Part shown: positions 1-64,000 of the stretch, in pieces
Numbering within the stretch: the first letter of the stretch is position 1
How the letters are laid out: each line of letters opens with the position of its first letter
Origin: Diprion similis
Taxonomy: Eukaryota > Arthropoda > Insecta > Hymenoptera > Diprionidae
Direction of reading: 5' to 3'
Assembly: GCF_021155765.1 (NCBI RefSeq)
Contig: NC_060112.1
Span: forward strand, 1,178,001-1,242,000
Length of the DNA stretch: 64,000 bases
Made by a program: the position numbers and the translations under genes
The notes under the pieces: model-generated
The model's database searches: none
What the model was told of the DNA's origin: nothing
Seen by the model: the letters and a program-made list of their open reading frames with translations, nothing else

Positions 1-536
1 GATTTACAGTGTAAATACTGTTCGTTATTGATCGGTGTTAATTTATCTATATTTTTGTTGTTTCGTTCCGTTCTTATCTTAAGTTTTGCGGATAAAAATT
101 GATTCATTCGAGATTGGTACACTGTGTATGTGACTGCAGGTTAAAAATGTTCCTGTGTCAGATGGACTATGGAGACCGTAATATGGTACCAAAATTTGGA
201 TAAATATATGTAATGCATAGCACAGATCTCATCACGAATATAGTTTGAAATTGTGAAAGTTTTATCTCTTTTAACTTCTTAACGACTTGTATTTTTTCTC
301 GACTTGGCTATAATTTTCATAATTACAATATCTGCGCCTTTTATTTTTTCTTTTTGTAATCGAAGATATCAGGATTGATGATCAGTTTCGGAAGATCGAT
401 TCTTGAAGTATAATTAAATCCAACGATCAGAACCTTCCTTGAGTTGAATTCATAACAGGAATTCATTTATTTTTATGTAACCATAGATCAATCGATATGA
501 TTGTTAAAATTTTGGATATTTTTCATCTGCTTTCAG
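1..536 (+). other. intron of da
   Basis: AT-rich sequence with no open frame resembling E-protein. It ends in TTTCAG directly before the exon at 537, so it is the 3' part of an intron whose donor lies left of the window. Confidence 0.7.
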
Positions 537-621
537 TATGGCTCCGACGAATTTGGTCAGGACTCACCAAGGTACACCTCCCCAAAAGCTGCGGCACTCT
601 ACGCCGACCACTATTATATTG
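537..621 (+). CDS. da: da internal exon (first visible)
   Basis: Bounded by TTTCAG and GTACGT. It encodes a segment beginning [20 protein letters not shown], typical of the N-terminal half of E-proteins, and ends one base into a codon. The exon at 1369 supplies the other two bases (G + AT = Asp), so the phases agree. Confidence 0.9.
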
Positions 622-3600
622 GTACGTGTATAATTATTCTCTTTACATTCTTTTTCATCTTATTTATAGCTTCATCCTTTTTCATTCGTATAATATACAA
701 TTAGTCAATCTTGTGTCTCAAGTTCTGAGCATCTCATCCTACAACCAACTTTGTTTCATTCCTTTCTTTTTTTTAATTATTCGTAAAACTGGTTGTGAAG
801 TAACCTGAGTAGAAGATAAGGATAAACGAGGAAGTGATATGAAATAAAAAAACAGTCGATACTTCGGCCGAAGTTGTTCTTTTACTGTACCTACCTACCA
901 TTTACGTCTATCCGTTTCGCGGCAAAGACTGCTTCGGAGATCGATATATATTAAATGTTCCGCGTGCGGGGAATATTACTTTTCTTTCTAAAGAAGTACA
1001 ATAACCTGCTGGAGAGAATTGTATGTGTCTCGTAATTTTTATTAAACTTCTTTTACTTCGTATCGCTGCGTAGGCAGAAAGATAATACTATAGAAGTGAT
1101 TCTGTGGTTCGATAACAGTTGAAGGAACAAAGAGAACTTTCCAATTTAGAAAATTTTTAATTCTATCACCATAAAATTATGAATTGAATGCGGTTTACCA
1201 AGTGAAGAAAACGAATTCGTTTGGAAAATATCATTGGGTTCGAATACTCGACAATCAATTTTTTTACTCCATCGGACACTGAGTTTTCAAACTTACCTGC
1301 TACTCTATCCATCCAATTTATACACAAATGTTACGAAACTCAATTAATACATGGTTATTCTCGTTCAGATGGCAACGGAGCAGGAGCGGGTCCTGGCGAT
1401 CCGTGGACAGGAAGCACAGGCGGAGTGCAACCGCCGTACAGTGGCTACGCACCATCCCATTTGGCACAGCCAGCTTATCCCATGCACATACCCCATGACC
1501 CTATGGTGAGAATGGATAAATTTTATTGCAATTAATAACACTGAGGAGTTTGGTGGTGATGAGCGACCGCAGTTTGCTGGGTAACTGCGGCAAAGTGCAG
1601 GTACAGATCAGAATACTAGGCTCTGATTTAATGTGAGCAACGTTATAGAAGTCTGGAATGGGAATGCTCGCGAATTAATCTCCAAGAATTATTATTGATT
1701 CTATTGAACCCTCTTTCTGTAGGGTTGAGAGACTGAGAGACACTGTGGCAGTGCAGTATAAGCCGAATGAGTCAGAGCATCTATATATAGATCGGCTCTC
1801 CTGCTACATCATGTTTCTAGTCAAGTGCAGCAAGCAGCCTCTGTTTGATTTACGCAATTACACTACTTAGTGGTACCACCACTGCTGTCGTCCTACTACT
1901 ATCTCATTTTTATACCTACTAGATCTCATACCAACACAGAAACCTTCTTCAGAAGTTATTGATGTCTGTTATACAGTCAAAGTAAAAATACCAGAGAATG
2001 ATTTGAAAAATCGAAATACAGAGCTTATGCGATTAATAAGACAACTTTGAATCCTCATTGAGGAACTCAGAATTGTTTTTCGACTCCTTGGCGATTTGCA
2101 ATAATGAAAATGGCCATTGTAATGATGAATAAAATATTTTCAATTAAAGGCATATCCTGTGATGTCGCCAAACGGTGATACGGCAGCCCCGATACTTGGT
2201 TCGGCTGTTACAAGTGCTGCGTCGTTACCACCAATGTCGACGTTTCGAGGTAGCGCGGCTGCAGCAGCTGGAAGTGGCACGGGAGCTCCGTCTCCCGCTT
2301 CCTTGCAGTACAGTCACAGCCCTGGAGCTCCGCCACCAGCCCCGAGCGCACCAAGTGTGACAACCAACAACCAGCCAACGCCAGGAGATACCCTTGGCAA
2401 GGCACTTGCCTCTGTTGTGAGTGCAAGAGTACGTGTCCCTCACGCATCTCATTTCTTCTTAAAACCGCTATGGACTAAACCCAGTAAAATGGTTGACCTT
2501 CCACAGAAATTTATCCCAAGCAAAACAATTTATGCATATGTGTAAAACGCATTGATCGATTTCTCAAAGGGGATCTAGCTTTTACACGAATTCTTGATCT
2601 TCTCTTTATTTCCTCAGATTTACCCCACGGACCAATCGGTATCTAGCTATAGCAGTAACCCTTCGACGCCAGTTAGTTCACCCCCACCGTTAACAGGCTC
2701 CGCACCAGGCTGGGCCTCAGGAGCAGCCCCTGTCTCCCCACATTTTGCGGCAGACCCAAATCGTGGCGGAACTATTCACATGGTAAGTTTTATTTACTTG
2801 TGATTCTGTCCGAAGACACTATTGTCTTTTACCCACCCGTCCTTCTCTGATGTACCTCTCCTTTCTTTTCTTGCTTTATCCCTCTTCCCCCTCCCTTCAC
2901 TCATCATGTATTTTACATCAACATAAACTGGATAATAGCCTGTTTTACTGCATATTTACCTAGCAAAAGTTGCTTTGATTCATTATTTGTCCTCAGCAAC
3001 TATTCAAATCTTTCCAACGACTAGCCTCAAACAGTTTTTGTTTAGGTTAATTGAAACTGAGATGCAACTAACTTCTGATAATACGTCACGTATACGTGTA
3101 ATAAAAACCAATAGGCAACGTCAGTATTTTTATGCAACTAAAGACGAACTAAGGATTTGCGGTTTATGTACAAATTTGAAAAGAAACAAAGAACCCCGTG
3201 GAATAGTTGCTGAATACTAAAAGCATAACTTCATAAATGATTTCCCTTGAGGGATTTCGATCTAAACATTGTTGAGAGATTAATTGTTTTCATTAAAACG
3301 CATATAACGTAGACTCGAAGTTATTCTAACAAACTGAAGACTGTTTTAATTTCATTATTTCAATGGAAATAGCTTTGGGGATGCACAAAGCATGAGAAAC
3401 ACACGTTGAGGAAGAAAACGAAAACGAGAAAGAGAAAGAGAAAGAGAAAGAGAAAGAGAAAGAGAGAGTGCACCAATAATTAATTCATTTTTGTGTTGTT
3501 TTTCTTTTTAACTTTTTACCCTTGTTTGTTGTGAACGTTGTGTTGACTTGGTTGTTTTGGTTTTGTTGTTGCGTTGGTGTTGTGTGTGAAGCCGGCACCA

Positions 3601-6600
3601 GAGCAGCAGAGGCTAGATGATGCCATCGGCTTCCTGCGCGACCACGCCGAGGTGAGGATCACCGTTTTTTATTTACTTGCCCATTATGTATTGAATTAAC
3701 ACAAGAATCACGTGACCACGCATTTGGTTTTTCATTTTGCAAAATGGTTCTCATTTTCTCACATCAGGTATTCGGTTTGTCTTGATTGACTAACACTTTT
3801 TTATCGGATTGTCCACACTCGTATTCTCCTTTATCTTTCTTGTTACACATTTCAATAGATTGAGACAGGATTTTATCGATAACAGTTTCTTAATTTGGAT
3901 AATTTGAGTGATTTAAGCTGATTGTTGTTATACTTTATTTTCAAAGTAGTGCGGCATGTAGAACACTAACAAACGATATAGATAATAAAGTCTTAAAGAT
4001 GCCTAAAAATCTATCGCACTTCTACCAAAATTCCAGTTACATGATAAAAATATGAATATGAAATGCATAACAAAGAAAGAAAGGAAAAAACGCACTATGG
4101 ACGATCGACCTTAGACAGACAATTAAGTTTGCACTGTATAAAATGATAATAAACATCTTATTAATGGACGACCAAAATGTAATCGAGTCGGGTCTGTGGT
4201 ATTCTGTTGGTACAGGGGACACGGATGGAGGAGAGACTGGACGATGCAATCAATGTACTAAGGAATCACGCAGAAAGTCAACTCGGCTTACACCTCGCAC
4301 CTGTAGGACCTCACGCCTCGTTATACTCCCATACCTCACCCCCACAGTTGGACCATTTGGTAAGTATATCGTCGATGCGGGTATTGACTGTCATTAATAG
4401 AGTTAGGACTTTGTTCTGAAAATTCTGTATCTCGCTTCGCAGACGAGTCCTCACCCTGCGGTAACAGTGGCACAACCCCAGGGTTCGTATCCTGGTCTGA
4501 CGCCAACACCCGACACAGATGGTTCTATAAAAATCGAGAGGTTACCTGTTTCAAATGCCAGTAAGTTAATATCCATTATTACACGAAAATATTTTCAATT
4601 ATTTGCGATGAAAGATACAAAAATCCTGTCCGGTATAGCAAGAATCTTCTTAAACAATAACACATGTCTTGCGGTTAGAGAGGCAGACTGGCTTGCAACT
4701 TGTCTGTTTGAATTTTCCGTATATCTAAACTTGAATCACCTTATTGTAAATAGCGGCGGGATTCTTATATGGGTACCTTAGAGAGAGTCTGACCATTGTG
4801 CGTTGCATCAGATATATACACGACAACTATTACAAATGACTAGATACTCGTATACGTTCTGTGAGCTATCATCCATTATCTGCCTCTAGGCCTGTGACGC
4901 ATATGGCGAATGTCTAAATTAGGATTATACTCGGTCACTTCCTGCTTTTAATTGCTAAGTGCGGTCTTGTTCATTAAAACGAACTGCATTCTACTAATAG
5001 TGGTTATCACGTATTTTTCCGCGTGTGTTCCTACTTACTTCTTTTAATATTATCTCATTTAATTTATTCCCTCGAAATATTCTTGAAACACTCTATACTC
5101 CACTCATTTAAGGCAGTATCAATAATTAGTAGAATATATATCTTTAGAAAAGAGGAAAGATCCGCCAGACAGTAGTGGTGGCGAAACGAAACCTTCGAGC
5201 AGCGACTTGGTCACTGGAGCTGGAGTCATAGGAGCGTCTACCGTCAATTCGACGTCACAAGGGAAAGGCACCAAGAGATCGCGCAGATAGTAAGTGTTTT
5301 CCTAATTACACGCAACAGTAAAAGAGAAAGCAAAAGAACAAAAACTACCAGACTCATGTCTCTCATCATGTTTTATCTTTATTTTTATTATTTTTTTTTT
5401 TTTTTAGTTATATTTCATGTATCGAAATTATTTGCTCCTTCAGTCGAACTTAACGGGTATGTTTTTGAATGGTCGGAAAATGATTATATGCTTAACAGTT
5501 AGAAATTCGATAGAAACTTTGGATTGCTTAATAGCAGGTGGTGCGGCTGATACATCAACTCCTCGTTCAATGATTACTAAGACTTACCACTGCCCGTCAC
5601 GTTTAAGATGATATGTTAGCCCAATTCATACCTCATTTTCGATCAATCAATATAAGGTACTACCATTCGGTAGCATGTTTTAGACATTCACGAATAGATT
5701 GTCGGATAGATTGACAAATAATGCCAAGTATACTCTTGATGTGGAAGAGAGAAAGCTATTGTCATTGATTTTTATCATTGTTTGACCTTAAAATTGTAAA
5801 AAAAAGTGTGACGATATAAACTAACTTGCTGTGTCTTTAAACAACCGTTGTTCGAGCGCTGAGGAAGACTGCGACGACCCGGGCACTAAAGCGGTGCGTG
5901 AAAAAGAAAGACGACAGGCTAACAACGTTCGTGAAAGGTTAGTGAGCACACGCAGTACGCACTATTAGCATTTTGGTCCAAATCCTTGTAACATTTCCTC
6001 TAAAATCTTTTTGCCTGCCTTTTGTCGTATGACAATGATCACGTCAAGATTTTATCAATCTTCAGTTTCGATAACCTCTACATTTCATGCGATAACAGTA
6101 ATCGAATCGCAAATATATACTACAATGTTATTGGACTCAATATAGTACTACTTGTCTCGTATTTTCACTTCAGCAAAATCTAATCTGTACGTTTTTGTAG
6201 TCAGTTCCTTTATTTAAGTTTACGGCCAATTAGAGGTGAACATGTCCTATCGAGCATCTATAAACCCTCAGTTTACCTGATTTTCTCACTGATTAGCCTT
6301 TTCCAAATAAAGGCAACCGTAATTGGAATATATATTAAATTTTAGAATTCATTAACTATTCTATACTACTGCTACTCAATTTCAGGCAGCAAGTATATTA
6401 TAGTATTCCTATTACCTGTCTGTCAATCCTTCTCACTACTGTAAGGCCCGTCTTTATGTAAACGGAAATAAAAATGTTTCCAGCTGCAAACAAAAATGAG
6501 ACATGTTTTAGAATTTCTCATAAGCTGGTTGGAATCAGTTTCGCTACGCAATTTAGCTACCAGGCATGTTATGTTATAGAAACCTGTTTTTTTTTTTGTA

Positions 6601-6984
6601 ATATTTGTACACATTGGTTTTTTTTTCATATTTTCTTTTGTTGTTTCAAGTGCGACAGATTTATTATATTCTAGGATAAAATTTCTCATTCCCCCTTTAC
6701 ACTAAAATCTTGTTTTATTTCAGATTAAGATGTGATTTGTAAACTCATCTCTTTACCACGTACGAGTATTCTATTTAATCCTTACTAATTAGTCTCTCGT
6801 TTTCTTACCTCGGTTTTTATACACGTTTTTATTTATTCCTGTCTATTTTATGTGATAGACAAGAATCATCTTTCTCTGAAATATAACCAGACAATCGTAC
6901 CCTTGTTTAAAACGAACTTATTCGGAAAGTCTTGATTGCCAAACGACCAAAGAAAAAGTTGGGAGAGAAAATGAGAGAGAAAAA

Positions 6985-7037
<53 letters not shown>

Positions 7038-8750
7038 GAAGAGAAAGAAACAACAAAATCATCAAACGTACAAAGAGTATGGGCCTTTCAGATAAAGTTG
7101 AAGAAAAATTAGTTTTTCCGTTTAGGATTGGCCTATCCCTGAGCCAGTTTTAAAAAAAACCTCAATAAAAATGAAATAAAAAGAAATCACCTCAGCTCCT
7201 AAGAAAATCCAATATGGACCTAAGTGCGTGTGTTCATTAATGCAAGTTTTGAAACATTTTTCGTCAATGAAAACAAGAATCACATAAATGTCATGAATCA
7301 ACAAATCATTAATTTATAAATATCAAATGAAAAAACTAACAGACTCTATCGCTCGAACAACATCACTGAACGACGGTAAAAATACATCTCACAGTTACGA
7401 AAGAATCTTTATGTACAAATAGAACTGGTTACCTGAAAATTCATCCGATTTTTGAATTATTCAGTTTTTTTTTAGACGGTGTTCGTATCTCTCACTAAAT
7501 ACGTCTTATTAACGTTCAATAGTCCAGCTCAATTCTTTTTACTTGTAATTGTTAAGATTGTCAAATCTGGTGATTAATCGAGTATTGTTATTGCGCAACT
7601 GTTGTTCGAGCGCCGAAGACGAGGATGATGATCCTGACATGAAGGCTCAGAGGGAAAAGGAGCGGAGGCAGGCCAATAATGCTAGGGAAAGGTAAGACCC
7701 TAAGTTGAAGAATAAAAAAAAAGCAAGATGCTGCGTACTAATGGTTTCTAAAAATTTTACATAAGCGAAAATATGCAATTCAATGTTACATGTTGTGTCT
7801 ATATGGATGTAATGTATGCAACGAACCGTAACATTTTAATCAACTGGCCCGTAGTCTTTGTATAGTATGTTTTTTTTGGATTCTTTTTTATTTTTGTATA
7901 AATTACTAATCGTTTTCAACTGGATCTGGCGTCTTTTAGCAAGTGGTGAAAGGGAGCTCAAACTCATTGAACAAGATACACGTTCATACAGTCTTAACAA
8001 TGTATTCTGTCATTGGTAATAACACGGATCACTCTCATGCTTTCGACATGCTCAATTGTGTACTCAATTTTTAATTTAACTACACGCTTGTGTAGTAATC
8101 AACTGGGTATGGATGGATAATAATGGATATTCCCTGTTCTTCGCTTAAACAACGGTATAAGCAATCATATTGTACTATGCGACATTCGTTGTTTTTTTTT
8201 TCTATCCAGGATACGTATTAGGGATATTAATGAAGCTTTGAAGGAGCTCGGCAGAATGTGTATGACGCACCTGAAGACCGACAAACCACAAACTAAACTT
8301 GGCATTCTTAATATGGCTGTCGAAGTTATTATGACCTTGGAACAACAAGTCAGAGGTATTTATCTTACGTCTGTCAACCTATTGTTATGCATGGTTGATA
8401 AAAATGTGAAATGACTGTGGCAGTAATTGAAAAATGATGCTCAATTCTTCTTTCCAGAACGAAATCTAAATCCAAAAGCAGCGTGTTTGAAAAGAAGAGA
8501 AGAAGAAAAAGCTGAAGACGGTTCTAAATTACCTGGACATTTAGCTACCCACATAGCACATCCTCATCCCCATCCGCACTCGCACTCGCAGCCGCCGTTC
8601 CCCGCGATGCCTGTAAGTTTTCTTTGTTCCATATAATATTTGACTTGAAATATCTCTGTCTTTCTTTTTATCGATATTAATCGGCAAACGATGTCTATGT
8701 TCCAGGGGCCACCACCTTCCCTTCAACACAACCAGTCTCAACCGCAGTAG
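537..8750 (+). CDS. da: daughterless (class I bHLH E-protein), 3' portion, spliced
   Basis: E-protein transcription factor that binds E-boxes in the nucleus as a homodimer or as partner of tissue-specific bHLH factors. Exons by frame and splice consensus: 537-621, 1369-1505, 2150-2416, 2618-2782, 3592-3651 (alternative A), 4216-4359 (alternative B), 4443-4560, 5148-5289, 5857-5937 (alternative 8a), 7611-7691 (alternative 8b), 8210-8355, 8458-8612, 8706-8750 (TAG). With exons B and 8b the visible part encodes 494 residues. Low-complexity Ser/Pro/Gly/Ala transactivation sequence comes first, then the amphipathic segment [14 protein letters not shown], a basic stretch (TKRSRR), the basic region [14 protein letters not shown], helix-loop-helix ([10 protein letters not shown]...[19 protein letters not shown]), the E-protein-specific [21 protein letters not shown] segment and a His/Pro tail (HPHPHPHSH) ending HNQSQPQ. 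The N-terminal activation domain is outside the window. Identity is certain; the exact 3' splice sites of 8a and 8b are less so. Confidence 0.95.
3421..3468. repeat. GA-rich simple repeat (GAGAAA-type) in da intron
   Basis: A run of roughly eight AGAGAA units, about 120 bp upstream of alternative exon A. Confidence 0.9.
3592..3651 (+). CDS. da: da alternative exon A (short LDDAI exon)
   Basis: A 60-nt phase 0/0 exon between GTGTGAAG and GTGAGG. It encodes [20 protein letters not shown]. This repeats the amphipathic helix of exon B ([14 protein letters not shown]) with different codons and three replaced residues. Twenty codons keep frame whether the exon is used alone, with exon B, or not at all. 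Exon B continues 28 residues past HAE; exon A stops there. Good splice sites, open frame and high GC argue for a real exon. Which combinations are spliced cannot be read from the DNA. Confidence 0.8.
4216..4359 (+). CDS. da: da alternative exon B (long LDDAI exon)
   Basis: A 144-nt phase 0/0 exon between GGTACAG and GTAAGT. It encodes [20 protein letters not shown] followed by a Leu/His/Pro-rich stretch ending PPQLDHL. The LDDAI-VLRNHA core is the conserved helix of E-protein activation domain 2, so this is the canonical version. Confidence 0.9.
5857..5937 (+). CDS. da: da alternative exon 8a (basic region, Val form)
   Basis: An 81-nt exon with donor GTTAGT, phase 2/2. It encodes [20 protein letters not shown] and then ANNVRER, the acidic linker plus the DNA-contacting basic region. 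Exon 8b at 7611-7691 has the same length, phase and position in the protein. Over the shared 10 residues [10 protein letters not shown] the two exons differ at 11 of 30 bases, all silent, so both look selected. The assigned acceptor is TTCGAG|CGC. The Ala of the usual NNARER is Val here. Confidence 0.85.
6983..7035. repeat. (GA)n simple repeat in da intron
   Basis: An almost pure GA dinucleotide tract between alternative exons 8a and 8b. Confidence 0.9.
7611..7691 (+). CDS. da: da alternative exon 8b (basic region, canonical form)
   Basis: An 81-nt exon with donor GTAAGA, phase 2/2. It encodes [20 protein letters not shown] and then ANNARER, matching the usual E-protein basic region. It is the alternative to exon 8a. 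Both join the helix-loop-helix exon at 8210 with the same phase (AG + G = Arg). Including both would keep frame but duplicate the basic region, so exclusive use is the likely mode (inference). Confidence 0.9.
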
Positions 8751-11700
8751 CAGCGGCTGGACCATGGCGTCGCCCTGTGTTAAGGCGATGCGTTTGCTAT
8801 AAGTTTTTCCATCACTGGGCCGTCTTGTTGCAGTCTCGTGAATGGATTCTAATTATCCTACCGTATAGCCGTAATTATTTTACTTCTCAGCTATCCCGTA
8901 CACCGATCAATTACATGTATATAAAAGTTACACACACTGGTATACACGAATTTACGATCACACGAACACAACTTACATTTTTATTTACTAAAATTCATGG
9001 CCGGGCTGTCACGCATACTCGTAATTTATCGAGTGCCGTCGCTTTCAGGTACTTACTTTGGCAGCAAAAAAAAATAGCCGCATGTACGGCAATGGAGTAC
9101 GGGATTACACTTACTTTGCGAAAAATACAGTGTCCCGAAAAGTAATTGAGATCCCTTAGATGCATCCTTTGAAATTTCGCTCACAGGGAGTAATCCGACA
9201 GTTTTCTATTTTCAATTTTGTCGCCTAGCAACGAATCGTCGTGTACCATAATAAAATATTGCTCGTTACAGTTTTCATTCTTGAACTAGATAATAGGGAA
9301 ATTCGATTGTATAAATTTGTACAATACCCCAGAATGTTCAACCCTACGAATACAAATTACAAATACTTCTATTCCTTTTTATTCTTGCCGTATCGTAGAG
9401 CAAAGAGTGAATATCATTGTGTTGCTTTCATCTAACCAGGCATATTTTGATAGATAAGTTTAAGCTTTCTTTGTATCTGTAACTATCCAAATAGTCCTGC
9501 ATTTTCTCAAAAAAGTAGTTGGCAAGTTTCTAATCTGAATACTAAATACATAATAGCTGACGGTAGAAGTGACAACAGATTTTTTATTCGATATGACGTT
9601 ATTAAAGTTTTGACTTGGAAAGAAAATCAAGACATATTGACTTGGATGATATTTTTAAAAAATTATATTTTTATTATATAAATAAGTAATATTTATTCAT
9701 GAAAACAACAACGAAAAATCATTGGAATTTAAATTTGAATGCACTGCCCGAAATACGGATTTGATATTTCGGTAACTTACAATGACGCCATCCTTATTGT
9801 ATGTTATCAGATTTTAAGACAGACAGAGAAAACCATGTTTTTACTATTCACATTTAACTTTTTGAAGAATTATTAATATCATGCATATGTCGTGGAATCG
9901 TAAAGGGAATTGTCGGTCACTAAACAAACGTCGCGTTGAATAAATGATTATTGAATTGCATCATAATAAGACGCACGTCAAATTGTTTTTGATCATATGC
10001 CAATCGTTCAGCTCTTTACGTAGCGAATTTCGAAACCAATGCACACTTCTTGGTAGTACTTATTTCTCATATTTCTAATCGTCGTACAGCGGGCAAAGTA
10101 ACCAAAGTCATGTTCGCAAGCATTAACAGCAGTAGTGTATGTTTTTTTTAATTTAAATTCTCCACATACACACGTTCATTTCCATATACTTACGCATTTC
10201 GTAGAGATATTTCGATAGCGTTTTATGAAGAAAAGAAATATAAAACAAAAAAGATGACTGTGATTCATAATTTCTATTTTCATTTACAATCAATTGCCAG
10301 TGCCCTTTTTTTCAATTTTCTTTTGGTATGTGAATAAGGAGAAATAAAAAGTTCGAAATTATATAGAAAAAAAAAAAAAAAAACTGACAAGTTTCAAAGT
10401 TTTTTATTTATAATAATAAATAAATTATCACGTCTTAATTATAGAATGTTTTAGCAATATGCAGATTTCTGAAATTCATTTCTGTTTGCTATGAATAATG
10501 CAAAATATAATAAATAATGATCTGCATCGGCAGAGCATAAGCGACGCAACGCGTGTGACGTGACTACCCGTGTAAGCACAAATAGGCTCGCGGGTATATA
10601 AGTGTGTGTGTATGTGAAATGAAAAATGCGTTGCTCAAAGACTATACACAAGATTAGGTATTTAGAAGGAAACCTGACTTTATCTATAGCGTGTGTAGAA
10701 TATCCACACCTGATGTGTGTGAGCTGTTTAAGCGGATCATGTCCTAGTACGCACCTGAAGCATGTTTCACTGTTTCTCACCTCTCTTCGTCGCGCCGGCT
10801 CTGAAATAGTTTAATCAAAATTCAAATAGTAACTATATCAATAATCTTGTCGGATTTTTATCCTTATTTACTGGTTTTAATGCTTATTCTTTTAATCATT
10901 TTTTTGACGTGTACTTTTATTTCTATACGCGTTATAGGATCTTAAGGTAAAACGCATAAGTATTTTGTGAAGAGACGAATTAGTTGAAATTTCCGATAAT
11001 AAATAGAACGGCGATTAAACGTGATAAATTGGTTACATTTTCTCAATGTTTCGCAACGCACTATGCAGTCATTGTGTTGTTATATTGATACAATCGACAT
11101 AGACAACGGTACGTTGAGAACATTTGTGTTGTATACTAAACTTTTCCTTTACCTTGCAAGGTAATGTCATGTGAATAGTGTCATGAATACTGTCATACTA
11201 GATACATCAGGCATCCGACTGTAAAACAATGTAACGATAGTGATGGAAAAACTTGATACAAGCGCATCGTCATTGTGATACCACGGGATGTAGAACGACA
11301 TCAAATTAGGCGTGATATTCTCTTTGCCTTGAATTTAATATCTGACTAATTAACTTATCTCTGCCCGTACTTTCCAGTACGCCACGTCAATTGAAATTGT
11401 ATTTTATTTTTGAATTTACCATTTATTTTGTGAAGTCGAGCTGTCCACGCAGTGAAGAGCACAATTCCACAAAGGTTTCTTCAATAATCTTATTCATATA
11501 CTTTACTACCGAGTGACCAATGACTCATTTTATCAACTTTCGTTCAGGTCAACTAAGCAAGCTTTTTAAGACAATTTTCTGTCGAAAAAATTCTTTCAAT
11601 ATAAGCGCACCAGAGACAATGCGTTTGCTCGTGTGTTTTTATTTCTTTCATCGTCTAAGCATTTAAGACGGAATGCCTGATGTGATTTCAAAGATTGACG

Positions 11701-12361
11701 AACGGTATTAATTTATCAATATGAAATTTTTTTTACCTGTCTATCCGCCGTGTTATTGCACGTGTACTACGTGCATATGTATACGGCAACAAACTTTTAT
11801 TTGAAAAAATAAGTAATCCCAGTGACGTTTCCTAATTATTTCACTTACATTACTTTCATCTTATTTTCACATTTATCAATGATCAGAATGTGGCCCCCAG
11901 CTATAGAGAGATAGCAAGAGGAGTGTGATAAAAACCAGTCAGAACTAAAACAACTGCCCGTTGATAAATTTTATCATATATTAGTAGAGCATGTTTAAAA
12001 TTATCAAACTCTAACGGAATCATTGTTTTGTCTGCGAATTTTCTGGTATTTTTGCAAAACCGGAATGAACAAGGAGGAGTTTTTAAATTACATGGAAAAA
12101 AAAACAAAAAAATTCTGACGCCAAACATGTGCTTTAAGTGCTTACTAGCGAACGCATTCCCTTAAGATTAAGGACAATAAATATTATACCTTTGCGTACA
12201 CACTCATATTTCATTGCTCCTAGTTAAGGAGCGTTTGTACATAGGAAAGAGTTCTGCCCGCCTACTTAAATTTGCTTTGTCAACTTGCACCGGCGCGCTA
12301 GCAAACAGACGATATGGTATATTCTGTTCCAGTGAAAGAATTGTTCAAACATTATTATTAC

Positions 12362-12408
<47 letters not shown>

Positions 12409-12967
12409 TTCGTCAGTATGTGTATACAGGATTCAAATTTTATGCAGTACTTTTTCCTACGTTCGTGGCTAATTTATAACGAGATAGGAAAAAATTTGCT
12501 AGGTTGGAGTTTATGTATACGCTTTTTTTTATTATTATTCAATCGGTTCGTAGAGAGAACAGGCCAGTGAATAAATGCTTCAAGCGGTTGATAATCTCGA
12601 AAAGAAATGACAACTTTTCGTAATGATTGCATTGAACTGCTAATTTTCCATCCAGAGTTAATTTATTTACTGATGGGTTCATTCTATCTGTGTGAGACGA
12701 AATATAGGACAGAAGTGTTTTATTTGTTGACTTTGCTTTACAACAACATTATACGCACACGTCCCAAACATTTGGCACTTTTGAGTATTATAATATAAAT
12801 TACAATATTTCATACACATACTATACGTATATAGCAAATTTTTAGCATTAGAAATATATTCCATGTTTGTTATTATTTAAGTTTCTTCTTTTACTACGAA
12901 TTACCGATAGGTAAGATACATAAATATATATACATATATGTATGTATGTATATATACACACATATAG
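8751..12967 (+). other. da 3' UTR and downstream AT-rich DNA
   Basis: No reading frame here looks like a protein. Several AATAAA hexamers occur (for example 10415-10420), any of which could end the da transcript. The rest is AT-rich with short homopolymers and a (TTA)n tract. The cleavage site cannot be chosen from sequence alone. Confidence 0.5.
12353..12407. repeat. (TTA)n simple repeat
   Basis: About 18 perfect ATT/TTA units. In one frame it yields a poly-leucine open frame, which I regard as spurious. Confidence 0.9.
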
Positions 12968-12975
12968 GTATGTAT

Positions 12976-13389
12976 TAGGGCTGTGCGGGTTCCCGAAATC
13001 TCGGATTAATAAGTTCGGGTTGGGGACAGGTTTTTCGATGATCCCGGAATAGTCGGGAAACCCGAAACCTTCGCGAAACCCGAAATCCTTGAGAAACGTG
13101 GGTAATAATCCAATTCACCTAATATTAATAGTATTGAACAAATACTAAATACTAAATAATAATAGTAAATAGTACATCTAAATGCCGTCAATATTTTCAG
13201 TTAAGAGTATATCATCTTTCATTGGGAGATCCGTGAATCCCGAAAATTTTGAAAAAACTGATATTTTCGAGTATCCCGACATTTTCATGACTCCCGATGT
13301 TTTCGGGCATCTCATGATTTTCGGAGATCCCGAAAAACTCGGGAACCCGACCCGACGTCCCGACGAATTCTGATACCCGCGCAGCCCTA
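12976..13389. mobile_element. hAT-like non-autonomous foldback element (MITE)
   Basis: A 414-bp element with terminal inverted repeats TAGGGCTGTGCGGGT and, on the opposite strand at the far end, TAGGGCTGCGCGGGT. The inner flanks are full of CCCGAA/TTCGGG motifs that let the arms fold back. It is bordered by GTATGTAT at 12968-12975 and 13390-13397, an 8-bp direct repeat as hAT transposases leave. No transposase frame. Caveat: the surrounding DNA is GTAT-rich, so the 8-bp match could be partly chance. Confidence 0.75.
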
Positions 13390-13397
13390 GTATGTAT

Positions 13398-16300
13398 GTA
13401 TATTTTTTTTGTCTTTTCTTTATTTCATTATTTCATGTCGATGATATATTTTTTTTTGCAATATTATTATATATTATTGTACTTGAAAGATCATATTTCA
13501 AGCTGCATTATTATGTTATCAAAGTGAGTTTTAAAAAGAAAAAAAAGGAAAAAAAAAACGACGCACTGAAATCTGAATTTAATCATTACAAAATAACGTT
13601 ATGTCTATACAGTATCGTATTAAGGAAGTTAAAAAAATAAAATAAAAAAAATAAATAGAAATAACAAATCCCACGCTGGTATATGCAAGTTCCTTTCTCC
13701 ACGCAAAATTTCTCTCTGTTCGCAAATTGTCGCGGAGAAATTTTCTTAAAATAAATTTCCAATGAAAAAAAAAATGACAATTGTTTGAACGGACAGGAAT
13801 TTCGAACTGTGGAGAAAGAGTGGGAAGGCATGAATTCTGCTCTACAATTACTGAATATAATAAGTTAAATTGTACATTGTGACATAAAATTTAAGCTGCT
13901 AAAAAATGCGTGCGTGAGCTGCTGCAGGTGAAGAACTTTTTTAAAAACAAAAACATTGAAAAAAAAAAGAAATATTCAAAGAAAAAAATCATGTAATATA
14001 TAACTATAATAGTTTTTAAGTCAGTTTAAGCTAGATTTTGTCAATAGTTCTAGGTAGTGAAATGTATGCGTGAACAGGCAAAAGTATGCTGTTCATGGAA
14101 GAAGCGAATGTTGTATGATCTACGCGTATAAAAAAAAAATATTTGAGAAAAATGTTTAATTACTAGTAATATTATTATCACTAATAATATAATAAATGTG
14201 CCATTTTTCCATAAAACCACGTTTTATACCCATCATTCCGTTTACATACACACACGCATACATACTACCGTCGTCGCCCTCTGCTATTCCTGGATTTAAC
14301 TTCAGGCTTTCAATACCTTTGTAAGACAGGTTTTATCTTTTATAAGACTTAATTTATCCTTTTCCGGAATTTCAGACAGGTCTCTGAAGATTTTAAGTGA
14401 AATTAATCAGAGAAGTTGTATAATTGTGCCTCATCATATTTTGCATACGTTTATTTATTTCGTTTGAAAATATATTTCTTTCAAAATATTTACAACTCAA
14501 TCACACCTTATATTCAAAAAATTAGGTATCCTGATGCATTTACAATATTTTTGCGTGATCAACATTCTAATATTTATGATTTGAAAAGCTTACACTTCCT
14601 GTTATTCTAACTTCTTTTTCTCTCATCTTCCAAAGTAATCGAGCAGTTAAATGTAAGTGAAGCAATTGATCAAACCATAAATTCAGCTACTGTATATGAA
14701 AACTTTTAACACAGCGCTATATTTGAATACTTTATGTGGAGATGTTTCGAAACTATGGCCACGACTTTCGGGTGGCTCTGGGCTTGCGCTAAAACCAGTT
14801 TGAATAAGTAAAGGTAATTTCGTAAAAGGCAAAAGTTTCTCTTACATGTAACGGTGTATTTCAGACTGTATGGTCGATTGAAGATTGATAAACAAGAGGG
14901 GAAAATACTCATTTAATTCCCGTTTAAAAATAATACGTATTCAAGTGTCAATTAATTCTTAATTTGTGCGTACTTTTACAGAATTATCAAGTTGACCACA
15001 ACAAGCGCTTCTACATACGCATATGATCATGCAAAAGTATTAAGAATTAGGTATCTAAAATTAAATATGTCTTACATAAATCGATAACATTACATCATCG
15101 GTCTTATGATCGTATAGCAAAGTCCTTGAACCATCTTTTTTTTTATGACATCCGGGGGATTCCTTGAGACTTTGACCAAGTGAAAGTTGTATACTTTATT
15201 ACATATTTTGAAACCATAACCCGTGAATATATTAAATGCTTATTATCGGTCGGTAATTACCGATATATTATGCTTGAGCTAATTGGCAAGAGTGCGTTTG
15301 ATTAGCAAGAAATATTTACAGTTCTTCATTATAGGTATTATCATACAAGTCTTTTTATGTTAAAAAAAAACTTTTCTACACTTATTTCATTTGTATTATT
15401 CTGAGATCGTCCAAAAATCCTGCTACAACTTTTCATAAAAATCTTATCTTACTAATTCATTGATCATTGATAAGTCTACAGATTGTCCAAAAGATAGTAT
15501 GAGAAAAACATCTTAGTCACGCTGTTTTGCTTTCAAGATTACTTGACCTACGTATATATCGCGATTGTGTACCAGGAATTTTGGAATTCTTTGTAACAAA
15601 GTCAAGAATACTAGTTAATTTGAAGGAGCATGAAATTGGACAAAGGACGTTTCATCTGTTATGATCTCTTACGAAATTATACGTTATGCTTTTATATCTC
15701 AGACAAGACGCTTAACAGGCTTTGGCCCCAGTTCTAATTATTCAGTTACTCTGACTTTGCTTTATTCTACTCGAAGCTTAACTAATTTGAAGTTTACAAC
15801 AATCCAATCATTCTTTCCAATATTATGCTTGTAGTCGGATTCTATTTTGCTATCACTTAAATTGCATGGAAGAACAAAGAATGTTTATAGTGCTATATTG
15901 CGTGTACATCATTTTGACGTACAAATGACACGAATAGTCGACTCTTACATGAAATAAAAAATATACAATTTCGTTGCTGTTACCTATACTATTCAGTGTC
16001 TATTAGTTTGAAATTTAGAAGCCACTCAAGGATATTTTTACCATTCATTGGGATTCACTTTAAAGTATGGTTGTTACTATAATAACTTTATAATATTGTA
16101 ATATGGTTACTGACCAACTTACCTAATATCAATGAAAGCAAAAAAAGACATAAAATGTAAAAAGAAACCAGGAGAATGAAACCTCACCTCACCTCATCTC
16201 AACTTATCTGTATTGCAATACCTCGAAACTCAAAGCAACAGATAAATATAATAATAATAATAATAAATGAATTTACGTTGGTAATTGGTAATGAAGTTAA

Positions 16301-16697
16301 CGTCATTTTTTTCTATCACTTGTTTGAAGAAATGTTTTGTAAATTACCAGTTTTGAAATTTACAGTGAAATATTTACATAATATGTCCATTGACTCTTTT
16401 TCATTCTGGGCAATGATATATTATGTCAAAATCTGATTTAGAAGAAAATCTAGATCTCAGATTAACCAAAATGAAATATATAAATTAAATTAACGATACG
16501 ATAGTTACTGTTCTGTTGTTGGTATTATCGTTAGTGTTATCACCACTACCACCATTGTCATGATCATTGACGTCTTAGTCATCATCATCATTATTATTAT
16601 TCATGTTTGTATAGCAAAGGTGAAAATTTCTCGGTGGTGTAAAGTTTGAAGTGAATCATTCTCTCGCTTTAGTCTAATGAGCTTAAAATTTATTATT
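13398..16697. other. AT-rich intergenic DNA, nothing recognised
   Basis: Very AT-rich with short homopolymers and small ATA or ATC repeats near 16250 and 16560. It lies between the 3' ends of da (plus) and the EGF-module gene (minus), so parts may be 3' UTR of either. No convincing exon on either strand. Confidence 0.5.
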
Positions 16698-18481
16698 CTA
16701 AACAATGGGAGGATCATCATCATCTTCATCCCTAGTAACTAAAACATTGCCGTAACGGTTTTGCCGGTACTGTCTCAACCGCTGAACCCATTTGTATCTT
16801 CTTGCACTTAAAAAGACAAGTGCTCCTAACAAGATCAGGAATAGCGGTATCAGAAGACCTGCTGTTACTCCTCCTGAAAATATTACAACGTCGGATTAGA
16901 GAATGCTATCAAAACAACTATATTGACGATTGTACTTCACAACGAGCCTGAGAATTAATAAAAACTCACCCCCTGAACTGTCTCCAGTTTCCTCTTTCAT
17001 GGTACTAGAGTCAATCACAGACTCTGTTGTTGTTGGAATTAAGACACATTTGTCATTTAGTCTTTGGTAATTTGGGAGACATATACATTCGCCCATTTGA
17101 TTATTCATTTGCTTGCAAGTCTCATTTTTGCTGCATCCATCGTCTGGCAATAACGAAATTATTGAACACGTTTTTTTGGCCTCTGAAAATTCAAGATTCA
17201 AACGTAATAATATTTCCTTGTTTATTTTACAGTGTTTCAAACGAACGCAAACATACGGTCGATCATTTTTGTTCCAATTTTGTGTTTCAAACTGTCGAAA
17301 CTAAAAACCTACTTCAACAAAAAGCGTAGAAGATTTAAAGTAAAGTAGGCAACTAGTATTCATTTTCTGTTTGTCGAGGGGTCAAGATTCATGAGGTTAC
17401 TTGGAACGCGTTGTGCTACGTTCAGTTACATCAACCAGATGTTGATGTGCATAGATTGACATCACCGGTGTGACCTATCCTTGCGTACGGCACGGCTTTT
17501 GATTGGCTAAATAACTTAATTGAGATAAATTAGTTTCATCAACCAAATGGACCAAGATAATGCGTCTGGATATAATCCAGGAATGAAATAGTGATTCAAA
17601 TTAGTAGCAACTAGTGTGGCATGAATTCAATGGAATCAAGTAGTTGATTTTTGTTGCTTTCCTTACTTCATGCCCCTGGCCTGACCCTTGTCATTGGATT
17701 ATTTATTTAAGATAATATATAGTACTTGAACATATATATGTATATCTACATATACTGCATATATTGTTGGCAGGGCAACAGGCTTATATTTCTGTTGGTA
17801 AAGCGATGATAGACCTAATGAGCAATGGAATGGTGACCAAGCGTATTTGATTATTTCCCAATCGGTTTTTGCGATGTTGGCAAGAAAGAAATGAAAAGAA
17901 ACAAAAGAGAAAATTATCTAATCTTTGAGGAAGATTTGTAGATAAATTTCATGTGCATTATTATATTAACGCTAACTATCGTACTTTCTTGATGTACAAA
18001 GTATAGAGAGTGAACTAGGGAGAGATGAAGAAAACACAAGAAATGCCTCGATATTTATAGACATAACAAGTAATGTCGGAAGTTCGAAAAGACATTACTG
18101 CAAGAGGAACTCAACTTTTCAGAGTAGAATTTGAAAAGCTTGAATTCGCGATTCTCTTCTCAATCGTGTTAGATGTTACTACACGCGTTACTGTCAGCTT
18201 TGTCAAACGAAAGATATATATGATCGCGTCAACGGATGTAAATTATCGCGTCGGTGGGGTCAGTCGCAGCTATCTTTAGTTAATGTCAATTTGTGCGTTA
18301 CAGTTGCGACGATGTCAAGCTCTATGCCTACAAGCAAGAGCGACAGTATCTGCTGCATACGATTGTTGACAACATTGGAATATAATTTTTTACCTGTAAC
18401 AAACTGCGACAAGATCACAGCTACAATGCACAGAGAAGCGAAAACCTCACAGCTCAAGTTCCACATCTTCGCGTATAACAA
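16698..18481 (-). CDS. small type I membrane protein with one EGF-like module
   Basis: Three exons, transcribed leftward: 18394-18481, 16970-17182 and 16698-16873; all junctions keep frame with GT-AG signals. The product has 158 residues. A hydrophobic signal peptide (VFASLCIVAVILSQFVT) is followed by a six-cysteine module (C at TCS, GCS, ETC, GEC, CIC and DKC) of EGF-like spacing, a Ser/Thr/Glu-rich stalk, one membrane segment (GLLIPLFLILLGALVFL), a basic stop-transfer sequence (SARRYKWVQRLRQYRQNR) and a short acidic tail (RDEDDDDPPIV). The N-terminus is therefore predicted to face out and the tail to be cytosolic. Translation may begin at the first Met or at the second, five codons later (18466). 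I do not recognise the family and assign no function. Confidence 0.82.
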
Positions 18482-19355
18482 TATCTGATATATTTGATCA
18501 CATAATAATAAATGGTTCCGGGTATTTTACTCCGATTCGGATGTACCACTCTGTATCAGCGGCAACACCTTCAATTCAAATGTCCTAATACGTATTGGAA
18601 GCTCGATTTTTCAGACGAATCATTGCCACAGTATCTCACAGCTTTTGACAGTTTATTTAGCGCATCGTATCACAAACACCTCCGACTCTATACTAATGTC
18701 GTAGCGATGAATGGTAACGAACTAAATGAACATCGAACTGCATCGAACAACCATCTGCGAATTATCGAACCTCTACCGCGGTTCGAGTGGTCGAGCCTTG
18801 ATAATTTCGAGGCTCTCCTCGCATCGCCTCGAATATCGACATTCCACAGACCGTAAGTCCGATGTCCGATGTCTTATATCGCAATCTCGTAGCGCTGTGG
18901 TACTCCTGGTACTCCTAACTCTACATGTTCAATATCGCGGATTCTCTGTACTGTCATTTGTGACAAGAGGCTATCTATCGCTCGTTTCGTATGTATACAT
19001 ACTTGTCGTCTCTGCTCAAAACCGAATTATTCTATCTGTTTCAATCAACGATTCAATTCTCAGCGTTTCAGGAATGCCTCCTACGAAACTTTGCGGTTGC
19101 TAAAATCCATACCGTTTGGTCATTTCGCTCACTCATTTTTATAACAATAATCACAGATTATATTTCGCCTATCCTTTGTGGCACATACTTGTCGCTTGCA
19201 GTATCCAAAGCCGTACATTTTTACGCCCATTGTTACTTATTTTACGCCTTCGTACCTGCTACTTGCAGACTGGCTGCTCGATAAGTATCAAGTGTAACGT
19301 ACGCAAAATATATATTAGTTCCAGGTAATCAACAGATTCTAAACAACGAACGGCC
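18482..19355. promoter_or_regulatory. divergent promoter region between EGF-module gene and SLC35F6 gene
   Basis: The 874 bp separate two divergent start codons, so both promoters and 5' UTRs should lie here. It is less AT-rich than the neighbouring intergenic DNA and has long but overlapping open frames (18512-18856, 18726-19103, 18991-19284) with no recognisable domain. I read these as chance frames in UTR or promoter DNA. Confidence 0.5.
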
Positions 19356-22280
19356 ATGGCCTGGACTTACTATCAAAAAGTACTGGCCATTCTTATGGTC
19401 ATTACTGGATCCCTCAACACGCTATCCGTGAAGTGAGTTGAAAGATTTTAGTTCTCTTGTATTTCCTACTCGTCATCCTGTTTTGGGACATTGCTCGAGT
19501 TGTTGTATTATTTTTCAGATACGCGGACCAGCAAATAGTGGCAGGTCAAGATGAAGAACCTCGACATTTCAATCATCCCTTCATGCAATCGTCATTTATG
19601 TTTCTGGGCGAAATGTCTTGCATGCTGCTATTTAAAATTGCTTTTTGCTACTACACCCGGCAGATGGTATGAAAAAGTCAGAATTTTTACTACTATTTGA
19701 ATTATTGTAGCTACTGGCTATGCCTCCATCAGCAAACATTCGATATACAACAATTAGTTCTTATCTATGTCAGCATGTGTCTATTATACTTTGTAGATAA
19801 TGTGACAAAGGTCAACTGTACCCAGACTTCACTCCCAACTTGCACTTTATTACCATAGGATGAATCATCGTGAATCATGACACAAGATAAAACAAACTGT
19901 TATACGAACCTTATCTATGCATTTCTGAAAGTCTAGCATGTAATTGGAGAAACAAAAAACTGATTTACGCACCACTCAAAATAATTACTTACTTTATTTG
20001 TTATTACAGGATGGCAGTGTCGACTCCAATTCTTTGACAAAGGGTTCCCGAAATTTTAGTCCACTTGTATTACTCGTACCAGCAATGTGTGATATGTTTG
20101 CAACGTCTTTAATGTACGTTGGGCTGAACATGACGTATGCTAGTAGCTTTCAAATGCTGCGAGGCGCAGTTATAGTCTTTACTGGAATGCTCTCAGTAGG
20201 ATTCTTGGATCGGAAGTTGGGATCGAGAGAGTGGTTTGGAATTTGCCTTATTATAAACGGCTTGTCCTTGGTTGGGCTGAGCGATTTTATCATGCAAAAT
20301 AACAGCAATGTCAGTACAAATTCTATTATCACTGGCGATTTACTCATCATTTGTGCACAGGTAAAATAGTGATTTCTGTTATCGGCTCACATAAACAATG
20401 CTTATTCATAGTTTATCACTTATTCATATTCACTCTTTGCAAACTAAATTAATAATCTCTCAAGCAGATAGAGACGATTGAAACAATACTAAAACTGTAC
20501 CGGTAAAATACACTGGATACAGGTGTAAAACTCAGTGTTCATCGAACAACAGAACAAATTCAATACCAAAAGTTCCACTAGATTCAAAAAAAATATGCAT
20601 AAAATTTAGAAATCGTTATTGGAAGTATAATTATTTTATCTGCTTCAATATTGAAGGTGATTACTGCAGTTCAAATGGTAGTGGAAGAAAAATACGTCTC
20701 TGGATTGGACATACCTGCGCTCCAGGCAGTTGGTTGGGAAGGTAGAGTAGGAAATCGGCTCTCTAATTTGATTATGTTCAATAAGCTGTTAACTAGAGTA
20801 TTCTTATGAAGTTTAATAATCTGAAAACCTTTGAATCCCTTGAATTATTGTAGAATTTTTTGGACCATGGGGACTTCTTGAATCTCAGAGAACTTTTGGA
20901 TTGTGCCGAGAATTTTTGGTATCCTTGCCGGGTTTTATAAAATTGTTCATATTTTTATTTGAACGATTAAACATATTCAGTTGAAATTTTGATTTCTCTC
21001 ATTTTGTTGATTTTTCGACAGTCATATAAATATAGAAATGTGGCATACAAAAATCTGAAAATTGTTATCCGTACTTTCGGTGGAATGTCTTATAACAGCC
21101 TAAAAGCTTGATACAATTCTGAGTGACGCGCAACAAAGTTTAGCTACTTGGTATGAAAGATCCCTAAATAGTATTTACAGTTTACAGAGTATTGTATACA
21201 GTGTAAGTGAAATTGAAACCATTGCATAATCAATTCAATGCAAAAATGTATCAGTGCCTCATAAATTGTAAGAAAATTATTTCAATTCGAAAATTAAGTG
21301 TGAAGACAAAGCCATACCTCTGAAATATGTTATATAAACAGTTGGTTTCCTTCCGAACAATTTCACCACCTGGTTTTTGTCAATTCATGCTGTGAAAGTA
21401 AAGATATAAGCGTTTTAAAAATAAGTGATCATAAAAAAAGTAATTTTTTTTTAAACTTGATTCGGAACACTGCAGTATGTCATTTATTCTGACAACTGTA
21501 TCATGGAATTTCATCTTTACAATCAGGCTCGTATCGACAAACTTGAAATTCTGTTTCTGTGGTTACAGGTATTTTTGGATTCCTTGGAATATGCCTTGCT
21601 ATGATTCCGCTCAATTACATATATGCGTCGCCACCTTTTGCTGACAACTCTCGAGGCACATTAGAAGCTACTGTAGATGCCCTTGTTCAAATTGGCAACA
21701 GCATACATTTGCTTATGGCAATTATTGGTACGTGCATGTTGGATGATCGCAATTCTTGTATCTTTCTTTTTGACTCCAGCTGAATTCCCGAATTTATTCA
21801 AGATACTAATCCATTGCTAATCTACTTGCTTGTTAAACTTGAAAGGTATGACTGTGAGCATAGCATTCTTCAACTTTGCTGGCGTAAGTGTTACAAAAGA
21901 AATAAGCGCCACTACAAGAATGGTGTTAGACAGTGTGAGGACATTGGTAATATGGGCATTCTCTTTGGCATTTGAATGGCAGACTTTTCATTATCTTCAG
22001 GTAATTATGCAAATCTTATTAGTAAACTCGTACTTTCGATTTCAGAATGATTTTTTACCATTTCAGTATCCAGTTATTTCGCAATTATATGGTCCTTCTC
22101 TCTGTCTTTTAGCTCATAGGTTTTGCAGTTTTACTAATTGGTATGTCCTGCTACAACAATATTGTTGTACCACAATTGTTCCGGAAGATTCGATGCCGCT
22201 TGGGACGTCATCAGCCCCCCCAGGATGAAGAAAGCGTTATCAATACGGCAGCCGACGACGTTACCAATAGAGATGAATAA
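19356..22280 (+). CDS. Slc35f6: SLC35F6-type transporter (drug/metabolite superfamily), spliced
   Basis: Seven coding exons: 19356-19432, 19519-19666, 20010-20360, 20657-20741, 21569-21727, 21846-22000 and 22113-22280 (TAA). All junctions are in frame and the product has 380 residues, close to vertebrate SLC35F6 (about 371, from memory). It begins MAWTYYQKVLAILMVITGSL and carries about ten hydrophobic segments, including LVLLVPAMCDMFATSLMYVG, the conserved MLRGAVIVFTGMLSVGFL followed by basic residues, ICLAMIPLNYIY and LIGFAVLLIGMSCYNNIVV. The charged C-terminus is probably cytosolic. Relatives are multi-pass proteins reported in lysosomal or mitochondrial membranes; the substrate is unknown. 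It is head-to-head with the EGF-module gene. Confidence 0.92.
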
Positions 22281-24132
22281 ATGTATTCCTGATACCATTG
22301 ACTCTTATACTACGTATTGAAATCGAATTGTCGATGTCAATATGCACAATTGCTACTGAAAGAGATAAAAGTTGAAGAAAAATATTCCACTGGTACCACC
22401 ATAACGGATCATGGGAATTTTTACTCTCATGGAATGTTGTCATCGTCTCTACATATGCGATTGGATCGGTAAACTGTTGCATTCATTGTTGATTTGTTTC
22501 ACAAGCTGGCTGTAAATACACAGATGCCTACTGAGAATAGTGAGCTACGTTACAGATGGATAAAGCTACGTAGTAGAAAACGGTACTTCTTCAAACTCCT
22601 TTTCAATGACTGCAAGGTTAGATAATGAATCTCTTGCTTGAAGAAGTGATATTGAAACAGGCAGATCGTTAAGTTAACAGCATAGACTATTTTGATATTT
22701 GTAAGAAATTAAGGTGTAATAGTGTTAAATGATTAAAACATGTGCGCAAACTACCCATAGCTATACAAAGACTCACTTACTTCAACTTCTTACAACGAGT
22801 GCGTGTGTAAGAATTTGGTCTACAACCGGAATCTGCAGGGTAATTATTTGGCTGCGACTCGTATCAAGTCATTACTGTCATAAATTCACAAATGACTACC
22901 AGAAAACGAAAAGACCTCTGATTTCAACATCTGTCCATCTCCCAATATTCTACATCTATTTCGAAATTCTGGGGGTCCAATCGTTGACGTAATGCTTCTA
23001 CGAAACTGTTGGAAGTCAAATCAATTTTCAAGTCCTCAAATCGTAAACAAAGCAAACCCCTTTTTTATCAGTTCCCTAGATTTAAAAAATGATAGACTTA
23101 ATTACTCATCATTACCATCATCATCAATTCCATTTAATCAGACACTGTATCGATGTAACTTTGGAATTAATTAATATTTACGATTAATGTAGATCTCGAC
23201 AAAAAGAAATGTTAATCCCTTTATATTTTTCAGTCCATTCCTTGTGAACTTTGAAAACTGCTGGAATAAATTTATTCAGACTCTATATTGACGTAATTTG
23301 GCGAGTAAACGATTGCACGTAGTCTAAAGTCGCTGTGAACACCGGATCAAAAGTTACATTCGAAAAACCAAAAATTTCTTCTTATATTTTACGTATTTAT
23401 TCAATTGTTGAATCTGTTACTTCTTTTTCATATTCCTAAGAGGTCAATTTGTCAGAGAACTCTCGGACTAGTTGATTCTGAGACAAAACTTTTGAGTACA
23501 AACATTTTCAGACAAACGGTCATCTGTTGCATAACTTTGGCAAATGTGGTCTCTGCAAAAATTCTTTCCAAAAGTCAGAATCAAGAACAGATAACGCCTC
23601 TCAATGTGTTAAAAAAACACGTCATTAATTTTGAAAGTATATGAGTGAATCTTGGAACCCTATTTCGGCATAACATATATTAGGAAGGAGATTGCAAACG
23701 ATTCCAACCTGCTTGATGCATACAAAAGTTCTAAATGCAAAAAAGTTACCAAGAAACCGCAGTACCACAAATGCAGAATTTTAGTTACTGAAAAACTCGA
23801 ATCTTATTTCTTAAACTAAAACTGTTCATTTATTACAATTACTTCATTATACAGGCGTGACAGTATTGATGTACGCAAGTTTTACCCAGGACAATCTTTG
23901 CCAGCTTTGGTATGAATCTATGTATCGTTCATTGGATGGTAGTCCTTAGCCTGAAATAAAATCTAATTAATACCTTATATTATGCAGGTGTGAAGTAGAG
24001 GATGGGTGCCTGGTTATGAAGCATCACAATGGAATTCGGGATAATTAGATATGACAAGGCAGGCTCGCTTGGTGAGATTTCTTTGAACGAACTTTAGACA
24101 GAGATCCGAAATTCTTCTAACTAAAACGCCGC
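22281..24132. other. gap between SLC35F6 and prohibitin-2 3' ends
   Basis: AT-rich DNA between two convergent genes, expected to contain both 3' UTRs. Open frames of 60-87 codons occur but show no domain or splice context. No repeat element recognised. Confidence 0.5.
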
Positions 24133-26170
24133 TTAGGGAACAATAAGCTTAGCCCCCGCATCTGCAGATTCCAGAATAAGGGAAATAGGATCGTCGACGA
24201 AGGGAGTAGTTGAGGCAATCGATGGCTTTTCGACATTTTTCAAAGCTGGCTGAGGTGAATTCATGTTCAAAGATTTGACCGCATGCTGCGTAGATTCATT
24301 CCAGTTTTCCCACCTAGCAGGCCACGTACCATTACCTGAAATCAGATGATCTCGGATTTTGCGAGCGTGCCTGGTCCTTTTAGGTTAATGGCAAATATGG
24401 GAAACTGCAAATTCATGGGCAGGAGGCCAGGGCAAGAAGTAAAGCGCTATATAGCTCGTATCTACAAATTTGCGTATTTTATAATATCTCATAGCTACAT
24501 GATTAACAATCAACTTTGTGTCCTTTGTATTTGCACTGTAAATTAGTCAAAGCTGGAAAATATTAGATAGGAGCACATATGACAAAATAGAGAAGCGCAG
24601 ATTGAAGTTCCTTCCAATTTGTCATTAGTGCTTACTTTTCAATTTCTCAGACAGATCATCGAACGTTGGATCCTGAATATTGAGCATGAGGCTGTGACCA
24701 CTCAAGTACACACGATTTTGTGAATTTGCCATCTAAAACAAAAAAATCGTATCATTAATTTAAAAACATTTGATGAAATTGAGCTTTCAGACAATGGTAC
24801 AGAAAAAAAGGTTTGATGCCAATGAAGAAAGGTAATAATATGAGTCCGATACCTGTCGATGGCAATATGATAATATTCATGGTTTCAAACTTATAATGAA
24901 GTTATAAATAGCAAATACATAATGTCTATTAGGTCTCTGAATTGAATTACCGTTCGAGATATGCTCTGTGCTGCCCGAATTTTTCTCAGCTTCAAGTATC
25001 CAGGGTTCTGCCCAACAGCTAAACCAAGGTATATTTCAGTCAAGGATGATGTAAATAAGATCGAAAGATTCAGGTATCATTAATACACCCATACGACTAA
25101 TAGCAAAGTTAAAGAAATGCCGCAAATTTCTTCTTTTTTCATGTAAAATAAGTTTTAGAATTGAAGTAGTAAAAGGATATCATTTTTGCAGCTTCTGCTT
25201 CTCCCTCCGCTTGGACAATTTTTTGCTGTTTCTCCTGTTTGGCTCGTTCAACGACAAACGCTGCTCGTTGTGCTTCCTGTTGAGCTACCTGTTTTGCCTC
25301 AACAGCAGCTGTATATTCCTTACCGAAACTCAACTCTGTTATTGACACATCATCCAAAACAATGTTGAAATCTTTTGCACGCTCAGTTAGCTCTCTGCGA
25401 ATCATCATAGATACTTGTTGTCGCTGCGTTATCAACTGAGATGCATTGAATTTGGCCACCACGGATTTTAGTACTTCATTACAAATGCTAGGCAGAACCT
25501 ATAAGTGAAAAAACGAAAGCATTTTCAAACAAGTCCTAATTACAATAAAATAATTCATGAAATGTTCTCAGTTTCAACTCGTCGTTACTTTTAACTGAAA
25601 AGTAAAACAAGAAATAATCCCAATCACCTTTTCATCATAGTCAAGACCTAGTTGCCTATACATGACAGGTAAATTAAATGCATCGGGGCGAGATAAGACT
25701 CTAAGGGAAATGTTGACCATTTGAAGATCCTTTGATCCAGTCGGCGAAGAAATTTTCCTGGGTTTGCTTCTGATGTCGTATATAATGGGATACTGGAACC
25801 ACGGCATTCGGAAGTGGAGTCCCTCAGTCATGATGTCTTTCTGGATACCTCCGAGGCGTGAAAATATGATCGCCCGATGCCCACCTTCGACTATTGGTAA
25901 AATGAATTGGTGTTAATACGAGGAGTTTATAGATTACAACCGTGTATACAAGCAGTGTTGGAACAGAAAATTTTCCCCATCCCAACGCAATTGTAAATAT
26001 GATCTTATAACTAAAACATGAATTAGGTAGAGTGATTTACCAGTATACATAGACTGTGAGACTCCATACATGGCAGCGCCGGCAACAGCAAGAAATTTCA
26101 ATCCCGGCGCTAAACCATTCGGACCTTTTCCAAACTTGCCAGCCAGTTCGTTGAGCTTACTTTGCGCCAT
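24133..26170 (-). CDS. Phb2: prohibitin-2 (inner mitochondrial membrane SPFH protein)
   Basis: Six coding exons, transcribed leftward: 26041-26170, 25628-25890, 25181-25498, 24951-25028, 24636-24732 and 24133-24335. The full form has 362 residues. Prohibitin-2 assembles with prohibitin-1 into ring complexes of the mitochondrial inner membrane. Seen: N-terminal [16 protein letters not shown], membrane anchor [14 protein letters not shown], the start of the SPFH/band-7 domain ([37 protein letters not shown]), core [20 protein letters not shown], and a coiled coil rich in [20 protein letters not shown] and EGEAEAAKM. The intron after KM is AT-AC. The usual protein ends soon after the LMLNIQD-type motif; here exon 6 adds a 66-residue tail ([12 protein letters not shown]...). 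Reading through the exon 5 donor instead gives SKH-stop and 298 residues, close to the canonical 299. Confidence 0.95.
25029..25180 (-). other. U12-type AT-AC intron in Phb2
   Basis: On the minus strand the intron starts ATATCCTTTT directly after the codon ATG of EAAKM and ends ATATAC before CTT GGT of the next exon. CCTTGAC at 25039-25045 matches the U12 branch-site consensus and its A (25040) lies 11 bases from the 3' end. No GT-AG pair nearby restores the conserved reading frame, so spliceosomal class is well supported. Confidence 0.9.
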
Positions 26171-26548
26171 TGTCTATATAGATTTCACGGCAATTAATAG
26201 TTTCAATAACTAAACTAAAATAATGATCCTCAAATAAATGCTCGGTAAATTCGGGAATGATTTCACGTAACGAACAAACTAGCTGATGCAAGGGTTAAAA
26301 GGCCGATAACGAGACCTACCGCTGGCTCTACTTGGTTTTAACCACGTGCTCTTAATGAAACCTAGACTGCCGACTTCGGTTGTGTGGACGAGTTGATGAC
26401 GAGTTAGGCGTGGAGACGCTGATCGCGCTGCAACAAAGAGTGTGTTCCGAAATCACACATTGACCGGTGCTCAGAGCTTTCTAAGGACAGACAGAGCTAA
26501 TAACTAACTCCTGAGTGCAAAAGAGATAAAAGATGGTGAATAGCACGG
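26171..26548 (-). promoter_or_regulatory. Phb2 5' UTR and promoter region
   Basis: Immediately upstream of the prohibitin-2 ATG. It contains a CACGTG E-box (near 26343-26348) and somewhat higher GC than the flanks. The transcription start cannot be fixed. Confidence 0.4.
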
Positions 26549-26812
26549 GGGGCACTAATTTTGGAATACATCCAAAAGCATACGCTGTATACTGGACAAT
26601 CTAGTTAATACCCGATAGAAGACGAATTTACCATTGCTATTTCGTAGAATCTATGCCACTTCTTTATTTCCGCGTCTAAGATAAATGTATGGAGTGTTTT
26701 TGTTCACAATTGTATATAGAATGCAGCTATTTTGTTCACACTTTGAGATACGTGGACTTCGATATTTGAAAATATATACGTCAAGACGTAATCAAACATG
26801 TCGCACTCCTAT
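26549..26812. mobile_element. degraded foldback element related to 33265-33638
   Basis: Begins near GGGGGGCACTAATTTTGG. From about 26637 (TTTCGTAGAATCTATGCC) to 26812 it follows the right half of the 33.3-33.6 kb element segment by segment: TTCTTTATTTCCGCGTCTAA, TATAGAATGCAGCTATTTTG, ATACGTGGACTTCGATATTT, ATACGTCAAGACG. No coding capacity. The left boundary is approximate. Confidence 0.6.
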
Positions 26813-29800
26813 TCTTACCGACCGAGCAAACTAAATATTGCATGAAAACAGTCCCACGATGGCTCATTTTACTTCTCATCCTTTCCGGAATTGCGGAAAG
26901 TATCTCAACGATGTATACATACCACGGAGTACTACCCCGTGATACATACATACATTTTGGACCCTGAAATGGAGGAATGTAGAAATTGTCTCACGTGTCC
27001 AGAAACCACATATTATTAGACAATTTTCAGATTTCGAATAATTTTCCAGAATTGCGCTATGAAAGCGCGATGGACCGTCGCAATTTAAACCCTTTCCGTT
27101 CATTTGTTTATTTAATATAGGAAGAAAAAGAGTGAGTATGTTCGGCCAGTAAAAGTAAGAGTGCTACATGGTCTTTACACGTCCCCGCTTGCTTTATTGC
27201 TTTTCTTGACTGATGGCTTCTCACTACTCTTTTGACCGTGCAACAGAGAGATCCGTCTTCTGCTGTTGCTTTCTCTTTTTGATAGGGCTTCAGCTCGGTG
27301 CACGGTCCGCGTCTAAGTCTATGCTGATACGGCGTTTTCAAATTCTTCCGACAATGCTTCAGCCCAGTCGACATTAATTATTAATACTTCACCAAAAAAT
27401 GAAACGGAAAAGTTACAGTCTTCAAACATAGATTTTGTGTAAAATCGACATTTGACTAATTGTATTGAGGAGTTGCAGAGCATGGAATTTTATTTATCAA
27501 TGACTAATGTATATGTATTATGTATAATATACATATCACACCTTGGCGATAAAGGTGACACAACTCAAAAATTAGCGTTTTTCAGTTAATACTATACAAT
27601 TTCGATGTTGCGAAACTCGCCGTCAAAGGGCAGAAGTATCGTCATCGTAGCGCGCCGGTTTTGAACCGGATCTGTCATGAACAACCTGGTTTTAGAGTTG
27701 TTTTGGCCAACTTTACTTGAATAGTTACACATCTCAAATTATGACACTTCATACGAATAAAGTAAGTGTAATATTTATTTGGCCTGTGCCGTAAATCAAT
27801 AAATGTCGTTATTGTTTTGATGAAATATAAATCAATAATTAATAATGAAGAAAATACTTCATTTTTGTAATTATGCCACTTTCATCGACATTAATTTCGG
27901 CAATTAAGATTCCCTGCGTTTTAATTTGCAGATAAGTCATTACTGTTCATTTTAATACGTCCAAAATTACCACATATTATGATGTCATTTTGAATCTGGT
28001 TACTAACATCATGAACCTGAGACCGAGGAGGACAGAACTTGTCCAATTGGCGTGTCAATGGGATGTAAATTAATTCAAATTAATAGGAATTAACATGAAT
28101 AGTTGAAATTGAATTACAGTACGTGGATTAATTCGAATTCAGCAAACTTATAAGAAATCATTTGAAATTAACTTTATGATAGAATAGGGAATTAAAAGAT
28201 TTCTGAAATCAGGACCCATTTACTATGCCCATCTGAATATACAACAATAACTCGTTCAGCTAAAGTTACAGGAGCTCCTTATAAGGTTATCGAAATGTAT
28301 TACACTGATTTCATCTTGTACAACAATTTGGAAACAACTGCAACAACACGATGGAAACGAATCTCTTTGTAATCTTATTTTCAACTAAACCTAGGTTTTA
28401 ATTTTCATGCACATCTTTACTTTAACCAAAATTAAAGATTTTTCATTTTATTATAATTATCCCGATGTCCTGTAACTCATTCCTCATCAATACACAATTG
28501 TTCTTACGCCAACATCAATAGATAAAAGGTGAAAACGTAAGTGAACAAAAAAAAAAAAAAATTCGAAAATGAATTACTATAATTCCGTGGTCAAAAGCAC
28601 AAAATATTGGAGAAATTTCAAGAACAATGATAGAATTCGCCAATAAATAGGCTCAACACCAATTGTTTATACTGAAATTGCAAAGATTATAGGGACACGT
28701 CACGAAATAAAATTGCTCAAATTCAAAAGATATGAATTTTCTGGGCAAGAAAAACGACAGAACTCAAACACAAAATGTCATAAATCATAAAGCAAACACA
28801 ATTTACAAATTAACAATAGTGACATAATTCAAAGCACCCTCAGTTTCTGCCGCTAAAGGTGCAACCAAATAAATCCCAACTTCGATTCGTGTTATCCTAC
28901 TGAGTGCGAATAAACTTTTCGATAATAATATTTTTCTTTAAAGATCTATGGATTGCCCCGTCGAACTTTTGAAAGTTTTATTTTTCTTATTTTGCTCGTA
29001 TTGAAAATAAATGTTTTTTCGGTTATGCCACCTTTGTCGCTAAGGTACGATATAGTTTCAAGTATATTTAACATCTGACGATTGTGCATTTTGCGTAAAC
29101 TTTCACGCTATGCACGAATATTCAAGCTCTTGTACACAATATATCATACACATATCGAGCACAGCAGTATACGTAACATTGATCCCATTATTATGCAGTG
29201 CCAGTTTTATGGACACTATTGAATTTCAATGAATAACTGTTTCATAGTCATCAATGGTTGTATTAAAATAGTATGTATAATGTCATGCCTTATAAACTAA
29301 TTTGCAAATTGCATCAGTTAATGATCCTTTTTGATACATGGTATGTATGTATAATATGTCTAGTATGTATAATATATACATAACTGATAAAAAAATTATT
29401 AATAGACATGAGCGTAATATTATATAAAATATAATACAAACACATAAATATACGTGACATAACAATATTATCCTAATTATTATTACTATTAATATTATCA
29501 TTCAATGCAATAAACAATCAACGAAATAGAATGAGAACTAAAATATTAACAACAATAGCCACAAATTATGTTATCTCTATTCAAGACACAATACTGATAT
29601 ATATTTTTCATACCTAGAAAAGATCATCCGTATATGTCAGTTTGAAATTTGTTTAGTTAGCTAACCTCGTAAAAACTTCGTAAAGGGATATAAATTTGAT
29701 AGTTGAAAAGAGTGTCGTTGATAACAATTGAGACAGCAGTAATAATATTTTTCGTTGAAACAGCCTGTTCACATAATCCTACAAATACTTTTTTCACGTC

Positions 29801-30133
29801 TTCAGTTCAATAAATTAATAATAAACCAAACAATATTTACTAAGCATATTCGTATTAGTCCGTCCCTATCCTCGACCTCTTTCTTAATGTCTTCAACACA
29901 AACGTAAGATCAAATACTTTTATCAAATAAAGATCAGCGTCGTTATATTCACTCACTTTGTCGCATACTTCAGTCTGGTATAAAGGAGTTCAGTAAGCCA
30001 GTACAAAAATGTCCAAGTCTTTGGTTGCCAATATATCGCGAGAGACATATAGAATTAAGTTTACACTAATTTCACACTTTGCTAACATTGTTCGTGATAT
30101 TGAGAGAAATAAAAACAAAAACCGAAAGCACCG
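26813..30133. other. AT-rich intergenic DNA, probably with 3' UTR of the Psc/Su(z)2 paralog at its right
   Basis: No supported exon. Around 27.1-27.7 kb it is less AT-rich, with an open minus-strand frame at 27108-27374 that has no recognisable domain. The rightmost part (about 29-30.13 kb) should be the 3' UTR of the minus-strand gene ending at 30134. Confidence 0.5.
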
Positions 30134-33100
30134 TCAACGTAGCGTGCCCTCGCAAGGCAGAGTCGCGTTGTTCGGTTGTTTAATAATGGGAACTGCCAAT
30201 GACGTGACAGAAGATCTCGCAGGTTTTATAGGTGCACACTGAGCAGCGAGATGGCTTTTGCTTGGACTGTTAGGAGAGTTTGCATCTGTTTGGGGCAGCC
30301 TTAGTCTAGCCTCTATTTGTAACTGTTGTCTATTTTGCGCTTGGCTAAGGGCAAACAGGCTCTGTAGACTGGGAAAAACGGAGGACAGGCTTGATCTGCT
30401 GCTACCGGTGGGGCTAGGCAGACAAGACGGAGCGTAAACAGGAGTTCTGGTACTCGCGGGTGAAGGAATATCAGTTACTCGATGCGCGGCCGGAGTGAGC
30501 GACCCAGGCGGAGCTCTGTAATACCGTTGCCCGCCAACGAGGGTGACGACCTGTCCTAGAGCGATGTTATTCTCCCTGGTAGCGGCCGCGGCGGATTTAC
30601 CTTTGGGTTTCGAAACTGGCTGGGGAATCCTGAGCGGATGAATGTCAATTTTTTTGCCACCGCTAAGGTCCAGGGCATCTTCTCCTAGCTGGTCCTGATC
30701 CTTCTTTCGTTTAGGGCTGATCTTTATTTCCCTATCCGATTGATTTCTCGGCTTCGTTTTACTCGGCGCTGGCATTCGGATCTGGCCCGTTTTCAGGGCT
30801 TTCAGAACTCTCGGGTCTACTGATCGATCGTTTAACGTAATGCTCGGATTAACTTTATTCAACAGGCTCATCTGGTTGTCCTTCAAGTTTCCGGGGTCAG
30901 TCCCTGCGCTGTTACTACTACTTGGCGACTTTGGTGCTGTCAGAGTGATGCTAAGGCTAGCCGGAATATTCAGTCCGCATCCATCCAATAAATTTCGAGT
31001 GTTACTGTAAACATTGGGACTAGTAGACTTAACGCAAGCAGTACTCACGGCTATCGACGTAGCCGGTGTCGTAATCCCCGCAGGATTCCCACCGCAATTT
31101 GCACCCAAACTGGTAGAATTCGGTGTTTGCGGTTGCTGGCTAGTTTTGAGCCTGTTCAGCGGTTTCACGGTAAGTTTTTTCGGTTGATTTTGGAACGGAA
31201 GTTTTCGTCGTTTAGCTTCGAATATCGGCAGACCAGGGGGACATTTTCTTTTAACAGCACCGGCCGGCAGTGGAGAAGGTTCGTTTGGGAAAGTATAAAC
31301 ATCAACTTTAGGACCGACATTTTTTACCGAATCCTTTGGCACCGGTGCTTCATTCTTAGAATCTCTGGCTGTGAGTTGAAAGCTTTGAAGGAATTGTTTT
31401 TTTTCCGTGAGCTCCGCTGGTTTCTTGTTAGTTACAGTTGCACAGTCGCCATTCAGTTTGACTTTAGGTGACGCAGACACAGCAGGCGTTTCACCAAAAG
31501 TTACTTTACGCTTTTGCTTATCCTGTTGCAATTCTATCGCCGTATCTTTTACACTTTTTTTTTCTTTTCCCATCACAGTTTTATCCCCAGTGATTGGCGT
31601 TTTGGCCTGATTCGTCGACCTCTGCAGCTGGACCTGCTCGATATTCAAAGGTTTTTGAACATCGTTTTTGATTGGACAGCGACGCAGCACAACGTTACTG
31701 ATCACTTTTGGTTTCTTCAAGGTCAGAGTATTCGGCAAGCACTGCTTGAGTGTTATTTTAACTCCATTCGAATTCTGCCCATCCCCGATGCTAACGACAC
31801 TGAACTCTGGACTGAGATTTTTTTGTTCCAAACTATTGCCATTCGTGGGCATGAGAGGATTCTGAGTTGTAGGACTCTTCAGAACCTCATACCGACCTTC
31901 AGAATTTTTCAATATCTTTATGGGGCTTTTTACCTGTGGCGCTTCTTTCGTATCGACAACTATTTGTTCGGACTCTTTCTCATGTTTGATATCATTGGTA
32001 TCATCTAGAGCAGAATCACTGGGAGGTAAGCTTGCGCCAAGGCCTGGAGTCGAAGGTCGATCATGAGGCGGGGCCTCTAGCCGGGGTTCTTCTTGCGCGA
32101 TACGATAGAAAAATCTCATCGGTGCATTCTGGAAATGAGATTCAGTTATATGTAATTAATGGTAGTTTCAATTAATTCTTCATACTGATTAGTGTAAGCC
32201 TTACTGTAAATTATAATTCGATTATTCAATACCAATACCAAAATCATGACAAAGTTTTATTGCACTGATGAAAATGCAACTCAGCAATAAACTGAATACA
32301 CCAAATGATTATTGAAAATGTAATTTCCGTTGGATGACTCACCCTTTTCCACGCATACATATAGGCAACATCCATGAGGGTCCAGTGTTCAGGTAGAGGA
32401 GCAGTTCGATGGCAAATTTCGATGGTGTATCGAGTTAGGTCAACACTGTACTTGAGAGCCAAGAATTTCTTCAAATGCGCGATTGTTACCAAAGCTGGAC
32501 ACTGGAGGTATCTTCTATTGGCGTTATCGTTGTTGTTGTTGTTATTGTTCATATTGCGGTGAATGGAATCCATATCGTTGGTCGTCGGCCCCAAGGTCAA
32601 GGGGTCGGCACCGGGAGGCAAGTACTCCAGACTCAAGCTTACTGCATCTTCGGGGGCAAAAATCAATCTCCCACTAACGTCCTCGCCTCTTTGTTCTGGC
32701 GTGGCCGAATCGGCTGTTCAAAATTCGCGGCAAAATAAAGAAAACTTTAATAAAACATATCGAGACGGCCAAATGGAGAAAACGAAGGGAAATAAGAAGA
32801 AAAAAAAACATTGTTTTACACGATAAAAATAATTTATCACAACTTTGACTAAAGATAATTGCAGAATAATAAAGATTACCGTGCTCGGGGTGTTTCTTAT
32901 AGAATTCCCGTCTTCTCCTCATTTCTTTGTGATAAAGTCCGGGTACCAATTTATAGACGATGTCCTGTAATGCCTTGTCAGCCCTGTAAATAAAAGATAC
33001 CAATTTAGTAGTGGCCACTACAAGGAGTAGTATTTTTTATTTTTCATATCAACATAATTTTCAGTCTTTTTTATGCTTACTTGATATCGGGTTTGGCATT

Positions 33101-34847
33101 ATTCAGGACATGATTGCACGTTGGACAATGAGCTTCTGCGCTCAAATGCTTTAGTATGCAGCTTCTACAGACTGAAAATCGAAAGTTTTATTTAAAAAAT
33201 TGGGAAACTATATGAAAAAAACATTTATGTGAGGTTTTTTTTCAAACATGCGCACTGTTCACTCTTAAGGGGATTCCCTAATCGATTTTGATGTGTCGTA
33301 TATATTTCCGAATATCAAAGTCCACGTACCTCAAACGCAAAAAAGGGTTGAACAGCTCCATTCTATACACAATTCTGAAGGAAAACACTCAAATGCATTT
33401 TGATTTCTCGTAGAAAAAAAAAAGAAATGGTATAAATTCTACGAATTTATTACAGCGATTTCGCAGAATCCGTGCCGTTTCTTCGTTTCTGCGTCAGATT
33501 GAAAATTAATTGAAGTCCTTTCGTTCAGCATTGTTTATAGAATGGGGCTGTTGAGACCTTTTTCGTGTTTGAAATACGTAGACTACGATATTTGAAGTAC
33601 ATACGTCAACGGGGAAATCGACCATGGCACCCCCTTAACGAATCGCATAGCAGCGATATAGGTTTCACAGATGTAAAATCTAATCATCCTCGACGATGGG
33701 TTTACGTCACTTGTTTGAATAAAACATAAAAATGAATTATCAATAATGCGAGAAAAGAGATAAATTAAAAGAGAGCGATGGAACATACCGTCGATCGGGG
33801 ATTCGATAAGACAAAAAATGTAGAGAGGAAAAATAAAACGCCCGCAGGATCCACCCGCAGACCAGGTTTGTTTAGAGACTAACGCATTCCGGGAATGGAC
33901 TTCCAAGAGAGGATAGTTTATTAGTTTTGCCGTTTAGGACCTCCGAGGTAGTCGGCAGTTAGGTATGTAGGTATGTACTGTCGGTGAAAAGGTGTCGTCG
34001 TGTGTACGACTTACCGTATAATGTAAATGTATATATACATACATATACATACGTATATAATATTGTACTGCCGTAATTACAACCCTTGTGAAAATGGATT
34101 CTACGAATTTTTAAATGACTTGATACATTTCGTACAAAAAAATTGTTTTCGCACATAATTATAAATATGCATAGTTTTTCATAAAAGTTTCTACTTTTTC
34201 ACCAAGAAATCTAAAAGACCAAATAATTTTTGAAAAAAATTAACAATTCCTTATGAAAAGATATGTATATTTACAATTTTGTACGAAATAATACGAAATG
34301 TTTCAATTTTTCTAAAAATTCGTATAACATCGTAAAAATAGTTTTCACCAAGGAAGAAAAACCGAAACACCGGCGACGTGCGATTTTGAGTTTTCGAAGA
34401 TAAGGTCTGTACACAATTTTGTAATAAGTAACAAGGTTAATCATCCACACCGATTTTAACGGTCTTTATCCTGTCCTTCCTAAATCTTGATTCTTTCGAA
34501 AATAATTTGCACTACCAATCATCCTTTGATGCAATATATGTATATTACATGTATCGTGTACACGGGCTTATTGATTAAGCTGTTATCGACATAAAATGCG
34601 TGACACAACAATAAAACAAGAGGGAGAAGAACCTAAATTCGAAAATGCAACACGTGTCGTCGTGCACATGTTATGTCGTTAAAGTGTCTAAACAAATGTG
34701 AATAATAAGTCTTATTACGGATGTATACTCACATGAATGGAGGCATTCGACGACGGTAGTGGCATCTACGAGGTATCCTCTGCAGAGAGGACATATCAGA
34801 TAGGGGTTCACATCTCGGAGATACGTTCTCCTTCCCATACCCGCCAT
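30134..34847 (-). CDS. Psc/Su(z)2: Psc/Su(z)2-type Polycomb group RING finger protein, paralog 1
   Basis: Five coding exons, transcribed leftward: 34733-34847, 33081-33171, 32880-32983, 32343-32713 and 30134-32128; 891 residues. A 5' UTR extends to a good acceptor at 34937. Members of this PCGF family sit in PRC1, repressing transcription and compacting chromatin. The C3HC4 RING has C19, C22, C35, H37, C40, C43, C54 and C57. It is followed by [19 protein letters not shown], the conserved helix after the RING, and a RAWUL ubiquitin-like domain at about 105-227 ([43 protein letters not shown]) with a poly-Asn loop. The last exon is a long, basic, disordered region, as in Psc and Su(z)2, with an ALDLS motif (possible CtBP contact) and PLRIPQP. 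Which Drosophila gene is the ortholog cannot be settled by eye. Confidence 0.93.
33265..33638. mobile_element. 374-bp foldback element with TTAA borders, in intron of Psc/Su(z)2 paralog 1
   Basis: Long inverted repeats: the left arm (GGGGATTCCCTAATCGATTT..., AACAGCTCCATTCTATACAC) matches the reverse complement of the right arm (AGTCTACGTATTTCAAACAC..., AACAGCCCCATTCTATAAAC). Both ends abut TTAA (33265-33268 and 33635-33638), the target of piggyBac-type elements, although TTAA could be part of the inverted repeat. No transposase. A relative lies at 26.5-26.8 kb. Confidence 0.7.
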
Positions 34848-37052
34848 ATTTACTACTAAGTTTTACTTCTTTTTTTCTGTCTCTCCCTTCTCCCTGCTGC
34901 TTTCTTTTGTTTTACTGCTCAAACAAAATCCAGGCTACTGAAACATAAACAGAAACACGCTCCATGGTTTAAAAGTTTTCGCCTCTTCGGGGGATAGGAG
35001 TTTTATTATTTTGTTTCGAACAACCGCAAGTCAATGGAAAATGATACCTCATGTCGTTCGTATATACACACACACACACACTCGATTCTTATGTGCCTAC
35101 CAAGGGTTGTCAGAAATTTGGGACTTTCGTTTTCATTCCCTTAGTTTCGTTTCATGCGTCAATTAAGTTTAGCGGTCACCGGCCGTCGGTAAGGACCGAA
35201 GTCTCGTCATAAACCGCGCGTATATGTATACATAGGTATAGACAATTGGAATATTTTTTTATGATATTTTCCAATCGTATTTATGTACGATGCATTGCTG
35301 CTATGCACCGGAGCTCAGGCGGTACATAACGTAGCATGTGTTTAGGTTTAGGTTTAGGTTACCCCACTTTCATAAAGGACTCTCAGGTAGCGAGAAGTCC
35401 CCTCCCTGTCCTACACTGCCGTCCCGTCCCGTCCCGTCCTTCCCTCCATTCCCTTTCTCTTCCTTCCCTTCCATCGTCGAGTACGTAGGTATAGTCGAGT
35501 TTTCCGATTTTCAATTTCACGTTGCACGTTAGTATAGCGTTTTTCCTGTGCTTGCATGCCCGTGTACGTCGGTGTACACAATTGTTCTTAAACCAAACAA
35601 CAATCTACAAACGAACTCCTTTTCCGGCCGAAAAACGAAATCATTCTCAGTACAACCATCTATTTTTCCATATCCCTCATGCAATCAGTCGAGGAGAGAA
35701 AGAACCTAGAATGAGAAGCATCAATAGTCGTTTCAACGTCTATTCCGCGTTCTGCCGATTAAATATCGGTAGAACCCGGGTGCAACGTAACATAACTATA
35801 CATACTGTATGTACATACATACAATAGAGGCAAATGAATGTGCGTTAAATGGTTTAAAAACTCTCCACGTTATTAGGAGAGTTGCGTTCCCCTCCTCTCT
35901 TTGTGTACTCGCGATATGCAGCAGCCTACACTCTCTCTCTCTCGCTCTTTCTCTCTGTCTCTCTCTTCAACACTCACTCTCTTACTCCAACTAGGAGGTC
36001 TGAACTTACAAAGATGTGGATGTGTCTCCCCCCACACACACGAGCGCGCACGCGCACACATGCCCTCATGCACACATGTAGCTATAGTGTCAACGAAACA
36101 AATAGATTCGTACAAGACGCAGGAGTCTTGAAAAGTGTATAAAAATTGGCTAAACTCGAAAGGGAAGAGAGCAAGCAATGATTTATAAAGGGAGAATATG
36201 TGTATACCTAAATGCGGCATATCTCTGTATACCAAGTGTATGTGTATGTACATAAGAGCCGCAGGTTCATAAGAAGCAACGCCATCACACAGAGTTGAAC
36301 ATGTGTCGAATGGTAACTTTTAAATTGGCACAATACAAAGAGTCGAGACTACGAGGTCATTGAAATCGTTGAGAATACTAAAGAAAATTGGTATCACGGT
36401 TACGTACAACACGGAATGAAAAACCAACGCATATAAAGATCCACAGAGAATAATCCAAACACCGCTGAGCGACAGAGCAGTTGACTAGCAGGAGCAACGG
36501 CGATAGTAGTGCTGGTAGTTGTGTCCACGTATATCCATAGGCAGTTGCGGTGATCCACGGAGAATCATGAACAGCGGTACAGTCAGCGCCATGTTGCACG
36601 AAGCGTTAAAAACCCGAACTTCAGTCGTCGGAATAGCGTCGATGAGGCGAGGGTGGGGGGAGGAGGGGAGAGAGAACGAGCGAGGGCTGGAGGGTGAGGG
36701 TGGGAGAGGAGGGCGACTCACGATGTAAGCGTGACGCGGAGAGGTTAACGCACAACCGATCACCAGGACGTCTCGCGCCAAACTAAACCAAACGAGGGAG
36801 TCTCTCTCTCTCCTGGTGGTGGTGGTGGTGGTGGTTTCCCCTCGGCCCCTCGACGCCTCGGCGCAGCACCGCGCGCCGTGCCCTTCGCTCCCCTTACGAC
36901 TATTATTTACCGCCCTTCTCGCTCTCTCGACGACCCCCCAGTAGTGTTTTCCGTACCTCCCCTGACGGACTCTGCCCTACCTCCCGGGCTTTGGCAGCAC
37001 CGTTCACGTTTCCGATCACTCTACTCTCACTCTCCGACCAACCATTACTCTC

Positions 37053-37078
37053 TTACTCTCTCTCTCTCTCTCTCTCTC
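37053..37078. repeat. (CT)n tract
   Basis: Pure CT dinucleotides in the GC-rich part of the Psc/Su(z)2 shared 5' region. On the other strand this is GAGAG, the GAGA-factor motif. Confidence 0.9.
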
Positions 37079-37325
37079 ACTCTCTCGCACGCTCTCTCGA
37101 GCTAACGCGACTCGCGAGCGTGTCGAGTAGACGTAAAGGTCGGGGGAGAGACACGCACACGCGTGGGATGCGCGGCCCCCTTTATTCCCTTCCTCTGCCC
37201 ATCGGCAGCGCTTCTTCCCGGGGGTACGGCGAATGAAGGGAGCCGGGAATTAAAAGAAGCAACGAAGGGCGCGGCGAGAGAAGGGAGAGATCGAGGGGGA
37301 ATGAAAAAAGAAAGAAAAACACGGC

Positions 37326-37326
<1 letters not shown>

Positions 37327-37361
<35 letters not shown>
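37327..37361. repeat. (GA)n tract
   Basis: Near-pure GA dinucleotides, 250 bp from the CT tract at 37053 and in the opposite orientation. Confidence 0.9.
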
Positions 37362-37363
<2 letters not shown>

Positions 37364-40300
37364 AGCGAAGAGAGTGGATAGAGAGATCCGGGGGACTCGG
37401 GATATCTACCAGTGACTCCGCTCGTTCTCTCGTTCTTCTATGTATACCATACTAGGTATATGTATGCTATGTATATCATGAAGCGCTGTACCACGCTGCC
37501 GTGCGGAGAAAACGGAGAGTTCGAAGTCACCCGTGTCTTACGGTTCTCCTCTGTTCTCCCATTGTTACACTATTCTCTCTTCCGAGGAGAGGAGTAAAAA
37601 GATCGAGGGAAGAGAAGATGAGAATTGAGAGATACGGGTGAATGCTTTGTTCGAATGAGAGTATACTCATTGCTCCTTCCCTCATCTTCTATTTAGAACC
37701 AAAGCTCGAAGATTATACCCCCAAAACGTATGAGTATTACAGATTGCACTGATTGTACATACATTATAGGTACGTAGCCGGTACGCATTTTATTATACTA
37801 TTTATACAAATAAATCGTATAATCCACTCTCTACAACAATGCACATCAACAGTGATTTTTCAATCCTGTTACACTTACAAATATTTCTCATACGTTATTA
37901 TAATATGACTGCAGTGACCGTCGATACGCCAGAAGTAACTTTGTACGTACTTACGTACCTATCGCTTCGACGTTCGAGGCGACGGTGCGACGTCCGCGAT
38001 ACAGAAACGCGATGCGCTCTTTCATACGTCACTTTGAATTGAACATATATCTGTATCCCTATCTAGACGTGTGTATGTATGCATACTCAACGCACATGCA
38101 AACTCATCACTCTAATTTGCAATGATACGTCAAAACTCGGTAGTCATATGCAGTAGGCATATATATGTACACATGCGTATATAGCCATACACATACTCAT
38201 ACCTTTGTACGTGCATATTTTGCGAGAGCAGCGTATTCAAGCCTCTGGCTACGTACTCTCATCTCATTTCACGTACTGTTGCCATCCATACCTACGTATG
38301 CCTCTTTTCTCACCTTATCTCTCTTTCCCTCTCTTCATCTCTTTCCTCTATGTACCATGTTAAATGTTGGGAGAGCAGCAAAGAGGGGAAAAATGGGAGG
38401 GGAGCAGGGAAGCCAGGGTGCCGATGTGGTCGTACACGCACACCAGGCACTCGTATATGAAACGGGGAAGGGCGGAGGGGAATAATATTGGTAAAGGGAC
38501 CGAGCCTCCGCCCTGCTCCACACGTTCGTTCGCCAAGGGACCTTCTCGCCCCCCACCTCCCGCCAACTATGCCTAAAATATTATGCACACACACATGCCT
38601 ATGTACGTGTGTATATATGTATGAAGTATAGTATATCTGGTGTATCATAAGTATACCGTACACCCGACACATATGATGCATCATACTCATCGTACATACG
38701 CACATACAGCAGAGAACGATCGTATCGTGTGTGGTTGCAGCACAGCCGCAGGAGCAGGAACAGGAGCAGGAGTAGGCACAGAGAAGTGAGAAAGAGAGAA
38801 ATGTTGGTATATAGGTGGATATAGTATATAGGTATGTTCACAGGTATATTATATACTGTGTATATACCAACACACACATCCGCACGCGACGGCTGCGAGT
38901 CCACCCGAAGCGTAGCGACGGTACCCGCGACGCAACGACACGACGAGCATCGGCAGAGAACGAGAGAGAGGGAGAGAGAATGAAGTGAGATAAGGTGGGG
39001 AGGGCTGCGGGCCAAAATCACCAAGTGCAGCCAAGTAATTGCCACACGATGTAGCTGGGGAAAAAGTTCCATGCCCGTCGGTTGGAGGGTTAGAACCTTC
39101 GCGTCACCCTTCGAACGACTCCTGATCGTGTAACTTTGCCTTCCCGTTTCAGTTCAGACCCTCGCCGCTCACGGCCTCCTCGCCTGATCCGTTTCGTTAC
39201 GTCCTCTTCTCTTCTCTCCTCTCCCCACAAACTCGCCGCGTTCCCCTCCTGAAGCGACGCCACGCACTCTTTCCCCTTCACCATCACCGCTTCTCTTTCC
39301 TTCCCTCCTTCGTCGAGACCTTCTCCCCTCCCCCTCACCTTTCTTTCCTCCCTCCCCGCGCGTTGGGTTAGCCCGCGACCAATCACAAAGAAGGATCGCT
39401 TCGCCCTCGGTACATGGGAAGCCCTTCTTCTTCTCCCACACCTTCTACGTGTAATGCACCGCACGAAAAATTCCGTGTCGTGTGTGTACGACCTAAGGAT
39501 ATGGATGGAGAAGGAAGAGAGAAAGGATTTACCTAGCCTGCGATTAGGGGTGTGCAGGTACAAGGAGCGGGTGCGCGCCCCATCGTCATTCTGCAGGTTC
39601 GGCGTACAGGTATACCGACATCGGGATTTGGATGTCTCAAGATACGTAAATAATGGAACTGGGTTCTTACGCATTGCAGGACGTGGGTTTTTCACTAATT
39701 GTTTACGTGCAGGTATATCACGCGGCATCGTCGCATGACAGTACGCTACGGCATAAGGCATGTCATTGCAGGAAGAATATCCCAACCCAATATAGATATA
39801 TGTGTTAAACCTTTTGCGGAGCATTATAGATATAGGTTACGACCTAGACATTTACTGGAGATAAAGTACGACAGGGTTATACAATAAGTTTCAGTGATAC
39901 GATGATGTATGGTGGGTAGAACTGTACCATATATACGCGGGAATCAGACCATGCGATGATTAAGGCACACCGACTGCATCGTTTTCGTATAATTGCAATG
40001 CAGAGCGGAGTAAGGTGATCTCTATGCCACGCTGTAGAGTCTACGCGCGGCGCTCCATTCCAGTTTATCGTAGTTTGAGGTATCATTCCAAATAAAAGTT
40101 CCGACAACAGCGTTTTCCTATCTACGTTGTGAAAGCCACAATTAATAAATGACTCCGAGAATCAGCGCTCCAAATTTTATTAGGTACGATTGAGTTTTAT
40201 GGAGGAAATCAAAGCGCGACCGGCGAGTTCAGAAGGAAAAACCTCGTCCAGAAAACACCGCTAGTTTGGGCAATTTTATAGTTTGCCAAAATATTATTGC

Positions 40301-41899
40301 ACCCTTGTGTTCGGTAGACATTTCCTCAAATGCTCGTAGATTAGCTTTTGAGAAAAACTGTTCGACCGATCGTTTGCAGGACCATTACGTCGGTGGACCG
40401 GACTGACTACATTTGGACGAGGTGAAGCGTCCATCTGTATAACCCATCACAGGGCGATATTATAATCCACACTCTGTATAATTATATGAGTTGCGACAAA
40501 CAGGCGTCATTGACGAGGAAGACCTCAGAGGGATTTCGATTAGTTGTGTGAAATACCATGTGTGTCGAAACGTATCACAGATTCCAGGATTCGTGGTATC
40601 CTTCGTTGCAGGTATGTGCATTTCAATCCCAGAATGGATATCGCATTCTCGATTTTCGAGGAGATTCGAGTGCATCGAGAGCCGAAAACTCGCGGTGGCG
40701 ACATGAACACCGAGAATGTGACATTGACAGTCTCCCTCTTCATAGTCCCCTGATCCGCATCGATGCCTGGCGGGTAAAAATATATGTAATCTGCGCTTAG
40801 CAGTCTGTTCCATACAAGTATATCGGCTCGTGCCAACTATCATCGTTTGATAAAACTGCCCTAGTCCATTTTGAAAGAATCGACATTCGATTTCCGCGTT
40901 ACAGTATACGTACAACGCTGAAACCGCGTACACGGTTTGTACACGTGATAAAATGGCGATGGATTAAAACCGCTGTTCCGTAGGGCGTAAATTGATCGGC
41001 TGGTCGAGTAACCGAACTCGGACTTGTACGATCGAATCTGGTCTCCTGAAAAATGGTTTCCGATGATAGAAAGTCGATCCGATCCAGGCTAAAATCGCGG
41101 GATCGCTACATGTCGCGAAATCTCCTCCGCGCAGGATCAGCCGGCGCTCTGTTCGAGGCTGCAATGTTTCTTCCTTCCTGTCCGACCTGCTCTACCGACA
41201 AGACACGCCGCATTACGTACGTCTGCAGTAGTTTCATCGAGTCTCGCAGTTTCCGTTGAAATGTTGGTACCGCATAGCATCGAGTAGCCAACTAGGTACA
41301 CGTCGAACGCAGAATCTTACGAAGAAAAGCGAGTAAGTAGCTGAGGCACACATGTGTGCACCGGAGGCCCCGCAGTGAACGCGTATCATCATCGCAAGCA
41401 AAGGCGAGACGAGACGAGGCGAGGCAAGGTAGGTATGCAGTAAGTTAAGCGAGCGCGGGCAGATATATCCGTCGGTGATGTTCGTCAGGGTTCGTGCCTT
41501 TCCGCGGTAGCGAGGCGGGGTTTAGGCGGGGTCGATACGATACGGTTTGGTACAGTAAGTGCGGGTATCAAACTATATCAAAAAGTTTATATCAGTGGTG
41601 GAGACCCAGCGGCAGCGCGGTGTGTATATTCGGGTTTTAATACGCGAGCGATGAAAATCATCATCATCCACCGGTGACGACGGCGAGGTTGGTACGCGCT
41701 CGATGAATTATTTCGAGGACAGAACGATCGTCCTACCGTTCGAGAGGCGTCGGTCCGTTTTGCCGCTTTTTCGCTCTTTAAATCCCGTGTGCTGAGACGT
41801 GAGCCAGTGCTGCAGAAGCCACGATGGTGCGGCGGTACGTCGAGGGTTCTTTGGATCGGGCCTTGAGGCAGTCGGCGGCGTTGCCGCACCTACCGTTCC

Positions 41900-42035
41900 T
41901 AGCATAACAAGTATTCCGAGACCAGTGAGCGAGCGAGCCAACGAGTGGAGTTCCAAGCGAACACGAACGCTCTACGTCGTTGCCACATTTACCCCGAGGA
42001 GCTCACGGCTCGGGCTTACTGATTTTTCTGCGCTG
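41900..42035 (+). other. candidate 5' UTR exon of Psc/Su(z)2 paralog 2
   Basis: GC-rich, and ends in CGCTG|GTAAGC, a strong donor. It is followed by a T-rich low-complexity stretch. Splicing to the acceptor TTACAG at 44402-44407 would give an untranslated leader before the ATG at 44418. The left boundary is arbitrary; this is inference from composition and splice consensus only. Confidence 0.35.
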
Positions 42036-44417
42036 GTAAGCTTGTAGTAACAGCCTTCCTACGATCAGTTTTTGTTTTTGGTTTTTTTTGTCTTTGTTTT
42101 TTTTTCAACTTCTTTTTCTTCTTTTCAGTTTTTTTTAAATTTAAAAAATTTTTTTTTAGCTTACCTTCCTTCTTCGAATTCTCTCATTGTCAGTCTTGCT
42201 TGTTTACCCATGCCGTTTATTGGTATGACGGTTGATATAATATGTTATTTACTACATATACGTGTAATACGAAATTGTTATCCTATTGAAGAAGCGGATA
42301 GTACATGCTATAGCATACTTATCAATGTATTCAATCTGTATATGCACACGAAAATGTTCGTACAAACTCATCATTGAATCGTTCTATCATTTCCTTTTGT
42401 TTTTTTTTCATCCTTGTACACCACTTGGCTCGCAATTTTATCGAATATACCTGCAGGTGGTCTCAATAATTAATGTATTCTCTCAGAAATCAGTTGTTTT
42501 CATCTTACCCGTATTCAATTTGCATTTTTCGTCTCGACGTTCCGTTTTCTGTTTTTATTTTCGCGCATGGCGTTCACTTGTTCGTTTCATCCGTTCAGCG
42601 AATAGCTGCTAATTTTCGCTGACTGCTCCGTAAGTGGGTTACAACAAGTATTGTTACAATTACTCGTTACAAGTCACGTGCTCATATGTCAATTTCACAT
42701 AACTTCTATAAGCAAATTTTATTAGGCGGTTTCGCTGCACTTACACGAACGGGAGTTTTCTGCAAAAATGTAGTGATTTTTTTATTTTTCTTCAAACTTT
42801 TCATGCTCTCTTATCGCAATCAAACTTATAATACGCAAAAAGAACCATCCCCTTTAAGCGCGATCGAGCCTAAAGACGCAAACAGCCAGGCTGCAGAGCA
42901 CCCTTCGAGATATCGAGTCACGAAAATCTGCGCAATTTCCATAAAACTATAGATCAATACAATAATTCACAATTACCATAAGCCGATGCATAATTGCACG
43001 TTGCAATGGATTCCGCCTTGTTCGAGTATAAAAATGATACAAACACCTTGCATTGTCTAGAGGCACAAAAAGGTATACAGATTGCTGCAAGTCGTTTCAG
43101 GGATCGGATAGTCACGTGCCATTTGACCACGTGTCAGCCAGGGCTGTAGCACCATGCAGACAGCAATACTGTACACATACGTACATTCCGTCACTGCATG
43201 CAGTCGGTGTACGTAACAGTAAGGTATCCACGCCGAGGAGGTGGGGAGAGAGGGTGCAGGACGTGGTGTGAAGAAGTGGTGAAAAATGACGCGGGAATAT
43301 CTGATTACCGCTTAGGTAGTCCGCAGTTTGCAAATTTTTTTTCCCGTTACACGCTTCTGTAAACGTGATACAGAGGTTCGAATGATGTGAACGTTAAAAA
43401 GGCAGCAATCCGTACCAACGGCATCATGAAAATTATTGATAACGACCAACGCAGGAAAACCACGTAGCTAAATCGATGCGATTCGAGTCGCAAGTTATGC
43501 CGTCGCGTTCGAACAGGGTATACGCACATTCCCCGCATGGACATTGCGATAGTGCACGCATGTGCAGAGAAGTAGGTACGTGGGTAGTTGCGGGGCAATA
43601 CCCGAGTATAGACCTATGCGTCCTACAGGGTGAAACGGCAACGTGGGGATGATGTGTCAGCCAGCCCTTTATATCAGTTATCCCCATGGTAGTTGCTAAC
43701 TGCACGAGGCGGCGCAGCTCGTATATGTACCTATAATATGCACACACACACACATATATATATATATAACAAACATGCGTTCCAGTCATGGACAGAATCC
43801 TCTATATCCACCCTCGCAAAATCCATGCAACCCCTGCAACCCTGCAACCTGCAACGGCATGTGCACAGACGTACTTACATAAGTATATACGCTATGTCAA
43901 AGTATTGGTGAACGGAATTTCCGACTGTTTGTATAATACGTATAGATATGTAAGGTATATAAATGCCGCGAGCAGCATCATGCACTTGCGCAGATCACGC
44001 CGGGGTGATTCGGAGGGGATCCGAATCCAGATCATCGTCGTGTACTGTGTTACGTAGGCAAGGCACACCTACATGCGAGAGATACCTACTAGGCACACGT
44101 GTCCGTTCTCGCGACTCGAAGACTCTGCCAGCGAAGCTTGTTATACCTAGGTGCTAATTGTAGGCCGCCAAGACGCGTCGACTCCCGAACGAACTGCTAA
44201 CGCTGGTACAGGGTACATTATACATCGGGATTGAAAATTGCTAGCACAAGAAAGAGTTGCAGCTTATGAATGCGGGACATGTAAAGCACCGGTAAATCTG
44301 AAAATACTCATGTCACATGTCGTGAAAAACCGTTCGGAATTGCACTCGTCAACGACCTTCAGCGATGTGACTTTTTTCATTTATATTTTATCATATCTGA
44401 TTACAGGAGTAAACGAG

Positions 44418-47400
44418 ATGGCAGTGGCCGACGGGAGGAGGAAACCATTGGTCAAAGATTTGCACGACCACATCGTGTGTCCACTGTGTCGCGGGTACCT
44501 GATAGATGCGACTACGCTGGTCGAATGTCTGCATTCCTGTTAGTATGATAATTAATCAATCCCATGTAGACGATATGGTATAGACGCATAGCTTGGCAAA
44601 TACGTGTGACAAGGATTGCTGTACAAGAGTCGACCCCGTAACCCCATAATTGTAAATTTTCCTCTTGCAGGAACTATTATATAGGCATCCTTAACACGAT
44701 ATGTAAGGTAATTTCGGGTGAGAAGGCCGTAGATAAGAGATGGTCCACGGTATAGTAAAGTGCAAACACAGTAAAGTACGTTGAAAACTCTACCGCGAGC
44801 CATCTTTTTATACCTGTAGCCATCTCAGCGGGAATCACCACTAAAAGTAGAAAACAAAACGTAAAGAAATTTCAATTTTGCTAGCCGAAATCGATGTTGG
44901 ATATCAAAAAAAGTTACAACTATACTAGTATATGTATGTGGTACAGACCGCGTTACGTATTGTATACGCATATAGTATATCGCAACAGCATTTGCCGTGC
45001 ACGAGGGGGATTTTGAGCGTCCGGGAGACGTGCGGTGTAGCTAATTCATTTTCGATGGCTGAGGGGTTGGGTAAGGTTGCGGTGGGGTGGGTGTGGGCGC
45101 GTGTCGGGAGTTAAAAATGGCTGACGCTAGGGCTGGTTTGCCTCCGTTTGATCAGTTTGCAGGGGTTGCATCGTGCGCCGTCTTGGTAGCGGTGCTCGAG
45201 CCTGTCCTGTGTGCGGCGCACTGACGCTTCCGCCTCTGCTGCCGGACCTGGCCCTGCAGCATCTCGTTTACTTGGCCGTTCCGGGTCTCTACCGATCGGA
45301 ATTGGACAGAAGACGTCACTTCCGCTTGGTGAATCCCCAGTGTCCGCCGCCCGCCCCGCCCCTCGGCGGCTTAGCGTTGACCCTCGACGATGCGGTGAGT
45401 CTGAGCCTATGCGAGATCGTGAACACGGACGACGTCGTCGCGACTGCGGAGGAACCGCGGCGGCGACAGCGACGCCCGCGGCCGGCGACGGAAAATGGCA
45501 ACGACATCAGCGAGCTGGTCCAGGAATACGCCGAGGACGAGAATTCGAATGGCAGGGGACAAATCCGGTATCTCAAATGTCCCGCCGGCGTTACCGTCAG
45601 ACATTTGGTTAGACTTTTGGCCCTTAAACGTGGGTGGGGTGACGCCGAAGCTAAATTACCGCTCAAGAGGATCGAGATGTTGTACGAATATCCTAAAAGC
45701 CACTCCTCGCCTCCTGACAAGAGTACCGGTAAGCCGGATATGCGACCCCTCGAACCTTCCTGGACTCTACTCGACCTCGCATGCATCTTCAAGTGGGACA
45801 AGGTGAGCAATGTATAATGTTTTATCAAGACGAACACTTATTCGCATATACCTATACCTATCTACAATATGCGTACGTATATTTCCACATTTGCACCGAT
45901 TTCAATAGATTTGACGTTTCGTGTTCAACACAACTACAGGTGTATCGTTATGAAAATCGACTCTTTGAAGATGAATTATATAGCGGAAAATATAAAGTTA
46001 CAGGGGTGGCCATGAGAATTGTCCAGATTTTTTCGACGACTTTAACTTTGCCATGACAACAGCCGCACTGAGAGAAGCGTTTATTTAAACTGTTAAAAAA
46101 CGTATACTCGGATATGGCGAAAAAAGTGTTTAGTTATTATTATCAAATTTTACTTGAGCCAAATAGGACTATTGTTAACTAGGTAATAAAAAAATTCTAT
46201 CGATCATTACTTGGCTTGAGTAAAATTTGACAATAATAACAAAACATCTATTTGGCCATATCAAAATGTGCGTTTGTTAACAGTAAATACACTTTTTTCT
46301 CAGTACAAAATGTTACGTCAGTTCAGTATTTTCATGCGCATTTGTCTCTTGGAAAAATTTCCCCGACGATGCCGATGCCGTAGGCTTTTATGGCCACCTT
46401 GCAGGTACAAAGAAATCGCGAACACTGGGGAAAAAATCCGGCTGCAACGCTACAATTCATATATACAAATTCATGAGACACTTGACGCTGTACAATTGTC
46501 TCCCTGCACTAACCCCCTCCATTTTAGGAAACCCCAATGAAGTTGTACTACCGGGTAGTACAGCGGTCAGAAGAAACGATACTCCAGCAGCAGTCAGGGG
46601 TACCGATATCACTAAGTTCCTATAACAACACTGCCAACAACAATAACAGTACAGTTGGAAACAATTCAAACGTGATGGAAAACGTCCAAAGACCACCAAC
46701 CCCACCGCCAAGTCCAAAGCAATCGTCCAATCCAGAAATCAGAACAGCGTTGCAGTCACAATCCGCACAATTATCGAATACGTCAAAGCCAAAGTGCAAG
46801 CCGATAATAAAAAGTCTTGAAATATTAAAACCAGTTAGTGGCATAGTGAGAAAAGCCAGCGAAGAACGAACGGAGTTGGAAGCCCGCGTGGAAACTACAG
46901 AAGAAGCGCCTCCCGAAGTCATGGCAAAGTCCTTAAATCCGATTTCGGTCGAGCTATCCGCGTCGTCGCAGCAACAACAGCAATTGATAAGCAGCTGTAG
47001 CGTGCAGGAAACGATCGCCCAATCGGTAGACGCGAACGGAACTCTGGTGGCGAGTGGAGAGACGAACGGTATAAAGATAAAGAAGCCGCGTTGCAAAGTT
47101 ACGCCGGTGATGCGAGCTCCGGGACTCCAGGGAAGCTGCGGCGCCGCGGGTCCGGTAAATTCTGGGGGAACGGAGAGCAACAAAAGCGGAAGGAAATTAC
47201 CGAGGCTGGAGCATCACAAGCGGCGGAAACGACGCAACAAAAGATTGATAGCCGAGATAACGACGACGCCGAGGGAAGACCTGCTTAAGCTGAAAGTCCG
47301 ACTGACCCCCTGCCCGCCCAGGATCACATCCAGCACCGGAAGCGCCAAGGAGAAGCTGCTGCAGATGAGAGCCGTACGCAGAGAGAAAATCAAGACCGGG

Positions 47401-48867
47401 ACCGAACGCGCCCAGACGCCGCCGCCCTGCCTGCCTCTGACTCCACCGCCGTCGGCGTCGATCGACGGATCGCCGATACTCCTCGGCCCGACGACGAAGA
47501 AGAACGAAGAAACGGCAGCCGAACAACCGAGGATTGCGAAGGACTCGGTCGCGACTGTAGCGTCGGGCGGGGATCCCCTTCCAGTTCATATGCAGGAGGA
47601 AACGATCGAGGAAATAATAGACGGGATACCGGACGAGGTTGTCAGGGTTGCGCAGAACATGAATAAGAGCAACGGTGCAGTGAAGCCAATTGCCGCAGCG
47701 TCGATCGGCGACCAGGAGAAGTGTTCCGTGGTTCAGGTTATTACAGTCGAGGATGAGGTTCAAGAGGTGCGGGAGTCGAAGCCGAAGAAGAAAGACGTGG
47801 AGGAGATTGATAAGAAGAAGAAGAGCATCCCGAAGGTCGAGGATCACGACCAGCGCGAAGGGGTCAAGTCAACGACCGTCGTTGAAGCGAGCGAGAAGCC
47901 TGCGGAGAAACCGAAGGATGAAGAAGTGCTGCGAAGACTAGGGCTGGTGGCGATAAGCGAAGCGAGCAAGACGCTCCAGGACAAGATCCGGAACTCTCAG
48001 GGCGGCGGCGGCGGTGGCGGAGGGATAGACTACCATCGCGAGTCCTTGGAGCGTCAGCTACGCGAGAGTAAAGCGAATCGCGTGCGAAGTCTGCTCGCTG
48101 AGAAGCAAATGCGCGACGCACTGAAGAGCATAATGTCGAAATCGAAGCCGGGGGGCCTGCAGGCGGGCTCGAGCAACGGGCAGAAGAAGGGGCCGCCACC
48201 CTTGGCGCCGCTGACCCTGAAGCAAGGCTTCTCGATGCCGCCGAAAAGCGCACACCCGGTACAAACAAAGGCGAACCCGCACCACGTCGGGCAGATCTCA
48301 TCCTCGGCGTCGAGTCGCGGCGCGGGTTCGAAGAACGAAAAGCCTCTCGACCTGAGCAGCGGAGCGAACAACGCTCTGGACCTTTCGCCGACTCCGAGCT
48401 GCAGCAACCCGGTCATAACGAGTACGACCTACTCGACGTCACCCGCTGCGCCGACGGTGAGCAAAGCAACGCCGACGACGACGGGTCGAGGAGTTGGCGC
48501 GGATAAATCGCCGGAGCGGGACGTCAAGAAGAATCAGGATCTGAATTTGCGGACGCTTTCGGACGCCGCGGTATCCCTCCTGAGGACCAGCCCGACTCGA
48601 GCCAGCGCTCCCTGCAATCCAGCCGTCGATCCGCAGGTGAGAATAACCGGGAACAACTCGACGACCGTGCAGAGTAGCGGCAACAAGGTGGCTCTGCGCA
48701 TACCGCAGCCTCATCAGAGAATATCCGGGTTTGGTAACGGGATGAAAATCAAACCGAACCTAGCCGTCAGGCACATTCCAAATCCTCAAGCCTTTGTCGC
48801 CTCGCAGTATAACAGGAATCAGAGAACGTCGACGGGCTTTTTTACCGCTCAACAACAGCCTCCTTAA
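44418..48867 (+). CDS. Psc/Su(z)2: Psc/Su(z)2-type Polycomb group RING finger protein, paralog 2
   Basis: Three coding exons: 44418-44538, 45156-45802 and 46528-48867 (TAA); 1035 residues. The RING begins [20 protein letters not shown] and has C21, C24, C37, H39, C42, C45, C57 and C60, so one residue longer than paralog 1 before the last pair. The helix after the RING ([20 protein letters not shown]) and a RAWUL domain follow ([45 protein letters not shown]). The RAWUL is split by an Arg/Glu-rich insertion. The last exon (780 codons with stop) is disordered and charged, with a Gly run, a predicted helix ([20 protein letters not shown]), a canonical CtBP-type PLDLS motif, a second ALDLS, and AVDPQV and LRIPQP motifs shared in form with paralog 1. 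The intron inside the RING and the one before the last exon match paralog 1 in position and phase, which shows common descent. Confidence 0.93.
44799..45120. promoter_or_regulatory. cluster of Pho-like GCCAT sites in intron 1 of paralog 2
   Basis: Three matches to GCCATHWY, the Pleiohomeotic consensus: GCCATCTT at 44799, GCCATCTC at 44819 and, on the minus strand, GCCATTTT ending at 45113. Motif presence only; no binding evidence. Confidence 0.3.
46080..46290. mobile_element. 211-bp foldback element in intron 2 of Psc/Su(z)2 paralog 2
   Basis: Imperfect hairpin: the left arm (TTTATTTAAACTGTTAAAAA, GGATATGGC, CAAATTTTACTTGAGCCAA) is the inverse of the right arm (TTGGCTTGAGTAAAATTTG, GGCCATATC, TTTGTTAACAGTAAATAC). 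MITE-like, no coding capacity, target duplication not evident. Confidence 0.65.
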
Positions 48868-50708
48868 TTATCTTCAAAATTTATTCGTTACACGCGATTC
48901 GCTTGTATCGTGATCATCCGTACAAACGATAGACTCACAGTCCGGCATATCCCCTGTACTTTCCCTCGTGCGTTTTTTTTTTTTTTTATCATTTCTTTGG
49001 TTTCTGATATATTTGCATGATCCTTATGCTTTGAACAAGAAAATCTGACATCTGACGTATGACAGCACTTGTTACGAGTATCCTTATATTATTTACGTAT
49101 AATTACCATGCGTCTATAAACTTGAATCTGCAATTTAGTTTTATCACTTTATCGAAGCATGGCAGTGTTATAGAGCAAAGCGACGTAGACTATAATACTT
49201 ATGATTCGTATGGAACGAAAAGAAACATACATATACATATAGTATATGCCTACCTGTAACACATATTATACTATATACCCAAACCTATATTATAATAGAG
49301 ACGTGTTTATGTGTATAACTATTCGTCTATATGTATAATAGAGATGCCAAAGAATGCCAAGAGAACGTGTGCAATGTCGTAGTGCAATCTAACTATAATT
49401 AGCAATATGATAATTAAAGAAAAAAAGAAAAGAAACAAAAAAAAAAAAAAAAAACAGAAACAAAAATTTCAAAAACAAATTAATATCCCATGTTATTATT
49501 ATGTAATATGATAAATGAATACCAACATATATTCCTATTTATAAATCCTACATCGGTATAATGATGTGCGAAAGCGCCTAGGTATGTAATACCGAGTGTA
49601 TCGAGTAATTATAACTTGAATACACTGGAAAATTTTAATCAATACGCAAGTGGTGTTTTTTTTTCAAACACATATGTTGCAGATTTGGTTTATGCTCTGT
49701 TTCAAACCTGTTTTCGTAATATTTATTATACGTTATACACTTCAACCGCATCTTTGATCCTCATCCGTTTATTTATACATATGTGTATGGTATAGTTGAA
49801 ACATGGAGAATTATTTTGCGAATGGCAAAACGCGTGAGATAAATATGAATAATATAAAGAAAATTAGTAAATAAGAAACGAATATGGATTTTAATATCAC
49901 CGCATATTTGGATACATAATCATCGAATGAAAAAACTAATATATAAAAAGAAACATTAAGGAAAATGAAATATGTATGAAAAAACAGAAAAACAAATCTT
50001 ACGTAACATCTGAAAAAACATGTATATACCGATAACGACACGTCTAGTAGTTACAGCGGTATAATAGCGCAAAGTATGATTCAAATAATACCGCTATATC
50101 TATACAAGAGTTGCAGTATAATAACATATTATAATAAGGTGCAGGGCAGCGAGAATATTTTGTTACAGAGTAAATTTCAAGTTCCAATTTCCGGGAACGT
50201 ATTATACTATGATATACACGTGATATCTGCATAATCCTCGATCCAATCTTCGTTTTAAAATTTTTATTACTATCTAGTAAGAAAATCTATTTGGGAATCT
50301 TAGAAAGGCGTACGCACGTGTGTACATATACATGTAATGACAAATTATTATACCCTCCCGAATAGGTGAATATAGAATAATATAAGACCGTCGAGAAAAT
50401 GGTATTATATATAATGATAATGTAACGATTCTCCGTACCTACAAAACATATTGTGTGTGTGTATATATATATATACATATATATATATAATGATAACAAT
50501 AATTGTTATTATTATTATCATTATTATATTATACAGGTATGTTATAAACTTGGCTATACTGCAATAATATTCAAAATATTACCGAATGTCTTTGTTTTGT
50601 TTATGTACTAATTTTTATTCATTGTTTTCTTCTTTACTTCCCTCTTTATTCCACGGTTTTAATTGAGTAATTTTAAATATTGATATATACATATTGTGTG
50701 TATGTATA
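48868..50708 (+). other. 3' UTR of Psc/Su(z)2 paralog 2 and AT-rich downstream DNA
   Basis: Directly follows the stop codon. Very AT-rich, with many TATA/CATA runs and poly-A tracts; no further exon. The polyadenylation site is not assigned. Confidence 0.5.
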
Positions 50709-50717
50709 TTAGGGCGT

Positions 50718-50761
<44 letters not shown>

Positions 50762-52247
50762 CTTCAGACGCACATCAAAATTTCAGTAGAGCATCTGAAA
50801 TTGAATATCTCAGCCAAATATGAGCTTTTAATATTGATATTTAGAGATGCCCATTTCATTTTGTCCATTTTCCATTTAAATAACACGTCAAAAAAATGGA
50901 AATTTTTCTAATTTATGTTTCACGTAAACGGCCTGACGATATAAATTATCTAAATATAGATTTTTATAGGAAATTTTACACTCTGTAAAAAAGTACTGAT
51001 ATAGAATTTTCCTAACCCTAATCGATTAAGAGATATTCGCCTACAAACATTGAGTCATATGCGAATATCTCTTAATCGATTAGGGTTAGGAAAATTCTAG
51101 CTCGGTACTTTTTTCATAGAGCGTGAAATTTCCTATAAAAATCTGTATTTGGATAATTTATAAGTCAAGTCTTTTACAAAAGAAAAAAAATTCCAAAATT
51201 TTGCATTTTTTTACGCCTTATTTAAATGGAAAATGGACAAAATAAAATAAGCGTCTATAAATATCAATATTAAGAGCTTATACTTGGCAGAGACATTTTA
51301 TTTGAGATGCTCTACGGAAATGTTGATGCGCGTTTGAAGATGACATTTTTTTTTTATTTTCAAAATGTTGGTTTGTGATCTAAAACAAATTCCTGCGAAA
51401 GGAGAGCCCTGTAGCTCAATTTTAAAAGGTCGCTCACGCGAATTTTGTATTCTGTATCTAATGAACACGTGAAAAATCAGAGGGGCACCGACAAGAACCG
51501 GTAAGTTTGAATGTCTTTTGCTGCATCCATAGTTCGTTGAAGCCAACCATTCGAAAGAGTGCAAATATCACGATCGAGAACGCTCAAGATTTTTGGAATC
51601 AAGCAGAAATTCCCTTCCACCCGATAAGATGTAATTTGTAACAAAACAAGTGCACTGTGCACTTATTCATTAATAGGGTCGAGCTTCCCCTGTTGCTGCC
51701 CCTCTGATTTGTCACGTGATCGGCTGCAGATAATTGAAAAACAATTCCCTCATTTTTTCAGATTCTCAACTCAACTGTAACCCGCATGCCCCTAAGAGAG
51801 CGGATTTTCCTATTTAACTTTTTGTTAGTAAATTTAACTTTCAGGGGCACATTACATCTACCAAACGGATATCTATAGAATTTGGTGTCAGGGAGGTTTC
51901 TTGGGTCGCTGATTACGAATCTAAACTCAAAATTTGAAAATTCAAAATGGCGGACTTAATATGGCGGATCAAAATCTCAAGTCACTTGATGTTGCCGTAC
52001 TTGATTCGCCATTTATAATTTTGAAATTTTTTATTCAGATTCCTAATCAGTGACCCAAGAAACGCCCCTGTGCCTTTTGTCGAAATCTGTTCGGTAGATT
52101 TACTGTGCAATGGTGCCACTGAAAGGGTTAAATAGGGAAATCCACCTTCTTACGGGCACGGGTTAAACATGAGATAAGAGTCTGAAAAACTTATTTGGAA
52201 TCGATTCGGTCGAAATTAAAAAATGACCTTTTTTAGGACCACCCTAA
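50709..52247. mobile_element. 1.5-kb element built of two large hairpins
   Basis: Ends TTAGGGCG... and ...CACCCTAA form short terminal inverted repeats, embedded in TATA on both sides. Inside are two long palindromes. The first spans about 50760-51345, centred near 51045: CCTAACCCTAATCGATTAAG faces its inverse, and arms of about 300 bp include GTAGAGCATCT facing AGATGCTCTAC. The second spans about 51779-52165, centred near 51970: TTCTTGGGTCGCTGATTACG faces AATCAGTGACCCAAGAAACG, and CCTATTTAAC faces GTTAAATAGG. A poly-A run of about 40 bp lies at 50720. No transposase frame. Confidence 0.65.
50719..50759. repeat. poly-A run
   Basis: About 40 consecutive A near the left end of the two-hairpin element. 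Confidence 0.95.
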
Positions 52248-55200
52248 TATACATATTAATATTGAGAGGTTGATATTGTTGTCTATTTATGTTACATTGT
52301 ATAAGGGTATTTACGCGGTAAGAGTATTTATTAAGTACCTTCACATACCTAGTTGATAGTTTGTTATTATTATTATTACTATTTATCCGTTGCTTCTTTT
52401 GTTTAATAGTCACCACTACCCCCGTCCTTTTACCTCCTCCTCCTCCCCGTCCTCCGCAACTCCGCACGTCATGCGTTAATTTATCGTCAGAATCGTTTTT
52501 TGTTAAACAAAAATATACCTAATATTATACGCACGTACCTTCATTAGAATTTTAGAGTTATTATTGTATAGTATTTCTTATATACATATGAATTGTAATA
52601 TGTATTCGTTTGACAAACCATTATATACATAATAAAAATATGATTAATACGTGTCTCATGTAAAATTGTACAAGTTTTGCGAAGATCATTTACCTGTCCC
52701 AAATCGATCTCATAATCCACCTTCTTAATTCCTATGATTACAAACTGTATCTATCGGTTTACAGAAGAAGAAAGAGATTGACTTATAGGACGAAAATAAA
52801 GAAGAATGAAACGTAATAACTCTTTTATTACTGTAAAGGCATTGATATTATATCTAACTACACGTGCTTCGTCAAGTATAAAAGAAGACGGATAAATGTA
52901 TGATGCTGCTCGCAGGTAGTATATAGGTACGTGGATAATACGGTAAGCGAGTAATGAGTAATCTATATCAATAACGTGTCAAATTCACCAAAGTATAAGT
53001 GTATAAACCCTGTAATCCTCATCATGACCATCACCACACTGAACAATTGACACGATCTCTCCATATATAATAACAAAGCGAATCACTGATTCACTGTACA
53101 TACGAGCTGCTCTAGATTATACCTACTATAGAATATTTGCTAGTAATGCTCTGTAACTATAGCGCGTCATCCTTCTTGTAGCTGCAGTCGGAAGTTCCAG
53201 GTTTTCCAAACCTCCTTTTCAAGAGGCAATTACGAGCCGCTATTATATACCTACATTATTGATTGGAAGTTCATTGACACATATAAAAGTATAAACTCGA
53301 TGCTTACAAGCGGAGTATGCAGAAAAATATTACGGTAAGTACATACCTACACGTAGTACAATTATTGGAACGAGCATAAGTACTTTCGGGAATTCGTTTT
53401 GCAAAAGAGAGTCGAAGAACGCCGGTCTAGCCTAATATAAGCGCGTTAAACGGTGCGAAGTAGGTAGTTACAAAAAGCTACAAAATTATTGGAAAATGTC
53501 CTCATGACGTCAGAGCTTGGTTGTCGGCGCCATCTTATCACCACATAACCTAAGTTTTTAACTTTCATGGGGACAAATCGGGATTCTTGGGGTTTCAAAT
53601 TACTCATGTCATATACATTAATTAAAAGGTGCCTATCCACATATGAAAGTAAAATCTGAGAGTTGCTCTCGAGAGTACTGCTCTCATGACTGTTTCCACG
53701 AGAGAGTATTCTTCCGCGAGTTTCACTCTCGCGAGTAGTTCACACAGTAGCCTGAGAGTTACTGTTACAAATTACTCTCTGGACTATGTCCATTAGAGAG
53801 CGTCTGCAACTCTCGAGCTACGCAACGTCAGTATTTTCCAGGTGGCTTCTCATAAACTGCAACGAGTCGCAACAGCCATGATAGTTGCGTTTGAAATTCA
53901 AACAAGAAAAATAACTAAAAACACAAATTAAAGGAATTACTGAGTTAAACCGTGGATATCACGGAGACTGCAACTTGGTGTCGTTAGTAATCTCGTGCGT
54001 GAATTAAAAATAAAGAACGCGTGTCAATTTCGAAATTTCATCCGAATGACCGCAGTTCGATTATAAGAATTGATAAAATTAGTCGGTCTGAGAGTCGCTC
54101 TCGAGAGTTTTACTCTCATGTGGACAGGCACCTTTAGTTTGATTTTTTTCGACCAGATGACGCATTGCAAAGTGACAATCCCAATGACCAAGCCGCCGAA
54201 CGCAGTGAATAATAAATAAAATTCCGCGGGCGGTAGCAGATAGTAGGAGCGGTGCTGACGGCACGCATATTTGTAGATTTCAGTAATCGTCAGCTTTATG
54301 GATGTATCACAGTGTGTTGCGTGAGCAGACGCGGCGAAACGTATATTTCCGATGTGTAGAGCTGAATGGGGGGGGGGGGGGGGGGGGTCTAAAACATAAA
54401 CCAACACCGATAAACTTTTTATTTATTTATACAATACAGCTTTGTTTTTTATTTTTTCGCAGCGAAAGTTACTCTTTTGCGGTTGTTAACATTGATAAAA
54501 TCGTTGATGACACGGTTGAGATCTAAGTCTTCAGACATATCTTGATGAATATGGGTTATAGCATACGTTAGCTGCGCGTCGCCTACCGTGTGAGCATATG
54601 GCGCGAGTACTGCCTACTTTTGAATATTAACACGTGAAAATAAATAAATTGAAAGCTCATCAGCACTTACAATTTCAATTCTCATCATGTTAGTCAATAA
54701 GTTTTCTTTGTCTTTAAATCACTTGATATTCAAGTTATTGAAACAAATTGGAATTCCCCACCTACTAATTTATGAGGTGTCAAGTGCTCCACACCTACCA
54801 TAGTTGTTTCACCTCGTGCGTGAGTACTGCAAGTGAACAGCGTATGTGTGCCGCTCGCAGTTCATCGTTCACCGCAATTCCTTTGTCTCGATCATCATAC
54901 GCCAGCAGTAGCAGCAGCATTTGCATCGATAGCGTTCGAAATGGTATTGCAGGCTTCCAGGGACCGAGTCGGCAGGCCGTGGCATATCACGAGTTCGGCC
55001 GATGAACATGCGCCGCAAGGGAAAATTTTTTGGAACCTTAACCGGGGGGTTGAGAACGCGCCTTCCAAGCGGTACGTGAGCTGCATCTACGCAGCCGATC
55101 ATGCGTCAGAGCGAGATCAAACCCAAGAAGAAGACGAAGGAAAATAAGAAGCATAGCGAACCACTGGGCGTGTCCCGCGTATGACAGCGCAGTGGGCGGT

Positions 55201-56800
55201 ACAAAATGGCGACTAGCCACGCCTGCCGCCATTTGCTACTGGTGAGCTGTCTGAGCGCAGCCACGCCTCTTTAGCCGTACGATATCCGGCGCCACTCACT
55301 AGTTCCATGGTTTTCTCGACTTACAGAATGGATTTTATAGATTTGGAACGACGATTGGCGGCAATTAATGGAAAACAAAAGTTTACCGGAAGTATATATG
55401 TGTATATATCGGAAACGAATACTCGTGAGACGACAACATGTTGGAAAGATCGCTTAACCCCGATAGGATCGGAGGATATTTCCATAACAGTATATTGTAT
55501 GTACGACAATAAGGCAAACATGATCTTTTCGGGACGAGCGTAAGTTTGCTATGAGTTGCAAGTGAGCACGCATACGAACCGAAAGCGATATTGCAAATAC
55601 GCGGGGCGAAAAGACCGTTGCCTCCATGTTGCACACGATATTTTATATAACAAGAGCATGTTACGCGTTGTTTCACGAAGCACGAATTTGAGGTTAGGAT
55701 GGCGAAATGTTAGATCGGTTCACTGTGTTTGTCGCGACAGCGCATGAAAGCTGTACAGAAATTACCACTTTTAAGTCCTAGAAGTTAAAAGTGGTCGTTT
55801 CAGTACTCTGCGCATGCGCATTCGCAGACTCCCGGACCGTCATACAAACGGGTACTTTGTGTACGGAAAATACTTATGAAAACACGCGTAAAACGTGCTC
55901 GCGTTGTATAAAAGATTTCCTCTCGGAGCATCATGTACGTCGGTCACGAGAGTACCGCAGTCAATTCCCCCTCTCTGTGGGCACCTAATGTAAAGATGTA
56001 AGGTATCATTGCAAGTGGTAGTCCAGAACACTAGCGTTCACAAGTCGTTGGTATTGCAGTGGAGAAAGATGTAACATTTTGAGTTTTGAGACAGAACCTT
56101 TAAGGATGAAAGTGAACCTCTCATCAAAAAAGTCTCGTGTACTGCCGTAATATTACTGAAAATATTTCTTTTTAGGCATTTTTTTTGTCTTAGCATCACG
56201 AAAGGTTCCTAAGGACCGGTTCCATGTTACCGGATAATTTTGTAATTTCTCGGTGAATAATTCGTCTATATCAGGTATATTTCATGTTAATTTTACGCAA
56301 AGATTCTGCGCGAATTTTCAAAGCGTTTATTTGATTGGTCGTTGCAATGGTTTGATTCGTGGTGCAGTGCAGAAACTTTGAGATTGCTAGGTTCTGCACT
56401 AATCCTACCGTTTCTACTCCCACTTTTCGTATTCGCATTCCCAAACTTCCGTATGCACCGCACTGCACTAAGTCGATTGTGAATGATACTTAAGTCATTA
56501 TACGACGACGAGTTTTTCGTACGGTGTAAAAATATAGGTGTATTTAAGCACGGGGCTCGCTGATGACTAGCTACCGTGCTGCGGTGCCGCCATACGGCAT
56601 CTACATGTGTTTGTGTGTATTACGAATACACCGAAAACAGTTTTGTGTGCGGTGATGACGGTATAACGTCGTAGTGAAAGCTGCACGAAAGTGGCTAATG
56701 GAGAAAGTATATCTGCAGTACGATACCTACGCCGAATCTCGCGCTACGTTGGAATGATGACTGCTGTTAGTCCAAGTTGAAAACCGCGCAACGATCAATC
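52248..56800. other. intergenic DNA between paralog 2 and the sugar transporter
   Basis: Apart from the 53.6-54.1 kb element, I see a run of about 20 G at 54366-54387 and a less AT-rich stretch at 54.8-55.8 kb. The latter has several short overlapping frames, among them 54833-55147 and 55307-55543, with no recognisable domain or consistent splice context. A TGACGTCA motif lies at about 53504. Nothing here supports a named gene. Confidence 0.4.
53625..54135. mobile_element. 511-bp element with AAAGGTGCC terminal inverted repeats
   Basis: The left end AAAGGTGCCTATCCACAT and the right end (opposite strand) AAAGGTGCCTGTCCACAT match. The subterminal DNA is packed with CTCTCGAGAG and ACTCTC palindromes (near 53665, 53700, 53725 and 54100). 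No coding capacity and no clear target duplication. Confidence 0.65.
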
Positions 56801-56807
56801 GTTTCCG

Positions 56808-56994
56808 TCAGTCGTCGTTCGTTCCGGAAACGCGTGGCGGTATACGCATTTATCGTCGGATGTTATAGACAATTATAAAAGCTGTCTATTGCATACCTAT
56901 AAACGTAATATCGTCAGTGATCGTTTCCAATAGCGCTGTTCTAGTTTTTGACGTGTTTGACAAGTGTGGAGGTTTATACCTACATTGCATAAGT
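56808..56994 (+). promoter_or_regulatory. candidate transcription start and 5' UTR exon of the sugar transporter
   Basis: TCAGTCG at 56808 resembles an arthropod initiator. Downstream, AAGT|GTAAGT at 56994 is a strong donor. The next suitable acceptor before the coding ATG is CACGCAG at 59377-59383, 28 bases upstream of it. The pairing is inference from consensus only. Confidence 0.35.
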
Positions 56995-58205
56995 GTAAGT
57001 CACTGTTTACCGTTGTACCTACAGTAAACATACATGACGTAAGAACGCAACGTTTGCAAAGCGTTTACACTACTCATCATATACCCACTTTTAGGTTCTC
57101 ACGAACCGAAGAAAATTCGTTGCCGTAAAATCAATCTACTTCGTCGCTGTAGGCATCGAGGCTGCGCTTAGTACAGAACACTTAAGAGTTTTTATATGGA
57201 ACTATCTCCGCTGTATATTAGAAGCTTTATTCAAATACGGAAAAGTGAGTTCACCATACATTTACTGTTTATTCAATTTAGATGTACAATAAATTTACTA
57301 CACAATTTAGTTATATAAATTTAAATTATACTTTTTTCTGTTTTTCTTATAAATTTTAGTAAAGTCAATTTTCAATGTAAACTTAAGACGAATACCTGGT
57401 AATTTACATTGCTGTACTGAATTTATAAATTTGCAACCTAATTTCGTAAATCGACAACTTTTTTATACAGTAAATGTGTAGTAAATTCACAATCATTTTT
57501 AACAATACACGCAGGTGGGGTGTCAATAAAGTCGTTCTTTACACCACGTTAGATTTGCTTCGAAGTTCGGTTTTTACTCGTTTCGATGATCGTCACAACC
57601 CACCATATATCAATAAACTTTTATCCGCTTTTAGGTATACGACATGCGATCTTTACTCTAGCAATAAATCTTATTATATACAGCAGACCAAAGCGACAGT
57701 TTTCTCTAATTACTGTGTATCACCTACCACACTAAACTGCCATGGAACTAGATGGTTGAAATAAACAGAAAAGACAATTGCTAACTGAACGATTATATCG
57801 AACAAAAGGAGAGCTTGTTGACGTCATGCATCGAGTCATTTGTTTACATCTCTAAGTCCAGAACTCGAAGCATGAAAAATGTCGCATATGACTTATTTTC
57901 TGATGACTGTTATTTCTCCGTTTTTATGAGAGCACCTTATGAAACATGATTTTTTACTTTCTGGTCATTTGTAAAACGATTACACCTCGCGTTTACTGTT
58001 TCCGGTATTAATTTTAACGATTCCCGCAATCCACAATTGATTTGTCTAATAATATTACAGATAAACGGGCGGGTTCGGGGTGACCATGATTGTCTAACCT
58101 CTTTAGAAACTTTCCGGCTTCAACTTCGACGTAAAATAATTATGATGATAATAATAATAACAATACGTAACAAAAACAACGACGGTAATTACAGTTGGGG
58201 AGACT

Positions 58206-58398
58206 AGGGCTAGAAGTGACACGGGTAGGTTGTTACAAAGCTTGTTATTTCTGGGATTTCTGGAGGATGATGCCACGGGTTAAGAGGGGGGGCTGAGGTA
58301 TTTTAACCCCCCCCAACCCGTGGTACCATCTCCCATGTAGTTTAGAAATAATAAGCTTTGTAAAAACCTACTCCCCTTACAACCCTACTCCCCTAGTG
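58206..58398. mobile_element. foldback (MITE-like) element
   Basis: Hairpin of about 190 bp. GACTAGGG, GTAGGTTGTTACAAAGCTTG, TTATTTCTGG and CCACGGGTTAAGAGGGG face CCCTAGTG, CAAGCTTTGTAAAAACCTAC-like, TTTAGAAATAA and CCCCAACCCGTGG. It lies between the candidate leader exon and the coding exon of the transporter. Confidence 0.6.
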
Positions 58399-59411
58399 TC
58401 ATTATTTATTCGAACTTTGGAATACCGCGATATGAAATACGTCATCAGCGACCAAAAAAACCTCATGGTACCAATTTTCACTCGAATCTGTTCGTCCATT
58501 CTCAATCATTTTGACTTCATTCTTTAGAATTCTTGTATTTAAATAATTCGAAAAGTACTGAAAAGTTCGAAGCCAAAATTTAACCAGTTTTAAGTTTGGA
58601 AAAATCGCGTCGATTGGCACTAAGATCATTAAAATCCGGTAACTCGTTCTCGAGATATCGTCAGACAAAAAATTTGATCACCGCATGCGTACAAACATTC
58701 ATAGACACACACTGATCTACACGGAATACAATTGGAGGTGATTTTTAAGACTTCAAAATGTGGACAGCTAATGAAAAGTTGCATTTTCGGGATGATTACA
58801 ATAACTATTGTATTTCTCTAAGACCGAGACGCGGTGAGTTAAAAAAATATTTCACGCTAACGCGATCCAGGCTGTGACGAAGTTCTACTAGATTAGATAA
58901 GTGTGTTTAATAGGTACATTTATCACGTTCCCTAAGGATCTGGAACTCCTTATTTCAATCAAGTTTGAACCACTTATTCATCAGCTAATTGCTCGCAAGC
59001 AATATATTAATATTGTTTCAATATCTTTTGATAATTGTAATAGACGGATGAATAGACCATATAAGCACGTCATTTCCCACAATCCTGAGAGCCAAGGATG
59101 TTCTTCAGATCTACAATAATTGCTCGGAGAACAAACGAATCTCATCGCGAACTGTGACTCTTATCGAAAAGAATAAAATACCGATATACCTAGTTTGAAG
59201 TGAACCTGACGTGGTTCAAAAAATGGCCTTATATTGACACACCTCCTTTCCAACGTTTTATATCTTCCTTCACATATTCAACATCGCATATTAATCCTAT
59301 ACCTGAAACTCCTCTCAAAGTCTTATTATAGATCCAACCGCCTACCTATACCTACCTATATAACATGTTTAATACGCACGCAGGTGATTAACTGTAACCC
59401 GAAGCGTTGCA

Positions 59412-60998
59412 ATGGAGGATGAGAACAGAAATAACCGCACAACGGAAGCGACGACGCAGCCGGATGCTTCGTCGGGAAAGGAAGACTCGGGAAGGTCACA
59501 GCTATTGAGACAAATACTGACGGCGATCGGCCCGATAATGTCTACTATATCGGTCGGCGCTACGTTCGGTTACAGCGCGGTGCTGCTGCCGCAACTGAAG
59601 CCTGACTCAGCAGCAACAGCAGAGCGATTCGGCCCAGCTTCAAACGTGAGCAGCGTCTTCTGGCCAGAAAACGAGCTGAACGATTACGACAGGGATCATC
59701 GAATAACAACGAGCGGCCTCGAGGAGGAATCTTGGATCGCGGCCTCCGCGGCCCTCCTGATGGGCCCGGGTTGCTGGCTGTCGGGTATCCTGATGGAGCG
59801 ACTGGGCAGACGCCTCACTCAGATCCTGGTGAGTCCCGCGTACGTGATCGCCTGGCTGACGATCGGGTTTGCGCCGAATTTCACGGCCCTGATTGTCGGT
59901 CGTCTCTTGTCGGGCCTCTGCGTCGGCCTCCAGGGTCCTCTGGGCCCGGTTTACGTGGCCGAGACGAGCGAGCCGCGCATGCGCGGGATCCTGCTGGCCG
60001 GTATAAGCCTGGCCATTGCCGTGGGGATATTGATCTCCCACGTCCTCGGGACCTGGTTCTCGTGGCGGGTCGCCGCCCACCTTTGCGCCGGGTTCCCTGT
60101 TTTGTCTTTCCTCGCCTGCCTCTTCGCCCCGGAGAGCCCAGCCTGGCTCGTAAAGAAGAAGCGCATTTCCGATGCAACGAACGCCTGGCTTTACCTCCGT
60201 GGTAAGAACGCGGTTGCGGAACTTCGAGCGTTGGAGCATCGTTCGTCGGAATCCCTCGCAAGCTCGACCCGCGGCGGAGTCTGGAAGTCCCGGACGTTTC
60301 TCGCGCCTCTAGCGATCCTCAACGTATTTTTCTTCGTACAACAGTTTTCGGGCGTGAATGCGGTCGCCTTTTACTGCGTACAATTGATCGCCAACGTTTC
60401 AGGACCCGCGGATAACCGCAACGCGCATTACGCGACCCTGGTTCTTGACGTCGTTCGCCTCATCGCCAGCCTGTTTGCCTGCTGGTTGACCCGCCGATGC
60501 GGCCGACGAGTCCTCGCCCTCGTTTCCGGCGCCGGAACGGCGTGCAGCCTCTTCGTACTCGGCGGAGGCCTGCTCTTCGGCCTGGGAATGCCGTGGCTTC
60601 CGGGTTCGATGCTCATCGTCTTCGTCTGCCTAGTCAGCATCGGCCTGGTGCCACTGCCCTGGCTTTTATGCGGCGAGATATTCCCCGTGGCGGCACGCGG
60701 CCTCGGATCCGGCCTCAGTTCGGGCTTCGCATTCGTTTGCTTTTTCGTCGTCGTCAAGACTGGACCTGAGATGATCGCGACTCTGGGTAATCCGGGAACT
60801 TTTCTACTTTACGGATCTCTGACCGCGGCTGGTACGGTTTTCTTCTACTTCTTCTTACCTGAGACCAAGGACAAAACTCTCGAAGATATCGAGGATCACT
60901 TCTTGCGGAAAAAAAACGCTGCCACCGCCGCCGTAGTCGCAACCGCGAATACGACTCGTACAGTTTATGATGACAGTATGAAGAGAAGTGACCCGTAG
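59412..60998 (+). CDS. facilitated trehalose/sugar transporter, Tret1-like (MFS)
   Basis: Uninterrupted coding region for 528 residues, starting at the first ATG after a likely acceptor at 59383. Tret1-type proteins carry trehalose or hexoses across the plasma membrane down their gradient. Seen: an N-terminal cytosolic tail of about 35 residues, then twelve expected membrane segments. The GRR motif is at ERLGRR (129-134), the sugar-transporter signature at GRLLSGLCVGLQGPLGPVYV (163-182) continuing AETSEPRMRG, PESPAWLVKKKR at 240-251 closes the first half, QQFSGVNAVAFY lies in segment 7, a second RRCGRR loop precedes segment 9, and PETKDKTLEDIEDHF follows segment 12. The first external loop is long, as in insect Tret1-like proteins. 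The coding DNA is much richer in GC than its surroundings. Substrate is inferred from family only. Confidence 0.9.
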   Translation: MEDENRNNRTTEATTQPDASSGKEDSGRSQLLRQILTAIGPIMSTISVGATFGYSAVLLPQLKPDSAATAERFGPASNVSSVFWPENELNDYDRDHRITTSGLEEESWIAASAALLMGPGCWLSGILMERLGRRLTQILVSPAYVIAWLTIGFAPNFTALIVGRLLSGLCVGLQGPLGPVYVAETSEPRMRGILLAGISLAIAVGILISHVLGTWFSWRVAAHLCAGFPVLSFLACLFAPESPAWLVKKKRISDATNAWLYLRGKNAVAELRALEHRSSESLASSTRGGVWKSRTFLAPLAILNVFFFVQQFSGVNAVAFYCVQLIANVSGPADNRNAHYATLVLDVVRLIASLFACWLTRRCGRRVLALVSGAGTACSLFVLGGGLLFGLGMPWLPGSMLIVFVCLVSIGLVPLPWLLCGEIFPVAARGLGSGLSSGFAFVCFFVVVKTGPEMIATLGNPGTFLLYGSLTAAGTVFFYFFLPETKDKTLEDIEDHFLRKKNAATAAVVATANTTRTVYDDSMKRSDP

Positions 60999-61995
60999 TA
61001 AAGTAACTTATATATAGTGTAATTAATGTATATTGTATTATATATTTATATGTATATGATAATAACCTGCAGGGAGTAGAAAGTATAAACATTCTTTCAG
61101 CGAATATGACGACCTGAATTTCTTATAGTTGTAACGCTTTTTTTCGCCAGTGTCAATTACACCTACGTTTTTATATAAAATGTGAAATAATATGTAACGA
61201 TTCATTCGCCTGCATGACATATTAGATAAAGTACTTATGCATGCGTATACTTATTATACTGCGGTCCTGCATATGTAAACATCGTGTGAATAAGCTGAAC
61301 GGATGCACGATGAATATAACGTTCTGAATTTAACACGGAAGAGAAAAATCAAGCCCATGGTAGAATCAGCTTTTCAAAATATGTAAAAGCCTAGGAAAGA
61401 GGCCTCTATATCTCTAACTGGTACATGTATGATAATCGTCAACGTCAATGAAGAGAAGGCGGACGTCGTTAAACCCCATAAAGAATATGTGATTAGAAGT
61501 CGAATGCTGCTGCGATGTGGGGGTGGGGGGGTAGGGATATATAAGGTACACACGATACGTACATAATACGCAAGCACACTGCGTATAATGCACGCGAAGG
61601 GGCGTGGTACATGGGTAAAACGGTAGCGGCTGCGGCGGGGTTTCCCCCACCACCGGAAGTCGCCTATACACTAGACCTATTCTAGGTTCTAGATTATTAA
61701 CTAAGTAACGAACAATTATTTCTCGTTCTTATATATGTAATATATGCAATATATGTAGATGATGTGTTTTGTAGCGAGTGCACGTTCTTGCCGACATATC
61801 AATTATAGGATCTAATCTATTATTATACATATGCCAGAGGAAAAATCTATCTATTTAGCGATCGCCTGATTTAATAAGGATGAAGAAGCAAATACGTGAC
61901 AATATCTTCATTTACCCTATCATTACAAGTTGCAGTAATATAGGTATATTAGGTATAATGCGACCGTCTGTGATCCCCATGTATAAGATATACAC
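60999..61995 (+). other. sugar transporter 3' UTR and flanking AT-rich DNA
   Basis: Follows the stop codon. AT-rich with TATA runs and no supported exon. The end of the transcript is not assigned. Confidence 0.5.
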
Positions 61996-62133
61996 GGCGC
62001 TTTTCTTTTACTTCAATTTTCTGACACAACATAACACCAAATGATTTCATTGGTCTATTCCGTTAGATCGGGCCAATGAAATCACCTAGTGCAGACCTTT
62101 GTGTCAGAAAATTGACGTAAAAGTAAACGGCGC
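61996..62133. mobile_element. 138-bp foldback (MITE-like) element
   Basis: Near-perfect hairpin. GGCGC, CTTTTACTTCAATTTTCTGA, CACAA and ATGATTTCATTGG face CCAATGAAATCA, TTGTGTCAGAAAATTGACG, TAAAAG and GGCGC. Too short to encode anything. Confidence 0.65.
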
Positions 62134-64000
62134 ATCACATATTCGGGATAACGACGACAACGTCAGAAGCATTGTGTGTATATATATATATGTAGTATAT
62201 ACCTATCCATATTGATTATCCTAAATTGACCCCCCAGGACGAAGAAATGCGTTTCCCCCCTTTCGTGCAAGCTCTTTGCCGCCGACGGCAGAAGTAGCGA
62301 CGTTGCTCCTGAATCGTCCCAGTCAGTGATCTTTTAGAGCATTATATATAATTAATTCAATTGTATAGAAATTTCTAGAGAAACGGAAGCAAAAAAAATA
62401 TAATCACAAAACGACAGACTGATATTCGCTCGACCACGAAGATTACGAATGATATTACTTGACGTTAGGCAGAGCGCTCGAACGAATAGTGCGCTATTCG
62501 AATAGATTTACTCGAAAACCCATCGCTTCCTCGATTGACGGTCGTTTTCTCCTACAGCAGACATATTATGGCGAGCTCTGCGATATCCGTTTCTTTGCAG
62601 CTGACTCGGAACTGGGATCTATCATGCATGAATCGGGATCGGCAATTGCGAAGACGGAAACTAATCATGAGAATAATTATTTCGCACAACTAATTCTCGG
62701 TGAGAAACAAGAAACAGTTGACGGAAATCGCTGAGGAAGAAAAGAACGGTGAGACTTTCTTCAATTCAATTAACTTATCTTATTAACACTAATAATCATT
62801 TTATGGAATCGTCGACATATTTCCGAAATTTCCATCACTTGCAAACTCTAAAAAACGGCTCTTCGTACATACATCGCTGACTAACCGGAAGTAATTTAAG
62901 AACTTTTATAATGGCGGATTAAATTCAATGATGCACGTCCGGGAGACATCGCGCCCGATCTCGTAACCGTTTTCCTTTTCTTTTCCAAATGTTTATGCAT
63001 AGTGCACAACTAAATTTTAATCAATTTTACGGTTGCTGAATATCGTAGGCAATCAGTATATTTGAAACCGTATCACTAATTTTAATCACCTCACATAAAA
63101 TTCTTTTTCACAATCACGTTTCGCAATTTATTTTCGTATATCCCCCTGGAGTTACAAATTTTCGCCATCGGTGTATCACACGCCTTCTATACTCAGCGTG
63201 ATGGTGTCTGAAGCCAATTTTTCAAAATTTCGTACATCTTCGTTTGAGTGCATAAACATTTTTCTATTTGAATCTTGTCTTGCACACTTTAATTAACACA
63301 GTAATTAAAATTCATTTATAAATTACTAACTGAAAAGTAAAGAATATACAAACCTATGTAAAAAAAAAGAGAGAGAGCCGCCTCCAGGGCTAGAGAACAA
63401 AATTCATACATGCAAATAAACATCCACGTACACAGTATTCACCCATACTTTATACGAATTGCAGTAACTGCACTTCGTCATCCGTCAAATACACCACACA
63501 CAAACACACAAAGAAAAAAGCTACGCTTCTGTATCCATCGCACTTTATCCGAATCAAACTGTCTTCTTTTTTCCCTGATTTTATACATCGCCCAAATCTT
63601 TCGACGGGAACGGCGTGTCTTTAAGAATATCGTTACATACATCCTTGCCTTACGAGAACTTTTTCTTCAATAATAAATAAGAATGAATGAGACATATATT
63701 GCATTCGATAAGAATACACACATTTCCTGAATTATTGGGGGAAAACAAAATGTATAGATTTTCGCGTTATACACTTTTTTTCTTTCTATATATGGTTTAT
63801 TTTCGGGACGGAATAGATCAGGGATATTCACGCATGACATTATAAAATTCTACACATATTAAATGTGTGTGACTAAATATTGTATATCTACATTCAAATT
63901 ATTATCATATATGTATAATATTTATGTATCATATATATATGTATATATATATATATGCATGTATATGTATACACACATATCGCTATTAATTTAATTTCTA
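62134..64000. other. AT-rich intergenic DNA to the window edge
   Basis: No supported exon. Open frames at 62459-62734 and 63410-63673 lack domains. The final 150 bp is a (TA)n/(GTATA)n-rich stretch. Confidence 0.5.

Follow-up and report, generated by a model that had tools for sequence, protein, structure and literature searches.

The daughterless (da) gene in the window (the whole stretch of 64,000 nucleotides that was analysed) carries two homologous exons, 8a and 8b, and our favoured reading, in which we place moderate confidence on the basis of sequence and folding predictions, is that these linker/basic-region exons are used one at a time and that pairing of a docking/selector type at a word on their 3' splice sites selects between them. 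Three features are new here, having been missed by the earlier sequence-only reading of this DNA: the acceptor word common to both exons, the antisense partner of that word in the intron separating them, and the TAG that arises upon skipping the pair. The features concerned are:

5148..5289, forward strand: da exon 7, ending ...KGTKRSRR plus TA/gtaagt; start set by eye at ctttag/
5847..5858, forward strand: element Sa, GTTGTTCGAGCG, spanning the exon 8a 3' splice site, AG at 5855-5856
5857..5937, forward strand: da exon 8a, (Y), 26 residues, (R)
7350..7362, forward strand: element D1, CGCTCGAACAACA, fully complementary to Sa (over 12 nt) and to Sb (over 13 nt)
7601..7612, forward strand: element Sb, GTTGTTCGAGCG, spanning the exon 8b 3' splice site, AG at 7609-7610
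7611..7691, forward strand: da exon 8b, (Y), 26 residues, (R)
8142..8156, forward strand: element D2, CGCTTAAACAACGGT, imperfectly complementary to Sa/Sb (a single mismatch plus one or two G-U pairs), second-dock candidate
8210..8355, forward strand: da exon 9, remaining basic region, helix 1, loop and helix 2
8458..8612, forward strand: da exon 10, opening with a stretch of 21 residues; borders set by eye
8706..8750, forward strand: da last coding exon, terminating ...QSQPQ, then TAG

The gene product was assigned from its domains and closest structures. The bHLH domain (PF00010) scores 45.9 bits in the 8a form and 47.5 bits in the 8b form, the best PDB match of the 8a form is E2A (8ubk, E 7e-38), and two peptides from upstream exons align to E2A residues 337-431 (E 1.7e-6), in the activation/repression regions that lie upstream in E proteins. 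By these matches the gene qualifies as an E protein (class I bHLH, daughterless/TCF3/TCF4/TCF12).

Exons 8a (5857-5937) and 8b (7611-7691) lie where the sequence-only reading had placed them, and they are both bordered by AG...GT, are 81 nt long, have phase 2, are entered after TA/ and left at AG/G, and read in frame into exon 9 at 8210. Over 26 whole codons they differ at 31 of 78 nucleotides and at 7 of 26 residues. Sixteen of the 19 codons that specify the same residue are silently different, and in the shared 10-residue peptide the codon table confirms 11 differences in 30 bases, all silent. When 31 random changes were simulated neutrally (n=20,000), no run had as few residue changes and 12,078 runs gained a stop. 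By this codon comparison the pair has been under long purifying selection, which agrees with the earlier proposal of long selection on both exons; borders, frames and codons together also uphold the description of the two as duplicated, selectively maintained and splice-competent linker and basic-region exons of an E protein. The pair has the structure expected of mutually exclusive exons, being homologous, equal in phase, compatible in length and at the same protein position. When the da bHLH peptide was searched against its own 269-Mb genome, four exon-wise matches were obtained at E<=0.001 (13 candidates scored), all at the da locus. A six-frame scan of the window with a 14-residue basic-region motif, accepting at least 7 of 14 residues, returned 8a, 8b and two weak matches that are not exon-like, and hence no sign of a third exon copy. 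When relatives were sought with the exon 9 peptide, none of the 24 stretches that fit the pattern in viral_contigs and none of the 362 pattern matches in genome_contigs were confirmed.

The accessible text of PMC8283981 gives Arg548, Asn551, Asn552, Glu555, Arg556, Arg558, Asn563 and Lys585 as the E-box-binding residues of E47. In an E2A alignment numbered by hand, the 8a form has the same residue at all eight positions; its only change within the core is Val at the position of Ala553, and the rest of its divergence lies in one residue before REKERR and in the acidic linker. The suggestion that the choice of exon would change DNA contact is thus less well supported, and the same applies to a change of partner choice, which resides mainly in the helices common to both forms. 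That only linker and basic region are swapped, with the dimerisation helices kept, does hold, the helix-bearing exon 9 following either exon. Since the residues listed as contacting the E-box are retained in 8a, binding is more likely to be tuned than to gain a new specificity, and the two forms most likely differ in E-box binding strength or in their activity as homodimers, not in the sites they recognise. The da gene is a master gene of nerve-cell formation, and its product serves as common partner to the proneural bHLH factors of insects and to many others, so that choosing between basic regions would retune many programmes at once.

Mechanisms that enforce the exclusive use of exons include a short intron, a U2/U12 mismatch and a stop codon with NMD (PMC6071210, as far as its accessible text goes). 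None of these fits here: the intron between 8a and 8b (5938-7610) measures 1,673 nt, the donors are all of the normal U2 type (GTAAGT, GTTAGT, GTAAGA), and the double product stays in frame, with 27 extra residues and a VRES junction. Exclusion through a distant branch point, known in OGDH (PMC7969005, accessible part), may still play a part but is not needed, because ordinary branch-like sites (CTAAC, TTAAT) are located about 36 nt upstream of both acceptors. The U2-type donors and the in-frame double inclusion would also suit a gene without strict exclusion, in which transcripts may contain both exons or seldom take up 8a as a cassette; we hold this to be quite improbable in view of the equal length and phase of the exons, their same place in the protein, and the kept acceptor word with its complement. 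We infer that 8a and 8b are used one at a time.

The evidence for the proposed switch centres on the 12-nt word GTTGTTCGAGCG, which lies across the 3' splice-site AG at each of the two exons and whose exact reverse complement (7350-7361, in D1) sits between them, so that a repeated element at each exon is complementary to a common partner, as in docking/selector systems. Such an RNA-pairing layout would promote the use of one exon at a time. A count over the whole genome (269 Mb) gave 14 exact matches to the word, three of which are at da, and from the 11 other matches on two strands about 6e-5 antisense copies would be expected by chance in the 2.9-kb interval from exon 7 to exon 9. As a statistic for the arrangement we took the longest word that the two 3' splice-site windows share and that has a complement in the introns, observed at 12; among 5,000 dinucleotide shuffles none reached 12 and three reached 11, and a length above 10 was found in none of 518 other window segments and in none of 160 segments from 20 other genome stretches. 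The final 10 intron bases of the two acceptors are identical, the preceding 10 share six, and the ten blocks above share two to five of 10 each. Because these last 10 bases are identical while silent exon sites are saturated, the acceptor word is kept for its bases. At position -3 the 8a and 8b acceptors have G, and those of exons 9, 10 and 11 have C. The idea that D1 is what remains of a third exon in antisense was considered and rejected, its flanks being, by eye, unlike the exon or the exon flanks. D1 and D2 have 10 of 12 core bases in common; taken alone, D2 is only suggestive, since 14 of 400 shuffles hold an equally good site.

The same conservation between copies would be expected of a protein site, and in vertebrates the TCF3 choice between E12 and E47 is under hnRNP and PTB factors. 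RNA-binding proteins could accordingly read the acceptor word or other motifs of a mutually exclusive pair, leaving D1 as a chance complement or decoy; we regard this as unlikely, though it is to be taken seriously, and what counts against it is that chance would be very unlikely to place an exact 12-nt antisense copy in just the 1.7-kb intron required. The word could also have been kept because it codes, now or formerly, for Cys-Ser-Ser through a non-AG acceptor nine bases upstream: TA plus TTGTTCGAG plus CGCC translates as Y-C-S-S-A, and the residues after RRY in Drosophila Da are Cys-Ser-Ser. This seems scarcely credible, as there is no AG between the word and -30 (8b) or -52 (8a), three identical codons would be odd where 16 of 19 same-residue exon codons have changed, and D1 is left unexplained. 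Pairing of the word with D1 remains our preferred reading.

Global folding predicts Sb:D1 with a probability of about 1.0 for 11 of 12 bases and of 0.60-0.84 for the last (20, 30 and 37 C), and Sa:D2 at about 0.96, 0.90 and 0.55 at 20, 30 and 37 C, respectively. The duplex energies of the competing pairings are similar (-24.6 and -22.5 kcal/mol at 37 C), but global folding strongly prefers Sb:D1. The state in which Sa holds D1 and Sb is open costs 14.8 to 19.8 kcal/mol more (at 30 and 20 C) than the one in which Sb holds D1 and Sa is open, and it offers no gain over leaving both S elements open; D1 would therefore not be evenly divided between the exons, and its predicted preference for 8b over 8a argues against an evenly matched competition. 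The best predicted fold hides both acceptors, so that the TAG product would result. On energy alone, the first dock was equalled in 12 and the second in 13 of 106 real window segments (mean GC 0.40 vs 0.33), in 4 and 6 of 160 genome segments, and, for either dock, in none of the 50 GC-poor ones among these genome segments. These statistics being weak against real, GC-richer sequence, the argument rests on the exact-word test. The overall stability of the D1-Sb hairpin region is not unusual (z -0.80; 40 of 200 shuffles fold as well).

Pairing might instead activate, Sa:D1 and Sb:D2 each enclosing and promoting its own exon in a mutually exclusive pair, as in the bidirectional pairing model of srp. 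Each exon has a dock downstream of it, D1 for 8a and D2 for 8b, and the docks are alike in their cores as if the two arms had been copied along with the exon between them, acceptor arm and downstream arm forming one unit with it, which fits the partial-duplication scenario in the accessible part of PMC6071210. We nevertheless consider activation rather unlikely: the AG itself would be inside the helix, a position that normally conceals a splice site, folding favours Sb:D1 plus Sa:D2 over Sa:D1 plus Sb:D2 by 18 to 19 kcal/mol, and a likeness of D1 and D2 is also expected from their complementing the same word.

In the concealment that we favour, the 3' splice-site word of either exon would pair with D1 (or D2) in the pre-mRNA, and the splicing machinery would not see the AG buried in the helix. 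If D1 occupies 8b, exon 7 would join 8a and 8a would join exon 9, splicing from 8a to 8b being blocked because the 8b acceptor is covered; with D1 held by 8a, or opened through proteins or heat, 8b would be used. Omission of both exons would be unproductive, since TAG forms at the exon 7/9 junction. The product would be an E protein that combines either version of linker and basic region with common dimerisation helices. Hiding 8b as the default would make the divergent 8a the standard form, an awkward consequence given that it is 8b that resembles E47 at the Ala553 position. The S and D elements make the question of why only one exon is used testable at defined bases.

According to the accessible text of Tian and Monteiro (2022, PMC9218548), da of Bicyclus anynana has two mutually exclusive exons, which qPCR and PCR validated; their inclusion differs by 0.84 between the seasonal (temperature) forms. 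The likeness lies at the level of the gene, da with two alternative exons, the exclusive use of 8a and 8b being a proposal from sequence. The S and D elements offer a concrete hypothesis for the temperature response of butterfly da splicing; the bolder proposal that their pairings form a temperature-sensitive switch at da acceptors, common to bees and butterflies and turning rearing temperature into a choice of Da DNA-binding form, with the Bicyclus seasonal exons being the same pair, is a long shot. Nineteen da isoforms are given for Cotesia vestalis (PMC8228208, accessible part). No description of duplicated basic-region exons in da was found in the accessible portions of the open-access literature on da alternative exons and isoforms, basic region, sex-specific splicing, E12/E47 and evolution.

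Like da, TCF3 (E2A) is an E protein gene with tandem homologous exons chosen singly (E12/E47), and what is exchanged there includes the acidic stretch that precedes the basic region; work by Sun from 1991 is said to have placed an inhibitory domain in E12 itself. The TCF3 forms differ through the bHLH domain, whereas da swaps an 81-nt linker and basic region: the whole bHLH including the helices is not exchanged, as exon 9 follows 8a or 8b. Convergence is a plausible explanation of the likeness. With the docking/selector systems (Dscam exon 6, 14-3-3zeta, Mhc, MRP1) and the bidirectional model (srp, hymenopteran Dscam exon 4), da shares tandem homologous exons, repeated short elements beside each and a complementary partner in the same introns. 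It differs in that its best dock, D1, lies in the intron separating 8a from 8b instead of flanking the cluster on either side, and in that the selector-like word overlies the 3' splice-site AG. In Dscam, pairing activates the exon and does not hide it (PMC6071210; PMC11802352; accessible parts). Overlap of a selector with an exon is not new by itself, since selectors partly within exons are reported for Coleoptera Dscam1 exon 6 (PMC8042237, accessible part). The likeness to srp extends to the protein, which is also a transcription factor with an exchanged DNA-binding part.

The window contains daughterless (da), the insect E protein gene, whose bHLH matches PF00010 (profile) and E2A (PDB), and two exons of da upstream of the bHLH match the activation/repression stretch of E2A. 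The sequence-only reading had described two duplicated, probably mutually exclusive exons encoding the basic region of this gene, and its description of exons 8a and 8b is borne out at sequence level. The features concerned are as follows.

5847-5858: Sa, the word across the 3' splice-site AG of exon 8a
5857-5937: exon 8a (81 nt)
6983-7036: intronic (GA)n tract lying between 8a and 8b, where GA-binding proteins might bind
7350-7362: D1, exact complement of Sa and Sb, between the two exons
7601-7612: Sb, the word across the 3' splice-site AG of exon 8b
7611-7691: exon 8b (81 nt)
8142-8156: D2, imperfect complement of the same words, after exon 8b
8210-8355: exon 9

A complete bHLH is obtained from either exon joined to exon 9, with PF00010 scores of 45.9 bits (8a form) and 47.5 bits (8b form). 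Double inclusion keeps the frame and adds 27 residues, while skipping of both exons creates a stop codon (TAG, split as TA and G) at the junction. Over 26 whole codons the two exons encode the same residue at 19, of which 16 differ silently, and a changed residue at 7; by the Nei-Gojobori method the silent sites are saturated (silent proportion >1) and the replacement proportion is 0.18. Residue changes as few as these were reached in none of 20,000 random-change simulations. Because the silent sites are saturated and few residues are altered relative to the simulations, exon 8a is, as judged from its codons, an old and constrained exon that is not decaying.

Three other stretches of the window contain open frames.

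13006-13432: both strands carry open frames with short repeated phrases (SGFPSFSGSPK-like), a pattern that suggests a minisatellite
16698-17300 (- strand): open frames in which a cysteine-rich stretch precedes one resembling a membrane helix, apparently part of the neighbouring gene
19944-20369 (+ strand): open frame, which we take to resemble a solute-carrier (SLC35F-like) exon

At the protein level, the Ala553 position is Val in the 8a form, the residue that Twist carries there, and the acidic linker differs. The residues through which E47 binds the E-box (numbering of PMC8283981) are unchanged in the 8a form, and the same paper gives E12 a lower DNA binding than E47. Given the retained E-box residues, the Val, the altered linker and the weaker binding of E12, the choice between 8a and 8b would more likely tune affinity or homodimer activity.

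When the two introns are aligned at their acceptors, the last 10 bases are identical, 6 of the next 10 are common, and further blocks share 2-5 of 10; a common word of at least 10 bases occurred in 15 of 20,000 draws of random 30-mer pairs from elsewhere in the window. The 12-mer GTTGTTCGAGCG spans -10 to +2 at both acceptors. With at most one mismatch, three sites in the 64-kb window match it where 0.25 would be expected (three were reached in 0/100 shuffles): the two acceptors and, on the opposite strand, 7350-7361 between the exons. The genome holds 14 exact matches, including these three. If the nine intron bases just ahead of each exon (5848-5857 and 7602-7611) were translated in frame, they would give Cys-Ser-Ser following Tyr, the residues of Drosophila Da at that place, and this is possibly the trace of a shifted acceptor.

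The exact-word test at length 12 was reached in 0/5,000 shuffles, and a length above 10 in none of 518 window segments or 160 genome segments. The energy test, which scores a site able to pair with both acceptors (first dock D1, second dock D2), was equalled for the first dock in 3/400 shuffles and for D2 as second-best site in 0/400, with any site as good as D2 found in 14/400. On real sequence this test was weaker: among 106 window segments, all in all GC-richer, 12 equalled the first dock and 13 the second; among 160 genome segments the counts were 4 and 6, and the 50 of these with GC <0.36 gave none for either dock. On these exact-word and energy controls, D1 is well supported by sequence and D2 is suggestive as a second dock.

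Global folding covered 5250-8260 at 20, 30 and 37 C, folds of three kilobases being rough. In the predicted folds Sb pairs with D1 at a probability of ~1.0 at all three temperatures (last base 0.60-0.84), Sa pairs with D2 at ~0.96, 0.90 and 0.55, respectively, with one base unpaired, and Sa:D1 has a probability of 0.00.

Energies of the best and constrained folds (kcal/mol) at 20 C and 30 C
Best fold: -974.8; -771.6
Sb:D1, Sa open: -967.8; -764.1
Sa:D1, Sb open: -948.0; -749.3
Sa:D1 + Sb:D2: -955.7; -752.9
Sa and Sb both open: -952.2; -750.0

The constrained-fold energies at 20 and 30 C do not support an even contest of Sa and Sb for D1. Sa:D1 pairing, if formed, would have to arise before Sb is transcribed or with the help of proteins. 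The stretch from D1 to 8b as a whole showed no unusual stability (z -0.80).

Exclusion can be enforced by short introns, U2/U12 mismatch, NMD or competing structures, as listed by Ivanov and Pervouchine (PMC6071210). The first three fail at da by inspection of the locus, and RNA pairing is for this reason the favoured enforcer. Taken together, 8a and 8b are, by their sequence, a real and constrained pair that bears a striking motif for pairing at the splice sites, and their exclusive use and its mechanism are putative.

Mutually exclusive da exons occur in Bicyclus, where two are used oppositely between seasonal forms, with an inclusion difference of 0.84 confirmed by qPCR and PCR (PMC9218548); the portion of that report at hand does not state which part of Bicyclus Da they encode. 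Were they this same pair, exclusive use in insects would already have been shown, and heat-sensitive pairing would be a natural cause of the choice; this reading is a bold one and seems improbable. Since the AG sits within the helix, the favoured reading is that pairing at da would hide the acceptor of the exon. In known docking/selector systems, in contrast, pairing is thought to activate, and it may likewise activate the exon here rather than hide its acceptor. In coleopteran Dscam1 exon 6, selectors are already known to extend into exons (PMC8042237).
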